Shown here one piece after another: positions 1 through 64,000 of a DNA stretch of 64,000 bases; within the stretch, counting starts at the first letter, position 1, and each line of letters begins with the position of its first letter. Where the stretch lies: contig JAKFVC010000004.1 in NCBI GenBank assembly GCA_021732415.1, forward strand, positions 1-64,000, in the 5' to 3' direction. Below the pieces are notes generated by a model, which had not been told where the DNA came from, ran no database searches, and saw nothing but the letters and a program-made list of their open reading frames with translations. The stretch comes from Planctomycetaceae bacterium (GTDB lineage: Bacteria; Planctomycetota; Planctomycetia; Planctomycetales; Planctomycetaceae). The translations under genes and the position numbers were made by a program.

Positions 1-53
1 GATAATACATCCAGTCTCCGACGTTCTTTCTGACTCAGACGCAACTTGCCCAT
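1..53 (-). CDS. Transposase N-terminus (ISNCY/IS1202-like), cut by window edge
   Basis: A reading frame starts at the ATG complementary to 51-53 and runs off the left edge. The 17 visible residues begin MGKLRLSQKERRRLDVL. This resembles the start of ISNCY-type DDE transposases, which open with a basic helix before their helix-turn-helix. A GAGGG motif lies 5 nt upstream of the ATG. The repeated motifs just outside (62-115) fit an insertion-sequence end. Only the first few percent of the protein is visible, so the family assignment rests on remembered similarity. Whether the element is intact cannot be told. Confidence 0.5.
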   Translation of the reverse strand, partial: MGKLRLSQKERRRLDVL

Positions 54-61
54 CGGTCCCT

Positions 62-115
62 CAGAAACGTCACCATTGTGACATTTCTAATAAGGACGCG
101 ATGTGACATTTCTAA
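62..115. repeat. Direct and inverted 14-bp motifs at an IS end
   Basis: The 14-mer TGTGACATTTCTAA occurs at 77-90 and again at 102-115, a 25-bp period. A near-copy in the opposite orientation lies at about 62-73. They sit directly upstream of the transposase start, so they are probably transposase-binding repeats or the element terminus. The exact outer end was not located. Confidence 0.5.
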
Positions 116-686
116 AGAGGACTGACAGGTGGGAACCGCATGGGCGAACGGGATGTGGACTTCGCCGATCAGCGGGAGGCCTATACACCGTGGAAGTACG
201 CTTCCCCACTGATGCAAAACAACCTCAGAGGCACGGCCGCACTGAGGTAACGAATACCGTAGTGTCTTGGGTGGACAGATGCCTAGAACTCAAGCTGCTG
301 ATCTGTACAACTTGTGTTCACGTGCTGCGGATTTGCGGCGCATATGATCACCATTCAAGGACTTCTGACGTCAGCGACAAGCGGTATGTCGGAATTGTCT
401 GACGCGGACTTTCACACTTACGTCGATCGATATGACATGAAGTCTGAAACATCTCCGGCCCCGCATCTGGCGACACAATCGGTAAAGTCGACCGAAAATC
501 CGTTGCCGAAAAGCAACGGAGGTCTAAAACTTCCCTGCCGTCGCCAACCCTCACGCTATGAAAGCTACGGCAGCATCTTTGCGTCCGATTGCGGTCGTGG
601 CATTTTCCCCTCGCGTATGGGTGGTGCATCGATGCTGCGGGCGACACTTTTAGAACGTGAGCAGGAACGTGCAAGTTCTGGAGACG
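116..686. other. Region without a confident gene
   Basis: About 570 bases between the IS end and the RedB-like gene. The open frames here overlap each other in several frames and match nothing I recognise. A 36-codon frame opening at 140 (MGERDVDFADQREAYTPWKY...) has an AGGTGGG motif upstream and gene-like codons, but it is too short to call. The stretch may be decayed sequence next to the insertion element. Confidence 0.4.
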
Positions 687-1301
687 ATGACTCGATTGCC
701 GCTAATGCAACGCTGGATCCCCTTGTGCGTATTGACCTGGGGATTGACAGTTGGGGTCGGTCTGGCGCGCCTGAATGAATACGGAAACACCCCGGGCTTG
801 GCTGCAGCGGCACCCTCCAAGTGGCCCTGTAGTACCCTGCTCGAGCGCAGTCGTGAGACTTCCACACTCTTGATATTCATCCATCGCTATTGTCCCTGCA
901 CCCAGGCCAGTCTGCGCGAGTTGGCCAGGATCACGGCGAGTCGCCCCGACAACCTGCGCGTCCAGGTCTGCGTTTTACAGCCTCTCGGAGAACATGCAAT
1001 CCCCAGTGAATCCAGTCTCTGGCACGCTGCGGGGCAGATACCTGGGGTCATCATCACTCTGGATCCGGACGGACTCGAAGCCCGGAAATTCGGTGCGTTG
1101 ACCTCCGGGCATACTTTCTTGTACGCGAAAACTGGCGATTTATTATTCAGCGGTGGAATTACCGCGGGCCGCGGCCACTCGGGAGACAACCGAGGCCAGG
1201 CGGCGGTACTGGCTTTAACTGTTGATCCCTCTAATACAGAGTTTTTGGATTCTCATTCCAGCGTTTTTGGTTGCCCGTTATTCGTTACCTCTCGTCCCTG
1301 A
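687..1301 (+). CDS. RedB-like membrane-anchored thioredoxin-fold protein
   Basis: The ATG at 687 was chosen over an upstream GTG (657) because GGAG precedes it by a few bases. The product is 204 residues. Residues about 7-26 form a hydrophobic N-terminal anchor, so the rest should face the periplasm. A CPC motif (C69, C71) inside HRYCPCTQASLREL matches the redox-site region of proteins labelled RedB in planctomycetes. Further on, the sequence has the beta-strand pattern of a thioredoxin fold, with SGGITAGRGHSGDNRGQ near the end. The function is not established. The gene ends 54 nt before the hybrid kinase start, so the two are probably co-transcribed and the protein may pass a redox or metal signal to that kinase. 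Confidence 0.65.
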   Translation: MTRLPLMQRWIPLCVLTWGLTVGVGLARLNEYGNTPGLAAAAPSKWPCSTLLERSRETSTLLIFIHRYCPCTQASLRELARITASRPDNLRVQVCVLQPLGEHAIPSESSLWHAAGQIPGVIITLDPDGLEARKFGALTSGHTFLYAKTGDLLFSGGITAGRGHSGDNRGQAAVLALTVDPSNTEFLDSHSSVFGCPLFVTSRP

Positions 1302-1355
1302 AATCTGTCTGCCCTTTGTCGATAGTTTCAGTGTACGACCAGGAGTGTGTCCGTC

Positions 1356-4055
1356 ATGCAGTCTCGATCTGAAATCCTGTTTCAAGAACACCAGCAGCGA
1401 GTGTACCGGCAGACCGATCGCTTGTTTGCAGGTCTGCTGTTGCTCGAATTCATTGCAGGCTTTGTCGCGGCGAAGGTCGTCTCACCCTGGAGTTGGAATG
1501 GGACCCTGCCCTATACCCATCCGCACGTCTGGGCGGCTTTGATTCTGGGTGCGGCGATTGTCTCGCTGCCGATTTTTCTAGCCATCCGCTACCCAGGGAA
1601 GATGATTACCCGACAAGTCATTGCCGTGGCCCAGATGCTGGAGTCGGCACTGCTGATCCATTTGTCGGGCGGCCGCATTGAGACTCACTTTCATGTGTTC
1701 GGATCGTTGGCGTTTCTGGCGTTCTATCGTGATTGGCGTGTGATCGTCACGGCGGCCGCGGTCGCTGCGTGTGATCATGTGCTCCGCGGAATGATCTGGC
1801 CACAATCCATCTATGGTGTCGCTGCAGTGAATCCCTGGCGCTGGTTGGAGCACACCGGTTGGGTCGTCTTCGAATGCATCTTCCTGATTCGATCCTGCCA
1901 ACTGAGCAATAGCGAAATGCACGGCATTGCCGAACGGCAGGCACAGTTGGAAACTTGGTCCGAACGAGTGGAGGCGGAAGTCGTACAGCGAACGCGGGAA
2001 TTGGAAATCCGCAACACCGAACTGCAAGCCACACAAGTTCGCGCAGAAGCGGCCGCTCAAGCCAAGAGTGAATTCCTGGCCAACATGAGCCATGAGATTC
2101 GCACGCCGATGAACGGCATCATCGGGATGACCGAACTGGCACTCAACACACCGCTGATCCCCGAGCAACGCGACTACCTGGAGACGGTCCGCAATTCGGC
2201 CGACTCCCTACTGCGCATCATCAATGACATCCTGGACTTTTCCAAAGTCGAAGCGGGCATGGTCGAACTCGATCTGCTTCCGTTTTCACTCCGCGAACAT
2301 CTGGGCGACACGCTGAAAACCATGGGCGTCCGCGCCGACGAAAAGCAGCTCGAACTGGCCTGGCAGGCGGCGGCCAATGTCCCCGAGTTCGTCGTCGGAG
2401 ACCCGGGGCGAATCCGTCAAATCCTGGTCAACCTGACCGGCAACGCCATTAAGTTTACGCAGTCGGGTGAGATCATCGTGCGGGTGATGGTTGACGGCGA
2501 AAGCCGCGATTCAGCTGTGCTGCATTTCGCCGTCAGCGACACCGGGATCGGTATTCCCGAAGACAAACGCGATACGATCTTCGAAGCCTTCACTCAGGCT
2601 GATGCCTCAACCACGCGAAACTATGGCGGCACAGGTTTGGGCCTGTCGATCTCTTCACAGTTGGTGAAACTGATGGGGGGCGAGATCTGGGTCGAGAGTG
2701 TGGTCGGCAAGGGGAGTACATTCCATTTTACGTTGAAACTGGGCGTCGCCACCGAAATGGCCAAGGCTCCGGCCACCGTCGACATTGAATGCCTGAGAAA
2801 TCTTCCGGTGCTGGTCGTAGACGACAATGCGACCAACCGTCAAATTCTGTTTGAAGTGCTGCGACAGTGGCAGATGAAGCCGGTCCTGGTGGCTAGTGGA
2901 CGTGAAGCGATCGTCGAAATGCAACGCGCCAAACTGGCCGGCGAGTCCTTCCCCCTGGTGTTGACCGACTGTCACATGCCCGAGATGGATGGATTCACTC
3001 TGTCGGAGCTCATTCATGCCGACCCTGCATTGTCCGGGGCGACGATCATGATGCTGACTTCGGGAGTGCGCAAGGGGGCCTATGAACGCTGTCGCGAGCT
3101 CGGCATTCAAGCGACTCTGTTGAAACCGATTAAACAATCTGAGCTTAAATTGGCCATCGTCAACGCTGTCGCCGGAGTCCTCCGGTCTGACATTCCCGCG
3201 CAGGTGGAATCACCCTTGGGCGACGCTGAAGGCCGGGAAAATCACCGTGTCTTAAAGATCCTGCTGGCGGAAGATAATCCAGTCAATCAAAAGGTGGTCC
3301 TCCGCACGCTCGAGAAACGCGGGCACCAGATTCAACTAGCGATCAATGGTCGAATCGCCGTGGACGCCTCGGCGGCTGAGTACTTCGATGTGATCCTGAT
3401 GGATGTCCAGATGCCCGAGATGGACGGGTTGACCGCCACTCGGACGATTCGTCTGCGCGAACAGGAAACCGGTGGCCGTCACATTCCCATCATTGCGATG
3501 ACCGCTCACGCCATGAAGGGTGATCAGGAACGGTGCCTCGGGGCGGGCATGGACGACTATTTGACGAAACCGATCAAGTTCAGTGATTTGTTTGACCTAC
3601 TGGAAAAGTGGAGTGCCATGGCCATACCTCAGTGCCCTGCCGATTCGGCTTCAACGCCGAACAAGACGAGTATGTTTGATGAAGCGCTTGCGATGGAAAT
3701 GGTTGCCGGTGATGCCACCACGCTGCAGGAAATTGCGGACCTCTTTCTGCAGGATTGCCCGACGCTGATCTCGCAGATTTCTCAAGCGATTGCCCAGGAA
3801 GACGGAGCCACACTGGTGGCGAGCGCACATTTGCTGAAAGGTTCGGCCGGGTATTTCGGCAGCTCCGTCACAGCGGAATCGGCGGCCCGACTCGAAAATC
3901 TGGGTCGTGCTGAAAAATTCACTCCGGCTGCCGATGTTTACGCGGAACTAGAACAGCAGGTCACTCAATTGACCACCGAGTTGTCCGAGTTTCTTAACCG
4001 CAGTACGCCAACTGCCGCTGAAACAACAGAAGAGCAGTGTTCAGTCGCTCGATAG
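1356..4055 (+). CDS. Hybrid sensor histidine kinase 1 (membrane sensor-HisKA-HATPase-REC-REC-Hpt)
   Basis: The ATG at 1356 lies 10 nt after AGGAG; a GTG at 1347 is too close to it. The product is 899 residues. The N-terminal 190 residues form about five membrane segments, with a histidine-rich stretch (H102, H111, H113, H141, H166) around [17 protein letters not shown] short coiled coil follows, then HisKA with the phospho-acceptor H246 in [13 protein letters not shown], a HATPase domain with GTGLGLSIS, two receivers (phospho-sites in [11 protein letters not shown] and [11 protein letters not shown]), and a C-terminal Hpt domain with the HLLKGSAG motif. All phosphorelay residues are present. 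No output domain is attached, so the target is unknown. It sits directly after the RedB-like gene. Confidence 0.9.
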
Positions 4056-4092
4056 GTTGGTCCAGTTCCATAGGATAGACTTCCACGTCAGT

Positions 4093-4115
4093 GCAGCCCT
4101 TAAAAAGGGAACTGC
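4093..4115 (+). terminator. Hairpin after hybrid kinase 1
   Basis: GCAG-CCCTT, a 3-nt A loop, then AAGGG-(AA)-CTGC forms a stem of nine pairs with a two-base bulge, 37 nt after the kinase stop codon. No T-run follows, so this is a weak terminator candidate. Confidence 0.3.
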
Positions 4116-4172
4116 GGCGAGCTAGAATCATGAGCTGATTCGCTCGCCGTGCCGCACTCCGGGAGTCGCAAT

Positions 4173-4976
4173 ATGTGGACCTTGGGACGCATCTGGATCT
4201 ATCCGATCAAGTCGCTACCAGGCATTGAAGTCGCTCGATCGCTGCTGCTGCCTGCGGGCAATCTACAGCACGATCGCGAATTCGCCCTGGTGGACGACGA
4301 CGGGCGATTCATGAACGCCAAGCGGACCCCGGAAATCCACCGCATCCGCGCGCAGTGGGATTTGCCGAATTGGTCGGTCGAACTGTCGGAAGACGGTTCG
4401 GCGACCGGCCAGCATTCGGTTGCGACGCGTTTTCATCTCGACCACGACCGCGCAACCCTCGGGGACTGGTTCAGTGCGTTCTTTGAGATGCCACTCAAGC
4501 TGATCCAACAGCCTGTGGGCGGCTTCCCTGACGATACCGATTCGCCCGGCCCCACGGTGGTAAGCACGGCCTCGCTGCAGGCCGTAGCGAACTGGTTCCC
4601 TGAACTGAATCCAGACGAGATCCGGCACCGTTTCCGAGCGAATCTGGAACTCGATGGCGGTGAGCCGTTTGGCGAAGATCGATTGGTCCCCGGACAGGAG
4701 CCGACGGTTCCGTTTCAGATTGGCGAGGCAACGTTATTCGGCACAAATCCGTGCCAGCGCTGCGTCGTACCCACTCGCTCACCAGAGACTGGTAACGTCG
4801 TGACGGGATTTCAGAAGCGCTTTGCCCACCAGCGCGAAGCCGAGTTGCCCGCGTGGAGCAATCGGGCGCGATTCAATCATTTCTATCGACTGTCAGTGAA
4901 TACGGCCGTGCGGCATGCGGAGCCGCAGTTGATTCGAGTGGGAGATCCCGTGCAGTTGGTCACCGTTCCGTCGTAG
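4173..4976 (+). CDS. MOSC domain protein
   Basis: The product is 267 residues. The ATG at 4173 is preceded by GGGAG at a spacing of 8. An upstream in-frame GTG at 4149 lacks such a site. The N-terminal part (LGRIWIYPIKSLPGIEV) matches the MOSC N-terminal beta-barrel domain. The C-terminal half is a MOSC domain, with the conserved cysteine region NPCQRCVVPTRSP and the later VNT motif. MOSC proteins handle sulfur bound to cysteine or the molybdenum cofactor, as in Moco sulfurases and YcbX/YiiM-type proteins. No molybdenum enzyme is visible nearby, so the substrate is open. It appears to be monocistronic. Confidence 0.85.
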   Translation: MWTLGRIWIYPIKSLPGIEVARSLLLPAGNLQHDREFALVDDDGRFMNAKRTPEIHRIRAQWDLPNWSVELSEDGSATGQHSVATRFHLDHDRATLGDWFSAFFEMPLKLIQQPVGGFPDDTDSPGPTVVSTASLQAVANWFPELNPDEIRHRFRANLELDGGEPFGEDRLVPGQEPTVPFQIGEATLFGTNPCQRCVVPTRSPETGNVVTGFQKRFAHQREAELPAWSNRARFNHFYRLSVNTAVRHAEPQLIRVGDPVQLVTVPS

Positions 4977-5028
4977 CGACATCTCATTCAGATCGCAGAT
5001 CACGATTCTTCAACAAGAGGTCCCCATC

Positions 5029-7017
5029 TTGAGACTACCTGTTAAATGCCTGATCGTCATCGCCGGCCTGATGCTGGGGGTTGCGACGTCCGCTCGCGCA
5101 CAAGCCCCGATGGCCAAACCGCTCACTCCCGAGCAACGGCAGAAACTGGATGCCGGGTGGCAAACGCTCCAGGCGTCGCTCAAGTCGTTGGGGGAGCAAC
5201 CGGGTCACTTGGTGGCGGATGCTGCGGTGTATGCGAAAGGGGTGGAGTGGGCTCTGCGCTATGAGCGCGACTTTACTCCGGCCGATATCGCGCTGCTGGA
5301 AAAATCATTAGCCCGGGGACAAGAACGCGTTACCGCCATCGCCAATCACAAACCTGCCTGGCTGAGTCGGCAAGGGAAGATGGCGGTCGGATATGTTTCT
5401 GCCGTGGATGGCTCCGTGCAGCCTTATGGCCTGATCGTGCCGAAAAGCCATGACGCCGCAAAACCCATCCGGCTGGATGTTGTCCTGCATGGCAGCACGC
5501 GACCCGTCGGCCTGAGCGAGCTACGATTTATGGCTCGCTTCGATACCGGAGACGCCCCAGACACGATGGCTCCCGACCAGCCGTTTATCGAACTGCATCC
5601 GTTGGGACGGGTCGAAAACTGTTACCGTTGGGCCGGTGAGGCTGATGTCTTCGAAGCCATTGAAGATGTTTGTCGCCGATATCGCATCGATCGCGACCGG
5701 ATTGTGCTACGCGGGATGTCGATGGGAGCTTCCGGCACATGGCACCTGGGATTGAAGCATCCCGATCGGTTTGTGGCCTTGGGGCCGTATTGCGGATATG
5801 TCGATACCCACAAGTTCTCGCACAGTCCGTTCCCTCACTTCCCGAGGATCGACAAACTGCCCGATCAGCAGGAACTTGGACTGCATATGCTCGATTCGAT
5901 CGACTATGCCGCCAACGCAGGCATCGTCCCGGCGATAGCTTGCATGGGCGAGAAAGATCTCAACTTCGACGCCCATGTCATCATGGGCGAAGCGATGGAG
6001 CGCGAAGGCTTGAAGATGGTGAACTTGATTTCGCCCGGGACGGGGCACGTGATCGACCCCGTCACCCATGCCGAGCAGATGCGACGAATTGCCGAGTATT
6101 CCGTAAAGGGACTGAATCACAGCCCGTCGGAACTGAAGTTTGTAACCTGGACTTTGAAATACGGCCGTGCCCATTGGCTGCAATTGCAGGGACTCGATCG
6201 GCACTATGCTCGTGCGGAACTACGCGCCAAGGTGCAAGACCAAGTCTTAGAGATCGCAGAGCCGACGAACATTAACCGTTTTCAGATCATCACGAGCCAA
6301 CTTCCCGGTAACGTTAAGTCGTTGCGAGTCGGAACGGTCGATCTCAGCCTGCCAACGTCGGCCGATAAACCAGCGACTGTTGTTGTCTCGAAGCGGGATC
6401 AGCGATGGTCTTTGGCGAGCGAAGGTGACGCGGCCCGTCAGTCAGGCAAGCGGCCCGGATTGCAAGGACCGATCGACGATGCCTTCACGTCTCCCTTCCT
6501 GTGTGTTCGGGGAACCGGTACCGCTTGGAATCCTGCAGTGCAGGCTTATAGCGATGCGAGTCTGGCGCGGTTCAGCGAAGAATGGCACCACTACATGCGA
6601 GGTGCGTTGCCCATCAAGGACGACACCGCGGTGACCGAAGACGATCTGCGGACGAAGAATCTCATCCTGTTTGGAGACCCCGGCAGCAACTCCTGGATCG
6701 CCAAATGCCTGCCGCAACTGCCCGTTTCGTGGACCAAAGAGACATTGAAGTGGGGCGACCAGTCCTACCCTGCCGGCGATCATTTGCCCGCGTTCATCGC
6801 TCCTAATCCGTTACCGGCCGGGGCGGGACGCTATGTGGTCATCAATAGCGGACACACCTTCCGCGGCATCGATTTCGCCACGATCAACTACTTGCTGTTT
6901 CCTCGCTGGGGAGACTGGGCTGTCTTGCAGATCGATTCGAAGAGGGCTGCGACCGAGCCTGTTACAGAGACAGTGTTGAAGTCTGGATTCTTTAACGAAG
7001 AGTGGCGGATGCCATAG
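5029..7017 (+). CDS. Secreted serine hydrolase, prolyl oligopeptidase/esterase-like
   Basis: It starts at TTG 5029, about ten bases after AAGAGG; the next residues form a clear signal peptide ending ARAQA. The mature part is about 640 residues. Residues 20-120 are helical. From about 125 a beta-strand-rich alpha/beta hydrolase fold begins. The nucleophile elbow is GMSMG at about residue 230, in RDRIVLRGMSMGASGTWH. A candidate catalytic His lies in GTGHVIDP. The C-terminal 270 residues contain a substrate-side domain seen in planctomycete peptidase-like proteins. The substrate is unknown; peptide, ester or polysaccharide-linked ester are all possible. It probably acts in the periplasm or outside the cell. 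Confidence 0.75.
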   Translation: MRLPVKCLIVIAGLMLGVATSARAQAPMAKPLTPEQRQKLDAGWQTLQASLKSLGEQPGHLVADAAVYAKGVEWALRYERDFTPADIALLEKSLARGQERVTAIANHKPAWLSRQGKMAVGYVSAVDGSVQPYGLIVPKSHDAAKPIRLDVVLHGSTRPVGLSELRFMARFDTGDAPDTMAPDQPFIELHPLGRVENCYRWAGEADVFEAIEDVCRRYRIDRDRIVLRGMSMGASGTWHLGLKHPDRFVALGPYCGYVDTHKFSHSPFPHFPRIDKLPDQQELGLHMLDSIDYAANAGIVPAIACMGEKDLNFDAHVIMGEAMEREGLKMVNLISPGTGHVIDPVTHAEQMRRIAEYSVKGLNHSPSELKFVTWTLKYGRAHWLQLQGLDRHYARAELRAKVQDQVLEIAEPTNINRFQIITSQLPGNVKSLRVGTVDLSLPTSADKPATVVVSKRDQRWSLASEGDAARQSGKRPGLQGPIDDAFTSPFLCVRGTGTAWNPAVQAYSDASLARFSEEWHHYMRGALPIKDDTAVTEDDLRTKNLILFGDPGSNSWIAKCLPQLPVSWTKETLKWGDQSYPAGDHLPAFIAPNPLPAGAGRYVVINSGHTFRGIDFATINYLLFPRWGDWAVLQIDSKRAATEPVTETVLKSGFFNEEWRMP

Positions 7018-7059
7018 CTCGATATCCGGCGTGTCGAGTTCGCTTCGCCCACGGGAAAT

Positions 7060-7273
7060 GGAAAGTCCCGATAGGGACGAAAGAACCTAGCCGTGGGCGT
7101 AAGCCCACGGTTTGTGCCACACATGGAAACCAAGCCCTGAATGGGCGACACAAAGGAAGATGACCATGAACGACAGCCATTGTGTCGCCCATTCAAGGCT
7201 AAAGGCACATTTGAGACCGGCGTCCGTGGGCTCACGCCCCCGGCTAGGTTCTTTCGTCCCTGTCGGGACTTTC
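7060..7273. repeat. Large inverted repeat with about 94-bp arms
   Basis: Arms 7060-7153 and 7180-7273 are near-complementary over their length, with a spacer of about 26 bases. Each arm carries the motifs GTCCCGAYAGGGACG, CCTAGCC and CGTGGGCTYACGCC. It can fold into a long hairpin. The right arm lies in the 5' end of the next hydrolase gene. It looks like a dispersed non-coding element rather than a terminator, since both flanking genes are rightward. Confidence 0.8.
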
Positions 7274-8578
7274 ACAAAATACCTGATCGTTCTGATCTGC
7301 CTCGCAACAGGCGCGCTTCAAGCTCAGGACGCCGGATATCAGAAGGAAGTGAAAGTTCAGCAGGCCACGCGGCTGGACTGGATCTTCGCCATGTCCAACC
7401 AAAGCCTCCGCGAACCCCCTGCGGAGTGGCTGGAGGGCTATGATTCCTCCCAACAGCGCTACGAACTGTACGTTCCGCCGACTCCGAAAGGGGCTCGTAA
7501 ATCACCTGCCAAGTCGACCGCCAAATCGAAGAAGTCGGCAGCGAAATCGAACGCTGGGCTGCCGCTCATTCTGTTCATTTCTGCGGGCGAGCAACCCGCG
7601 GGATGGGGCCAGCTCCAGGCTCTCTGTGAGCAGCAGGGATTCGCATTTGCCAGTCCGTACGAAGCCGGAAACAACACTCCGATGCCCAAGCGGGTGCGCA
7701 TCGTACTGGATGTTCTGGACGACATCCGGCAGAAGCAGGCGATTGATCCGGATCGAACCTACCTGGCGGGATTTTCCGGTGGTGGCCGTACCGCGTGCGG
7801 CATCGCCTTCGCACTGCCCGAGTTGTTTGGCGGAGTCATTCCAGTGTGCGCCGGCGGTGATCTGCGTGAGGAAACCTGGCTGCGGCATCGGGTGATGGAT
7901 CGGCTCAGTGTGGCCATGATCACGGGGACCGGTGACTTCAATCTCAGTGAAGTCTCACGCTTTCGTGGCCCGATGTTGACGGATATGGGAGTGCGGACGC
8001 AAGTCACAGTCGTCGACAAGATGGGGCACGGCATCCCCGATTTCAAGACGTTCGCCAAGGTCGTCGAGTGGCTGGATGCCGGAGCGGCAGATCGTCAGAA
8101 ACTCGCTGTCACCAGTCCCGCCAGCCGTATCGGGGGGAATGTTGCTCCCTCGCGCGAGCAATGGGCCAAGCTGCTGTTTGAGGAAGGCGAATCGCAGCTC
8201 AAGAAGCCACAGACACAGTATGCCGGACTAATGACACTGCAAGGGACGATGCAGCGTTGGCCAGACCTTCCCGAAGCAGAAGAGGCCAAAAAGATCCTGC
8301 TCGACTATGAAGCCAAGGCCGAGCATCCCTGGGAAGCCGACGATATCGCCGAGCAACGCAAATTCCTGATCGCGCGAGCCCGGGCCCTCAGTGACTACGC
8401 CACCGGCGATCTGCCCGAGCAATATGCGAAACAGCGTTCAGCGATGCTGGAAGCGGCGATCAATCTCTGGATGATGGTGGTGCAGGACGGTCAGGATGCG
8501 AAAGCGGTGGCCGAAGGTGAGAAACGGCTACCGGATTTGAAGCAGCGACTGGAAAAGGAAGCCGCTACGGAGAAATAG
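7226..8578 (+). CDS. Secreted alpha/beta hydrolase (phospholipase/carboxylesterase-like)
   Basis: The open frame extends back to 7112, but its first part is repeat sequence. I place the start at GTG 7226, giving 450 residues and a signal peptide (FTKYLIVLICLATGALQAQ). ATGs at 7112, 7160 and 7166 are alternatives. The hydrolase core has a strand LPLILFISAG, the nucleophile elbow GFSGGG near residue 190, and a candidate catalytic His in KMGHGIPD. The last 150 residues are helical and charged and resemble nothing I can name. A Lys/Ser-rich linker (PAKSTAKSKKSAAKSN) precedes the core. The usual start seems to have been replaced by the inverted repeat. Substrate unknown. Confidence 0.75.
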   Translation: MGSRPRLGSFVPVGTFTKYLIVLICLATGALQAQDAGYQKEVKVQQATRLDWIFAMSNQSLREPPAEWLEGYDSSQQRYELYVPPTPKGARKSPAKSTAKSKKSAAKSNAGLPLILFISAGEQPAGWGQLQALCEQQGFAFASPYEAGNNTPMPKRVRIVLDVLDDIRQKQAIDPDRTYLAGFSGGGRTACGIAFALPELFGGVIPVCAGGDLREETWLRHRVMDRLSVAMITGTGDFNLSEVSRFRGPMLTDMGVRTQVTVVDKMGHGIPDFKTFAKVVEWLDAGAADRQKLAVTSPASRIGGNVAPSREQWAKLLFEEGESQLKKPQTQYAGLMTLQGTMQRWPDLPEAEEAKKILLDYEAKAEHPWEADDIAEQRKFLIARARALSDYATGDLPEQYAKQRSAMLEAAINLWMMVVQDGQDAKAVAEGEKRLPDLKQRLEKEAATEK

Positions 8579-8590
8579 AACCAACAACTT

Positions 8591-8664
8591 GTCGTAGCCG
8601 CATCTCGCCAGAGTGCGGGCCTCGCTACTCGCTCGCCCGCGTTCTGGCGAAACGCGGCTACAAC
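8591..8664. terminator. Inverted repeat between convergent genes
   Basis: Arms 8591-8620 and 8635-8664 pair almost completely (GTAGCCGCRTYTCGCCAGARYGCGGGC type) around a 14-nt loop. They lie in the middle of the gap between two convergent genes, so a bidirectional terminator role is plausible. The sequence is also typical of dispersed palindromes. Confidence 0.5.
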
Positions 8665-8680
8665 GGCTGCAATGAGCACA

Positions 8681-9436
8681 TTACTGACAACCCGAACCGC
8701 ATTCCAGCTTTTCCAGCGCCGGAAAATGCACGGCTGCCAGTTCGTTGTCGATCACTTCGCGGTAGTGCTGCAAACGCTTGCGGGTATCATCCAGCGATCC
8801 GCCAAATGAACGCGACGCGTCCAGATAGACGAGCGGTACCGGGAACTCCGTGATTCGCAGCCCTTGTGCGACAGCCTGCACCCACACCTGTAACGGCATG
8901 GCGTAACCCAAGTTCGTGACATTCAGCAGAGCCAACGCGGGGACCCGATACGCCTTGAATCCGCAGAACGTATCCGTCAGTTGCAGGCCCAGGTGCTCAT
9001 TTAGCAGACGCGTGATCTCCATGTTGACGCGGCGACGGTCGGCGGGGGGAATACTGTCACCGTCGAAATGCTGCAGGTAACGGCTGCCCGAGACAATGTC
9101 CCATTCCTCACCGCTTTCCGGGAAGACCGCGGCAGCCATCGCGGGAATCAGTTCGGGCTGGTGCTGTCCATCGCAATCGATGGTCACGAGCACGTCATAC
9201 CCGTGTTCCAGCGCAAACTGGAACGCCGTCCGCAGCGCGGCTCCGTACCCTTGGTTCTTGGGATGGGTGACCACATGAATCCCCGGTTCCTGTGCCAGCA
9301 CGTCTGCGGTGCTATCTGAGGAACCATCATTCACGACCAGGATGTCGGGACTATAACGGCGAACTTGCTCGAGAACCCCGTGGACATGTGCCGCTTCGTT
9401 GTAGACGGGCAAGGCGGTCAACAGACGTAAGGCCAT
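8681..9436 (-). CDS. Family 2 glycosyltransferase (dolichyl-phosphate mannose synthase-like)
   Basis: The product is 251 residues. It begins ALRLLTALPVYNEAAHV, the typical GT2 nucleotide-binding strand, then LVVNDGSSDST, and the metal-binding DxD in TIDCDGQHQPEL. These features place it in the GT-A fold family that transfers sugars from NDP-sugars or to polyprenyl phosphate. No C-terminal membrane segment is visible, so it is probably cytoplasmic or peripheral. The acceptor is unknown. It stands alone and is convergent with the upstream hydrolase. Confidence 0.85.
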   Translation of the reverse strand: MALRLLTALPVYNEAAHVHGVLEQVRRYSPDILVVNDGSSDSTADVLAQEPGIHVVTHPKNQGYGAALRTAFQFALEHGYDVLVTIDCDGQHQPELIPAMAAAVFPESGEEWDIVSGSRYLQHFDGDSIPPADRRRVNMEITRLLNEHLGLQLTDTFCGFKAYRVPALALLNVTNLGYAMPLQVWVQAVAQGLRITEFPVPLVYLDASRSFGGSLDDTRKRLQHYREVIDNELAAVHFPALEKLECGSGCQ

Positions 9437-9816
9437 CAGCCTGCTCCAGATAATGAGGGCGCGAGATTGTGATCAACAATAAGGTCGAGCAACGACTGAT
9501 TCTAGAAGCTGAAGGGGTGAAGTCAACCAGCGACGGTTATAGCAGCGAGCGATGTCCCCTGATTTCGGGACTCCAATGACTGCGTCAAATGCTTGTCAAT
9601 ACGCCACTTAGCAAGCGGCACACGACATTTTTGTGGAAGCATTCCAAGCCAACTGGAGAGTTTTTCAAGTGGATTCAAAGTCCGTCCGGCAATCGACTCC
9701 GCATGCCGATTATGGTTATCAGTGACCATCTTTGGACTTAAGCACGGTGCGGTTGGTCGATAGATTGATGGAGTGGGCGTGATCGTGTTTGTGGAATTTC
9801 GTTGCAACTGAGTAAC
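9437..9816. other. Divergent intergenic region
   Basis: About 380 bases between the divergent starts of the glycosyltransferase and the CARDB/lipase gene. It should hold both promoters. I could not pick out a convincing -10/-35 pair, dyad or RNA gene. A leftward frame at 9523-9807 matches nothing and shows no ribosome site. Confidence 0.4.
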
Positions 9817-11166
9817 ATGCCAGGTGACTTCTGGAACGATCTGTGGAGCACTCTGTCTGGCTGCCTTGGTGCGCCTCGACGTCGACGGCCGACCTTCAGC
9901 CTTTGCGCGAACGCCTTCGGACCATCAATCGAGGACTTCGAGCCCCGCATCGTGCCTGCGGCATTGTGTGATCTGACTCCGGTGGTTGTTCAAGGTCCGG
10001 AGTCCGCGGCACCCGGAGACCGCATCACGGTCAATCTCCAGATTGACAACCTCGGCGCGGTGGCCTCGCCGAGATTCCACGTGGCAATTCGACTCAGTCT
10101 GGATGGCATCATGGACAGCCAGGATCCACTGGTGGCGACTGTCGCTCATCGAAAGATTGCTGCCGATGGCAATGCTCAGTGGACCCTGCGGCTCAAGTTG
10201 CCGGATATCCTCCCTGTTGGGACTTATCACATCGGCGTAGTGGTTGATCCTGGAGATCAAGTTCCAGAACAGGACGAAGCCAACAATACATTGGCTGACG
10301 CCGGAACCATTGCAGTCTTTCGGAACGCGTTGATCGGCCGAGTGAAGTACCAGAAAGGAACCAAGCCAGTCGAGATCCATGCGTTGGGGGGTGAGCTCGC
10401 TCCGATCAATCCCGGTATCACCACTTGGATTGTGATCCATGGTCGGGACGAATCCTCAGACAGTCCTGATCTGGTGGCGCTGGCCCAGCAGATCGATCAA
10501 TATCAGTCCGGAGATCAAGTCCTCGTTCTGGATTGGAAGAAGGCGGCGGCGAGTGGCCTGGTGGGCGGACAAGGAGAGAACTACATTCGTCCGGTGGCGG
10601 CGTGGGCCGCGCAGGCGTTGACGGAATATGGGTTCGCCGGTCAACACCTGAATCTGGTGGGCTACAGCTGGGGGGCCGAAGTTGCTGCGGAGATGTCGGA
10701 AGATCTCGGCGATGTGAATTCCATTCTGGCCATCGACCCAGCTCGAGATTATCCCGGCGGCAGCTACAATCCCGACGCTCCCGGTGAAGTCGATTTTCAG
10801 GCGCACGCAGACCACTCGTGGGCCTTCTTTGCGACCTCAAGCTTCCCCTTCGGGTCACCGATCTCTGCCAGCACTGCCGAGAACACCATCGTGCTGACCG
10901 GTAGCGATCACTTCGGCATCGTGAGCGTCGTCACGAGCATTCTGGCACTTCCCGCCAACAATCCCGTCGCGGCAGAATTTTCATTGGTCTCGTTGTTGAC
11001 CGGGGCGCCCATGCCGACATGGCAGCCGGACAAATATTCTTCCGATGGCAGCTTGGATATTGCTAGCGGTAAGTTCGATGCCGTAATCGTCGCGACGGTC
11101 AACGGCAGGTCAGTCGCAGTATTGCGGTACTTTGATGGGGCTGAAGAGCAGACGATTTCTGCGTAG
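9817..11166 (+). CDS. CARDB and lipase-like domain protein with LEPR-like N-terminus
   Basis: The product is 449 residues from ATG 9817; a TTG at 9802 is also in frame. Near residue 45 the motif EDFEPRIVPAA resembles the LEPR-XLL N-terminal signal of planctomycete exported proteins. Residues about 50-165 form a CARDB (APHP-type) beta-sandwich with typical phrases such as NLQIDNLGAVAS and PEQDEANNT. Residues about 200-400 form an alpha/beta hydrolase like pancreatic-type lipases, with TTWIVIHGR as the first strand and the nucleophile elbow GYSWG. A candidate acid lies in AIDPARDYP and a His in DHFG or ADHSW. It is probably an extracellular or surface lipase/esterase. Substrate unknown. Confidence 0.7.
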   Translation: MPGDFWNDLWSTLSGCLGAPRRRRPTFSLCANAFGPSIEDFEPRIVPAALCDLTPVVVQGPESAAPGDRITVNLQIDNLGAVASPRFHVAIRLSLDGIMDSQDPLVATVAHRKIAADGNAQWTLRLKLPDILPVGTYHIGVVVDPGDQVPEQDEANNTLADAGTIAVFRNALIGRVKYQKGTKPVEIHALGGELAPINPGITTWIVIHGRDESSDSPDLVALAQQIDQYQSGDQVLVLDWKKAAASGLVGGQGENYIRPVAAWAAQALTEYGFAGQHLNLVGYSWGAEVAAEMSEDLGDVNSILAIDPARDYPGGSYNPDAPGEVDFQAHADHSWAFFATSSFPFGSPISASTAENTIVLTGSDHFGIVSVVTSILALPANNPVAAEFSLVSLLTGAPMPTWQPDKYSSDGSLDIASGKFDAVIVATVNGRSVAVLRYFDGAEEQTISA

Positions 11167-11207
11167 CGGGCGACTCGTAATCGTAAGATCGGTGCACCGC
11201 CCCGTCC

Positions 11208-12497
11208 TCAATCCATCTGAAATGCGACCCTCAACTCATTGATCACACTTTCCGACATCGGCGACACGATGCCAATCGGACGGCTATTGATAATTGCTTC
11301 CGCAGTGGTTTCGAGGACTTCCAGGCGATCGAAGGTATCCAGGATGCTGGTACCGACAACCAGCACGCCATCGTTTTCCAACAGTGCGGCGGGCGTTTTC
11401 GGCGATACGAAGTCCGCGATGTGGCTGCCCGGCTGATATTGGACTCCGACGGGAACTCGCACAACGTCGCGCAGGAAGAGATAGCTCTCGGGAATTGTCC
11501 GCGCATCCAGGGCGACGTTGGTCACACTGAAGGCTGTCGCATTGACCGGATGGGCAAACACAATCGCGTGCACCCCGGGATGCCGCCGATAGATTGCCTG
11601 ATGAGCCAGTGTGGCTCGGCTGGGCCGATGGCCCGCTTCGCACGTCGCGCCGCGCACCAGAACGATGTCGTCGATATCCAAGTCCGATCGATCACGCTGC
11701 GAAGGCGTGATCAGGAACGAGTCCTCGTCCATCCGCGCCGAGAAACTCCCTTCAGTGCTGATGAGCAGACGTTGTCGATACCCACGCCGCACGAATTCGC
11801 ACAATTGGCGCCGCAATTCCTTCTCGCCGCTCGTCGAATTCGCCTCGACGGGCTCCAAGTCAATCTTACGCTGATCGGCCTGCGTGAGCTGCTCGTCGCT
11901 CAAATAGCGAACCTCACCCAGCAGCCGGGCTTTGATGATGGTCTTGGCCGAGAACTCCAGCGTCTCGAAACGCTGATAGGCGTGTGACAACGATTCTCCG
12001 CCAACGACGACTCCGTGGTTTTCCAGAATCACGCAGTTCCAGCCCGTTTGAAAGGCTTCTGCGATATGGGCCGCCAGGCGTTCGCTGCCCGGCAACGCAT
12101 ACGGCGCAAATCCGACTTCGCCGCAGACCGAACGAGCTTGATGAAACAGGCGCGTATTCGGCAACTGCCGGCTGATACTGAAAGCGACCAAGGCAACGGG
12201 GTGCGCATGGACGATGGCCTTAATGTCGGGCCGGGCGTTGTAGATCGCACGATGAAAAGGAAACTCGGACGAGGGACGATGGATCCCATCCACAGTGCCG
12301 TCCGCGGCGACGCGTACAATATCCTGTCGCGTCAATGATCCCTTGTCGATGCGGGCGGGCGTGATCCAAATGTCGCCGTTATCCTCTCGAATCGAGAGGT
12401 TGCCCCCGGATGTCGTTGTCATGCGGTAGTGATAGATTCGCTCCATCGTCCGCATGATTTCGTCGCGAGGATGAAGCAATTGGCGATGGCGACTCAT
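11208..12497 (-). CDS. Tandem class II aldolase/adducin-domain protein
   Basis: The product is 429 residues, about twice the family's usual 200-220. It is an internal duplication of the class II aldolase/adducin fold. The first half has the zinc ligands: a HAHP pair and a third His in [10 protein letters not shown], plus the TSGGNLSIR phosphate loop. In the second half the same positions read FAHP and [10 protein letters not shown], so two of three metal ligands are lost. Known relatives act on fuculose or ribulose phosphates, or are decarboxylases. The first domain is probably catalytic and the second structural or regulatory. It is convergent with the lipase gene. Confidence 0.85.
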
Positions 12498-12602
12498 GAG
12501 GGGAACTCGTTGATGAGGGGGGTTGGTCTAGATCGGCGAACGCAGTCCAATTATCGGTCCCTGCGTTGGGAAGTCCAATCGCAATCTCTGATACGTGCGG
12601 GC

Positions 12603-13745
12603 CTAATCCAGTGTTCGGCGATATCGAAAGACAGCAATTGTCAGCACGACCACACCAAACAGCGCGATTTGCCACAACTGGCGAATGACATCATCAATGC
12701 CGTTCCCCTTCAGTAAGATGCCCCGGACCAGCCGTAAGAAATGTGTCAGAGGCAGGATTTCACCCAGCGCCTGGGCCCATTCGGGCATGCCGCGGAAGGG
12801 GAACATGAACCCCGACAGCAGGATCGAAGGCAAGAAGAAAAACAGCGTCATCTGCATCGCTTGCCGCTGGTTCTGCGCCAATGTCGAGAAGGTCACCCCC
12901 ACCGCCAGCGACGCCGCAATGAAGACCAGTGTCACACCCATCAGCAACCACAGGTTCCCGACAATCGGCACTTGAAACAGGAAGTGCGCTGCCAGCAGGA
13001 TGAGCGCCATCTGAATATAGCCGACGAGGATATACGGCAGAATCTTGCCGATCATGACCTCCAGTGGGCGGGTCGGCATCGACAGAAGATTCTCCATCGT
13101 GCCGCTTTCTCGCTCGCGGGTGATGGCCAATGCCGTGATCATGACCATCGTCATCGTCAACACGACACCCAGCAAACCGGGCACGATGGTGTATTGAGTA
13201 ATCGCTTCCGGGTTGTATTTGGCGTGAATCCGCAAGTCGATGGGGCTCTCGGCAGACGCCAGATAGTCCAAGGGTCCTTTGGCATCATTCAGCATCGCCG
13301 CATTCAAGATTGACGGCAACGCCCCGAGCGGCCCGCCCGTCGCTCCGGGGTCGGTGGCATCCGCTTCGACGAGCAACATTGGCCGGTCTCCACGCAGCAG
13401 ATCGCGCGTGAAGTGTTCGGGAATGTTGATCATGAACTGCACTTCACCTCGTGCGAGCGCAGCCTGGGCTTCCGCTTCGGTGGAGACTTGGCGTACGAAC
13501 TGGAAATAGGTGCTGTTGCGAAGGGCACTCAGGATGGCGCGGCCTTGCGGGCCATGATCGGCGACGACGATCGCCGCCGAGAGATGCCGTGGATCGGAAT
13601 TGATGGCATAGCTGAAGAGGACGAGCTGCAGGATCGGGATGCCGATCATCATCGCAAACGTCACTCGATCGCGACGCATCTGAATGAACTCTTTGACGAC
13701 GATCGCCCACAGTCGGGCCAGTGAGAAAACGCTGTTATTGTTCAT
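12603..13745 (-). CDS. ABC-2 type transporter permease
   Basis: The product is 380 residues. Its start (ATG complementary to 13743-13745) overlaps the ATPase stop by 4 nt. The longer open frame upstream is antisense to nothing useful and is rejected. One N-terminal membrane segment (FAMMIGIPILQLVLFSYAI) is followed by a large periplasmic domain of about 150 residues, then five C-terminal membrane segments including ALAITRERESGTMENLLSMP. That is the ABC-2 (YbhS/YbhR, DrrB) pattern. It is the membrane part of an efflux pump with the two upstream genes. Only one permease is present, so it should act as a homodimer. Confidence 0.9.
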   Translation of the reverse strand: MNNNSVFSLARLWAIVVKEFIQMRRDRVTFAMMIGIPILQLVLFSYAINSDPRHLSAAIVVADHGPQGRAILSALRNSTYFQFVRQVSTEAEAQAALARGEVQFMINIPEHFTRDLLRGDRPMLLVEADATDPGATGGPLGALPSILNAAMLNDAKGPLDYLASAESPIDLRIHAKYNPEAITQYTIVPGLLGVVLTMTMVMITALAITRERESGTMENLLSMPTRPLEVMIGKILPYILVGYIQMALILLAAHFLFQVPIVGNLWLLMGVTLVFIAASLAVGVTFSTLAQNQRQAMQMTLFFFLPSILLSGFMFPFRGMPEWAQALGEILPLTHFLRLVRGILLKGNGIDDVIRQLWQIALFGVVVLTIAVFRYRRTLD

Positions 13746-14668
13746 TTGGATGGCGCTCCCTTGGTCTGTTCCATCAAATGAATGAAGACGTCTTCCAAGC
13801 CGGCCGGGACCTGCTTCCAGTGGTATTGCGAAGTTCTGAAGGGCGCAATCGCCTGCTCCAGAGCGGCCTGATCCGGACCGCTGATGTGCAGGATGCCGCC
13901 AAACGGAACGGCCTGCTCGACGCCCGGCAGAGCCTGCAGCTTGTCCGCCAATTGCAGGAGATCGGGGCCGTCCACCGCCCACGTCGTCAGATGACTGTTC
14001 TCGACGACATCGGAGACGGTGCCCACTGTCAGCAATTTGCCGTTCGCAATAAATGCCAGTCGATGGCAACGCTCGGCTTCATCCATGTAGTGCGTGGCGA
14101 TCAGAAACGTCAGCCCCTGGCCGGCCAGTTGATGAATCTCCTTCCAGAAGTCGCGGCGGGCAATCGGATCGACGCCAGCTGTCGGTTCATCCAGCAGCAG
14201 CAATTGCGGCTCATGAATCAGGCAGGCCGCGAGAGCCAACCTCTGCTTCCATCCACCCGACAACTGACCCGCCAGTTGGTCCTTGCGGGCACTGAGTCCG
14301 AGTCGTTCCAAACTTTGTTTGACGGTTTCTCGCCGATTCTTCAACGAATACATCCGCGCCACGAAGTCGAGGTTTTCCTCGATGGTGAGATCCTCCCAGA
14401 AGCTGAATTTCTGGGTCATATAGCCGACTTGTCGCTTAATGGTCTCGCTATCCTTGATGACATCATGACCCAGGCACTGGCCGCTTCCTTCATCGGCCCG
14501 TAGCAGTCCGCACAGCATCCGAATGAACGTAGTCTTGCCGCTGCCGTTGGGGCCGAGAAACCCGCAGACTTCCCCCTTCCGGACCTGCAGATCAACATGA
14601 TCGACGGCGGTCAGTTTACCAAACCGCTTGGTCATGCCTTTCACGTCGATCGCGAGTTCGTCAGTCAT
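13742..14668 (-). CDS. ABC transporter ATP-binding protein, YbhF/DrrA-like
   Basis: The product is 308 residues. It has Walker A GPNGSGKTT, a signature motif LSGGWKQR, Walker B LLLLDEPTAGVD and the H-loop His in ATHYMDEA. The C-terminal 80 residues carry a DrrA-type extension. It energises export through the overlapping permease gene. It follows the HlyD gene by 31 nt and belongs to the same leftward operon. The E. coli YbhF has two fused ATPase modules; this one has a single module. Confidence 0.93.
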   Translation of the reverse strand: MTDELAIDVKGMTKRFGKLTAVDHVDLQVRKGEVCGFLGPNGSGKTTFIRMLCGLLRADEGSGQCLGHDVIKDSETIKRQVGYMTQKFSFWEDLTIEENLDFVARMYSLKNRRETVKQSLERLGLSARKDQLAGQLSGGWKQRLALAACLIHEPQLLLLDEPTAGVDPIARRDFWKEIHQLAGQGLTFLIATHYMDEAERCHRLAFIANGKLLTVGTVSDVVENSHLTTWAVDGPDLLQLADKLQALPGVEQAVPFGGILHISGPDQAALEQAIAPFRTSQYHWKQVPAGLEDVFIHLMEQTKGAPSK

Positions 14669-14699
14669 TCGTGGAATCCTTCGAAGGGTCAGTCAGCAG

Positions 14700-15692
14700 T
14701 CATTTCCCTACTGGTTTCCAACTCACATCCACTGGCTGCCCCGGATGCAACTTCGCGGCGATGTCAGGTTCAAACACAATCTCAATCATGAAGACCAGCT
14801 TGTTCCGGCTTTCCTGGCTATAAATCACCGGCGGCGTGTATTCGGCTCGCGGTGAGATATAGCTGATCTTCCCATTGAACGGTTGTGCGACACCGTCGAC
14901 AGTAACACGAACCGCATCACCCTGATGCAATGTCGCGATCTCAGTCTGCGGCACAAAGGCGCGAACTTTGATATTTCTAGGAGGCAGCAAGATCACAACT
15001 GGCCGGCCAGCGGCGACCCATTCGCCCTCGCGAAAGAGCGTGTCGAAGACCAAGCCGGCTTCGAGAGCTGTCTGATCCTTTTGGGAGGCGTCCCATTCTG
15101 CCTTGGCCAGAGACGCCTCCAGAGCCCGGATGTCGTCCTTGGCCGCGGCGATCTGATCGGGGCGGGCACCGAGCTTGGCCGTACTTAAGTCCGCTTCCAA
15201 CTGCGTCACACGCTGGCGATCCTGATCGCGAGTGGCCCGGGCCTGATCGTATTCCTGCTTCGATGTCGCCTTCGACTTCAGCAACTTCTCCATACGATCA
15301 AACTCCGGCTCGGAAAACTGGAGTGCCGCTTTGGCCTGTTCGAGCTGTGCTGCGATCGACGCAATCTCCGACGGACGCTTACCCTTGTTCAAATCTTCAA
15401 GCGTGTCCCGGGCCTGCTGGACGCGTCGCTCGGCCGTATTCCGCAGGGCCGTCTCGGCAGTACTCTCGAGGCTAAACAGCAATTGATCGGCATGGACCTG
15501 TGCCCCACGTTGCACGGCGAGCGACATTAATTTGCCAGCGAGTGGGGAAGCGATATAGACGAACTCACCTTCCACGTAACCTTGCACGCGGCCGCTCTCA
15601 GCCGGGGCACAACCGGCCAAGAGACCTGCAACAACCAGCATGGCGAGCACCGTCCGATAACAAGGTGCCGTCAGCAACGATGTCCCATTCAT
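14700..15692 (-). CDS. HlyD-family membrane fusion lipoprotein
   Basis: The product is 330 residues. It has a lipoprotein signal (LVVAGLLAGC), so it is probably anchored to a membrane by lipid on Cys. It then shows a biotinyl-lipoyl-like strand pattern (YVEGEFVYIASPLAGKL), a long coiled coil from about 85 to 205, and a beta-barrel region ending in a GQPVDVSW motif. This matches YbhG/HlyD adaptors. It would bridge the ABC pump to outer-membrane export. Its start overlaps the TetR stop by 4 nt, so the two are translationally coupled. Confidence 0.88.
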   Translation of the reverse strand: MNGTSLLTAPCYRTVLAMLVVAGLLAGCAPAESGRVQGYVEGEFVYIASPLAGKLMSLAVQRGAQVHADQLLFSLESTAETALRNTAERRVQQARDTLEDLNKGKRPSEIASIAAQLEQAKAALQFSEPEFDRMEKLLKSKATSKQEYDQARATRDQDRQRVTQLEADLSTAKLGARPDQIAAAKDDIRALEASLAKAEWDASQKDQTALEAGLVFDTLFREGEWVAAGRPVVILLPPRNIKVRAFVPQTEIATLHQGDAVRVTVDGVAQPFNGKISYISPRAEYTPPVIYSQESRNKLVFMIEIVFEPDIAAKLHPGQPVDVSWKPVGK

Positions 15693-16315
15693 AATGGAGT
15701 CCTGCCTTTCGTCGTGAGCACGCCCTCCAGGACAACAGAGATGATCGAACGAAATCCCGTCGTGGGAGTCAGCCCCAGTTCATGCAGCGCCGGCGGGTTC
15801 ACAATCGCCTGGGTCGCGGCGAGCAACATGGCCACGATCACCTCGACGGGTACATCTTTCCGAATCATCCCGCGTTTACGGCCCTCTGTGAACAATGCTC
15901 CAAAGTAACGCTGAATGAGTTCACGGCGGCGACTCTCGACGAATTGAAACAGATCTGGAGACGCGCGTTGCATGTCGCGCACAAATGACGGCTGGAGTTC
16001 ATTGGTATGCTTCTGCAGGCACGCGAGCATCTGCTGCAATGCGATCAGGAAGTCCGTCGAACAGCCCGCGGTGATACTCTGCAGTTCGGCCTCGATTTCC
16101 TCGAACTTGTCGAGCAACACGGCTTCGACCAAAGCGACCTTGGTCAGGAAATGCGCATAGAGCGTCTTCTTGCTCATGCCCAATTCGGTGGCCAGGTCGG
16201 CCATGGTGACGCCGCGAAACCCGTGGCTCAGGAAATGTCGGCGAGCTTCGGTCACAATCCGTTGGCGGACTGGATCGGCTTGTCGTTCTTCCGTTTTGGA
16301 TTGCACGCGCGCCAT
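15689..16315 (-). CDS. TetR/AcrR-family transcriptional regulator
   Basis: The product is 208 residues. An N-terminal helix-turn-helix (FRGVTMADLATELGMSKKTL YAHF, residues about 34-56) is followed by a helical ligand-binding domain. It is the first gene of the efflux operon, like CecR (YbiH) in the YbhGFSR system. A dyad with GGAAAC/GTTTCC half-sites lies 25 nt upstream and could be its own operator. It probably represses the pump until a toxic compound binds. The ligand cannot be inferred. Confidence 0.88.
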   Translation of the reverse strand: MARVQSKTEERQADPVRQRIVTEARRHFLSHGFRGVTMADLATELGMSKKTLYAHFLTKVALVEAVLLDKFEEIEAELQSITAGCSTDFLIALQQMLACLQKHTNELQPSFVRDMQRASPDLFQFVESRRRELIQRYFGALFTEGRKRGMIRKDVPVEVIVAMLLAATQAIVNPPALHELGLTPTTGFRSIISVVLEGVLTTKGRTPL

Positions 16316-16340
16316 AATTGCGACTCGGAATGAAGCCCTT

Positions 16341-16368
16341 GGAAACTACTCTAGTATATCGGGTTTCC
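16341..16368 (-). promoter_or_regulatory. Candidate operator/promoter of the TetR-HlyD-ABC operon
   Basis: GGAAAC at 16341-16346 and GTTTCC at 16363-16368 form an outer dyad of 28 bp. On the minus strand it contains TATACT as a -10, with a TTGTCC -35-like box 18 nt upstream. A repressor bound here would cover the -10. The half-sites are short, so this is tentative. Confidence 0.4.
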
Positions 16369-16392
16369 ACCTCGGCGGACAAGTCCAAGTCT

Positions 16393-16415
16393 GTAGCCTG
16401 ACTCTCCGAGTCAGG
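16393..16415. terminator. Hairpin of the GTAGCCTGACTC family
   Basis: CCTGACTC (16397-16404), a 3-nt loop, then GAGTCAGG (16408-16415) form a perfect 8-bp stem, followed on the plus strand by TGCTTTTCG. It resembles one arm of the palindromes at 27305 and 42468. It could end leftward or rightward transcripts. Confidence 0.4.
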
Positions 16416-16449
16416 TGCTTTTCGCTCTTAGTGCTCCCGACATAGAGTG

Positions 16450-16974
16450 TCAGGCGCCAGGCTCCGAATCTTGGGGCGAATCGGGTAGATCAACATGAGG
16501 AGCGCCGGATCGCGGCGTGAGGGGAGTATACGCACCTCGCTCAAGCCAGAGGCAGACCAGAGGCGTCGCGGCGCAGAACACCCCGAGTAACCAACCGAGC
16601 GCTGGCGTGACCCGGCCGCTCCCCAAAGCGAGGAGAATTGGAATCGTGGTCCAGATCACGCCCACGATTGCGGTAATCCATTCGGCGAGTTTCGGAATCT
16701 CGACCGAAGGCGAGTTTCGCAACAACTGCAGGACATTCGCCGCAATGGCTACCCCTACGATGAACCAAATTGGTGCCTTGATCAAGAAGGTCACGCTCCC
16801 ATTGAAGCCTGTCACATTGAAGGACATTGAGCCCAGCATGGAAGGGAACGTGCCTCCAAATCCACCAGGAATTGATAGTCTGGCGTTCTGAACGGTAAGC
16901 CATGCCATCGGGAGCGATAACAGCCCGGCGACAATTGCCGCAATTATGAGGGAGTTCTTTTGCTTCGCGGTCAT
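16450..16974 (-). CDS. Membrane protein of unknown function, four segments
   Basis: The product is 174 residues from the ATG at 16974, which has GCAGGA upstream; a further ATG at 17013 has no such site. Hydrophobic segments fall at about 8-26, 60-80, 100-118 and 125-142, with a polar, proline-rich tail. I recognise no family. It lies between the efflux operon and pgsA and appears independent of both. Confidence 0.6.
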   Translation of the reverse strand: MTAKQKNSLIIAAIVAGLLSLPMAWLTVQNARLSIPGGFGGTFPSMLGSMSFNVTGFNGSVTFLIKAPIWFIVGVAIAANVLQLLRNSPSVEIPKLAEWITAIVGVIWTTIPILLALGSGRVTPALGWLLGVFCAATPLVCLWLERGAYTPLTPRSGAPHVDLPDSPQDSEPGA

Positions 16975-17115
16975 CGAAATTCCTGCTGAATACAAAGAGC
17001 GACGAACGGACATTCAATCGCTGCTGCGCGGCGGAACATCAAAGCGCGAGCTCGGCCAATTACACTGTCCATACTGATACCATAATGGCCGGAGGGTATC
17101 TACGCCCCGACACTC

Positions 17116-17292
17116 TACGCCGTGAAGGATATTTCAGCGTCATGGGAGGGTGAGGCTCCCGCCGAACCGCAAGCGTTTTTCGGCTCTCGCAAGACTATCC
17201 GGTTCGGCAGGAGCCTCACCCTCCCATCGACTCGAATCACAAATTCGATCGAACTTCTTTGAACTTGCCTGACAATAATCCTTCACGGCGTA
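17116..17292. mobile_element. MITE-like element, 177 bp, copy 1
   Basis: Perfect 15-bp terminal inverted repeats (TACGCCGTGAAGGAT at 17116-17130 and its complement at 17278-17292) enclose an inner palindrome (about 17142-17226) with GGGAGGGTGAGGCTCC arms. The ends begin and finish with TA, as in TA-targeting elements of the IS630/Tc1 type. A second copy of almost the same length lies at 59077-59252. It fills most of the 306-base gap upstream of the preceding gene. Confidence 0.75.
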
Positions 17293-17319
17293 CTGCGACA
17301 CCCTCGGCACCATTCACTC

Positions 17320-17937
17320 TTACTCTCTCAAGAGTTGAATCGCTCGTTGAATGTAGAGCCAGCCGCTGTAGACCGTGATCACTACCGCTGACCACAACAA
17401 GATGTCGCGTGCGAGCAGGAAGCCGCTCGATTGAAATGCGGTACTGATGGAGAGCAGACTGGCAATGAGTGCGACCGATTGAAGCACCATTTTTAGCTTG
17501 CCGACCAGGTTGGCTGAAAAGTCTTTGCCGTGTTGCTCGAGGAAGCTGCGAATGCCGGTGACCAGGAGTTCGCGTGCCAGAACGATGACGACCATCGCCG
17601 CGTTGACCCCTGAAGCCGGAGCCCGTTCCAGCAGAAAAATAAACGTTCCGAGGACGATCACTTTATCCGCAAATGGGTCGAGGATCCGGCCCAGTTGCGT
17701 GATGAGGTTGTATTTGCGGGCCAGGTAGCCATCGATAGCATCGGTAAAGACCGCGATCGAGAACAAGATGGCCGCGGCGATCCCGCAGCTTTCGCCCTTC
17801 CACAGACTGATCAGGGCGAAGAGCGCGACTGACAGGACCAGCCGTGAGATCGTAATGATGTTTGGCGCGTTGACCCAGTTTTCCTGAGGCGCTGCAGGAT
17901 TGACAATGGTCGTTGCGGGGGCCGATTGCTGAGTCAC
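17320..17937 (-). CDS. pgsA: CDP-diacylglycerol--glycerol-3-phosphate 3-phosphatidyltransferase
   Basis: The product is 205 residues from GTG 17937, the usual length. The longer frame reaching 18138 runs through a palindromic repeat and is rejected. The CDP-alcohol phosphotransferase motif is complete: DAIDGYLAR, then G and DPFADK (D-x2-DG-x2-AR-x8-G-x3-D-x3-D). About five membrane segments follow the pattern of PgsA. The enzyme makes phosphatidylglycerophosphate at the inner membrane. It follows rimO, a common pairing in bacteria, but a repeat separates the two here. Confidence 0.9.
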   Translation of the reverse strand: MTQQSAPATTIVNPAAPQENWVNAPNIITISRLVLSVALFALISLWKGESCGIAAAILFSIAVFTDAIDGYLARKYNLITQLGRILDPFADKVIVLGTFIFLLERAPASGVNAAMVVIVLARELLVTGIRSFLEQHGKDFSANLVGKLKMVLQSVALIASLLSISTAFQSSGFLLARDILLWSAVVITVYSGWLYIQRAIQLLRE

Positions 17938-17989
17938 GGTAGGCCTCGATTCGTCGCAGGATTGATAGAGCGTATGAGGATATTTGAGA

Positions 17990-18118
17990 TGGGAGGGCGA
18001 GGCTCCTGCCGAGCCTAATACGAGCTTTAGCTCGGCGTCCGCCGGACGCATGGAGCGGGGCCTCCGGCGGACGCCGACCTGCGGTCGTCTTAGGCTCGGC
18101 GGGAGCCTCGCCCTCCCA
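17990..18118. repeat. GGGAGGGCGAGGCTCC palindrome, long subtype
   Basis: A 129-bp inverted repeat in the rimO-pgsA gap. Outer arms read GGGAGGGCGAGGCTCC[T/C]GCCGAGCCTA; inner arms contain GGCGTCCGCCGGA. The copy at 30526-30666 shares both arm types. The 17142, 51877 and 59141 copies lack the inner part. Confidence 0.75.
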
Positions 18119-18157
18119 GAATTCCGCTTTTCAATCACGGTCGGCGGCTACGTGCCG

Positions 18158-19558
18158 TTATTCTTCCGGTTCAGCCAGCGTGCCGATCCAGTCATAATCT
18201 TGACGGGCTTCGAGGACGACCGGGACCTTATCGCCCACCTTGATGCCGCTGCCAGTCACGATCACGTTGGCATCAATTTCCGGGGCATCCGCGTAGCAGC
18301 GGCCGAGCCATGTATCACCTTCGATGTGCTCATCAATCATCACATCCAGCTCGTAGCCGACCATGGAGTCCGCAAATTCGAACGCGATCTCTTGTTGCAA
18401 GGCCATCAGCTCGTCGCGACGAGCGTCCTTGACGTCTTGCGGCAAGTGTCCGTCGAGCTTCACAGCGGGCGTTCCCGGTTCGATCGAATAGGTAAACGTC
18501 CCCATTCGCTGGAATTCAGTCTCGGCAACGAAATCACGCAACTCTTCGAATTGAGCGTCGGTCTCTCCGGGGAATCCAACGACAAATGTGGTTCGCATGA
18601 CGAGGTTCGGGATCCGATCGCGAAGCTTGTTGACGAGTTCAACCGTCTGAGCCGCATTAACCCGGCGTTGCATGCGTTTCAGCACCTGATCGTTGATGTG
18701 CTGCAGCGGCATGTCGAGATACGGAATGATCCTCGAAGAATTGGCAATCGTGTCGATCAACTGGTCGCTGAAATTGATCGGATACAGGTACATCAGCCGC
18801 AGCCAGTCGAGCCCCTCGACCTTTTCGAGTTCTTTCAGCAACTGCACCAGGCGGACTTCTCCGTATAGATCCATGCCGTAGTAAGTCGTGTCCTGGGCGA
18901 CCAGAATCAATTCCTTCACGCCATCGGCGACCAGTTCTTTCGCTTCTTCGATGACCATTTCGATCGGCTTGGTGATGTGCTTACCGCGCATCGACGGAAT
19001 CGAGCAGAAGGTACAGGTGCGGTCGCAGCCCTCGGAGATCTTCAGGTAGGAGTAATGCTCGGGGGTCAGACGCAAACGTCCGCGATCGTCCGCCGCCTTA
19101 ATGGGCGCGGGACGGAAGAGTTCACGCTGCTCGCGTCGATTGCCCACCATGCGATCGGCAACGCGACTAATTTCATCGCGACCGAACACACCAACGATGT
19201 GGTCGATTTCGGGGAGTTCCCCCAACAAAGCGGGCCCCAACAATTGCGGCAGGCAGCCGGCGACGATTACACCGTTCGTCTTGCCCTGCTTCTTCAGGTT
19301 CAACATTTCGCGAATGACGTCTTTAGACTCTTGCCGCGAACTCTCAATGAATCCGCACGTGTTGACGATGACGAAATCCGCACCGTCGGGATTCGACACC
19401 AGGGCGTAGTTATCCAACGCCAGTGTGCCCAGCATCTTTTCGCTGTCGACCAGATTTTTGGGGCAGCCTAAGGTGACGAAGGCATAGGTTCCTTTGATGC
19501 TCGTCGGCTCAGTCGAAAACGATGGGGCATCGGGATTAATGATCGGCAAGGGGTTCAT
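18158..19558 (-). CDS. rimO: Ribosomal protein S12 methylthiotransferase
   Basis: The product is 466 residues. The N-terminal UPF0004 domain has the three cluster cysteines C32 (TLGCPKNLVD), C68 (NTCGF) and C102 (AGCLPQ). The radical-SAM cluster is CDRTCTFC (C178, C182, C185), followed by SIPSMRGKH. A TRAM-like domain closes the protein. RimO adds a methylthio group to an Asp of ribosomal protein S12, using two 4Fe-4S clusters and SAM. The LGCPKNLVD signature separates it from MiaB. It has about 20 residues more at its N-terminus than some relatives. Confidence 0.95.
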   Translation of the reverse strand: MNPLPIINPDAPSFSTEPTSIKGTYAFVTLGCPKNLVDSEKMLGTLALDNYALVSNPDGADFVIVNTCGFIESSRQESKDVIREMLNLKKQGKTNGVIVAGCLPQLLGPALLGELPEIDHIVGVFGRDEISRVADRMVGNRREQRELFRPAPIKAADDRGRLRLTPEHYSYLKISEGCDRTCTFCSIPSMRGKHITKPIEMVIEEAKELVADGVKELILVAQDTTYYGMDLYGEVRLVQLLKELEKVEGLDWLRLMYLYPINFSDQLIDTIANSSRIIPYLDMPLQHINDQVLKRMQRRVNAAQTVELVNKLRDRIPNLVMRTTFVVGFPGETDAQFEELRDFVAETEFQRMGTFTYSIEPGTPAVKLDGHLPQDVKDARRDELMALQQEIAFEFADSMVGYELDVMIDEHIEGDTWLGRCYADAPEIDANVIVTGSGIKVGDKVPVVLEARQDYDWIGTLAEPEE

Positions 19559-19627
19559 GAACAGTATTTCTTTTCGGGAACTTTCAGCTTTAACTCACAA
19601 TTTTTAAGTCGTAAATGTCGAGGTCAA

Positions 19628-19840
19628 TCATGCGTCCAGAAACTCTTGCCAATCCAGGCCGAGTTGTCGAACTGCGGCTCTGACCGTGCCGAGCTTCAAA
19701 TCTTGACTGCCCCAGTCGGGGACAACGGTCAGCCGTTGCGCGGCTGGATTCAGCCATTTGCGATGTGATCCGCCCCCTCGACGTGGCAATTCCTCGCAAC
19801 CTAACAATACCAATTTCGCCGCCATCTCACGATATTTCAT
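19628..19840 (-). CDS. hicA: HicA-family mRNA interferase toxin
   Basis: The product is 70 residues. The dsRBD-like fold has the catalytic His in GGGSHRKW, followed by VVPDWGSQDLKLGTVRAAVRQLG, matching HicA. HicA cleaves mRNA when free. The start overlaps the HicB stop by 4 nt, so antitoxin is translated first. A Uma2-family gene heads the same operon. Confidence 0.85.
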   Translation of the reverse strand: MKYREMAAKLVLLGCEELPRRGGGSHRKWLNPAAQRLTVVPDWGSQDLKLGTVRAAVRQLGLDWQEFLDA

Positions 19841-20082
19841 GGAGTTGCGACCACAGTCTCCAACCAGATGGGAGAGGTCCGATCGTTGATTTGAGCGTTA
19901 AGAGGCAATGAGCGCCCCATCTCCTCGTATGCTTCGATCACAGCAGCCAATGCATCTTTAGCATTTGCAATCGCCTCATCCACTGTTTCGCCTTCCGTAA
20001 TGAGTTCAGGTACAACGGGTGAACTGACCGTAAAACCGCCTTCAGGTTGTGGCACCAATACCAGCGGTATTTTGTAATTCAT
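19837..20082 (-). CDS. hicB: HicB-family antitoxin
   Basis: The product is 81 residues. It has the HicB partial RNase-H fold (IPLVLVPQPEGGFTVSSPVVPELITEGETVDEAIANAK). No C-terminal helix-turn-helix or ribbon-helix-helix is apparent, so autoregulation by DNA binding is doubtful. It is 10 nt after the Uma2 stop and overlaps hicA by 4 nt. It should bind and inhibit HicA. Confidence 0.85.
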   Translation of the reverse strand: MNYKIPLVLVPQPEGGFTVSSPVVPELITEGETVDEAIANAKDALAAVIEAYEEMGRSLPLNAQINDRTSPIWLETVVATP

Positions 20083-20092
20083 TATTCACTCT

Positions 20093-20650
20093 CTATTCGA
20101 ACAGTCGCTGCACTGGGACCTCAAATCCCGGCAGCACATCGGGGATACTGAGTACGCCTCCGACATTCAATATGAGCGGTGCCTGGTCCGCCGAGTAAAC
20201 TTCCACACGCTTTTTTTCGGGGTCGATCACCACCACAGTTAATACGTCAGCATTCAGATAGTCCGCCACCTTCTGTATGACGTCCTTATTTCGATCGCCA
20301 GGGCAACGAATTTCGAAGACCAATTCCGGGCTGGCTGGCCAGTATTTTTCACGCGGGGGATCCCGTGGAATTCGCGAGGCACCGTAGAACGCTAAATCCG
20401 GCCTGCGGACGGTATCCGGATTACGTCGCGTAATGATCCCTGGATCAGCACTCATCCATCGACCCAACTGATGTTGTTTGACAAATTGATTTAAAAAGGA
20501 TCCGATGTTGCAAAGGTAGTAACCATGCGACAAGTATGGTCGGATCATTTCTACGACGTTTCCCCGAACGAGTTCAGTCCAGCGACCATCGTCCGGTAAC
20601 TGTCCGTATTCTTCCGCAGTCAATAGTTTCGATTTAAGCACCATTGTCAA
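20093..20650 (-). CDS. Uma2-family (DUF820) endonuclease-like protein
   Basis: The product is 185 residues. It opens with LLTAEEYGQLPDDGRWTELVRG, then VVEMIRP, RRPDLAFY and ELVFEIRCPGD, which match the PD-(D/E)XK-like Uma2 family. The usual active-site pattern is D...E-x-K; here it reads FEIRCPGD, with Arg in place of the Lys, so activity is uncertain. The family is very abundant in planctomycetes and cyanobacteria and has no firm role. A start at the second Met (20644) is possible. It is the first gene of an operon with hicBA. Confidence 0.82.
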   Translation of the reverse strand: MTMVLKSKLLTAEEYGQLPDDGRWTELVRGNVVEMIRPYLSHGYYLCNIGSFLNQFVKQHQLGRWMSADPGIITRRNPDTVRRPDLAFYGASRIPRDPPREKYWPASPELVFEIRCPGDRNKDVIQKVADYLNADVLTVVVIDPEKKRVEVYSADQAPLILNVGGVLSIPDVLPGFEVPVQRLFE

Positions 20651-20826
20651 TGATTGAAGACACTTCCCAATGTTCTCTCACATTTCACAACTTCCGCGAT
20701 GGTGCGAGAAAGCTACGGGTTTGCAAGCCGCAGTTTTAGCTCGTCGCGAAACCGCCAATTATAGCCAACTCCAATGGCTGTCACACCTTTAAAGTCGCAA
20801 ATCGTGCCGCCGAATCCTCTCACTTT

Positions 20827-20911
20827 AGGCTCAAATTCGCGGAATCCCCCTAGACTGGCGAATTTGGGCCTGAAATATCACTTTGAAAATCTCGGAATTT
20901 CCTGAAATTCC
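20827..20911. promoter_or_regulatory. Two dyads upstream of the DUF1501 gene
   Basis: First dyad: arms 20827-20840 and 20858-20871 (AGGC[T]CAAATTCGC), 14 bp with one mismatch and a 17-nt spacer. Second: GGAATTTC CT GAAATTCC at 20894-20911, perfect. They lie between the divergent Uma2 and DUF1501 genes and could be operators or hairpins. The rest of this 348-base gap shows nothing else. Confidence 0.4.
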
Positions 20912-20998
20912 CGATTTCGGATTGCCGAGTGAACTGCTACAGTACAACACATCAACAGTGCTTTACGCGTCAATGGCTCACGCTGGCGGAGGCTGGTC

Positions 20999-22423
20999 AT
21001 GCTCAGACTGCTAGGCCCAGGTGGCACAAGTTGCGAGGGAGTGTCGCGCCGCGATGTTCTGCGCGTTGGAGCATTGGCGACACTGGGCGGTGCCACGCTG
21101 GCGGGGCCAATGCTGTCGTCTGCCAAGGCAGCGACCGGTCCCGGCCGGATCAAATCGGTCATCTTGATCGACCTGTTCGGCGGCCCCAGTCATATCGACA
21201 TGTTCGATCTGAAACCGGAAGCACCGGTCGAAGTCCGCGGTGAGTTCGGCGTGATTCCGACTTCGATTCCGGGATATCAGATCTGCGAGCATCTGCCGAA
21301 ACTGGCGGAATGGATGGATCGCGTCACCCTCATTCGCACCTTATCTCACGGTTATAACAGCCACAATCCGTACGCGGTGATGACTGGCTTTACCGGCGGA
21401 GTCGATTCGCGAGATTACTTTTCGCGGCCGACCGACTATCCCAGCATGGGATCGGTCTGCCACTATCTTGGACTGACTCGACCCGGGATTCCGCCGTATA
21501 TCGTGCTGCCCGCATTGCCCGGTTATTCGCAGGCTCTGCGGCGATGTGGTCCCTACGGGGGTTACCTGGGGCAGCAGTACGATCCGCTCTTCAGCACGTG
21601 CGACCCCAAGCTCGACCGCGATCTGGACGCGAATAAGGATTCCTCCTATGTCGACAATATCTCGAACACCGGAGACCCGCGGTTGCCATCGGTCCAGGGA
21701 GAGATGACCATCGATCTGCTCGATCGACGCCGAACGTTGCTGCAGCAACTTGACGCCCAGGCCGTCGGGCTTGATTCCAGCTCCAGCCGGCCGAAGATCA
21801 TGTCACACTGGCAGAAGCAGGCGTTTGAGCTATTGCTGAGTTCCACGGTGCGGAATTCGTTCCAAATCAGCGGCGAATCGGATGCCACGCGAGCCCGCTA
21901 CGGGCGCGACATCTTTGGATCCAGCGTGTTGATGGCGCGGCGGCTGGTGGAAGCGGGCGTGACCTACGTCACCGTGCATACCGAGGCCAAGCCCAACGGA
22001 CACTGGGACACGCACGCCAACAATTTCAAGATGCTGAAGAACCTGCTATTGCCATTCGTGGATCGCGCGGTGACGGCCTTGCTGCAGGATCTGAAGGATC
22101 ACGGGCTGTGGGATTCCACGCTGGTGGTCATGATGGGCGACATGGGGCGAACCCCCAAAGTGAATAAGAACGCTGGCCGAGACCATTGGCCGCAGTGTGG
22201 TTTCTGCTTCCTGGCAGGCGGCGGAGTGAAGTCCGGTTTCATTCTCGGGTCGACTGACGCCCAGGCGGCCTATGTGAAAGATCATCCAGTTTCGCCAGGC
22301 GATATCTGTGCGACGATCTATCATTTGATGGGGATTGATTACACGACGATGGTTCCGGATAGCACCAATCGACCCCATTCGATCACGCATGGAGGGGTGC
22401 CAGTCGATGAGATTCTGGCGTAG
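20999..22423 (+). CDS. DUF1501 protein with Tat signal
   Basis: The product is 474 residues. The ATG at 20999 has GGAGG 8 nt upstream. SRRDVLRVGALATLGGATL is a twin-arginine export signal. The mature part is an alkaline-phosphatase/sulfatase-fold DUF1501 protein, with LIDLFGGPSHIDMFDLKPEAP at its start, SHGYNSHNPYAVMTG in the middle, and MMGDMGRTPKVN and GRDHWPQ further on. In planctomycetes DUF1501 genes usually follow a DUF1549/DUF1553 gene, but no partner is present here. The function is unknown; a hydrolase on a sulfated or phosphorylated glycan is possible. Confidence 0.88.
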   Translation: MLRLLGPGGTSCEGVSRRDVLRVGALATLGGATLAGPMLSSAKAATGPGRIKSVILIDLFGGPSHIDMFDLKPEAPVEVRGEFGVIPTSIPGYQICEHLPKLAEWMDRVTLIRTLSHGYNSHNPYAVMTGFTGGVDSRDYFSRPTDYPSMGSVCHYLGLTRPGIPPYIVLPALPGYSQALRRCGPYGGYLGQQYDPLFSTCDPKLDRDLDANKDSSYVDNISNTGDPRLPSVQGEMTIDLLDRRRTLLQQLDAQAVGLDSSSSRPKIMSHWQKQAFELLLSSTVRNSFQISGESDATRARYGRDIFGSSVLMARRLVEAGVTYVTVHTEAKPNGHWDTHANNFKMLKNLLLPFVDRAVTALLQDLKDHGLWDSTLVVMMGDMGRTPKVNKNAGRDHWPQCGFCFLAGGGVKSGFILGSTDAQAAYVKDHPVSPGDICATIYHLMGIDYTTMVPDSTNRPHSITHGGVPVDEILA

Positions 22424-22450
22424 TCACTGCAAATGCCCCATCGCATCCGC

Positions 22451-22489
22451 TGGGAGGGCGGGGTACCCTCTGGGTCCCTCGCCCTCCCA
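22451..22489. repeat. Short GGGAGGGCG hairpin
   Basis: TGGGAGGGCG at 22451 pairs with CGCCCTCCCA ending at 22489, with GGTACCCTCTGGGTCCC in between. The same centre appears in the 30526-30666 repeat. It sits 28 nt after the DUF1501 stop and may serve as its terminator. Confidence 0.5.
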
Positions 22490-22636
22490 ATAACCGCAAC
22501 GGCGAACGCCAACTTTTCTAATGTCGGAGTCAATCATTGCGGTCGTCGGATCAAATGGGGTAACCTGAAGCATAGACAATCTCGAACAGCAGTTCAGCAG
22601 TCGCCGACTCCTTATCAGCCTACACCGACGTACAAC

Positions 22637-25600
22637 ATGACCATCTCCGACTCCGAAATGACTTTGGACCGGTTGGCGCTTCTTGTGGAGGCGAGCCCGC
22701 ATGCCATTGTTGTGATGAATCACCTTGGCAAGATTGCCCTGGTCAATGCGCCGACCGAACGGCTGTTTGACTATTCACGGCACGATCTGATTGGCCAGCA
22801 AGTCGAGATTCTGGTGCCGTTTCACCTGCGGACACACCATGTCTCGCTCCGTGAACAATTTCTCAAGGATCCCCATTCCCGCATCCTGGGGGGCACCCGC
22901 GAATTGCTCGGAATGCGGCGGGATGGTGTTGAGTTTCCGATTGAAATTGGGCTCAATCCGATCCGGTCAGGCGATGGGTTACTGATTTTTGCAGCGATCG
23001 TCGATCTGACCGAACGGCGGCGGACTGAACTGGCTCTGCGGAACACGCAGGCTTTGTATTCGTCGCTGGTTGAGAGCCTGCCACTCAACGCGTTTCGGAA
23101 GGATTTGGAAGGCCGCTTCCAGTTCGCGAATCAGCGATTTTGTCAGACCGTGCAGAAATTCTTGTGGGAGTTAGTCGACAAGACGGACTTCGACATCTTC
23201 CCGCAACATCTGGCCGAGAAATATCGCCGCGACGACCTGAGTGTCATCCGCACGGGTCAAGTGTTTGAGGCCATCGAAGAACATGCCCAGGCAGATGGCA
23301 AGAAAATCTACGTGCAAGTGTTGAAGGCCCCGGTGCGCGACGCCAATGATCGCATTGTGGGCATCCAGGGGATGTTCTGGGATGTGACCGCGCGCGAACA
23401 GGCCGAAGCGTCGTTGCATGAAAGTGAGGCTCGCAAGCGGGCCATTTTTGAGGCGGCGCTCGATTGCATGATCATGATCGATCACGACGGACGCGTGGTC
23501 GAATTCAATCCCGCCGCAGAGAAGTGCTTCGGCTATACACGACAGGAAGTCATGGGCAAGGAGATGAGCGAACTGCTGGCTCATCCCGATGCCCGCAAGC
23601 GACACCTCGACAATATTGAACGTTACGAAACGCGTCACGAGCAAGGTTCGTTGATGGGCCGGCGGATGGAAAGCCCCCTGCTCCGCAAGAATGGAGAAGT
23701 CTTTCTCGCCGAGATTTCCATGCAGCCGATTCCGCTGCAAGCCTCCTCCGCGTTCGCCATCATGCTGCGTGATATCACCGAACGGAAGCGGTCGGAAGAA
23801 GCGCTTCGGCAGAGCAACATGCGGTTTCAACGGCTGGTTGATTCCGACATCGTGGGCATCATCATCCTCACGCACGATGGGGTAATTTGTGAGGCCAACG
23901 ACGCGTTCCTCGAAATGATTGATTACTCGCGAAAACAGCTCAGCAAGAAAGAGATCACGCTGGAGACCATAACACCGCATGAATATCGCTCCCTCGACGA
24001 ACGAGCATTTATTCAACTCAATAGCAAGGGGCGGTGTACTCCCTGGGAGAAGGAGTTCATTCGCCGGGACCAGTCACGAGTCCCCGTGTTGATTGGACTG
24101 ACGCAACTCGACGAACGCACTTTCACCATACTGGGGTTTGTGCTGGATATTTCGGTCCAAAAGGCGACTGAAGCTCAACTGCAATTGGCCAAAGAAGCGG
24201 CCGACGCAGCGAATACCGCCAAGAGTGCCTTCCTGGCCAACATGAGCCACGAAATCCGCACCCCGATGAACGCGATCATCGGCATGACCGAAATGGTCCT
24301 CGACACGCCCCTCACCGGCGGGCAGCGCGAGTACCTGGAAATCGTGCAGCAGTCGGCCGAGTCGCTGTTGTCGATTCTCAACGATATCCTGGATTTCTCC
24401 AAGATTGAAGCCGGCAAACTCGAACTGAGCAGCCATGAATTCCGCCTGCGGGACTGCATCGGCGGTACGCTGAAAACTCTCGCCATTCAGGCGGCGAGAA
24501 AAGGCTTAGAACTGATCTGTGATATTCGGCCCGATGTACCCGACCGATTGCTGGGTGATTCCGCTCGCCTGAGGCAGATCATGGTCAATCTGGTCGGGAA
24601 TGCGCTCAAATTCACCGAAAAGGGTGATGTGATCGTTCGGCTGGCACTGGAGCAACGGACGGCCGAGCATGTGACGCTGCATTGCCAGATTCAGGACACG
24701 GGCATCGGCATCCCGGCCGCCAAGCGAGATTCCCTGTTTCGGGCGTTTGAGCAAGTTCATAGTTCCATGACGCGCAAGTATGGCGGCACCGGCCTGGGGC
24801 TGGCGATTTGCTCCAAACTGGTGGAGATGCTCGGTGGCAAGATCTGGTTCGACAGTGAAATCGGCGTCGGCAGCACCTTCCATTTCACGATCGTCATGGA
24901 TGTGGCTCAAGAGCCGTTCATTCCGTTGACCGACATGCACGACGCTGCGGTGCTGGTCGTCGACGATCATCCCGTCAGCCGGCAGGCCATGGGGGATTTG
25001 TTGACGAGTTGGGGGATGCACCCCACCCTTTTGAGCAGTGCGGAACAAGCTTTGTCGCTATTGCGCGATGCTTCCAAGGCGACCGAACACTTTGCGTTGA
25101 GCCTGATCGACGCGATCATGCCGGGCCATGACGGTTTCGAACTGGTGCATCAGTTACGGCGGCGTTTTCCCAGCCGCACGGGGCCCATCATCATGTTATT
25201 GAGTTCCAGCGACCGGACCCGCGATTTGAAGCTGTGTGAGGAATTAGGGGTGACCGCGCATGTCACCAAGCCGGTCAATCATTCCGAGTTGTTCGACACG
25301 ATCTCTGCAGTACTCGACGGCCAGATACCGGGAGAAGCGGCGGCCGCCAACACGGCTGTGCTGGCCGGCGCGCAACTGTGTTACGACATTCTGCTGGTCG
25401 AGGATAGCCTCTTCAATCAGAAGCTGGCAGTTGGTTTGCTGGAAAAACGGGGGCATCGTGTGACCGTGGCCAATAATGGGCTGGAAGGGGTCCATGCTCT
25501 CGAGCGAGGTCGATTCGACCTGGTGCTGATGGATATTCAGATGCCCGAATTGGATGGCCTGGAAGCGACGCAACGCATTCGCGAACAGGAACGTCAAACC

Positions 25601-26128
25601 CAGCAACACATTCCGATTGTGGCGATGACGGCCCAGGCGATGATTGGCGACCGCGAGCGTTGCCTGCAAGCCGGAATGGATGCCTATCTGGTAAAACCGA
25701 TCCATGCCAAGCAATTGTACGAGACGATCGATGCGATCCTGACCGACAACCCGGCTCCGGACGAACCGGTGCGTCCGATTTCCGTTGAGACGAACCGCAT
25801 CGATCTGGGCTCGGCCTTGCACGCCGTTAATGGCGATCACGATCTACTCCGGCAGATTTTCCAGGCATTTCTCGAAGAGTGCCCGAATCTCCTGGAAAAT
25901 ATTCGGTCGGCCCTCTCCCGAGGCGATGCCGCCGCCTGCCAGATGGCGGCCCACACCCTGAAGGGTGCCGTCCGCACTTTCGGCGCGGAAACCGCATCCC
26001 GCCTGGCGGCCGACATCGAAGCGGCTGGAAAAGCGGGTGATTTGCCCGCGGCCCAGGCAGCGTGGCCAGAGTTGTCGATCGAAATCGAGGCGATCCGCGG
26101 CGAATTGGCCGCCAGTCTGCGGAGTTGA
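22637..26128 (+). CDS. Hybrid sensor histidine kinase 2 (4 PAS-HisKA-HATPase-REC-REC-Hpt)
   Basis: The product is 1163 residues from ATG 22637; the longer frame from 22433 runs through a repeat. No membrane segment is seen, so it is probably cytoplasmic. Four PAS domains follow each other: one from about residue 8 (SPHAIVVMNHLGKI), one from about 140, one from about 270 (DCMIMIDHDGRVVEFN) and one from about 395. Then come HisKA ([13 protein letters not shown]), HATPase (GTGLGLAICSK), two receivers (SLIDAIMPGHDG and LMDIQMPELDG) and an Hpt with AHTLKGAV. The core resembles kinase 1 and kinase 3. It is followed by a receiver/ATPase gene that may be its partner. Confidence 0.92.
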   Translation: MTISDSEMTLDRLALLVEASPHAIVVMNHLGKIALVNAPTERLFDYSRHDLIGQQVEILVPFHLRTHHVSLREQFLKDPHSRILGGTRELLGMRRDGVEFPIEIGLNPIRSGDGLLIFAAIVDLTERRRTELALRNTQALYSSLVESLPLNAFRKDLEGRFQFANQRFCQTVQKFLWELVDKTDFDIFPQHLAEKYRRDDLSVIRTGQVFEAIEEHAQADGKKIYVQVLKAPVRDANDRIVGIQGMFWDVTAREQAEASLHESEARKRAIFEAALDCMIMIDHDGRVVEFNPAAEKCFGYTRQEVMGKEMSELLAHPDARKRHLDNIERYETRHEQGSLMGRRMESPLLRKNGEVFLAEISMQPIPLQASSAFAIMLRDITERKRSEEALRQSNMRFQRLVDSDIVGIIILTHDGVICEANDAFLEMIDYSRKQLSKKEITLETITPHEYRSLDERAFIQLNSKGRCTPWEKEFIRRDQSRVPVLIGLTQLDERTFTILGFVLDISVQKATEAQLQLAKEAADAANTAKSAFLANMSHEIRTPMNAIIGMTEMVLDTPLTGGQREYLEIVQQSAESLLSILNDILDFSKIEAGKLELSSHEFRLRDCIGGTLKTLAIQAARKGLELICDIRPDVPDRLLGDSARLRQIMVNLVGNALKFTEKGDVIVRLALEQRTAEHVTLHCQIQDTGIGIPAAKRDSLFRAFEQVHSSMTRKYGGTGLGLAICSKLVEMLGGKIWFDSEIGVGSTFHFTIVMDVAQEPFIPLTDMHDAAVLVVDDHPVSRQAMGDLLTSWGMHPTLLSSAEQALSLLRDASKATEHFALSLIDAIMPGHDGFELVHQLRRRFPSRTGPIIMLLSSSDRTRDLKLCEELGVTAHVTKPVNHSELFDTISAVLDGQIPGEAAAANTAVLAGAQLCYDILLVEDSLFNQKLAVGLLEKRGHRVTVANNGLEGVHALERGRFDLVLMDIQMPELDGLEATQRIREQERQTQQHIPIVAMTAQAMIGDRERCLQAGMDAYLVKPIHAKQLYETIDAILTDNPAPDEPVRPISVETNRIDLGSALHAVNGDHDLLRQIFQAFLEECPNLLENIRSALSRGDAAACQMAAHTLKGAVRTFGAETASRLAADIEAAGKAGDLPAAQAAWPELSIEIEAIRGELAASLRS

Positions 26129-26130
26129 TT

Positions 26131-26170
26131 TGGCTCCCCTCTGCCCGGAGTACCAGGGCGAGGGGAGCCA
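26131..26170 (+). terminator. Hairpin after hybrid kinase 2
   Basis: TGGCTCCCCTC pairs with GAGGGGAGCCA, with GCCC/GGGC extending inward, beginning 3 nt after the kinase stop. No strong T-run follows, so it may be terminator-like or a repeat. Confidence 0.45.
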
Positions 26171-26377
26171 TACCACCCTACCCTCCACCTGGATAACATC
26201 CCAGACTTTCAAACGGAGTCACCCAATCCCACTCTCTCACAATCCGCGCGTTCCTCCCCTGCTTATGCTTCCACCCAGCGCGTAACGGGTTACAATGTTG
26301 CAAATTCGAAACGCCAGCGCTCATCACGACAAGACCCCACGAACTCAATAGACACCGTTTGTCTGAGGACTCACAAC

Positions 26378-27301
26378 ATGACCACTGTCCTGGTTGTTGA
26401 TGATCTGGTTACGGATCGTTTGCTGGCCGGTGGATTGCTGCAAAAACATGCCGGCTGGAACGTGATCTTCGCGACGAATGGCCAGGAAGCCTTACAGCAA
26501 TTAGAGTTACACCTTCCCGACCTCGTCCTGACCGACCTCATGATGCCGGTCATGAATGGTCTGCAACTGGCCGAAGCGGTCAAACGGGAATTCCCGCTGA
26601 TCCCCGTCATCCTGATGACTTCCAAGGGCAGCGAAGACGTGGCCGTTCAGGCCCTGCAGCGTGGAGCGACAAGCTACGTCTCCAAGAAGCGACTCAACCA
26701 GGATCTCGCCGAAATCGTCGAGCAGGTTTTGTTGGTTTCCAAGGACCAGCGGACTCAGGCCCGGTTGCTAAACCGGGTGACTCGCTCCGAGTTTACCGTT
26801 GTCCTGGAGAACGATATCACGCTGCTGCAGTCGTTGGTGGTCTACATCCAGACGCAACTGAAGGTGCTGCGAATTTTCGGCGAGTCCGAGCGGATCCGGA
26901 TCGGGGTCGCATTGGAAGAGGCTCTCCTGAATTCGTTCTACCACGGTAATCTGGAAGTCAGCTCGAAGTTGCGAGAAGACGACTACGACCAATACTACTC
27001 GCTGGCCAAGCTGCGTTGCGCGCAGGCCCCTTACGCGGATCGCAAGATTACCGTCCATTGCAAGTTCGACGAACTGGCCGTGGCAGTGACCATCACCGAC
27101 GAGGGCCCCGGTTTCGATCCCTCCCTGCTGCCCGACCCGCGAGACCCCGAAAACCTGGAGCGTCCCAGCGGTCGCGGCTTGCTGCTGATGAAGACATTCC
27201 TCGACGAGGTGGAATACAACTCGAAGGGCAATGAAGTCCGCATGGTCAAGCGCCGACTGCCGACTGAAGAAGAGATCATCGTCGAAGAATCGTTCGCGTG
27301 A
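26378..27301 (+). CDS. Receiver domain fused to a GHKL (RsbW-type) ATPase
   Basis: The product is 307 residues. Residues 1-120 form a receiver with phospho-site D53 in LVLTDLMMP and the Thr/Lys switch residues. A linker leads to an ATP-binding domain like anti-sigma kinases: the N-box VALEEALLNSFYHGN (about 177-191), DEGPGFDP (241-248) and GRGLLLM (265-271). Such fusions act in partner-switching control of sigma factors or phosphatases. The gene follows hybrid kinase 2 by 250 nt and could be its target. Confidence 0.85.
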   Translation: MTTVLVVDDLVTDRLLAGGLLQKHAGWNVIFATNGQEALQQLELHLPDLVLTDLMMPVMNGLQLAEAVKREFPLIPVILMTSKGSEDVAVQALQRGATSYVSKKRLNQDLAEIVEQVLLVSKDQRTQARLLNRVTRSEFTVVLENDITLLQSLVVYIQTQLKVLRIFGESERIRIGVALEEALLNSFYHGNLEVSSKLREDDYDQYYSLAKLRCAQAPYADRKITVHCKFDELAVAVTITDEGPGFDPSLLPDPRDPENLERPSGRGLLLMKTFLDEVEYNSKGNEVRMVKRRLPTEEEIIVEESFA

Positions 27302-27304
27302 TTC

Positions 27305-27371
27305 TGTAGCCTGACTCTCTGAGTCGGGAGCTTAAGAACGAAGACGACCCGACTCGGAGAGTCAGGCTACA
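27305..27371. repeat. GTAGCCTGACTC palindrome between convergent genes
   Basis: Arms 27305-27328 and 27348-27371 pair (TGTAGCCTGACTCTCTGAGTCGGG). The same family is at 42468-42533, with one arm at 16393. The position between convergent stops suggests a bidirectional terminator as well as a repeat. Confidence 0.65.
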
Positions 27372-27422
27372 TGTACCGCTGACGCGGCACCTTCTTGTCC
27401 ATCGAGCTGACCTTCGCCTGCG

Positions 27423-28694
27423 TTAGGGTGTATCCGGCTTCTCTGCCGACTGTCCCGTCTTGACCGGTTGGTCATCCACCCGCTGATTCAGAAACGTGAC
27501 GACGGCCGACATGTCGGGTTTGAGGAATACCCCTTCTTCGGACTTCGCGACTTTCACCTTCACGCGAACCGGGATAGCACCCTTGGCCCGATCGGCGATC
27601 GGCATCAGGCGATCGACGATCCCTTCGTAGACGCGGTCCGGATAAGCCTCGGAGCGAATCTGGCAGACCTGCCGCGGGTAGACTTTGCTGACGTCTCGTT
27701 CCTGGATCGACAAGTCGACTTCCAGATCCGAGAGGTCGGCCAGATCACACAGGCTGAATGATCCATTGAAGGCAACCGGATTGACGATGTTGCCCTCTTC
27801 CGCATTCTTCTTCAGCACGGTCCCGGAAATGGGGGCCCGGATGGTGCAGTTGCTCAAACGCCATTCGGCCTTACTGAGATCCGCTTCGGCTTGTTCGACT
27901 TCTGCCGCGGCTGCCTGGATTTCTTCTTTCCGATTGCCATTCATCACCTGATCCCGGCGGAATGCCAGGCGTTTCACCTTTTGAATCATGGCCTCGTACT
28001 GGCTGTGTTGTTCCTCGAACAGTGAATCGACGACCAGCGATTTATCCTTGGCCCGCAATGCCACATTGCGTTCATATTCCTGCTTGAGCTGGAGAACCTG
28101 CCGCTCCGCTTCAGCCAACTCGGCAAGCGCCTGATCGCGCTCTTCCTCACGGCTGCCGGCCCGCATCAGATCAAGTCGAGCCTTGGCCAGCATGACGGTC
28201 GCCCGAGACCGGCGCAGGTCGGATTCATAGTCGACCTTTTCCAGCTCACCCAGCACCTGCCCCTTTTCGACGCGCATCCCTTCTTCAATGAAGAGTTTGA
28301 TCACCATCCCACTGACCTTGGGGCTGACCAGAATCTGATGAGCGGGAATCAGATAGCCCTTGGACTCCAACGCAATCTTGCCCGAATCAGCCACCGGTGC
28401 GGCGGGGGCCGGACCATCGCTCGTCGCGCCTTCGGTCGTAATCACTTCAACACTGGCACCATCGGGCGCCACGATTTCGGTCACGCGGCCAGCACGGTCG
28501 AATTCGCGGAAGCCCAAGACAGACGTGGCTACCGCCAAAATGACAACGAGAATCCAAGCCAGCATGGCCGAGGATCGCCGCTGCATATTTTGACCCGACA
28601 ACCGCAGCGACCGCACCCGGTCGCTAAGTGCGGCATTGGTTTCAGATCCCTCGCCCTGGCTTCTGGATAAAGAGGCTGGCGTGGTCGTATCCAT
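27423..28694 (-). CDS. HlyD/MacA-type membrane fusion protein
   Basis: The product is 423 residues. One N-terminal membrane segment (AMLAWILVVILAVATSVLG) is followed by a lipoyl-like hairpin (GYLIPAHQILVSPKVSGMV), a long helical hairpin from about 165 to 275, and beta-barrel strands (AEWRLSNCTIRAPISGTV). It is the periplasmic adaptor of an export pump. No ABC or RND partner is next to it on this strand. The ABC genes at 30915-34582, divergently placed, are the likely partners, giving a DevBCA/MacAB-like system. Confidence 0.85.
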   Translation of the reverse strand: MDTTTPASLSRSQGEGSETNAALSDRVRSLRLSGQNMQRRSSAMLAWILVVILAVATSVLGFREFDRAGRVTEIVAPDGASVEVITTEGATSDGPAPAAPVADSGKIALESKGYLIPAHQILVSPKVSGMVIKLFIEEGMRVEKGQVLGELEKVDYESDLRRSRATVMLAKARLDLMRAGSREEERDQALAELAEAERQVLQLKQEYERNVALRAKDKSLVVDSLFEEQHSQYEAMIQKVKRLAFRRDQVMNGNRKEEIQAAAAEVEQAEADLSKAEWRLSNCTIRAPISGTVLKKNAEEGNIVNPVAFNGSFSLCDLADLSDLEVDLSIQERDVSKVYPRQVCQIRSEAYPDRVYEGIVDRLMPIADRAKGAIPVRVKVKVAKSEEGVFLKPDMSAVVTFLNQRVDDQPVKTGQSAEKPDTP

Positions 28695-28913
28695 CGAAAT
28701 TCAATGCTCCCAAGGGGTTAGAATCGGCAAGACGAGTGCAGTTTACCGACAGAACGGCTGATTGGTGAAGCCGATTTTACACAAAATTGCATACTCGAAG
28801 AGGTTCTGTCAGATTGTAGTACGCGTAACGCGGATGACGACATCAAAACCTCCATCTCAAAGGTAACCAAGACGCCCGAAATACCGCCGAATTCGGAAAG
28901 CCCCGTGCCATTC

Positions 28914-29861
28914 CTAAACAGCATCCTCGGGCAAGGCCTCTCTGGGGGGCGCAATCGCCGGTTCAGGTTCCGGCAGAAGATGAATCTCCTCCAGCGGCTG
29001 GATTTGACGCGGCACCGGGAAGCGCACGGTCCCAAACTTCTCCAGCAAATCCGTGATCGCCGGCCCAAACAGGATGAGATTGACCGCCGGCACCAGGCAC
29101 AGTCCAATCGGATACTTCAGCCAGCCATCGATCAACCGCGTCCGGGCCAACAGTTGATTGAGGTAGTAACCATCCAACCGATCGGCCAACTCCCGCAGCG
29201 CTGCCGGTGCATCGGCAACTTTACCCCCAACGACCTCCGCGAGGCGGTCAGCGACACCTGTTCCACAGGGATAGAACGCTCGCTCTAAGAGATCTCCACC
29301 TGGTCGAGCGGCCGCGCCCCCCTCCAGATGACGAGCCAACTCGGGGTCGAGCCGCCGCAACTGTCTGGCCGTTTTTTCCAACGCGGCCCGACTCTCCATG
29401 CCCGCATTAATGCGGATCGCCCAGCAGCGTAAGGCCAGAGCCAGGCGTCGAGTTTGCCCGGGCATCGTCGTCTGCCGACGCCAGCCCAGCCAAACTGTAA
29501 AGGCGAGAAATGACAGGACCGCGAGTGCCAGCCCGAATCCCACCCCGTTCCAATTCCAACCGTTCTGCCCCGTCGCGGACCACATCACCCCGGCCGCCAG
29601 CAGCCCCAAAGGTAGCGTCCATTGAAAAGTCTGCACCCACTGGTAGTCGGCGGCCTCGATGATCTTCGGCGAGGTGCGCCAGATCAGCGGCAATCCCAAG
29701 TCTTCGGGGACTTCGCGGCAGCGGGCTTCGATCGCCTTCAATTGCTCGGCGCGGCGCTTCCGAGCCCGACTTAAACTCAAGCGGATCGCAAACACCAATG
29801 CCAACGACACCGCGAAGAAGGTCGCCAGCCAGATCAGCATATCTTGAAGTAAGTCGCGCAC
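28914..29861 (-). CDS. Type II secretion F-domain protein (TadB/TadC-like), gene 2
   Basis: The product is 315 residues. An N-terminal membrane segment (IWLATFFAVSLALVFAI) precedes two central segments and a conserved T2SF core in the middle (LALALRCWAIRINAGMESRAALEKTA), with a final segment near 265-285. The C-terminal tail is proline- and glutamate-rich. T2SF/TadB/C proteins form the inner-membrane platform of type II secretion or Flp pili. No ATPase or pilin is visible next to it. It follows gene 1 by 35 nt. Confidence 0.7.
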   Translation of the reverse strand: MRDLLQDMLIWLATFFAVSLALVFAIRLSLSRARKRRAEQLKAIEARCREVPEDLGLPLIWRTSPKIIEAADYQWVQTFQWTLPLGLLAAGVMWSATGQNGWNWNGVGFGLALAVLSFLAFTVWLGWRRQTTMPGQTRRLALALRCWAIRINAGMESRAALEKTARQLRRLDPELARHLEGGAAARPGGDLLERAFYPCGTGVADRLAEVVGGKVADAPAALRELADRLDGYYLNQLLARTRLIDGWLKYPIGLCLVPAVNLILFGPAITDLLEKFGTVRFPVPRQIQPLEEIHLLPEPEPAIAPPREALPEDAV

Positions 29862-29896
29862 GTGGAGTTTCTAAGTTTCACTTCGTAGGTCATATT

Positions 29897-30499
29897 TCAC
29901 GGTTGGGTCAAATCCCGTTCGATCCGGCCTTGCATTCGCAGCAACAAGCCCGCCCACAACAGGCCCACGATCTCCAGCGCGATCGCGACGCCGAAGACCA
30001 CTCGTCCGACTCGCGATTCCAAAAATGCCTGGGAATACTGCGGCAAGGCAATGATCAGCATCGCTCCTCCCAGAATTCCTGTCCAGACCAGCCCCAATGT
30101 CCACAGGCGAGCCGAGCCGATCACGACGCGCATGTCGTCGCGAGCCCGAGACTGCAGTGCTTCGGCGTCAGTTAAGACATCGGAAGTGATCTCCGGAAAA
30201 CTCCCGGTCGCTAGACCAGCCTCAATGCCGGCGATCAACAATTCGGTCTCTGGCGAGGGGTGCGCCAGCGCGATTTCTTCGAGAATGACCTCCAGCGGTC
30301 GGCCCTGTTTCAACAGTTTGACGTAGCCCTCGAACTGCGGCTTGATCTCCCCCTGCCCCCATTCCGCGACAAATTCCATCGCCGCAATGGGATCATGCCC
30401 CTCTTGCAGGAATTTGAAATAGACGCGCAATGGCGATTGCTTGTTGGCTTCGGGCTGAGTGGGGGATGATGGTTTCAAGGGATCAATCACAAGCGACAA
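29897..30499 (-). CDS. Type II secretion F-domain protein (TadB/TadC-like), gene 1
   Basis: The product is 200 residues, short for the family. The T2SF core is seen in VYFKFLQEGHDPIAAMEFVAEW and LIAGIEAGLATGSFPEITSDV. Two membrane segments follow (LWTLGLVWTGILGGAMLIIAL and VVFGVAIALEIVGLLWAGLLL). It is transcribed with gene 2. Together the two resemble split TadB and TadC. The missing partner genes would have to lie elsewhere. Confidence 0.65.
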   Translation of the reverse strand: MSLVIDPLKPSSPTQPEANKQSPLRVYFKFLQEGHDPIAAMEFVAEWGQGEIKPQFEGYVKLLKQGRPLEVILEEIALAHPSPETELLIAGIEAGLATGSFPEITSDVLTDAEALQSRARDDMRVVIGSARLWTLGLVWTGILGGAMLIIALPQYSQAFLESRVGRVVFGVAIALEIVGLLWAGLLLRMQGRIERDLTQP

Positions 30500-30525
30500 C
30501 GGAATTGCGGTCTTTCGCTAGATTA

Positions 30526-30666
30526 TGGGAGGGCGAGGCTCCCGCCGAGCCTAACGCAAGCTTTAGCTCGGCGTCCGCCGGAGGCATCGATACATGCTTC
30601 CGGCGGACGCCGACCTACGGTCGTACTAGGCTCGGCGGGGTACCCTCTGGGTCCCTCGCCCTTCCA
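30526..30666. repeat. GGGAGGGCGAGGCTCC palindrome, long subtype
   Basis: A 141-bp inverted repeat in a divergent gap. The left arm is GGGAGGGCGAGGCTCCCGCCGAG, with inner AGCTCGGCGTCCGCCGGA. The right arm ends in the GGTACCCTCTGGGTCCC variant seen at 22451. It lies between the TadC-like pair and the ABC exporter operon. The remaining 250 bases to 30915 show no other gene, only a leader. Confidence 0.75.
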
Positions 30667-30914
30667 TTCACCATATCATGTCGGATCGGACGGCGCAAGG
30701 AAAGCCAGATGCTGCACAACTGGCGGTCATCGTCCTTCCACGATGTCGTCGACACGTGTACCGAAGCAACCTTGCCAATTCTGCCCGTGCAACCTAACCT
30801 GTCTTCGTCGGTGTGCAGTTTTCTACGGCGGAAAACGCGCCCACATTTCCCACGGTCTGGCGGCATAAAAAAGTCGTCAAGACAAGTGCCCCTCGCGAGC
30901 AACAGTTTTCCAAT

Positions 30915-31634
30915 ATGGCTACACGTAACGTCCATCCGATCGTTCGAGTCAACGGAATTCACAAGTATTTCAAACGGGGTAGCGAAAAGGTCGATGTTCT
31001 CAACGATCTGACCGTGTCGGTCCCCGAAGGAGAATTTCTGGGGCTTATGGGCCCTAGCGGGTCCGGCAAGACTACCTTGCTCAACTTGATCGCCGGTTTG
31101 GATCGCCCCAGCAGCGGCGAAGTCTGGGTGGGGGACAACCTCATTTCCCAGATGTCCGAATCCCAGCTTTCCGCGTGGAGAACACGGAGCATCGGGTTCA
31201 TCTTCCAGTTCTATCATCTGCTGCCCGTGTTGTCGGCGTATGAAAACGTCGAACTCCCCCTGTTGCTGCTGCCGCTCAGTAAGTCTCAGCGGCGGGAACA
31301 GGTCACGACGGCCTTGGATCTCGTCGGATTGAAAGATCGCATGTGGCATCGCCCCGGACAGTTGTCGGGCGGTCAACAGCAACGTGTCGGTATCGCCCGA
31401 GCCATCGTCACCGATCCGCAACTCATCGTCGCCGACGAACCCACCGGTGACCTGGATGCCAAATCAGCCGGCGAGATCCTGAATCTACTCGAGGAAGTCC
31501 GGAAGATTCTCAACAAGACGATCATCATGGTCACGCACGACCCCCGCGCTGCGGAACGAGCCGACCGCGTTCTCCATCTGGACAAAGGCCGGTTGATTGA
31601 AGACATCGTTAAGGCAACCACGGGGTCGGTTTGA
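30915..31634 (+). CDS. ABC transporter ATPase, LolD/MacB type
   Basis: The product is 239 residues from ATG 30915; an in-frame upstream extension is rejected because residue 1 of the family matches here. Walker A GPSGSGKTT, Q-loop in GFIFQFYHLLPVLSAYENVELPL, signature LSGGQQQR, Walker B LIVADEPTGDLD and H-loop in VTHDPRAAERAD are all present. The Q-loop text is typical of LolD/MacB/DevA ATPases. It drives the two FtsX-type permeases downstream. The 163-base gap before the first permease holds only a partial inverted repeat. Confidence 0.93.
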   Translation: MATRNVHPIVRVNGIHKYFKRGSEKVDVLNDLTVSVPEGEFLGLMGPSGSGKTTLLNLIAGLDRPSSGEVWVGDNLISQMSESQLSAWRTRSIGFIFQFYHLLPVLSAYENVELPLLLLPLSKSQRREQVTTALDLVGLKDRMWHRPGQLSGGQQQRVGIARAIVTDPQLIVADEPTGDLDAKSAGEILNLLEEVRKILNKTIIMVTHDPRAAERADRVLHLDKGRLIEDIVKATTGSV

Positions 31635-31797
31635 GGTGAAAGCGTATGAGAGTGTGAGGGGCCGAGGGTGTCGGAGACGGGCCGATCAAAAGTCTCAACG
31701 CATTTTCACTCTCATACCCTCTCTCCCTCATACTCTCACACTGCCGAGTGCAGCTTAACACTCGCTGAGAACTGAATAGACGGCAGGAGCAAGATCC

Positions 31798-33060
31798 ATG
31801 AAATTCCTGGGATTGATAGTCAAGAACATCGGACGCAACGCGATTCGGTCGATTCTGACCGCATTGGGGACGATGATGCTGGTATTCGTCGTCACTCTGG
31901 TCTGGGCGATTCTCGCGTTTCTAAACGTCGCCCTGTCCGAGAAGAACGCGAATTTTAAAGCGATCATCACCGAACGCTGGCAGATCCCCAGCCAGATGCC
32001 CTACACGTATGCCTCCACGCTGTGCGAAGGGGCGGCGACCAAGCCGGATGATGTCCGGCCCATGGATTCGATGACATGGCAGTTCTACGGTGGATCGATT
32101 GAAAAAGATCGCGCTAAACGCGGCATGAACAATGTCCTGTTCGCTTTCTCACTCGAGCCGATCAAGCTCCTCACGATGATGGACGATCTCGACAACCTGC
32201 CGTCCGCCACAGCAGCCGTGTTCGGCAAGTCGGTCAAGGCCCTGCAGGACAACCGGCAGGGAATCATTCTGGGCCGCACTCGGATGGAGACGCTCAAGAA
32301 GAAGATCGGCGATACCTTCACGATCTACAGCATGAACTACAAGGACATCGATCTGGAAGTGACGCTGGTGGGCGAGTTCCCCGAGGGGCGCTACAACAAC
32401 AGTGCGGCCATCAACAGGGACTACCTGCTGGCCGCAATGGACGCCTATCAACAAAAGAATGGGAAGCCCCATGCCATGGCAAATAAGTCGCTAAATCTTG
32501 TCTGGTTGAAGGTCCCTGACAGCGCGACGCTTGGCAAGATCACCGCGCAGATCGAAAGCTCGCCTCTCTTCAGCAACCCGCAGGTCAAATGCGAAACCGC
32601 GTCGTCCGGCATCGCCGCCTTCATCGAACCGTATCGCGATCTCATTTGGGGGATGCGCTATTTATTGGCTCCCGCGATTCTCGTGACCCTGTCACTTGTT
32701 ATCTCCAACTCGATCAGCATCAGCGTCCGCGAACGCCGGTCAGAGCTGGCCGTGTTGAAAGTCTTGGGCTTCCGCCCCAATCAGATTTTGACACTCGTCC
32801 TGGGCGAGGCCATCTTAATCGGTGCGCTATCCGGTTTGATCAGCTCGTGCCTGACGTACGGGATCGTGAATTTTCCGCCTCCTTACGGGTTTGGCGGTAT
32901 CAAGTTCCCCATCGCGTTCTTCGCTGCGTTCTCCATCCCGCTGGCCGCGTTGTGGTGGGGGCCGGCACTGGGAGCGGGAACCGCACTCGTCGGCAGTTTT
33001 GTTCCGGCGTGGGGAGCTCGCAGCGTGAAGGTCTCGGAAGTATTTTCCAGAGTCGGCTAA
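31798..33060 (+). CDS. ABC transporter permease, FtsX/MacB type, 1
   Basis: The product is 420 residues. The first membrane segment (TMMLVFVVTLVWAILAFLNVAL) leads to a periplasmic domain of about 220 residues, then three C-terminal segments including VTLSLVISNSISISVRERRSELAVLKVLGFRPNQI, the FtsX-family motif. This matches MacB/LolC-type permeases that move lipids or peptides from the outer leaflet. It pairs with the next gene as a heterodimer. Confidence 0.88.
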   Translation: MKFLGLIVKNIGRNAIRSILTALGTMMLVFVVTLVWAILAFLNVALSEKNANFKAIITERWQIPSQMPYTYASTLCEGAATKPDDVRPMDSMTWQFYGGSIEKDRAKRGMNNVLFAFSLEPIKLLTMMDDLDNLPSATAAVFGKSVKALQDNRQGIILGRTRMETLKKKIGDTFTIYSMNYKDIDLEVTLVGEFPEGRYNNSAAINRDYLLAAMDAYQQKNGKPHAMANKSLNLVWLKVPDSATLGKITAQIESSPLFSNPQVKCETASSGIAAFIEPYRDLIWGMRYLLAPAILVTLSLVISNSISISVRERRSELAVLKVLGFRPNQILTLVLGEAILIGALSGLISSCLTYGIVNFPPPYGFGGIKFPIAFFAAFSIPLAALWWGPALGAGTALVGSFVPAWGARSVKVSEVFSRVG

Positions 33061-33147
33061 TCAGCCGCTGGGCGTTAGCCCACGGTTCGGAATAACAAAC
33101 GGACTTCAGATGGCAATCGAACCGGACGCTAACGCGTTCCGGCTGAT
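33061..33147. repeat. TCAGCCG...GCGTTAGC palindrome
   Basis: Arms 33061-33088 and 33118-33147 pair with gaps: TCAGCCG, GCGTTAGC and GGTTC units. The repeat starts directly after the permease stop TAA. It is a typical intergenic palindrome and sits within an operon, so it is not necessarily a terminator. Confidence 0.6.
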
Positions 33148-33199
33148 TTGGTCGTAACAAGATTCGGTAACTCAAATTGTTGCCCGTTGGAAGTAACCC

Positions 33200-34582
33200 A
33201 TGCCCGTCGTATCACCCGTCATCCTGGCTCTGAGTCTCTCCGAGTTTCAGCATCTCCCCACGCGGTTACTGATTGCCTTGGGAGTCGCACTAGCCATAGT
33301 TCTGGTCCTGTGGGCCGTTTGTGAAGTGCCGTTGGCTTACAACGTGCGCAACCTGACAGTCCGCTGGAAGACGACCATCATGACGGCTCTGGCGTTTACG
33401 CTGGTGTTGGGCCTGATGACAGTCATGCTGGCCTTCGTGAACGGGATGCATCGCCTGACCGAAAACAGCGGGCAGCCCGGGAACGTGATCATTCTTTCCG
33501 AAGGAGCCACCGACGAGGGATTTAGCAATCTGGGCTTTTCCGATGTAGGAGACTTGGAAAACCAGCCTGGAGTGACGACGACAGCCGACGGCAAGCGATT
33601 GTGCAGCCGCGAAACATATCTCGTCGTCAATCAACCGATTGAGAACGCCACACGCGGCGGCCCGCAGCGCCGGTTCGTCCAGATGCGCGGCGTGGACGAT
33701 CCCGAGATTTCCGGCCAGGTCCACGGAGTCACCCTGCTCCCCAACGGCCGCTGGTTTTCGAGTTCCGGCGTCCAGGAAGTTCCCGGCGAGACGGAATCGG
33801 CCATCGAAGTGGTGATCGGTGAAGGCGTCGCTCGCGAATTGTCGAGGGGACGCTCTGCGGAGGTCCTCGCAACGGCCAAGAATCACGATCGGCTGGAGAT
33901 TGGAGATGTCTTCAAGATTGCGAACCGCAACTGGCTGGTGGTCGGCGTCATGCAGTCCTCCGGTTCCACCTTTGATTCCGAAGTCTGGGGCAAACGGAGT
34001 GTCATCGGCCCGAAATTCGGCAAGGCGACCTACACGTCGCTCGTAATGCGAGCGAAAGACGGCCCGGAGGCTCGCAAGCTGAAGGACCTCTTTAAGAAGT
34101 ACGAAAAGGCGTCAGTCAATCCGCTGCTGGAGACCGAGTATTTCGAAAGCCTGTCGCAGATCAACAAGCAATTCGAATTCGGCATCATGTTCGTCACAGT
34201 CTTTATCGCGATCGGCGGCGTATTTGGCGTGATGAATACCATGTTCGCGGCCATCAGCCAGAGAACGAAAGATATCGGCGTCCTGCAGTTGCTGGGCTTC
34301 GGCAAGATTCACATTATGATTTCGTTCTTGCTGGAGTCATTAGTGATCGCCTTTATCGGGGGGCTCATCGGCTGTGTATTGGGATCCTTCGCCGATGGTC
34401 TCACCGCGACCAGCGTGGTGGGGAGTGGCCAGGGGGGCGGTAAAACAGTCGTCCTCAAACTGACAGTCGATGCTATCTCATTGGCTTATAGCATCCTATT
34501 GACATTAGCGATGGGAACCCTGGGGGGATTCTTGCCAGCCTTCTCGGCAGTCCGATTGAAGCCGCTCGACGCGTTGCGCTAG
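33200..34582 (+). CDS. ABC transporter permease, FtsX/MacB type, 2
   Basis: The product is 460 residues. It has N-terminal hydrophobic segments at about 25-45 and 65-85, a large periplasmic domain with LICSRETYLVV-like strands, and C-terminal segments with GGVFGVMNTMFAAISQRTKDIGVLQLLGFGKIHI, the FtsX motif. It is the second half of the permease pair in the exporter. The exporter with the HlyD-type adaptor at 27423 resembles DevBCA. The cargo is unknown. Confidence 0.88.
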   Translation: MPVVSPVILALSLSEFQHLPTRLLIALGVALAIVLVLWAVCEVPLAYNVRNLTVRWKTTIMTALAFTLVLGLMTVMLAFVNGMHRLTENSGQPGNVIILSEGATDEGFSNLGFSDVGDLENQPGVTTTADGKRLCSRETYLVVNQPIENATRGGPQRRFVQMRGVDDPEISGQVHGVTLLPNGRWFSSSGVQEVPGETESAIEVVIGEGVARELSRGRSAEVLATAKNHDRLEIGDVFKIANRNWLVVGVMQSSGSTFDSEVWGKRSVIGPKFGKATYTSLVMRAKDGPEARKLKDLFKKYEKASVNPLLETEYFESLSQINKQFEFGIMFVTVFIAIGGVFGVMNTMFAAISQRTKDIGVLQLLGFGKIHIMISFLLESLVIAFIGGLIGCVLGSFADGLTATSVVGSGQGGGKTVVLKLTVDAISLAYSILLTLAMGTLGGFLPAFSAVRLKPLDALR

Positions 34583-34598
34583 AGTGAAGTTTACGTGT

Positions 34599-34951
34599 CT
34601 CCGTAGGACGGGTCTCCTGGCCCGTCCGAGCCCGTAACCAACAACGTAACATGCCACAAACGCCTCGCGAGCTTCGCGCAGCGCACGAGTTCCATCAATC
34701 AATACGGACTGTTTTCTCATAAAACCCAGGGATTCGGGTGCCACTGGCTGTGCCAGTGCTTTGCTGGATGGGGAATCGAAAGTCCACCAGCACTGGCACA
34801 GCCAGTGGCACCCGGATTCTGGCCGCATTGAAGCACTCGGACCTCGCCACGGAAATCAAACGATGCGCTGCGCGAAGTTCGCGAGGGATGAATACTGATT
34901 TACGCGGGATGTTACGGGCTCGGACGGGCCTGGAGACCCGTCCTACGGAGC
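34599..34951. repeat. Nested palindrome between convergent genes
   Basis: Outer arms of about 100 bp (34599-34700 and 34850-34951) match as inverted copies, including CTCCGTAGGACGGGTCTCC and CTCGCGARCTTCGCGCAGCGCA. An inner palindrome (34733-34769 and 34786-34818) repeats GGGTGCCACTGGCTGTGCC. The right arm overlaps the last codons and the stop of the PQQ-type gene. It fills the 360-base gap. Confidence 0.8.
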
Positions 34952-36247
34952 ATCGCCGATCCGATATAGGTGTGAATCCGTGCGATAGATCAAGTCATTC
35001 CCGGAAATCGCCGGGGTCGCGGTGATCCGCTCGCCGAGTTCGTTGGTCGCCAGTAACTCGAACTTGGTGCCCGCCCGGACGACAAACGTTGTTCCATCGT
35101 TGTTGCTGACGTAGATCCGCCCATCACTCGCGATGGGCGACGAATTGCAGTTTCCACCGAGTCGTTCGCGATAGACTTCGACCCCAGTCTTGCCGTCCAG
35201 ACAAACCAGCACGCCATTATCCATCAGCGAATAGAGCAATCCCCGATAACATAAGAGCGAAGGTTCCACTGGCCCGGGGTGCTTGCTGACCCACAGGGGC
35301 TTAGGCGGCTTCCCATTGGCGGTCAGTCGGATCGCATGGATCGGACTCTGTCGCCAGAGCTGTAGGTACACAACTCCGTCCGCATAGACCGGGCTCGAAA
35401 TGATCTCACCGTTAAATGGCCCCTCGCCTTCGCCGTATTGCCAGAGTTCTTTGTGCGTCCGGGCATCGAATGCCGTCAAACGATTCTTCCCCGGGACGAG
35501 AAGATCCTGCTGCCCGTGATGTTCGACACGCAGGGGCGTCGCATGTGCGGTGCCGATCGGCCGGTCCTTCTTCCAGGCAACTTCACCAGTTGCTTTGTCG
35601 AGGCCAATCAAATAACACGGCCCCGTATGGTGGTCCCACGGGAAAACGATCGAATCATCAATAACTAGCGGACTGACCGAGTAACCCCACGCCATCTTGG
35701 GATCACCAAAGTCCTTAAGATAACGGCGAACCCAAGCCAACTTGCCGTCATGCGAATAGCGGGCAATGTCCGCATTGCCATACGCGACGTACACCGCATC
35801 CTTGGTGATCGCCGGTGTATTCACTGCCAGATTGGATTTCTCGTGCGTCCGATGGTCGACGCCAAGGCCAAAATCGTGCTTCCAGAGTTCCTTTCCGTCT
35901 GGCCGGTTGAAGCAAAACAGTTGCAGCGAAGTGACGCCTTTTTCTTTCGAATGCGAGGTCACGAAGACGCGCTCACCATAAATGACCGGCGAACTCGTCC
36001 CCCAACCGGGCAACTCGACTGACCAACGGACGTTCTCGGTCTGACTCCAGTTCAGAGGCAGGAGACGATCGTCGGCCACATTATTTGCGCACGGACCGCG
36101 CCAGGCCGGCCAATCTGTTGCCGAATCGGCGTTTTTCACCGTACCCTTCAATCGTGGATTGGCATCAGCGTCAACTGAGGAAGTCCCACCAAATAGCACG
36201 GCCCCGACAATCAATCCGACGGCGATGAGGAAATATTTGGAAGTCAT
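34943..36247 (-). CDS. PQQ-type beta-propeller protein
   Basis: The product is 434 residues from ATG 36247, with a signal peptide (YFLIAVGLIVGAVLFGG). It contains repeated PQQ_2 blades: DWPAWRGPCANNVADD, then WGTSSPVIYGERVFVTS and GGNCNSSPIASDGRIYVS. These proteins fold as eight-bladed propellers. Without the PQQ-dehydrogenase active site residues it is likely a periplasmic binding or scaffold protein, as many planctomycete copies are. The stop codon lies inside the palindromic repeat, so the C-terminus may have been reset. Confidence 0.85.
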   Translation of the reverse strand: MTSKYFLIAVGLIVGAVLFGGTSSVDADANPRLKGTVKNADSATDWPAWRGPCANNVADDRLLPLNWSQTENVRWSVELPGWGTSSPVIYGERVFVTSHSKEKGVTSLQLFCFNRPDGKELWKHDFGLGVDHRTHEKSNLAVNTPAITKDAVYVAYGNADIARYSHDGKLAWVRRYLKDFGDPKMAWGYSVSPLVIDDSIVFPWDHHTGPCYLIGLDKATGEVAWKKDRPIGTAHATPLRVEHHGQQDLLVPGKNRLTAFDARTHKELWQYGEGEGPFNGEIISSPVYADGVVYLQLWRQSPIHAIRLTANGKPPKPLWVSKHPGPVEPSLLCYRGLLYSLMDNGVLVCLDGKTGVEVYRERLGGNCNSSPIASDGRIYVSNNDGTTFVVRAGTKFELLATNELGERITATPAISGNDLIYRTDSHLYRIGDAP

Positions 36248-36433
36248 CGTTACCCTTTTGTTGGGGTGCCGCAGGGGCTCACTCATTTGAGACAACTTAT
36301 CCTGCAGTACGCGCTCTTGGCCGTCTCCGATTTTGATTTCGAAGCATCAATTGGGGACTCGCAAAAGTCTCTATCCTACCTGACGAACTTTATCACATCG
36401 AGTAACAGATCCGAAATCGCAGAGATACAAAAT

Positions 36434-36459
36434 GTGGGGATGGATTGCTCCATCCCCAC
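36434..36459 (-). terminator. Rho-independent terminator of tuf
   Basis: GTGGGGATGG (36434-36443), loop ATTGCT, then CCATCCCCAC (36450-36459) make a perfect 10-bp stem. On the minus strand it is followed by ATTTTGTATCT. It begins 12 nt after the stop of the EF-Tu gene. Confidence 0.8.
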
Positions 36460-36471
36460 TTCAGCTCATAG

Positions 36472-37647
36472 CTACTCAACGACCTGGGTAATCACGCCCG
36501 AGCCAACCGTCTTGCCACCCTCGCGGATGGCGAAATGGCTGCCGATATCGAAGGCGACCGGTTTGTCGAGATTCACGACGATGGCGGCGTTGTCGCCGGG
36601 CATCACCATGGCGATCTCGGCCGGTAGCTGAACTTCGCCGGTGACGTTGGTCGTCCTGAAGAAGAACTGCGGTTTGTAACCGCTGAAGAATGGCGTGTGA
36701 CGGCCCCCTTCGTCCTTGCTCAGGATGTAAACCTCACTACGGAATTTCAACCGCGGTCGAATCGTGCGCGGGGCGGCAATGACCTGGCCGCGCTGAATCT
36801 GATCGGACTTGATGCCTCGCAGCAGCAACCCCACGTTCTGTCCTGCTTCACCCTGATCCAGGATCTGGTTGAAGGCCTCGACGCTGGTGCAGACGCTCTC
36901 CAGAACGTCTCCCAGTCCGAGGATTTCCACCTTCTGGCCGACCTTGATGAGGCCTTGTTCGATCTTGCCAGTCGCCACCGTGCCTCGGCCTTCGATGGTG
37001 TGAACACCTTCGATCGGCATCAGGAACGGCTTGTCGATGGCTCGCAGGGGCTCGGGAATGTATCGATCCAAGGCTTCCAGTAAGTCATCAATGCAGCGAC
37101 TGAACTGCGGGTCGGTAGGATGATCCAGCGCACCCCGGGCATTGCCCCGGACGAACGGCACCGTCTCTCCGTTAAAGCCGAATTTCGTCAGCAATTCACG
37201 GGTCTCCATCTCGACCAGATCAATCAATTCGGGATCATCAACAAGGTCGCACTTGTTGAGGAACACAACCAACTCGGGCACACCGACCTGGCGTGCGAGG
37301 AGAATGTGCTCCCGGGTTTGCGGCATCGGGCCGTCGACCGCCGACAGGAGGAGGATGGCTCCGTCCATCTGTGCGGCTCCGGTAATCATGTTCTTCACAT
37401 AGTCGGCGTGTCCGGGACAGTCGATGTGGGCGTAATGCCGCGCGACGGTCTCGTACTGGACATGGCTGGTGATGATCGTGACGGTTTTGTGCTCGTCACG
37501 CACCGTGCCTCCGTGAGAAATGTCCCGGTAGCTCTTGGCTTTGGCCAGGCCCTTGGACGCTTGCACCGCGAGAATCGCGGCGGTCAGTGTGGTCTTCCCA
37601 TGATCAATATGACCGATGGTGCCCACGTTGACGTGAACTTTCTTCAT
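36472..37647 (-). CDS. tuf: Elongation factor Tu (divergent copy)
   Basis: The product is 391 residues from ATG 37647, which has GGGGAG upstream. G1 GHIDHGKT, G3 DCPGH and G4 NKCD are present; G5 reads VRGNARGAL instead of the usual VRGSALKAL. The switch I region reads [15 protein letters not shown], two residues longer than in E. coli and without PEEKARGITI. My memory is that other planctomycete EF-Tu proteins share this switch form, so it may be a lineage trait. The N-terminal 9-residue RTKPH stretch is missing. It stands alone, not in a str or rpl operon, so it may be a second tuf copy. It delivers aminoacyl-tRNA to the ribosome. Confidence 0.85.
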
Positions 37648-37843
37648 GACAGAACTCCCCGATTGCGACAAGCAATCACTCTGGGGTAGGTGGCCGCCTC
37701 TTCCCAATCGCAAACTGCGATCTTTTCTCCACGACAAGCGCAACCAGGGCGTCAGCGGCCACAAAATGCCGATAGGCAGCTAGTGGACACCGCTCGATGC
37801 AAAAAGTTCGCAAGTCCGTTCGCGGCGAGCTGAACCGATCTGT

Positions 37844-37849
37844 TATAAT
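37844..37849 (+). promoter_or_regulatory. Candidate -10 box upstream of zinc-ribbon gene
   Basis: A perfect TATAAT at 37844-37849, 98 nt before the zinc-ribbon start, in the 299-base divergent gap between it and tuf. No clear -35 is visible. The rest of the gap shows no gene. Confidence 0.35.
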
Positions 37850-37946
37850 AGGTGTCAGTATCATCGACCAAACGCGCGCCGCGGGCATGCGCATCTCGCG
37901 GTAATGCGCCAGGTGAGTCAGGGTTCGTAACGCCAGGAGGGACGTC

Positions 37947-38132
37947 ATGGACAAGAACATTCTTAGAACAGGAAAGCAGACTCGTCCGAAAACTGCCGTG
38001 AAAGGCAAACGCTATAGGTGCGCCACGTGCCACAAGCGCAGCCCGAAGCCGGTCAAGACGCCTGCTCCCTGGTATTGTCCTAACTGCCTGGAATTGGAAT
38101 CGACACAGGCCATCGACCGAGGCGATGTCTAA
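37947..38132 (+). CDS. Small zinc-ribbon protein
   Basis: The product is 61 residues with a strong GGAGG ribosome site (AGGAGGGACGTC) before the ATG. C25-x2-C28 and C44-x2-C47 form a likely zinc ribbon, and the first 24 residues are basic (KQTRPKTAVKGKRYR). Such small proteins can bind RNA, ribosomes or DNA. I know no exact family. It is divergent from tuf and may form an operon with the methyltransferase 41 nt downstream. Confidence 0.65.
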   Translation: MDKNILRTGKQTRPKTAVKGKRYRCATCHKRSPKPVKTPAPWYCPNCLELESTQAIDRGDV

Positions 38133-38173
38133 GCTTGTCTGGAGATCCCCCTTAAGATTGGCCAGTTCCATTC

Positions 38174-38899
38174 ATGTCGCATTCTGATAATCCCGCAGCG
38201 TCGCCAGTTCTCATCCCGGTTGAGTTGCTCGAGCAATCGGGCATCGTGGCCAACTGCCGGATGAATCGCGAGCGAACTCTCTTTGGCACGAATGGGTACG
38301 AGACGGAACTGGGATACAACCCTTTCTATGTGATGCTCTCAAAACTTCGCCCCGGCCTTACGGTGGGTTGGCTGGATTTGTGCTGCGGCTCAGGACGAGC
38401 ACTGATTGAAGCCTTGAACCACATTCAGTTGATGCAATTCGCGGACCGATGTGAGGTCATCGGAGTTGACCTGGCCGGAATGTTTGCAGGAGATTCTGCC
38501 GATCTGAGTTGTCTGCAGCTCGTTACTGCGTCGGTGACCGCATGGCATCCCACTCGGCAATTCGAGGTGATTAGTTGCGTACACGGACTGCACTACATCG
38601 GCGACAAACTCGGATTGATTTCACGGGCGTCGTCGTGGCTGACGGATAACGGTCAGTTCATGGCCAATCTCAGCCTGGAAAATATCAAGCTGAATGACGG
38701 CCGGCCAGCAAAAAGAATCGTCGCGGCCGAGTTGCGTAAGCAGGGCCTGGTGTACGACGCCACCCGAAAGCGTGTCTTCTGTCACGGACGCCGGCAAATC
38801 GAATTGCCGTTCCGCTATCTCGGAGCCGACGATCACGCAGGCCCGAACTATACAGGACAGCCGGCTGTCGACTCGTACTACGAATTACTGACGAGCTGA
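38174..38899 (+). CDS. Class I SAM-dependent methyltransferase
   Basis: The product is 241 residues. SAM-binding motif I is WLDLCCGSGRALIEA (about residues 72-86), followed by VIGVDLAGMF, the acidic ribose ligand. Motif post-I and later strands (FEVISCVHGLHYIG) fit the fold. The substrate is not predictable. It follows the zinc-ribbon gene and is convergent with the deaminase gene after a 27-base gap. Confidence 0.8.
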   Translation: MSHSDNPAASPVLIPVELLEQSGIVANCRMNRERTLFGTNGYETELGYNPFYVMLSKLRPGLTVGWLDLCCGSGRALIEALNHIQLMQFADRCEVIGVDLAGMFAGDSADLSCLQLVTASVTAWHPTRQFEVISCVHGLHYIGDKLGLISRASSWLTDNGQFMANLSLENIKLNDGRPAKRIVAAELRKQGLVYDATRKRVFCHGRRQIELPFRYLGADDHAGPNYTGQPAVDSYYELLTS

Positions 38900-38926
38900 C
38901 ATGGACGACGATATCCATCCTACGGC

Positions 38927-39400
38927 TCACTTTCTCCACGTCCCCTTTGATGCCGCCACGAACAACGCATCGCATTCCTTCTCCAGGATGCCCGCAATGA
39001 GCGTGCATTGCCAGGTTGGACTGCGGCGGATGACCTCAGCTGCCGGGATGTCGATTTGCCTCCAGCCCTGCTTTTGCAGCGTTCGAATCGAGGTCCCATA
39101 GACGACGGTCCCGATGCCCGTCCAAAGGATCGCTCCCTGACACATCGGGCACGGTTCGGCTGTGGTATAGAGAACCAAGTGGTTCGGTTCAATGACAGCT
39201 CGTATCTGGGCCAGACTGTTGATGGCGTCGATTTCGCCATGCCAGGTCGGATTGAGCGACGATCGGTTCCAGCCCTCAGCGACAATCTCGCCCGACTCTT
39301 GACTGGCGATTACGGCTCCGAAGGGGAGATTCGGCGTATTCGCCGCCAATTCAATGGCCCGGCGCATGTAGCGTTCGTGCGGAAGGTTGCTCATAGTCAT
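38927..39400 (-). CDS. Nucleoside deaminase (cytidine/deoxycytidylate deaminase family)
   Basis: The product is 157 residues. The zinc site is complete: HGE in PTWHGEIDAIN, then PCPMC in TTAEPCPMCQGAI. The family includes guanine deaminase and tRNA-specific adenosine deaminase TadA. The motif text around PCPMCQGAILWTGI fits guanine deaminase-like proteins better than TadA. A start two codons later is possible. It probably deaminates a free base or nucleoside in the cytoplasm. Confidence 0.85.
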   Translation of the reverse strand: MTMSNLPHERYMRRAIELAANTPNLPFGAVIASQESGEIVAEGWNRSSLNPTWHGEIDAINSLAQIRAVIEPNHLVLYTTAEPCPMCQGAILWTGIGTVVYGTSIRTLQKQGWRQIDIPAAEVIRRSPTWQCTLIAGILEKECDALFVAASKGTWRK

Positions 39401-39447
39401 TCCGAATACATGACAAGGTAGACGATCTCTCCGGCAGTCAGTATAGC

Positions 39448-40905
39448 TTACGCGCCCGAAGCTGCCTGCCTGGCTGACAGTTGCCCGGCGCCGAGCAACT
39501 TTAAGTTCAAAGATCCGCCGCTGAAGAGCATCTCGTCCAGCGCCGCATCCACGTCTGCATGGTTGATTTCCAGGCTTCCGTTGCGTTCGATGTGAAATTG
39601 GATGACTCGTCGCATGAGCTCCTTGATGAAGGCGGCGCTCACGCCTTCTGTCCTGGTGACCACTTCAGCAACTAGATCCTTCGCGAGTTGAGCGTCCTTG
39701 GCATAAAGAATGAACAGCTTCTCTCGGCCCAGATCATCTGGCAAGGGAAACTCAATCGCCTGGTCAATACGGCCCGGACGTGACGCCAGTGCGGCTTCCA
39801 AGGCTTCGGGACGATTGGTCGTCAAGACAAACAAGATATCGGCATCTTCCTTCAAGCCGTCCATTTCGTTTAGTAACTTGTTGAGGAGCACCTCTTCACA
39901 GACATTGTTCATCTGGCTGCGGTCTCGAGCGATCAAATCCACATCTTCGAGAACGACGATGCTCGGCTGCAGCAGGCGGGCCAGGACCATGTATTCGGAA
40001 AGCAGTCCGACTTGCTCGGCCGAGACCAAAAGTGTGGTATGTCCCTCGAGGGCCCGGGCGAGGTAGTGGATCGTATGCGTCTTGCCGGTTCCCGGTGGTC
40101 CGTAAAACAGAAGTCCCTTTTTCGTCGCCTGCCGAAATTGCGATAGCCGTTCACGCTGCTTCACAAATTGAATGACGTTCCGCTCAAGAAGATTCAATGT
40201 CGAAGCCGGCAGTATGACCTGCTCACGCTCCACCGTCCGCAGCTTGTGAACCGTAATTCCGGTCGCTTCTCCCGAGTACGAGTGCTCCGCGAGTTCCAGA
40301 GACAGGATTTTACCCCGGTAGGAATCGGCCTTGAGAATCGATTGCTCCAGGTGTTTGAAGAAGTCCTGCGCGATCTGGGTTCCCTCCGCTGAATTGGGTG
40401 TGCCCACCTGAAACTGCAGGCCCGTGTTGCGTCCATACGATCCCACGGCAGACAACAGTACTGCGAAACGAACTCCATTCCGTTGCAACAGCCACAGGCC
40501 ATTTTTCAACACCCGAATCGGTTCATCCTCGCCGATATTGAGTTCTTCGTATTCGGGCGGTATCGAGACCACGGGATTATGCGGGCTGTCCGCAATGCAC
40601 GTCGACAACTCCACTGGCTCGTGCGAGTATTCTCGCCGCACTCCACAAAAATGCAGAACGCGGGTTTGTTCGCCGAACAATTGGTTAATCGCCCGCTGCA
40701 GGTCTGCTCGTACTCGAAACGGAAACTGACGCTCGGAGATCGAGATGTCGCTGAACGGGACCGGGGAAAAGTGTGCAGCCAATTGCGATGGAATCGCGAT
40801 GTGTCCGTGCCCGTGGGTCTTTCGGTTCCGTTGCCAAACGTATGCCGTGGCACCTCCCAATCCAATCAATACGCCGATTAGTATCGCAAGAATGTTATTT
40901 TCCAT
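39448..40905 (-). CDS. Membrane-anchored AAA ATPase
   Basis: The product is 485 residues. A single N-terminal membrane segment (ILAILIGVLIGLGGATAYVW) is followed by a region of about 220 residues without a known domain. The AAA domain has Walker A GPPGTGKT (269-276), Walker B IVVLEDVDLIA (315-325), the sensor TTNRP and the arginine-finger region SRPGRID. The fold is FtsH/Bcs1-like, but no protease domain is attached. It is divergent from the winged-helix gene of the adjacent module, and a dyad lies between them, so co-regulation is possible. Substrate unknown. Confidence 0.8.
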   Translation of the reverse strand: MENNILAILIGVLIGLGGATAYVWQRNRKTHGHGHIAIPSQLAAHFSPVPFSDISISERQFPFRVRADLQRAINQLFGEQTRVLHFCGVRREYSHEPVELSTCIADSPHNPVVSIPPEYEELNIGEDEPIRVLKNGLWLLQRNGVRFAVLLSAVGSYGRNTGLQFQVGTPNSAEGTQIAQDFFKHLEQSILKADSYRGKILSLELAEHSYSGEATGITVHKLRTVEREQVILPASTLNLLERNVIQFVKQRERLSQFRQATKKGLLFYGPPGTGKTHTIHYLARALEGHTTLLVSAEQVGLLSEYMVLARLLQPSIVVLEDVDLIARDRSQMNNVCEEVLLNKLLNEMDGLKEDADILFVLTTNRPEALEAALASRPGRIDQAIEFPLPDDLGREKLFILYAKDAQLAKDLVAEVVTRTEGVSAAFIKELMRRVIQFHIERNGSLEINHADVDAALDEMLFSGGSLNLKLLGAGQLSARQAASGA

Positions 40906-40984
40906 GGATTGCTTCCTCCAGGGCGTGTGCGGATCGATTTCGCTTTTGCCGATATCTTGCCTTCGTTTCGGAAAGTGACACAGG

Positions 40985-41005
40985 ACTCAACCAAAGGTTG
41001 ATTGA
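40985..41005. promoter_or_regulatory. Dyad in the divergent gap before the FtsK module
   Basis: CTCAACC, AAA, GGTTGATTGAG forms a short dyad (CAACC/GGTTG with CTCAA/TTGAG flanks) between the divergent AAA and winged-helix genes. A TATACT lies 52 bases further right, at 41057-41062, as a possible -10. It might be an operator for the winged-helix protein. Evidence is weak. Confidence 0.3.
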
Positions 41006-41132
41006 GCCTATCCCTGCGCTGGTTTATTTTGCCGACTGACTTTTGTATCATCATCTATACTTTTGATAACGAGTCGATTGCAACCATAAATCATACTGCA
41101 ATCGGCAACCCGAACAGATGGGTGAGGACGAT

Positions 41133-42446
41133 ATGGCGAAGAAAATACCGATGCTGCCGCTCTCGCAAGATTCACGAGATGCGCTGATCCAGGCGATCAC
41201 TCGCAGTCCGGAGCCGCAACTCGCGAAGTCGCTGGCCACAATGCTGGCCGCGTCGCACGCGGCTACAGAAGCTCAAGTGACACCGGTCCTCGAGGAACTT
41301 GCCACGTCGGGAGTGTTAAAAAAGTATACGCCCGGCAAAGGCAAGCCGAAGTACTGGGACCGCGACTTACAGGAATTGACGCGTGACGCGGTTCTGCGTG
41401 CCATCCAGGAATCAACGTCACCGCTCACCGCAAAAGTGGTCGCAGCGAAGATCGCTCCGCCGAAGGTCGCCGAGGCGGATGTGTCGACGATTCTCGACTC
41501 AGCGGTGGCGGGCCAGCGCTGCTTTATAGTTCCGTCTTCCAAGGCCGGAGGCAAGCCCAGCTATTGGCATACGGATCTGCGGGTCATCAGCCGCGACGCC
41601 ATTCGGAAGGCCGCGCTGGAGGCGGACGAGCCCTTCACGGCGAAGGATCTGGCCGACCGGGTCCAGGCTCCGGCCAAGCTCAGTGAAGCTGATGTGATCC
41701 CGGTGCTGGATGAATTGGTGGCGACGAACGCTATCCATTCGATTCCCCCCAAGACGGCTAAGGCCAAGCCGCAGTATTGGATGCACGATGTCTTGGAACT
41801 GGGGCGCCGCATAGTAGTGCAGACCATTGACACGAAGGGGCCGCAGACGCTCGTGTATCTCAGGAGGGTGTTGAAAAGCTTTAGTGACTCGCAGTTTGAA
41901 GAAATCGTCAGCACTCTGCTCGCGAGGGACAGCTTGTTTGCGCGCCCGCCACTGGGATCCGTAAAGCAGGAATTGTTCGGAACGCGGCCCCCTTCTGCGG
42001 CCGCGTATCTGGTGGATGTGGGACAGCAGTTGACGAAGGTGATCGGACTGTTGAAGGCGGCGCGCGTGCCGACCGACGAGTTGCGGCGGAATGTTCTTCT
42101 ATTAGTCGAAGCAGCCGGGATTTCGTTCGGCGCCAGCGGCGGTCCTTCAAACGTGCCGGAAATCCGTCCCGCTGTGGTCGCGGAGACAGTAGATCTGGTC
42201 GGCGTAATCAAACGAATCGAACCCGGGGCGGAACGGGGGGCTCTGGTGGGAGCTCGTGAATTGCGGCGAGCCGTCCATCTGCCGAAGCCCGAGTTTGATC
42301 ATGCGGTGCTGGAACTCGCGCGGCAGGGGCAATTGTCGTTGCATCGACATGATTACGCCACGAGTCTCACGCAGGAAGAGCGTGATGAATTGGTGACGGA
42401 TGGAGATGGAACGTTCTATGTCGGGATGGCCTTAAGGCCGCGGTAA
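41133..42446 (+). CDS. Tandem winged-helix protein, first gene of the FtsK module
   Basis: The product is 437 residues. The ATG at 41133 follows GAGG by 6 nt; an earlier ATG (41118) has no site. Residues about 10-225 contain three winged-helix-like repeats of about 70 residues. Each ends with the same block: KPKYW, KPSYW and KPQYW (about 71-75, 141-145 and 212-216), followed by xxD[LV]. The C-terminal half contains at least one more helical domain (VPTDELRRNVLLLVEAAG) and a last winged-helix-like part. I recognise no named family. Repeated wH domains suggest DNA binding or protein docking; FtsK-type motors often use a wH domain for sequence recognition. Confidence 0.65.
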   Translation: MAKKIPMLPLSQDSRDALIQAITRSPEPQLAKSLATMLAASHAATEAQVTPVLEELATSGVLKKYTPGKGKPKYWDRDLQELTRDAVLRAIQESTSPLTAKVVAAKIAPPKVAEADVSTILDSAVAGQRCFIVPSSKAGGKPSYWHTDLRVISRDAIRKAALEADEPFTAKDLADRVQAPAKLSEADVIPVLDELVATNAIHSIPPKTAKAKPQYWMHDVLELGRRIVVQTIDTKGPQTLVYLRRVLKSFSDSQFEEIVSTLLARDSLFARPPLGSVKQELFGTRPPSAAAYLVDVGQQLTKVIGLLKAARVPTDELRRNVLLLVEAAGISFGASGGPSNVPEIRPAVVAETVDLVGVIKRIEPGAERGALVGARELRRAVHLPKPEFDHAVLELARQGQLSLHRHDYATSLTQEERDELVTDGDGTFYVGMALRPR

Positions 42447-42467
42447 TGGCGAGGCGTCAGCCGAGGT

Positions 42468-42533
42468 GTAGCCCGACTCTCTGAGTCGGGAGTTTGAACG
42501 CGAGGAAGCTCCGACTCAGAGAGTCGGGCTACG
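42468..42533. repeat. GTAGCCCGACTC palindrome inside the module
   Basis: Arms 42468-42490 and 42511-42533 pair (TGTAGCCCGACTCTCTGAGTCGG). It is the same family as 27305. It lies between the winged-helix gene and the AAA+ gene, which may still be co-transcribed. Confidence 0.65.
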
Positions 42534-42551
42534 AAATAGGGGAGTCCAAAC

Positions 42552-44561
42552 GTGAATCCATTTCGATCAGGCATCGTCGCCAGTCCGTGGGAAACCACCA
42601 TCGTCGATGTCAACTCGATTCACCATGACGTCTTCGAGCAATGTCTGCAGGGGATTCAGCAAGTCCGCCAGACGCAACGCAGTGCCGGATTGCTGATTCA
42701 TGGCGAAGCAGGCAGCGGCAAGACGCATCTCTTGCGCCGGCTGCGGACCCATCTCACTCCTTCGGCACCATCGGACACCGATCGTGAGGAAACGCTCTAT
42801 GTCTGGGTGCGACTCCAGACCAGCCCGCGCATGATCTGGCGCACACTAAGACGCACACTGGTCGACGACTGGTTCCGACCGGTCCGCGGTGTGAATTCCC
42901 AATTCCAGCGGATCTTATTCCATCGCTTTGCCGAAATTCGCACTGCTGAGGGTGATCTCGAGCGCTGGTACGAATTCATGCTGGAGAATGATCAACCGGG
43001 CTTGAAGCAATTGTTAGATCAGATTGCCGACGCACTTCATCTCGATCGCAATACCGCCGTAGCGTTCGAGCACATCGCATTTGGTCGTCATTTAAGAGAT
43101 CTGCGAGCGTGGTTGAGTGGTGATTCGCTGCCCGAAGCGGCATTAGTGCGAATGGACCTGGCTCAGGATGAAGGGACTGATGAGGAGCGTGAGGACCAGT
43201 CGCGGCAGATCGTATTGATGCTATGTAAACTGGCCGGGAATGGATTGCCGATTGTTATCAGCTTCGACCAGGTCGAAGCTCTTCAGATCGCGCCCGGCGA
43301 CCGTGACGGTCTGTTTGCATTTGGTCAATTGACGAGCACGTTACACGATAATACGAGTAATGTCTTGATCGTGTCGTGTGTCCAGTCGGCGTTTGTGAGC
43401 GAAATGCGGGCTCATGCCCGACAGGCTGACTATGACCGAATGTTGTCGTTTGCGTCGTGGCCATTGAATCCCCTGAATCGAGATCAGAGTCTGAAGTTGA
43501 TACAGGCTCGACTGAACCATTTCGATCACTCCGAACAATCAGACATTCCTACGACCGCAGGCTGGCCACTGGGATCTGCCGAATTCGATGCCTTGTTCGT
43601 GTCCAATGTTGGGATTTCTCCTCGAAAACTGCTGAGCTTGTGCGCTGACAAGTTTGATATCTGGCACCGACGGGCCAAGCCAGACGTCATCGAAGCGGAA
43701 GACGGCGTGCCAGCTCGAGATCTCGCGTCGACACTCACCGCAACTTCAGAAGAATCCGTGGTAAAACAAAGCGTTGGAGACTTCATCAAGGATAAATGGG
43801 CGGCAGATGTCGAGGCGAAGCGAGCAGCCAGTACTCCTGAACGTACTGAAGACATCGTACGGCACGGTTTGCCCATGCTCGTCAGAATGGTGGTCCCAGA
43901 TGCGAAATTGGTGAGCGATGATCTCTTGCCAGATGTCTCGCTGATATTCGAAACAACATCCGGGCGAACCGGGGTCAGCCTGTGCGCGCAGCCTAATATG
44001 ACGACTCTGGCCAAGCGCCTTGGACGACTGAAGACGCAGTTTGCCACGAAACGACTGCAGCGCCTGGTTGTGGTTCGCGATAGCCGGGTTCCGGTATCTG
44101 CCGGGGCCAAAAAAGCCCAGCAATTGCTCGTTGAACTGGAGCGGCAAAAAGCTGTCGTGTTGCATCCAACCGTAGAGGCCCTCGCCGCGCTGGATGCGCT
44201 ACGGGATCTGCTGTCTGACGCCAAGTCGGGAGATTTGTCGTGGCATGGCGGAACGATTGCTCCACAGTCGCTGGAGGATTGGCTGGTAGCCAATCTGGCG
44301 CAGGGGTTGCAGGACCTCGTTGACGATTGCTTGGGACGCCCGGATACGTCTGGTGGCGAGTTGGTCTCGGATACACGAGACGTTGAGGCACTGAATACAT
44401 TGCTGGCATCGCGCCCGGTGCTGTCGCTCGATGAGGCCGTTGAGTGTCTGCAGCGTCCGATTGAGGTCGTGACAGCCATTGCCGAGCGTCATCCAGATCG
44501 CTTTCGGATGCTGATGGGTCCACCGGCGATACTGTATCGCGCAGAGGATACCCAGACTTGA
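42552..44561 (+). CDS. AAA+ ATPase of the FtsK module
   Basis: The product is 669 residues, starting at GTG 42552 with GGGGAG upstream. The N-terminal domain has Walker A GEAGSGKTH (51-59), Walker B IVISFDQVEAL (234-244) and a sensor-1-like VLIVSCVQSAF (271-281), an Orc/Cdc6-like or STAND-like arrangement. Residues about 410-590 form an unassigned alpha/beta domain with RLVVVRDSRVPVSAGAKKAQ. Residues about 600-669 look like a winged helix (VLSLDEAVECLQRPIEVV). I recognise no exact family. Its place between the winged-helix protein and the nuclease-translocase suggests that it loads or regulates the translocase. Confidence 0.75.
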   Translation: MNPFRSGIVASPWETTIVDVNSIHHDVFEQCLQGIQQVRQTQRSAGLLIHGEAGSGKTHLLRRLRTHLTPSAPSDTDREETLYVWVRLQTSPRMIWRTLRRTLVDDWFRPVRGVNSQFQRILFHRFAEIRTAEGDLERWYEFMLENDQPGLKQLLDQIADALHLDRNTAVAFEHIAFGRHLRDLRAWLSGDSLPEAALVRMDLAQDEGTDEEREDQSRQIVLMLCKLAGNGLPIVISFDQVEALQIAPGDRDGLFAFGQLTSTLHDNTSNVLIVSCVQSAFVSEMRAHARQADYDRMLSFASWPLNPLNRDQSLKLIQARLNHFDHSEQSDIPTTAGWPLGSAEFDALFVSNVGISPRKLLSLCADKFDIWHRRAKPDVIEAEDGVPARDLASTLTATSEESVVKQSVGDFIKDKWAADVEAKRAASTPERTEDIVRHGLPMLVRMVVPDAKLVSDDLLPDVSLIFETTSGRTGVSLCAQPNMTTLAKRLGRLKTQFATKRLQRLVVVRDSRVPVSAGAKKAQQLLVELERQKAVVLHPTVEALAALDALRDLLSDAKSGDLSWHGGTIAPQSLEDWLVANLAQGLQDLVDDCLGRPDTSGGELVSDTRDVEALNTLLASRPVLSLDEAVECLQRPIEVVTAIAERHPDRFRMLMGPPAILYRAEDTQT

Positions 44562-44650
44562 GTTTTTCGACCTTTCTAAACGCAACCGCGACGAGCAACG
44601 ACGCCGCTTAGTCCCATTGATTCAGATACTACCCGTCGGAGATCTCTGAC

Positions 44651-46552
44651 ATGCCCGTGACGCTAACTGTCAGCCAGGTACGCGATGCTCTCTATCGAGC
44701 CGATGGAATGACCGACGCGCGGGGTGCGGGTGCGGCGTCTACCGCGATCCTCGGGACATGGTTCCATGAGGGCTTGGGATGGCTCGTAGGAGACACGGGC
44801 CCGGGGAGCCCGTTGGCGATGTTGGATGAAGTCGACGCCAATCTTGATGCCTGGAAAAAAGTGCTGGTCGATCAGACGTATGCCCGGTTCGTAGGTCCGC
44901 GTTTGACTCAGCAGAACGCGGCGCTGCATGACGTTGCGCTGCAGGTAGGATCGTTTTGGCAGGCGATGCAGGCGGCGTGCCATTGGGTGGCCGAATTGAC
45001 GTGGCGGCTGGCGCAGGAGCGGAAGTCGTTCCGTGAAAAGCTGAGGGCTCCGTGGCAGGAACTTGCGGCCTGTATCTCGACCGAGGAACCACTCGTGTGC
45101 GAGATCCGGGAAGCAAGCTGGTCCGATAGTGTGCGGCTGATCGGGATTGCGGATGCCGTTGTGCGGCGGGCTGACATCGGCGCGTGGTGTGCGATTGAGA
45201 TCAAGCTGGGGCGGACCTCACCGGCGGTCGATCTCGGTCAAGCTTGCCTGTACCACATGATTCTCACTTCCGCTGCGAGTTCACCTGGAGGCCAGCCCAC
45301 GGCAGTCGGTGGGGGGAGCTTGGGTTCATTGGCCCTGGTCAGCTTTCAACCTGAATTGCACGAGCGAGTCTTCTCGGCTCAGGACTTGAAACTCGTCAAG
45401 CAGCGGTTGCTGGATGTCATCGGTAAGCTGGCCGGGGTGACCGAGTCCGCACCAATCAAGGTCGAACCGCAGAAACGCGTCGCCCCGTCAAACGAGCATC
45501 TCGCACTCGGACGGGGTCTTGTCAAAACATTTCACGATTACGCCGTGGCGGTGGAACTGGACGAACCCATCATCGTCGGCCCGACATTCCTGCGATTTCC
45601 CATTAAACTCGGCCGTGGGACGAAGGTCAGTGCGGTTGAAAAGCTCACTGCCGAGTTGCAAGTGCAATTGAAATTGGAGGCCGAGCCGTTTATTAGCCGG
45701 GAACTCGGACAACTCGTGATCGACGTACAGCGCAAGGACCGCGAAAAGATCTATTTTCGAGATGTGCGCTCGCAAATGCCCGCGCCTAAGCCCGGACGCG
45801 GAGGCTCGCATGTTCCCGTCGGAGTGAACCTCTCGGGAGAACTGATCTGCGCCAATCTGGCAGAGCCTCAGCATGCTCACTTCCTGGTCGCCGGTACTAC
45901 AGGCAGCGGTAAGAGTGAATGGTTGCGGTTGGCGATCGCTGGACTGTTAGTGACTAATAGTCCAGAAACGCTCCGGCTATTGGTGATCGATCCCAAGCGG
46001 AATGCGTTCCATGCGTTGAAGGACTCGCCGTTCCTGTGGAAGCCACTGGTCTTTCCCGATGAGACCCCCGCGGCCGATGTTCTCGAAGAGTTGGCCGAGG
46101 AGATGGATCGTCGCTACCGCTTGCTGGACGGCGCGGATTCGATTTCGCAACTCGCCGATCGAACGGGTCAGGTGCTGCCGCGGATTGTCTGCGTGTGTGA
46201 TGAGTACCGAGATCTCATCAGTCGTGGCCGTGTCGAGCGAAAGGCAATCGAACAACAGATTTGCCGGCTGGGCGCGAAAGCTCGAGCCGCGGGAATTCAC
46301 TTGATCCTGGCAACGCAAGAGCCCAGCCGCGATACCATCATGGGGCCGTTGGCGTCGAATGTTCCGGCTCGCGTGGGGTTGAAGATGGGTAAGCACATCG
46401 AATCGACGATGTTGTTAAACGAACGCGGAGCGGAGAAACTATTGGGGAACGGCGACCTGTTGTTCAAGGACATCGGCAACCCGAAGCGCCTGCAGGCCCC
46501 GATGCTCGATGAGGCCGAGCGGAAACTGGTGTTTGGCGAGGGGAGTTCCTGA
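44651..46552 (+). CDS. RecB/Cas4-type nuclease fused to an FtsK-type DNA translocase
   Basis: The product is 633 residues, with GGAG 8 nt before the ATG. Residues 1-210 match a RecB-family PD-(D/E)XK nuclease: the N-terminal His in GTWFHEGLGWL (H39), D168 in IGIADAVV, the E-x-K of AIEIKLG (E183, K185) and QxxxY in LGQACLYH (Q197, Y201). All four motif groups are present. Residues about 400-633 form an FtsK/SpoIIIE motor: Walker A AGTTGSGKS (414-422), Walker B IVCVCDEYRDL (512-522), and LILATQEPSRDTIMG. There is no membrane segment and no C-terminal gamma domain. The inferred role is nucleolytic processing of DNA that the motor pumps. Confidence 0.85.
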   Translation: MPVTLTVSQVRDALYRADGMTDARGAGAASTAILGTWFHEGLGWLVGDTGPGSPLAMLDEVDANLDAWKKVLVDQTYARFVGPRLTQQNAALHDVALQVGSFWQAMQAACHWVAELTWRLAQERKSFREKLRAPWQELAACISTEEPLVCEIREASWSDSVRLIGIADAVVRRADIGAWCAIEIKLGRTSPAVDLGQACLYHMILTSAASSPGGQPTAVGGGSLGSLALVSFQPELHERVFSAQDLKLVKQRLLDVIGKLAGVTESAPIKVEPQKRVAPSNEHLALGRGLVKTFHDYAVAVELDEPIIVGPTFLRFPIKLGRGTKVSAVEKLTAELQVQLKLEAEPFISRELGQLVIDVQRKDREKIYFRDVRSQMPAPKPGRGGSHVPVGVNLSGELICANLAEPQHAHFLVAGTTGSGKSEWLRLAIAGLLVTNSPETLRLLVIDPKRNAFHALKDSPFLWKPLVFPDETPAADVLEELAEEMDRRYRLLDGADSISQLADRTGQVLPRIVCVCDEYRDLISRGRVERKAIEQQICRLGAKARAAGIHLILATQEPSRDTIMGPLASNVPARVGLKMGKHIESTMLLNERGAEKLLGNGDLLFKDIGNPKRLQAPMLDEAERKLVFGEGSS

Positions 46553-46587
46553 TCCGTCATCAAAATGCATCTATTGCGTGAGAAACA

Positions 46588-47400
46588 ATGAGCGATCCAG
46601 ATAAATATGACTATGTGCTGCGTGGCGGTGATCTCGGCGCAGAACGGCTGAGTTTGCTCGGTTCCGTGAAGTGGCCTACGACAAAAGCTCTGCTGGACCG
46701 AGTTGGTTTGCGACCGGGCGCGCGCTGTCTGGATGTGGGGTGCGGCATTGGGACGGTGTCGCTGCGAATGGCGGAAGCCGTGCTGCCGCTGGGCCGCGTG
46801 ACTGGTATTGATATTGATGAGCAGTGCCTGGGAATGGCTCGCTCGGCGGCGCAGCAGTTGGGGTTGGATGTTGAATTCCGGGCTGGGTGTGCGAGCAATC
46901 TTCAGGATAGTGCGCTCTATGACCTGGTGTTTGGACGCTTCTTGTTGACTCATCTGTCTGCCGCGGAGAAGGCTCTCACAGGGATGATTCGAGCGGCGCG
47001 GCCGGGAGGCACGGTGGTCGTGGAAGACATCCAGTTTACCGGCCATTTTTCCCATCCGGCCTGCCCGGCGTTTGATCGTTATGTGAGCCTGTATCAAGAG
47101 GTCGTGCTGCGCCGAGGGGGCGATCCCAACATTGGGCCGCGCTTGCTGGGGATGTTTCTCGACGCCGGATTGAGTGATGTGGAAGTTGAGGTGATTCAAC
47201 CGACGTATCGGCACGGGACCGGAAAGCAGATGGCGGCCGTGACGATGGAGCACATTCGCGAGGCTGTTGTCGGAGCTGGACTGGCCTCTCACGAGGAGTT
47301 CAACGAGGTCCTTGCAGAGATCAACTTGTTTGCCAGTGATCCTCGAACCGTGTTGAGCTTGCCGCGGATATTTCAGGTCTGGGGGAAGCGGCCACATTGA
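46588..47400 (+). CDS. Class I SAM-dependent methyltransferase (UbiE-like)
   Basis: The product is 270 residues. Motif I is CLDVGCGIGTVSLRMA (about 48-63), followed by VTGIDIDEQCL and later strands (YDLVFGRFLLTHL). The fold is that of UbiE/COQ5-like small-molecule methyltransferases, so it is probably not a DNA methyltransferase. It starts 35 nt after the FtsK-nuclease stop, so it may be co-transcribed. The substrate is unknown. Confidence 0.8.
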   Translation: MSDPDKYDYVLRGGDLGAERLSLLGSVKWPTTKALLDRVGLRPGARCLDVGCGIGTVSLRMAEAVLPLGRVTGIDIDEQCLGMARSAAQQLGLDVEFRAGCASNLQDSALYDLVFGRFLLTHLSAAEKALTGMIRAARPGGTVVVEDIQFTGHFSHPACPAFDRYVSLYQEVVLRRGGDPNIGPRLLGMFLDAGLSDVEVEVIQPTYRHGTGKQMAAVTMEHIREAVVGAGLASHEEFNEVLAEINLFASDPRTVLSLPRIFQVWGKRPH

Positions 47401-47470
47401 TCGTTGTATCAGGGTAGAACGTGATGCTAACGAACGTCGTCACTCGCCGCTATTTCAGTGAGGTCATCAA

Positions 47471-47977
47471 ATGGAATTGATCGAAGTCACCGTGTTCTAT
47501 CTAGAAATGATGGCTCCCACGAAACGGGTCATTCGGCCCCCCTGCGAAGGCATCACGGTGGAGCATGTGCGTTCGCCTGACCTCGCGAGCTATCGCTCAC
47601 TTTACAATTCTGTAGGTCAGGACTATTTGTGGCGGAGCAAGCTCAAGCTGTCCGATGAGACACTGGCCGCCTTGATTGGCGATCCACTGATCGAGGTTCA
47701 TGTCTTGCGTGTCGACGGAGTCCGCGCTGGATTTGCCGAGTTCGATCGCCGTCAACCTGACGAAATCGAAATGGTCCAATTCGGACTGACGCGTGAATTC
47801 ATTGGCCAGGGGCTGGGCAAATGGTTCCTGCAATACATGATTGACAAAGCCTGGAGCTACCAGCCGCACCGATTTTGGTTACACACTTGCACTCTGGATC
47901 ACGCTGCCGCGCTGCCTAATTATTTGAAGGCCGGGTTCGTCCAGTACACGCAAGAGGTGGTTCGCAGAGAACGTTGA
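47471..47977 (+). CDS. GNAT-family N-acetyltransferase
   Basis: The product is 168 residues, with GAGG 7 nt upstream of the ATG. The acetyl-CoA pyrophosphate loop is EFIGQGLGKW (Q/R-x-x-G-x-G/A), with the family's beta-4 strand MVQFGLTREF before it and LPNYLKAGF near the end. The substrate is not predictable. It follows the methyltransferase by 70 nt. Confidence 0.8.
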   Translation: MELIEVTVFYLEMMAPTKRVIRPPCEGITVEHVRSPDLASYRSLYNSVGQDYLWRSKLKLSDETLAALIGDPLIEVHVLRVDGVRAGFAEFDRRQPDEIEMVQFGLTREFIGQGLGKWFLQYMIDKAWSYQPHRFWLHTCTLDHAAALPNYLKAGFVQYTQEVVRRER

Positions 47978-48085
47978 GCCTGGATGCCAGACTGGATCGT
48001 CGGTCTGCTTGACCTGGGCGTCGTCGCGGTTGCCAAAGACATCTCGACTTTGTGACGCTTCCCCTTATCGACTCATGGGATATGC

Positions 48086-48091
48086 TATAAT
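48086..48091 (+). promoter_or_regulatory. Candidate -10 box upstream of hybrid kinase 3
   Basis: A perfect TATAAT at 48086-48091, 100 nt before the kinase start. The bases after it read ATGTCAGT. The 37844 box is followed by a similar TGTCAGT. No clear -35 was found. Confidence 0.35.
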
Positions 48092-48190
48092 AATGTCAGT
48101 GGTCTTGAGGTTGGGGCGGGTTGCCGTACTCAACCGTCGCCAACCTCCGTGTCGCCAGTGGGCCATCTGGCTCATTCGCGGGAGAGGAAC

Positions 48191-51100
48191 ATGGGTCGAC
48201 CCAGAAATTTCGTTGCGTGGACGATTAACGGGACGCTGCTGGCGTTGATCCTGCCCATTCTAGCAACCACGATTACGGAATTGCTGCACCCCGAGTTCCG
48301 CCTGACCCATCTGCCGTTGCACTCGCTGATCGAGGGCTCCGGGGGGCTGATCGCACTCGCCATTGCCGGGATTCTGCTGACCGAGTTTCGACATAAGTCC
48401 GACACTGATCACTACCCCTGGATGGCAGCCGGCTACTTGAGCATGGGGTTGCTCGATCTGTTTCATGCCGGATCCGCGCCGGGCAATCACTACATCTGGC
48501 TGCGCAGCACGGCGACGTTTTCCGGCAGTGTGTTCTTTGGCCTGGTGTGGATGCCACCTAGCGTGACGCGGCGCATTCAGCGGCCGGCATTTCCCATCGT
48601 GGTGACATTCGTGTCAATTCTATTTGGGGCAGTCTCGATCATCGCGTCCGACGACATGCCTGCGATGCGAACCGGTGACGGGACGTTTACCTACACAGCA
48701 ATCCTGCTGAACATGACCAGCAGCATCGGTTTCCTGGCGGCCGCGTCCTTCTTTTTGCAACGCTTTTACACAACCGGTGATATCGAGGATTGGCTGTTTG
48801 CTTTTCAGACATCCTTGTTTGGAGTGGCGGGATTTCTGTTTGCCTATGCCGTTGACTGGGATGGCGGCTGGTGGTGGTCGCACGTCTTGCGGTTGGTGGC
48901 GTATGTTGCTGCGTTGTGGTACGGCTTGCGGACGTTTCGTGACGCCGAGCGTGATCTGCGCGAAGTCAATCTGCAACTGAAACGGACCAACCTGGCGCTC
49001 GATCATACTGTGGAAGAAAGAACGGCTAAGCTGCGGGCAATCGAAGAGCGGTTTGAGTTGGCGGTGCGTGGCTCGACGGACGGTATCTGGGACTGGAAAG
49101 TCCTCACGAACGATGTCTACTACTCGCCGCGCCTGAAGGAGTTGCTGGGGTATGCCGACGACGAGATTGCCAATGTCTTCGCATCGTTCGAGACGCACTT
49201 GCATCCTGACGATCACGATTGGGTGATGCGCCGATTGTCGGAACACTTGATGGAGCGCAAACCCTACGATGTTGAATATCGGTTGCTCACGAAGTCGGGT
49301 GCGTATCGTTGGTATCGTGCGCGGGGACAAGCGATCTGGAACGACGCCGGACAGGCAGTGCGCATGGCCGGCTCCATCACGGATGTCACGGAAGAGCATG
49401 GTTTGCGCGAGCGATTCCGGCTGGCGGTCGAAGCGTCCCCTGCAGCACTATTGATGGTGCACCAAGATGGCAATATCTTGATGGCCAATTCACGCTGCCT
49501 CAAATTGTTTGGTTACTCGGCGGCGGAACTGATCGGTAATCCGGTTGAGATGCTCATTCCGGAGCGGTTTCGAATCGGGCATCCGGCACTCCGCGACGAG
49601 TATTTCGAAGCTCCGGTTCAGCGGGAGACGGGGACTGATCTCGACATGCGGGGGCTCCGTAAGGACGGCTCCGAATTCCCCATTAAAGTGGAGCTCAGCC
49701 CGGTGGAGACCGCCGAGGGGCAGACAGTGATTTGCGGCGTACTGGACCTCACAGACCAGAAAAGAATGTTCCAGGTCATGCGGCAGGCCAAAGAAGCTGC
49801 GGAATCCGCCAGCCGCGCGAAGAGTTCATTCCTGGCCAATATGAGCCACGAAATTCGCACGCCGATGAATGGCATTATCGGCATGGCACAGCTCCTGGCG
49901 CAGACGGAGCTGCGGTCGCATCAACGCGATTACCTGGCGACCGTGGAAGAGTCGGCCCATATCTTATTGCGGCTGCTCAACGATATTCTCGACTTCTCCA
50001 AGATCGAGGCCGGCAAGCTGGAATTGGAGTGTACCGATTTCCGGGTCTCGGAGTGCGTGGCCCGGGCCTCGCAGATGCTGGTCCTGCGCGCTGTCGAGAA
50101 GGGTCTCGAAATCGCTTGCCGCATTGCACCGGAAATCCCGGATCATCTGTGCGGCGATCCGGGCCGCCTGCAACAGGTGCTGGTTAATTTGATCGGAAAT
50201 TCCGTGAAGTTCACCGAGGCCGGTGAGATCTTCGTGAACGTGAACGCGGAATCGATCACGCCCGAACGAGCGCGATTGCAATTCTCGGTGAGCGATACGG
50301 GGATCGGAATTCCGCCTGAAAAACTGGACCAGATCTTTCGCCCTTTCGAGCAGGCCGAGGCCTCCACAACACGTCGGTTCGGTGGTACGGGGCTGGGGTT
50401 GACGATCTCGCGGCAACTGGTCGAGATGATGCACGGCCGGATGTGGATCGAGAGCGAAGTCGGAAGGGGCTCGACGATCCACTTCACTGCCGAATTCGGG
50501 ATCTCTGCCGATCAACATCTGCACGAGCCAGCGGAACTCGAATCATTGGACGGCCTGCCGGTACTGGTGGTCGATGACAACTTGACCAATCGTCGCATTT
50601 TGAGCGAAATGCTGCAGCACTGGCACATGCAGCCGGTGCTGGCCGAGTCTGCCGACTCCGCTCGACTTGCTCTGCAAGCCGCCGAAGAAGCGCAGCATCC
50701 CATTCGGCTGATCCTGCTCGACCACCATATGCCGGGCGAAGATGGACTGCACTTTGCGAAGAGTTTGCGCGGGTTACTGAATCGAGGCGGTTGTCCGATC
50801 ATCATGATCTCATCCGGATCGTCGCCCAACGATACCGATCTGGGGCAGAAGTATGGGATCGGTCGTTTCATGACCAAGCCGGTCATTGCCTCGGAGTTGC
50901 TGAACGAGGTGCTGCGGCAGTTTGGACGCTACACGAACGTCAAGATCGATCAAAAGAGAGCGTCGGCGACATCCCAGCCGGTGCAGCCGCGCCGTGTCCT
51001 GCTGGTGGAGGATAATGAGATCAATCGCCGGGTGGCGATGGGGTTGTTGCACTCGCGCGGACATCAGGTGGCCCTGGCGGAAAACGGGCAAGAAGCAGTC

Positions 51101-51847
51101 GACATGGTTGCGGCGGACGAATTCGACGTCGTGCTGATGGACATGCAGATGCCCGTGATGGATGGCTATGAAGCGACGACGGCGATCCGGACGCGCGAGG
51201 GGCAGATTGGCGGTCACATTCCCATCGTCGCCATGACTGCCGAGGCCCTCAAGGGAGATCGCGAACGCTGCCTGGAAACGGGCATGGACGACTATGTTTC
51301 CAAGCCGATCGCTCCCGACGAGATGTATCGGGCGATCGAACGTTTTCCAGCCCTGTGCCTGAGTGTTGACGCAGGGCCCAGGAATTCCCCCGAACGCAAG
51401 ACGAACCATGCTATGAAGCCTCCATCTGATCGGGAGATGACGGTGCCCACCGAACTGCGCGGCTCTGAAACCCCAGCGACGGCCGCGAGCGATACCGCAC
51501 CACCGGCAATCAATTGGGACCTGGCCAACGAGCTGACGGGCAGCGGATCGGAGATGTTGAAGGATTTGTCTGACGCACTGAAAACGCAAACACCAACCCT
51601 GGTGGCCGATGTGCGTCGGGCTATTGAAGTGCGCGACTCCAAGCTGTTGCGACTCGCGGCGCATACGATCAAGGGCTCGGCCAGCTATTTTGGAGCGGCG
51701 CCGCTGATTCATGTGGCCACGGAACTGGAGGACCGTGGACGGGAACAGTCATTTGAGGGGACTGCCGAAATGCTGGCCACGTTGGAAACTGAGGTGGCCC
51801 GGGTATTTGCGGCGCTGGACGTCGGCCCGCCGAATTCGTCCCGTTGA
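48191..51847 (+). CDS. Hybrid sensor histidine kinase 3 (MASE3-like 7TM-PAS-PAS-HisKA-HATPase-REC-REC-Hpt)
   Basis: The product is 1218 residues. The ATG at 48191 follows GGAGAGG by 5 nt; an in-frame ATG 42 nt upstream has no site. Residues 1-270 hold about seven membrane segments resembling MASE3 sensors ([23 protein letters not shown]). Two PAS domains follow (from about residue 290 and 410), then HisKA ([13 protein letters not shown], His at about 555), HATPase (GTGLGLTIS), two receivers ([11 protein letters not shown] and [11 protein letters not shown]) and Hpt ([11 protein letters not shown]). All phosphorelay residues are visible. The receiver gene 52126 follows and may be its target. 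The stimulus is unknown. Confidence 0.92.
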
Positions 51848-51876
51848 AAGTGCGGCCAATTTTGCCATTGAGGTCT

Positions 51877-51962
51877 ATGGGAGGGCGAGGCTCCTGCCGA
51901 GCCGCGAAGTCTGGTGAGGGCCGAATAACGCTTGCGGCTCGGCAGGAGCCTCGCCCTCCCAT
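51877..51962. repeat. GGGAGGGCGAGGCTCC palindrome, short subtype
   Basis: Arms of about 27 bp (51877-51904 and 51935-51962) pair: GGGAGGGCGAGGCTCCTGCCGAGCCG. The flanks beyond, CCAATT...ATGGG, are also imperfectly inverted. It lies between kinase 3 and its likely receiver gene. Confidence 0.7.
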
Positions 51963-52125
51963 GAACCGGACATTGCAATTGGACGAATACGTTAAGTGGC
52001 CGTTAAGCTAATGTGCTTTAGACGGCATCAATGGATTGATTATGATATAGATACTGTCGATCGGGTCGCGGTGGTGGATGCGAGACCGCTTCTCCTTCCC
52101 GCGACCGAGGCTTTGGAGAAAGCTG

Positions 52126-52578
52126 ATGAAAGTTTTGATTGCGGACGATGATTCCGTCTCACGCCGCCTGCTGGAGAATTACCTGCAGAAGTGGGGCTAC
52201 GACGTCACCGTGGCCTCGAATGGTTTAGAGGCGTGGCAGTTGTTTGAGCAGGGAGAATTTCAGATTGTCCTGAGCGACTGGATGATGCCCGAACTGGATG
52301 GCCTGGAGTTGATTCGCCGCATTCGGTCGAATTCGCAATCCAACTATGCCTACACCATTCTGCTGACCTCGAGATCGCATAAAGATGACTTGGTGACAGG
52401 CATGGAGGCAGGAGCTGACGAATTTGTAAACAAACCATTCGACAAAGATGAGTTGCGGGTCCGCTTGCGCGCGGGCGAGCGAATCATTCGACTGGAGATG
52501 GCTCTGAAGGAACAGAACCGGGCTCTGCGCGAGGCCCAGGCCGGACTGCAGCCCAAAGCGGATTCCACTGGAGAGTGA
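52126..52578 (+). CDS. Stand-alone response regulator receiver
   Basis: The product is 150 residues from ATG 52126, with GGAGAAAG upstream. A CheY-like receiver has phospho-site D51 in VLSDWMMPELDG and the switch Lys in FVNKPF. A helical tail follows (LEMALKEQNRALREAQAGL), with no DNA-binding domain. It may relay phosphate from kinase 3 to a partner, perhaps the next gene, which starts 4 nt after its stop. Confidence 0.85.
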   Translation: MKVLIADDDSVSRRLLENYLQKWGYDVTVASNGLEAWQLFEQGEFQIVLSDWMMPELDGLELIRRIRSNSQSNYAYTILLTSRSHKDDLVTGMEAGADEFVNKPFDKDELRVRLRAGERIIRLEMALKEQNRALREAQAGLQPKADSTGE

Positions 52579-52582
52579 CTCG

Positions 52583-54034
52583 ATGACGACCTTTGCCCCG
52601 GGTTTGCAAAAAGAGATTCTCGAGACACGCGAAAAGGCGCTGCGGATCAATCTGGATCTGCGCCGCTATGGCACTTTTGCCGAGATTGGCGCGGGACAGG
52701 AAGTCGTCCGCTGGTTTTTTCGAGTCGGCGGCGCGGCAGGGACAATCGCGCAAAGCATCTCCGCGTACGACATGACTGTCAGTGACGCCTACTATGGTGC
52801 TTGTGAACGATATGTCTGTCAGCAGCGTTTGCAGAGCATGCTCGACTACGAATACCACCGTGATGTCGAGCAGCTCAGCGAAGCGCGTGGCGACACCACC
52901 GCCTTCTTTGCGTTTGCCGATACGGTTTCGGCTCGGAATTTCAAGGGGACTAATGAATGCCACGGTTGGCTGGGTGTCAAATTTCAGGCCCATCCGCGTG
53001 ACCAGGACAGCCAGATCATCATCCACGTCCGGATGCTCGACACGGACAACGCGTTGCAGCAGGAGGCCCTGGGTATCGTCGGGGTCAACTTACTGTACGG
53101 TGCGTTCTTCCTGCATCACGAACCCGAACAACTGCTCGAGTCGCTGCTCGATGGCCTGAGTATCCAGCGTCTCGAGATCGACATGATCGAGTTCTCGGGG
53201 ATCGCCTTCCGGCACGTCGATAATCGCATCATGAGCCTCAAACTGGTGCAGCTCGGCTTGAGCAATGCCGCGATGTTCGCCGCGAACGGGACGATGCTGC
53301 AGCCGTCGGAAGTGCTCTATAAAAAGCCGATCCTGGTCGAACGGGGCAGCTTCCGACCGGTGACCAACGTCAACCTGGATATGCTGCGCTGTGCCCGCGA
53401 GCAATTCTCCAAGGAGCCTGGAGTTCAAAGCGAAGCGGTGGTCGAACTGTTCGAGATCACGATGAACAATTTGCTGGCCAGCGGCGAACTGGATTATCGC
53501 GACTTCCTGGCACGAGTCGACCTGTTGGCAGCCGTTGGCAAGACAGTGCTGATTTCCAACTATTTCGAATACTACCGGTTAGCCGCCTACCTGGCGCGCT
53601 ATACGAAGAATCGCATCGTGATCACGATGGGGGCCGCCAGTCTGCGCGAGTTGTTCGATGAGAAATACTACACGCACCTCGAAGGGGGGATTCTCGAGTC
53701 GTTCGGGCGGCTGTTCAAGAACGATCTGAAGCTCTATATCTACCCGTTCCTGGACCCCGAAACGGGTGATCTGACCGCCGTCCAGAACTTCGAAGTCATC
53801 CCCAAGCTGCGCAAGTTGTACGGCTATCTTGTTGATCGTGGATGTATCGAACAGTTGAACAATTTCGACGAGAGCTGCCTGCCGATCTTTTCGCGCGATG
53901 TGCTCCAGAAGATCCGCGGCCGTGACGTCTCATGGGAAACCATGGTGCCGCACGAAGTCGTCGACATCATCAAAAGCCGCAGCTATTTCGGCTATCGCGC
54001 TCCTCCCAAAAAGCCGGTGGAGCAGTCTGACTGA
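52583..54034 (+). CDS. Conserved protein of unknown function downstream of a receiver
   Basis: The product is 483 residues. It closely matches a broadly conserved bacterial family that some genomes label TonB-dependent receptor or nicotinate-nucleotide adenylyltransferase; neither label is supported by motifs here. Blocks seen are RRYGTFAEIGAGQEVVRWFFRVGGAAGTIA near the start, NECHGWLGVKFQ, QQEALGIVGVNLLYGAF and, near the end, NFDESCLPIFSRDVL. There is no signal peptide or membrane segment, so it is probably cytoplasmic. It starts 4 nt after the receiver stop, so it is translationally coupled and may be its output partner. Function unknown. Confidence 0.7.
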   Translation: MTTFAPGLQKEILETREKALRINLDLRRYGTFAEIGAGQEVVRWFFRVGGAAGTIAQSISAYDMTVSDAYYGACERYVCQQRLQSMLDYEYHRDVEQLSEARGDTTAFFAFADTVSARNFKGTNECHGWLGVKFQAHPRDQDSQIIIHVRMLDTDNALQQEALGIVGVNLLYGAFFLHHEPEQLLESLLDGLSIQRLEIDMIEFSGIAFRHVDNRIMSLKLVQLGLSNAAMFAANGTMLQPSEVLYKKPILVERGSFRPVTNVNLDMLRCAREQFSKEPGVQSEAVVELFEITMNNLLASGELDYRDFLARVDLLAAVGKTVLISNYFEYYRLAAYLARYTKNRIVITMGAASLRELFDEKYYTHLEGGILESFGRLFKNDLKLYIYPFLDPETGDLTAVQNFEVIPKLRKLYGYLVDRGCIEQLNNFDESCLPIFSRDVLQKIRGRDVSWETMVPHEVVDIIKSRSYFGYRAPPKKPVEQSD

Positions 54035-54120
54035 GTGGATCCGTTTCAGCTCGGTTTCGCAGCCGTATCAACGGGTTGATGAGCGCACTTCGATCGAACT
54101 TGCAATTACTGCACGTAACC

Positions 54121-57100
54121 TCAGAAGGCCAAAAGCTGCACACCTTCCACGTCGAGCTTACAGGGTATCGTTAGCTGTGGAGCCCCGTTTTCGTCGATCC
54201 GGATGATGCTGTCTTTGGTTTTTAACCAGATATTGCCAGTCTTTACTCCGACAGCAATGTCCAAGGCTGGCAGCGGCAACGTATTCGACAGCTCTCCCTT
54301 CCGATCGAAACGCTGAAGTTCCCAAGTCAGGTTCTGCTGATTGAGTGGAACGTCATAGCGGTAGTTTTTCATTACGGCCAGCCAAGGTTGGCCGTTAATG
54401 CAGGCGAGCGTGCGCGGCATCGCCACTTTGGGGAACAAATGCGTTACCGTCGCCGTCCCGTCGGATTGCACCTTCCACAGACTATTCGTGCTGCGGGGCC
54501 GATCGGGATGATCGATCTCGAGAACCCAGGCACCGCCGCGTTGACGGTCGATGACGACTTCTGTAAAGGTGAAGCCCTCTGCGGTCAATGGATGTTGGCT
54601 GAGAACGCGGCCTTCCCGATTCACTTTGGCAATTGATTTGCCCACGATCCAAAAGGCGTCGTCAACTGGTGAATAGGCCAACCCGAACGCGGCGATCGGC
54701 AATCGATTCTTCTCACGGCCCGTTGGATCCAGTATGAGCAACTCGCCGGAATTCAACAGGCTGACGGCCAGGCACCAGACGTCGCCCGTTTTCTCGTCAA
54801 CTGCCGCCCCATGCAAATCGGGGATGCTCGTCGCAAAGAGTTGGCCGCCGTGCCTGTCGAATGCTACGAGCCGCTTGTTGTGGGTATCGCAGGCGTAAAT
54901 TCGCTCACGCTCGGGATCCAACGCCAGCCGTTGCGGGCCGGTACACCAGCCGGAAGTCCCCATCTCCATAACGGTTCGCGTCTCCTTGCCGTCAGCGGAC
55001 CACATTTTTAAGCCCGGGCCCATCAGTTTCGGCTGCATCCCCAATTTGTAGTCAATGTTGTCGATGGCCAGAATTACTGCCGCCGGCTGATCTGCACGAA
55101 AACGATCGTCAATCTTGACCGGCACGCCTCCGGTTGTCTCAGTACCGACAGCGGGCAGCCTCTTCAAGCGATCGCGCACCTTTGCGGCGACGACTTTCAG
55201 ATCATTGCCCCTCCAGAGAATCTTGCCATCGACATCAATCAGCAGTCTCTCGGGCAGCGTCGTGACGTCATAGCGACTGGGAATGAAGGAATGCGTTCCA
55301 GGTCCTGCGAATGCGATGGGCCAGCTCAGACCATGGCTGTCGATAGCCGTCTTGGCAATCTCCAGCGACCGATCCAGAGACAGACCGACCACCTGAAACC
55401 GCGAGTCTTTGGCGAATTCTTGATGCAATTCGCCCAGCTCTGGCATCTCCGCCATGCAGGGAGCGCTCGAGCTGGCCCAAAAGTCCAGCAACAACAGCTT
55501 GCCCCGCAAGGCCCCCAGCCGGACGGCGTCGCCACCGATTCCCTCGGCCACAAACAGCGGAGCTTGTTCGCCGGCTCCCAGTTTCTTGTCCCATGAGCCT
55601 TTGATAACTCCCAAGTCAACATCGGACTCCTTCGGGGGCACCTCAAAGTTTTTGTCGATGCGGGCCAATCTGACGCCGTCTCCGCCGCCATTCAGAGTGG
55701 GAGCAGCAGTCAAGTTCACACTTAACGTATAAGAGCCCGGCGGAATGTCATCAACGTGGAAGGAGCCGTCGTCATCGATAAAGGCGCGATAATGCTGGCG
55801 TTCGTCAGGATCAACGTCGTCGCCAGTCGCCGCGATGCTCACCGGCTCGTTCAGACTCCACTCATGGCGAGCAGGTGGTTCTCCATCCATGGACAGTGTT
55901 CCCTTAATTGTCGCCCCTGATCCCCCGAGTTCAAGCTGGACCGTTTTTCCTGGCCGCAAGTCAATTTTGCGGTGCTGAAAGTAGTACGTCACACCATGGC
56001 CCCTGAACTTGCGCCCGATCGTCCGGTAGACGCGCACGGTCCGCGGCACAACCTTGTCGAAGGAGACGCGGCCTGCGGCATCCGTCTGGGAAGCGATGCC
56101 GAAAGCAAAGATACGGCCCGGCCGGCCGCGTTGTTCCTCGGGACTGACGGCAAAGTCAACGCCTGGCAATGGTTGGCCCTTGTATTTCAACACGACGTCA
56201 AGTTTGGCCCACGCTTGCAGTCGAACTTCTGAAGACTTGATCACGTCCTGACTGAGCACTTCCGCATAGCCGCTGTCATGTACGACCACGATCAGTGACT
56301 CGTCTTCGACGGAATCAAATTCGAAACGTCCACGCTCATCAGCAGCGACGGTTTGCTTTCCGCCATACGGTTTATAGCCATTGGAAAACTGCATTCCATC
56401 CTGTTCCGTGACGAGCGTCAGGCTGGCTCCTGCGGCAGGCTTTCCATCTGGCGTCAGGACCATTCCCGCAGGTCCCTTGCCGGCCACCGCTTGGTTGTCG
56501 TCCCGCCGTTGCTCCTTGATTTTCAAGACTGGCGGAAGAGAAACCGCCGGTTGCGCTTTTTGTGCTTGCACGGCCTTCGCTTCTTGTGCGATCGCAGTCG
56601 CTGGAGGTTCGGTGCTGGCTTTCGCCGGAGCGACTGCAGCGTCGGGCTGAGCCACTAGCGAACTGACACCGATCACGCTGCTACCAGCCAAGACGCAGAG
56701 CCCCACCAGCAATCCCCGGCGACCGAGCCGCGGTGCACGGGGGATTCGCAGCAGCGATTCTAAACGGCTGCGGATCTCGACGCGGCGTGCCATTGCCAGG
56801 CCAACTTCACCCTGGCCCGAGACCCGCAGCGCCATGCCTGCCAAGAGACTCTGGTAAGCGGTGACATCACCCAGTACGTCGGCCGCCACTCGATCGCTGA
56901 CTTGCTCGCAAGCGGCTCGGTGTGCGGTCCGAATTCTCCACACCAACGGATTTGGCCAAAAAATGGCCGCGACCACTGCGATGAACACGTCCCACCATAA
57001 ATCGTATCCGGCCGCGTGTGCCGCTTCATGAGAAAGAGCAGCCTTCACTTCGCGTTCCGCCGAGGCTCCATGCAGCATGGACTCCGGCAGCAGGATGACC

Positions 57101-57801
57101 GGGCGAAACAAACCGCACAGCACCGGTGATTGAAATTGAGTCGTGATTCTGACCCGATTGACCGGAATGCGATGGACTCGAGTGAGTTCCTCGGCCATCG
57201 CGTGCAACCATCCAGGAGCCGACTTTGATCGCTGAATGATCCGAATGGAAATTAATATGCTCAAGGCAACCTTAAGAATCAGCCAACCGGCGACAATGGC
57301 ATATGCAGAGATCATCACCGTCCGCCAGTGGGTTGCCCGTGAATCAAGCTGAACAACTTGTGATCCACCTGCGATTAGTTTTTGGGACTCCGCTGGACTG
57401 TGCGCCGTGGACGCGGGAACCGGTGCATTGGGGACTGTCAACCGAGATGCGATAACTGGTGCAATAGGTGCGTTCGCCAACTCGAGCCGGCCAGGTCCAC
57501 GCCGCTGCGGATCCAACGTGGCAACGGAATCGGCTACGGCGTCCGACAGATTCATTGAATGCTGCGGCGACGGAGACGCTACTGTCCCGATCCCGCGCGG
57601 CAGCCATTGCAGCTCGTACCAGGGCCGAGTCAACAGGCTCAACGCGAGAATCATCATTCCGACTGCTGTCGTACGCCACAATCCGACACGCCAGCGAGGA
57701 TTTCGATGAACCAGTATCAACTGCAGCGCCCACGCCCCGCTCAGCCACAGACTCACCTTCACTAGAAACTGCACTAAGGTGAAATCGACTAATCCTGTCA
57801 T
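54121..57801 (-). CDS. M56 BlaR1-like peptidase fused to carboxypeptidase-regulatory, redoxin and beta-propeller domains
   Basis: The product is 1226 residues. Residues 1-310 form an M56 membrane metallopeptidase with membrane segments at about 10-30, 42-60, 163-188 and 271-290 and the zinc motif HEAAH (258-262). A further segment at about 360-378 ends the membrane part. Then come a carboxypeptidase-regulatory-like domain (MVLTPDGKPAAGASLTLV), a TlpA-type redoxin domain (about 750-880) and a C-terminal beta-propeller. The redoxin has ASSSAPC where the family has WCxPC, so the first Cys is lost. M56 proteins sense a signal and cleave a BlaI repressor. BlaI is the gene upstream, overlapping by 4 nt. 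Confidence 0.85.
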   Translation of the reverse strand: MTGLVDFTLVQFLVKVSLWLSGAWALQLILVHRNPRWRVGLWRTTAVGMMILALSLLTRPWYELQWLPRGIGTVASPSPQHSMNLSDAVADSVATLDPQRRGPGRLELANAPIAPVIASRLTVPNAPVPASTAHSPAESQKLIAGGSQVVQLDSRATHWRTVMISAYAIVAGWLILKVALSILISIRIIQRSKSAPGWLHAMAEELTRVHRIPVNRVRITTQFQSPVLCGLFRPVILLPESMLHGASAEREVKAALSHEAAHAAGYDLWWDVFIAVVAAIFWPNPLVWRIRTAHRAACEQVSDRVAADVLGDVTAYQSLLAGMALRVSGQGEVGLAMARRVEIRSRLESLLRIPRAPRLGRRGLLVGLCVLAGSSVIGVSSLVAQPDAAVAPAKASTEPPATAIAQEAKAVQAQKAQPAVSLPPVLKIKEQRRDDNQAVAGKGPAGMVLTPDGKPAAGASLTLVTEQDGMQFSNGYKPYGGKQTVAADERGRFEFDSVEDESLIVVVHDSGYAEVLSQDVIKSSEVRLQAWAKLDVVLKYKGQPLPGVDFAVSPEEQRGRPGRIFAFGIASQTDAAGRVSFDKVVPRTVRVYRTIGRKFRGHGVTYYFQHRKIDLRPGKTVQLELGGSGATIKGTLSMDGEPPARHEWSLNEPVSIAATGDDVDPDERQHYRAFIDDDGSFHVDDIPPGSYTLSVNLTAAPTLNGGGDGVRLARIDKNFEVPPKESDVDLGVIKGSWDKKLGAGEQAPLFVAEGIGGDAVRLGALRGKLLLLDFWASSSAPCMAEMPELGELHQEFAKDSRFQVVGLSLDRSLEIAKTAIDSHGLSWPIAFAGPGTHSFIPSRYDVTTLPERLLIDVDGKILWRGNDLKVVAAKVRDRLKRLPAVGTETTGGVPVKIDDRFRADQPAAVILAIDNIDYKLGMQPKLMGPGLKMWSADGKETRTVMEMGTSGWCTGPQRLALDPERERIYACDTHNKRLVAFDRHGGQLFATSIPDLHGAAVDEKTGDVWCLAVSLLNSGELLILDPTGREKNRLPIAAFGLAYSPVDDAFWIVGKSIAKVNREGRVLSQHPLTAEGFTFTEVVIDRQRGGAWVLEIDHPDRPRSTNSLWKVQSDGTATVTHLFPKVAMPRTLACINGQPWLAVMKNYRYDVPLNQQNLTWELQRFDRKGELSNTLPLPALDIAVGVKTGNIWLKTKDSIIRIDENGAPQLTIPCKLDVEGVQLLAF

Positions 57802-58196
57802 GATTTCTTCTCCCCTGGATTGCGTTTCTTCGGACTGGGTCCATCCCCAAGGTCGGCCAATCGTTTGAGTTCGAGCAGATCTTCCGCGCTGAGCTTCTCT
57901 TTGCGCACGAGCGTCATCACCAGTTCGTGGACTGAACCGGCGCAGAAGGTTTTCACAAGATCGCCCAGCATCGCGGAAAAGGCCCGTTGCCGGGGGGTGT
58001 TGGCCTTATAGAGGTAGGCCTTGCCAACGCGACGTCGACTGACGTGCCCTTTGTCGACCAGAATCTTCAAATACGATCGCAACGCAGGATTCTTGATTGG
58101 TATCGGATGAAGTTCTTGCAACTCGCCCGGTTTCAGCTCCCCGTGCTCCCACAAGAGCTGCATCACCCGCAATTCGCCAGATGTGAACTTTGACAT
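57798..58196 (-). CDS. BlaI/MecI/CopY-family repressor
   Basis: The product is 132 residues. The winged helix (SGELRVMQLLWEHGELKPGELQELHP) with the wing NPALRSYLKILVDKGHVSRRR matches Penicillinase_R/BlaI. The C-terminal half is the dimerisation and cleavage region. Its stop overlaps the start of the M56 gene by 4 nt, the standard blaI-blaR1 order. It probably binds the two dyads at 58212-58275 and is inactivated when the M56 peptidase is triggered. No beta-lactamase is nearby. Confidence 0.88.
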   Translation of the reverse strand: MSKFTSGELRVMQLLWEHGELKPGELQELHPIPIKNPALRSYLKILVDKGHVSRRRVGKAYLYKANTPRQRAFSAMLGDLVKTFCAGSVHELVMTLVRKEKLSAEDLLELKRLADLGDGPSPKKRNPGEKKS

Positions 58197-58211
58197 GCAA
58201 TTCTTCCTCCG

Positions 58212-58275
58212 ATGTGCAGAGACTACTGCACATTGTCGTGAATGTCAATGGAGATGTGCAGAATCTTCTGCACAT
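58212..58275. promoter_or_regulatory. Two identical dyads, probable BlaI operators
   Basis: ATGTGCAG, 6-nt spacer, CTGCACAT occurs at 58212-58233 and again at 58254-58275. The half-sites are identical and perfect palindromes; the centres are 42 bp apart, four helical turns. They begin 16 bp upstream of the blaI start and lie about 100 bp before the SprT-like start, so one repressor could control both directions. Confidence 0.75.
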
Positions 58276-58369
58276 TATTTCGGACAGAGAAGTCGATGTA
58301 GTCCAAGTCGCCAAGACTTCAGGGAACTATTACCCAACTGGCCACGACTCTCGGCGAGTTCTGTCACTG

Positions 58370-59086
58370 ATGGATGAGTTCCCGCCAGAGATTCGCTATC
58401 ATTTGATGGTGGCGATGAAGCTGAAATGGCTGTGTTCCCAAAACGAGAGTGCAGGGATGGATCTCAAGGAATTGGCCGACATTGCTCGGGTGGAAATGCT
58501 GAAGCATGGACTGCGGGACTGGTCGTTCGGTTTTGCCAACACGAAGCGTCGGCTGGGAGTCTGCAAGTACCGGACGAAGCGCCTTGAGATCGCCGAATAC
58601 TACGCCTTGAACAGTCCGCGCGAAACGGTTCTCGACACGTTGATGCATGAAATTGCCCATGCGATTGCGGGGGCTGCGGCGCGGCATGGGCCTGCCTGGA
58701 AAGCGGTGGCCGTCCGCCTGGGCGCCACGCCCCGGGCTTGCGATAGTTCACCCGACACGGTGATCAAGCCCGGGGATTGGCAGGCGACGTGCCCGGCCTG
58801 TCAGAAGACCGTGCATCGTTACAAACGACCGCAGACACTGAGCGGCTATCGATGCCGATGTGCCGCCCATTCGCCTCTGGTTTTCGAATTCGTGGGCGAT
58901 CCGGCGCGGAAGCCGTACGTGCCTCTGACGCTGGAAGAAAACGCAAATTGGGAAGCCCGATGTGGGGGGTGTCAAACCGTGCATTATCGATTGCAGAAGC
59001 CCAAGGCGGGCATCTGGCGCTGCAAATGCCCGCACCGTTGCGAACTCACCTGGCAGCGCCACAAGCCCCAGCCGCCTACGTCGTGA
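58370..59086 (+). CDS. SprT-like zinc metalloprotease-family protein with two zinc ribbons
   Basis: The product is 238 residues from ATG 58370; the frame extends upstream through the operator region, which is rejected. The SprT motif HEIAH is at about 94-98, with a third ligand in RHGPAW at about 107. Two C-terminal zinc ribbons follow: CPACQKTVHRY...YRCRC and CGGCQTVHYRL...WRCKCPHRC. The family includes SPRTN/Spartan DNA-protein crosslink proteases. The role here is unproven. The stop TGA lies inside the MITE at 59077, so the original C-terminus may have been altered. Confidence 0.8.
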   Translation: MDEFPPEIRYHLMVAMKLKWLCSQNESAGMDLKELADIARVEMLKHGLRDWSFGFANTKRRLGVCKYRTKRLEIAEYYALNSPRETVLDTLMHEIAHAIAGAAARHGPAWKAVAVRLGATPRACDSSPDTVIKPGDWQATCPACQKTVHRYKRPQTLSGYRCRCAAHSPLVFEFVGDPARKPYVPLTLEENANWEARCGGCQTVHYRLQKPKAGIWRCKCPHRCELTWQRHKPQPPTS

Positions 59087-59252
59087 AGGATTTTGTCAAA
59101 AATTCTCACAGAGATCTGACTCCAGTCTTGATTCGATTCGATGGGAGGGTGAGGCTCCCGCCGAACCGGATAGTCTAGCGAGGTTCGAGCCACGCTTGCG
59201 GTTCGGCGGGAGCCTCACCCTCCCATGACGTCGAAATATATTTCGTGGCGTT
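59077..59252. mobile_element. MITE-like element, 176 bp, copy 2
   Basis: Its left end TACGTCGTGAAGGAT (59077-59091) and right end GAAATATATTTCGTGGCGTT match the ends of copy 1 (17116-17292), in inverted order. The inner palindrome, 59141-59226, has GGGAGGGTGAGGCTCCCGCCGAACCG arms. It starts within the last codons of the SprT-like gene and supplies its stop codon. The remaining 210 bases up to the glycosyltransferase start show nothing else. Confidence 0.75.
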
Positions 59253-59463
59253 GCCTACTCCCTCCAATCCGACTGCCAAATAGATTGCAGACTCGTTGTC
59301 TATTAGTGAGCGCGGAAGCCTTTCTCGGCTTCGGAATGCGCAATTCTCGAGTCGAAGTGGTAGGATGGTTAAATCGCATCGCGACCGGCGCGGGCCATTT
59401 CACTGGAGTGAGCGAAACTGAGTACCCGTGCGCTCACTGTACTGCATCGAGGATTCTCGTTTC

Positions 59464-60621
59464 GTGTCGGAATTTCAGAGTTCGAACTCGATCGTGACCG
59501 ACAGTGCTCCCACGCGGACGCTGAAGATCGCCGTTTATGGAATTTCGAAGAACGAAGAACGACATGTCGCGCGGTTCATGCACAGCGTGCGTGAGGCCGA
59601 CCTGGTCCTCATCGCAGACACCGGCTCCAGCGACGACACCGTTCCCGCTCTACGCTCGTCTGGGGCCGTTGTGCACCAGGTAACGGTTTCCCCCTGGCGA
59701 TTCGATGATGCGCGGAATTCGGCACTCTGGCTGCTGCCGTCCGATGTTGACGTCTGCATCTCACTGGATCTGGATGAAGTACTGACACCCGGCTGGCGCG
59801 CGGCCATCGAGCGTGCCTGGACGCCCGGGACGACGCGTTTGAGATACAAGTTTGTCTCGTCGTGGAACGCGGACGGATCACCCGGAACGGTATTCTGGAA
59901 TCAGCGGATCCACGCCCGGCGCGGCTACCGCTGGCAGATGCCGATACATGAAGTGATCATGTGGTGTGGTGACGGCGCGGAATCGGTCGCGATTTGCGAG
60001 GGTTTTGAAGCCCACCATCATCCCGACGAGACTAAACCGCGATCCAATTATCTGCCCATGCTGGAGCGGTCGGCTGCGGAACTTCCCGATGATCCCCGTT
60101 CTGCGCATTACCTCGGGCGCGAGTATTTCTTCTGGAAACAGCACGCCGCCGCCATCCGCGAGCTGCAGCGCAGCCTGGCTCTCCCCACGGCGACGTGGCT
60201 TCCGCAGCGGGCTGAAGCGTGTCGTTTAATTGGAAAATGTTCCGACGCCCTGGGAAACGCGGCCGAGGCCCTGACCTGGTATTGGAAGGCCGTGGTGGAA
60301 TGCCCGGGGCAACGTGAGTCCTGGCTCGATTTGAGCCGTGCTCTCTATTTGAGATCAGACTTTGCGGGCGGCTACTATGCCGCGCGGCGTGCCCTGGGAA
60401 TTACCGCGCGGTCGCTCGATTACTTCAATGAACCAGACGCCTGGGGAGCTCAGCCGCATGACCTGCTGTCGGTGTGCGCCTGGCAAATCGGGCTTAAGGA
60501 GGAAGCGGCACAACAGGCCGCAATCGCCGCCGAACTGGCTCCTGACGACCAGCGCATGCAGGAAAATCTCCAGTTCTTCAAGCGTCTCGAATCACAACAC
60601 GTTGCGGAATCTCGTACATAG
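59464..60621 (+). CDS. Family 2 glycosyltransferase with TPR-like tail
   Basis: The product is 385 residues from GTG 59464; a GTG at 59428 is also possible. The GT2 core reads KIAVYGISKNEERHVARFM, then LIADTGSSDDT, with the metal-binding DLDEVL. Residues about 200-380 contain TPR-like helical pairs (SAHYLGREYFFWKQHAAAIRELQRSLAL). The architecture matches SunS/waaE-like glycosyltransferases. The acceptor is unknown. It ends 8 nt before the kinase gene, so the two are probably co-transcribed. Confidence 0.75.
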   Translation: MSEFQSSNSIVTDSAPTRTLKIAVYGISKNEERHVARFMHSVREADLVLIADTGSSDDTVPALRSSGAVVHQVTVSPWRFDDARNSALWLLPSDVDVCISLDLDEVLTPGWRAAIERAWTPGTTRLRYKFVSSWNADGSPGTVFWNQRIHARRGYRWQMPIHEVIMWCGDGAESVAICEGFEAHHHPDETKPRSNYLPMLERSAAELPDDPRSAHYLGREYFFWKQHAAAIRELQRSLALPTATWLPQRAEACRLIGKCSDALGNAAEALTWYWKAVVECPGQRESWLDLSRALYLRSDFAGGYYAARRALGITARSLDYFNEPDAWGAQPHDLLSVCAWQIGLKEEAAQQAAIAAELAPDDQRMQENLQFFKRLESQHVAESRT

Positions 60622-60629
60622 GCTGACCG

Positions 60630-62678
60630 ATGTCGCTGACTTATCAAGAACTAACTGAAGTGCTGACGAGCGTCGGGTTGATCTCGCGGGACGATCTCAC
60701 GCAGGTGGTCAATCAGATCTCGCCCGACTCCACGTGCCCGGATATCAGCCTCGTCACGAATCAACTGCTGCGCTACGGGAAGATTACGGAATACCAGCAG
60801 CAACTGCTGCTCGAGGGCCGCAGCCTGGAAATGGGGAATTACCTGATCCTCGACTGTCTCGGCCAGGGAGGCATGGGGCTGGTTTACAAGGCCCGGCATC
60901 ATAAGATGGGCCGTGAGGTAGCTCTGAAAGTCATTCACAATAAGAGCTCGCTGGCGGCCAACGAGCGGTTTCAGCGTGAAATTGAGGTTGTGGCCGCCAT
61001 CAAACACCCGAATGTCGTGACAGCTTACGATGCTGGCGACCTGAATGGTGTGCAGTACCTGGTCATGGAATACATTTCCGGATCGAACCTCAGTCAACAC
61101 ATTGTGAATAACGGTCCCTTACCGGTTGCGGTGGCTGTGGGATATCTGCGACAGGTGGCCTTGGGTTTGAAATGTATCCATGATTTGGGGATCGTGCATC
61201 GCGACATCAAGCCTTCAAACTTGTTGCTCGAGGACACCGGCACGGTCAAGATCCTGGATCTGGGATTATCGCGATTGATCGAATGGCCCAGCGACAGTGA
61301 CGCTGAGACGATGACGGAGATCACCGCGCCGGGGCAGGTCGTCGGTACGGTGGACTACATGGCTCCCGAGCAGTTTGTGAATCCCAAGAGTCCTGATCAT
61401 CGTGCTGATTTCTATTCACTAGGGTGTACATTCTATTTCCTGTTGACCGGCAAACCGCCCTTCGTGGGGCGAACGATGGGCGAGAAGGTCATCGCCCATC
61501 GTGAACAGCGACCTCCGCTGTTGCGTCTGGTCCGGGACAGTGTGTCCCCAGAATTGGAGGTTCTGTTTCAGAAGCTGCTGGCCAAACATCCCGAACAGCG
61601 TTTGAGCAGCGCGGACGAATTGATTGCAGCTCTGGATGCCCTGCCCGAGCACGATTCGGCAACCACGGTGACTTCTGCGTCCAACTTTGATACGACCGAC
61701 CGTTCGCCGGCGACGGATTCCTCGCCAGCGCGGACGCGCAGTGCCGTCTTGCAGTTTGGAGCCCTGTCGGGCGTCCTGGTTTTGATTGTGCTGACGATGG
61801 TCATCATTTTCACGCGACCGAAAGCGGATCAGGCCGCGGTGCCCAAGCCGGAAGTTCCCGACAAGCAACCCGCACCAGACTTGGTCGCAAACCCTCAACC
61901 GGCCCCGTTGCCGGCCCCGGTTGTCGATGTGTCGGCAGTGGATCCCCCGATCGTGGCGAATGCGAAGGACCCGCATCAAGTTGCCGCCGAGCTCCTGTTG
62001 GCTCGCGGGGGAACTGTGGATGTCATCATTGCCGGCGATTTTCTACTGGGGATCGGCGACGTGGCCAAACTGCCCCTGAAATTTCAGGTCTTTCGCGCCA
62101 ATTTGGCGGGCAGCGCCATTACGGACGCGGATCTGTCGGTGTTGGAGCCACTGAGCACCGTGATCTTGGTGGACGTGGCGCGGACTAAAATCACAGACAA
62201 GGGTTTGCGAAGCATCGCTCTGTTGACTGAATTGCCGACGCTGAATGTTGGAGACACCAGCATTTCCGACGACGGACTCAAATTGTTGGACGGAATGCGG
62301 GGGTTAAAGACACTCGATCTGCGAGGGACGCGTGTGACCGACATCGGATTGGAACATCTCGCTCGCTTCCATTCCTTGCACTCATTGTTGCTGGGGGAAA
62401 ATCAGGCTACGACTGATGTGGGACTCAAGCATTTGACTCAGATGCAAAGTCTGAGCAGTCTCGGACTGCGCGCCACAGCCGTTACAGACGACGGCTTGAT
62501 GTCGCTCGCGGAACTGCAAAATCTAAAATGGATTGACTTGGGTCTGACCGGCGTTTCAGATAAGGGTATCGAGAATCTGGAACGGTTGAATCGTATTGAG
62601 CACCTGATCCTTAATGGCACGAAGGTGACTCAAGACGGCATTCGCAAACTCAAAGCGAAGTGTCGGATTTCTTTATGA
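60630..62678 (+). CDS. Serine/threonine protein kinase with C-terminal leucine-rich repeats
   Basis: The product is 682 residues. Residues 1-65 are an N-terminal region typical of planctomycete kinases. The kinase domain has GQGGMG (78-83), K100 in [12 protein letters not shown] (190-197, catalytic D192) and a DLG in place of DFG at 210-212. A Pro/Thr-rich linker leads to one membrane segment (about 375-395), then Pro-rich sequence, then leucine-rich repeats from about 500 ([18 protein letters not shown]). The kinase would face the cytoplasm and the repeats the exterior. Its ligand and substrate are unknown. Confidence 0.9.
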
Positions 62679-62684
62679 AGTTCA

Positions 62685-64000
<1,316 letters not shown>

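Follow-up and report, generated by a model that had tools for sequence, protein, structure and literature searches.

Rakesh, Aravind and Krishnan (NAR 2024, PMC10853773) predicted a class of Orc/CDC6-coupled HerA/FtsK capture systems, which were proposed to intercept invading DNA. According to the main text of that study, the class, deduced entirely from sequence analysis, comprises an Orc/CDC6 ATPase, an inactive REase domain located before a C-terminal wHTH domain, an active REase and a HerA/FtsK motor (sometimes with an FtsK alpha domain), accompanied by a fast-evolving protein of two to four wHTH domains and sometimes by a 3'-5' exonuclease. The same text describes DndFGH, composed of the multi-wHTH protein DndG, the kinase-like P-loop protein DndF and DndH, which combines a REase and a HerA/FtsK motor in one chain. 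BREX-Related Capture (BRC; PMC12839542) features PglZ, DUF6079, a STAND NTPase and DUF4007 as its base. Among the related systems for which protection against phages has been demonstrated, the phosphorothioate-linked SspFGH (PMC8092258) is the closest.

The window analyzed here, a stretch of 64,000 nucleotides from a Planctomycetaceae bacterium, harbors a set of three genes (about 5.4 kb) at positions 41118-46552 of the forward strand. An earlier note on this DNA had claimed three same-strand genes, and all three open reading frames are indeed intact and in line, in the order multi-winged-helix protein, ATPase and nuclease-FtsK fusion. The following features were assigned:

41133-42446, + strand: gene 1, predicted DNA-binding protein (in-frame ATG also at 41118)
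about 41166-41357, 41367-41567, 41577-41780 and 41790-41981, + strand: four tandem winged helices of gene 1 (AlphaFold2)
about 42195-42434, + strand: C-terminal (fifth) winged helix of gene 1, after a helical hairpin (AlphaFold2)
42469-42531, no strand: pair of REP-type palindromes separating genes 1 and 2 (arm present in about 200 exact copies in the genome)
42552-44561, + strand: gene 2, GTG start (Pfam AAA_16; AlphaFold2; Foldseek and VIA-align)
about 42552-43679, + strand: Orc1/Cdc6/TnsC-type AAA+ ATPase domain of gene 2 (fold match to Orc1/Cdc6/TnsC)
about 43773-44333, + strand: REase-like domain of gene 2 without ExK motif (AlphaFold2 model, alignment)
about 44355-44540, + strand: C-terminal winged helix of gene 2 (AlphaFold2)
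44651-46552, + strand: gene 3, 633 aa, RecB/Cas4-type nuclease, FtsK alpha domain and FtsK motor
about 44651-45445, + strand: RecB/Cas4-type PD-(D/E)XK nuclease of gene 3 (PDDEXK_1 in homologues; motifs in 18 sequences)
about 45488-45679, + strand: FtsK alpha domain of gene 3 (Pfam FtsK_alpha, 1.4e-5, window protein)
about 45785-46510, + strand: FtsK motor of gene 3 (Pfam FtsK_SpoIIIE, 2.7e-31, window protein)

For gene 1, the start at 41133, as given in the earlier note, is likelier than the one at 41118, because the related proteins begin with MAK. The claimed tandem winged helix was recovered in the AlphaFold2 model (mean pLDDT 84.8, alignment of 13 sequences), in which four wHTH repeats precede a helical hairpin and a further, fifth wHTH domain. 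In VIA-align comparisons, single domains of the model matched wHTH proteins, and residues 17-291 matched the tandem wHTH of SelB (1lva), with high rmsd. Gene 1 is the fastest-evolving member of the trio, since the identities of genes 1, 2 and 3 amount to 69, 81 and 94%, respectively, for the relative G003, and to 45, 59 and 63% for G004.

The assignment of gene 2 as an AAA+ ATPase was likewise upheld and can be sharpened, as judged from its model, to a member of the Orc1/Cdc6/TnsC clade. Orc1/Cdc6/TnsC structures were the top matches of this model in the PDB, with Z values of 15-16 and an rmsd of 3-4 over about 250 residues (Foldseek, VIA-align), and the Walker A (GEAGSGKT) and Walker B (FDQVE) motifs are conserved. 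In the model, residues 408-594 appear as an alpha/beta domain with a REase-like strand order and are followed by a wHTH domain at residues 602-663. We read the alpha/beta domain as a putative degenerate REase-like domain; the ExK motif is absent from all 21 aligned sequences.

The RecB nuclease/FtsK fusion proposed for gene 3 also stood up to closer analysis, by means of the Pfam matches to motor and alpha domain listed above, PDDEXK_1 matches in homologues and conserved motif residues. The N-terminal third of the window protein was not recognized by Pfam; PDDEXK_1 was found in the homologues at L053 (3e-16), L068 (4e-13), L036 (3e-11) and L063 (2e-6). Within an alignment of 18 sequences, the RecB/Cas4 signature residues H39, G165, D168, E183-x-K185 and Q197-x3-Y201 are invariant or nearly so, and the N-terminus of gene 3 is regarded as a REase-type nuclease with predicted activity. 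Like cellular FtsK, gene 3 features the alpha domain and the motor; it differs in that it shows no match to the FtsK gamma domain and no membrane segment.

Screening of genome databases revealed the ordered trio at 24 analyzed loci of unrelated genomes in Planctomycetota and Cyanobacteria, the range of at least two phyla being a lower bound. This recurrence rules out a chance arrangement and supports the conclusion that the three genes represent one conserved module. A scan of genome contigs with the ATPase alignment yielded at least ten planctomycete and at least six cyanobacterial loci, most of them representing the ordered trio. Proteins related to gene 3 over its full length, or nearly so, were present in 5 of the 58 relatives, with genes 1 and 2 adjoining wherever the contig allowed. 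The ATPase gene was present in 52 out of 242 cyanobacterial genomes, and gene 1 adjoined it at each of the 25 cyanobacterial loci inspected. At 15 of these 25 loci, the stretch examined included the gene 3 portion that encodes the nuclease or exonuclease, while longer stretches identified some loci as pairs of genes 1 and 2 without the pump. At one cyanobacterial locus (L116:8131-12262, - strand; same in G369), two tandem Orc/Cdc6-type ATPase genes were observed behind one wHTH gene, without FtsK.

Pairwise distances of the three proteins across the 24 trio loci correlated at 0.80-0.97 (Mantel p ≤0.0004 within each phylum), part of which could come from shared vertical descent alone. Moreover, the trio motors formed one clade (support 99/92), apart from the cellular FtsK proteins, which the trio hosts also keep, and from other plasmid-borne FtsK proteins; outlying members of the clade are less sure due to several long branches in the tree. 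These results bear on the possibility that the three genes merely lie side by side and act apart. Such a reading could draw on the intergenic gaps in the window (105 nt between genes 1 and 2, 89 nt between genes 2 and 3), on the REP palindrome in the first of them and on 10 of the 25 cyanobacterial loci, where no pump was seen in the 1.5 kb next to the ATPase, a result that longer stretches upheld for most of them. However, the constant adjacency of genes 1 and 2 at the cyanobacterial loci inspected, the single motor clade, the overlap of these two genes by 4 or 13 nt in several relatives and a fusion of ATPase and motor at L051 all argue against separate action, which we consider highly improbable. 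As to the palindrome, G000 contains 97 + 104 exact copies of its arm AGCCCGACTCTCTGAGTCGG, compared with 59 for G003 and 15 for G002; the pair between genes 1 and 2 is an insertion and no part of the module. A second REP-type inverted pair is located at 27307-27369 of the window.

Compared to the systems introduced above, the trio shares with the Orc/CDC6-coupled class, as outlined in the main text of PMC10853773, the Orc/Cdc6 AAA+ ATPase, a REase-type nuclease that is predicted to be active, the HerA/FtsK motor (with FtsK alpha in the trio) and a separate fast-evolving multi-wHTH protein (gene 1). Furthermore, the inactive REase before a C-terminal wHTH of that class has a putative counterpart in gene 2, where the REase fold was read from the model, and both variants known from the class occur among the trio relatives: at L053 a HerA-type motor replaces FtsK, and at L068 a DEDD 3'-5' exonuclease is fused ahead of the nuclease. 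In contrast to the two to four wHTH domains given there, the window protein has five, and the words RecB, Cas4, planctomycet- and cyanobacteria do not occur in the main text; the trio nuclease may fall into one of the two REase families of that study. The trio fits this predicted class, and the earlier suggestion of an undescribed module was not supported. Neither an experiment on the trio or its class nor a named experimental system was found in the papers searched.

SspFGH also consists of three genes including a Walker-A protein and an FtsK-like motor protein (SspH), and the gene 3 motor matched the PADLOC SspH model at 3.5e-50. The match is confined to roughly the final 300 of the approximately 1560 positions of SspH, however, and the SspF and SspG models gave no match to genes 1 and 2 at E values up to 1. 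DndFGH (DptFGH), in the account of PMC10853773, corresponds to the trio in having a multi-wHTH subunit, a P-loop subunit and a chain of REase and HerA/FtsK motor, but DndH comprises eight domains and about 1700 aa, compared with 633 aa for gene 3, and DndF is kinase-like rather than of the Orc/Cdc6 type. Among the NCBIfam matches for genes 1-3, none at E values up to 1 was to DptF, DptG or DptH; a DptG family search of the phylum gave no match even in the controls and therefore carries no weight. Six planctomycete hosts were searched with the model of the phosphorothioation gene dndC, which found nothing in five of them (G000, G001, G003, G004 and G005), the host of the window included. No modification gene that might provide self-protection was found. 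BRC has in common with the trio a HerA/FtsK motor, an Orc/Cdc6 AAA+ ATPase and a wHTH protein, whereas the trio lacks PglZ, DUF6079, the STAND NTPase and DUF4007. A Burkholderia glumae plasmid (L037:5076-10032) carries, one after the other, dndC, a gene for a small protein, dndD and a gene for a protein with an FtsK motor, resembling the clade-3 arrangement described in the text of PMC10853773.

The genes surrounding the trio were evaluated as possible further members, as had been suggested for the flanking methyltransferase, GNAT protein and membrane AAA ATPase. These candidates were rejected: in G001, G003 and G004 the upstream membrane AAA gene is located elsewhere than next to the trio, and the downstream methyltransferase, GNAT and histidine kinase genes stay beside it only in G003, which belongs to the same genus. 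The membrane-anchored AAA ATPase itself (39448-40905, - strand) matched the PADLOC models IetA and TRIP13. In G003, a gene for a Hen1 RNA-repair methyltransferase directly adjoins the trio (L031:13451-15085, + strand).

The earlier note had asked whether the set sits in variable islands. The spread of the trio is patchy, with turnover at one Nostocales site; the planctomycete copies examined, on the other hand, are mostly surrounded by ordinary or housekeeping genes, and PADLOC and Pfam scans of their neighbors revealed no convincing defense system. Seven Nostocales genomes have the trio upstream of a ParA gene. At this site, G454 and G476 retain only 168 and 214 aa, respectively, of the FtsK C-terminus (75-88% identical to intact copies), adjoining a divergent ParA-type gene; in G454, this gene encodes a fusion of HSDR_N and ParA and has a ParB_N gene next to it. 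An HSDR_N-ParA fusion is also present in G559, while G552 has a gene of similar size at a similar position, both without a remnant. The remnants and the HSDR_N-ParA-type gene at the fixed site provide direct evidence that the trio was lost and replaced there. An interpretation of the remnants as stand-alone exonucleases proved wrong, since both correspond to the C-terminal portion of the FtsK motor. The fusion of an HsdR-N-like nuclease with ParA that replaces the trio upstream of another ParA gene (L165:8011-10383, - strand; L170:5979-8095, + strand, the latter with an adjoining ParB_N gene) may be an anti-plasmid or defense module of its own.

The alternation of this type of pair with the trio at one site could also be expected for a part of a mobile element, i.e., a plasmid or transposon that employs an Orc/TnsC-type ATPase and a pump to maintain or transfer itself. 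The ATPase fold, which is close to TnsC as well as to Orc/Cdc6, and one copy on a conjugative plasmid point in the same direction. Nevertheless, no gene recurs beside the trio across many unrelated loci, the neighbors varying by locus, and searches for relatives of the ATPase in viral contigs and for the window ATPase in plasmids gave no match. A role as part of a mobile element appears quite improbable. On a Hymenobacter plasmid (L038:4415-13095), the gene for a 993 aa FtsK protein and a Druantia DruA gene lie close to each other, separated and followed by several uncharacterized genes; this set is perhaps another capture system.

RecB/Cas4 nucleases and FtsK are established enzymes of repair and segregation. 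The main rival explanation is a cellular machine for DNA repair or chromosome processing, in which the Orc ATPase and the winged helices would act as sensors of stalled forks or of broken ends, with the FtsK motor moving along the chromosome and the nuclease trimming it. It is in line with the housekeeping surroundings of the planctomycete copies, the ParA gene adjoining the trio in Nostocales and the sequence identities, which parallel those of cellular FtsK: gene 3 and cellular FtsK are 93.7 and 93.5% identical, respectively, to their counterparts in G003, and 62-63 and 62-73% identical to those in G001 and G004. Because of this resemblance, recent transfer is not supported, and the values would agree with an inheritance that is old and largely vertical, combined with losses. 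However, the small share of relatives with a trio, its absence from many cyanobacteria, its replacement at the fixed Nostocales site, the interchangeable motors and nucleases, and a motor clade distinct from the cellular FtsK that the hosts retain speak against the repair explanation, which is rated as unlikely.

We favor, with moderate confidence, a stand-alone counter-invader module of the predicted Orc/CDC6-coupled class: the winged-helix and Orc proteins would tag a DNA molecule, which the motor would pull in and the nuclease would cleave. Patchy spread, swapped motors and nucleases, and site turnover favor defense, whereas the housekeeping surroundings and the identities parallel to cellular FtsK weaken it. 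Further points in favor are the fast evolution of gene 1, the copy on a conjugative plasmid, the AbiLi-like and RloB genes at L125 and the phage blocking by SspFGH; the negative searches of viral contigs and plasmids and for a self-protection gene count against it. The multi-winged-helix protein and the Orc/Cdc6-type ATPase would assemble on incoming or abnormally replicating DNA, the winged helix and the degenerate REase-like domain of gene 2 possibly serving DNA contact. This assembly would load the FtsK-type motor, which would reel in the DNA, and the RecB/Cas4-type nuclease fused to the motor would cut it as it passes. We infer a physical complex, this order of events, such DNA as the target and defense as the purpose.

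Alternatively, the trio may be a self-contained, modification-independent defense chassis, with the multi-wHTH sensor and the Orc/Cdc6 ATPase as the constant pair and interchangeable effectors, telling foreign DNA apart through its topology or the state of its replication instead of a chemical mark. Its effectors would be RecB/Cas4-FtsK, exonuclease-RecB/Cas4-FtsK and RecB/Cas4-HerA, perhaps also AbiL; at L125, genes for an AbiLi-like ATPase and RloB directly follow the pair of genes 1 and 2. This version is put forward tentatively, as a possible but rather doubtful one.

For the counter-invader reading, the trio represents a compact three-gene form residing in hosts without dndC, and thus a small, clean set for asking whether nuclease-armed FtsK pumps intercept invaders. 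It would be equally suited for asking how host DNA is spared without a known DNA mark.
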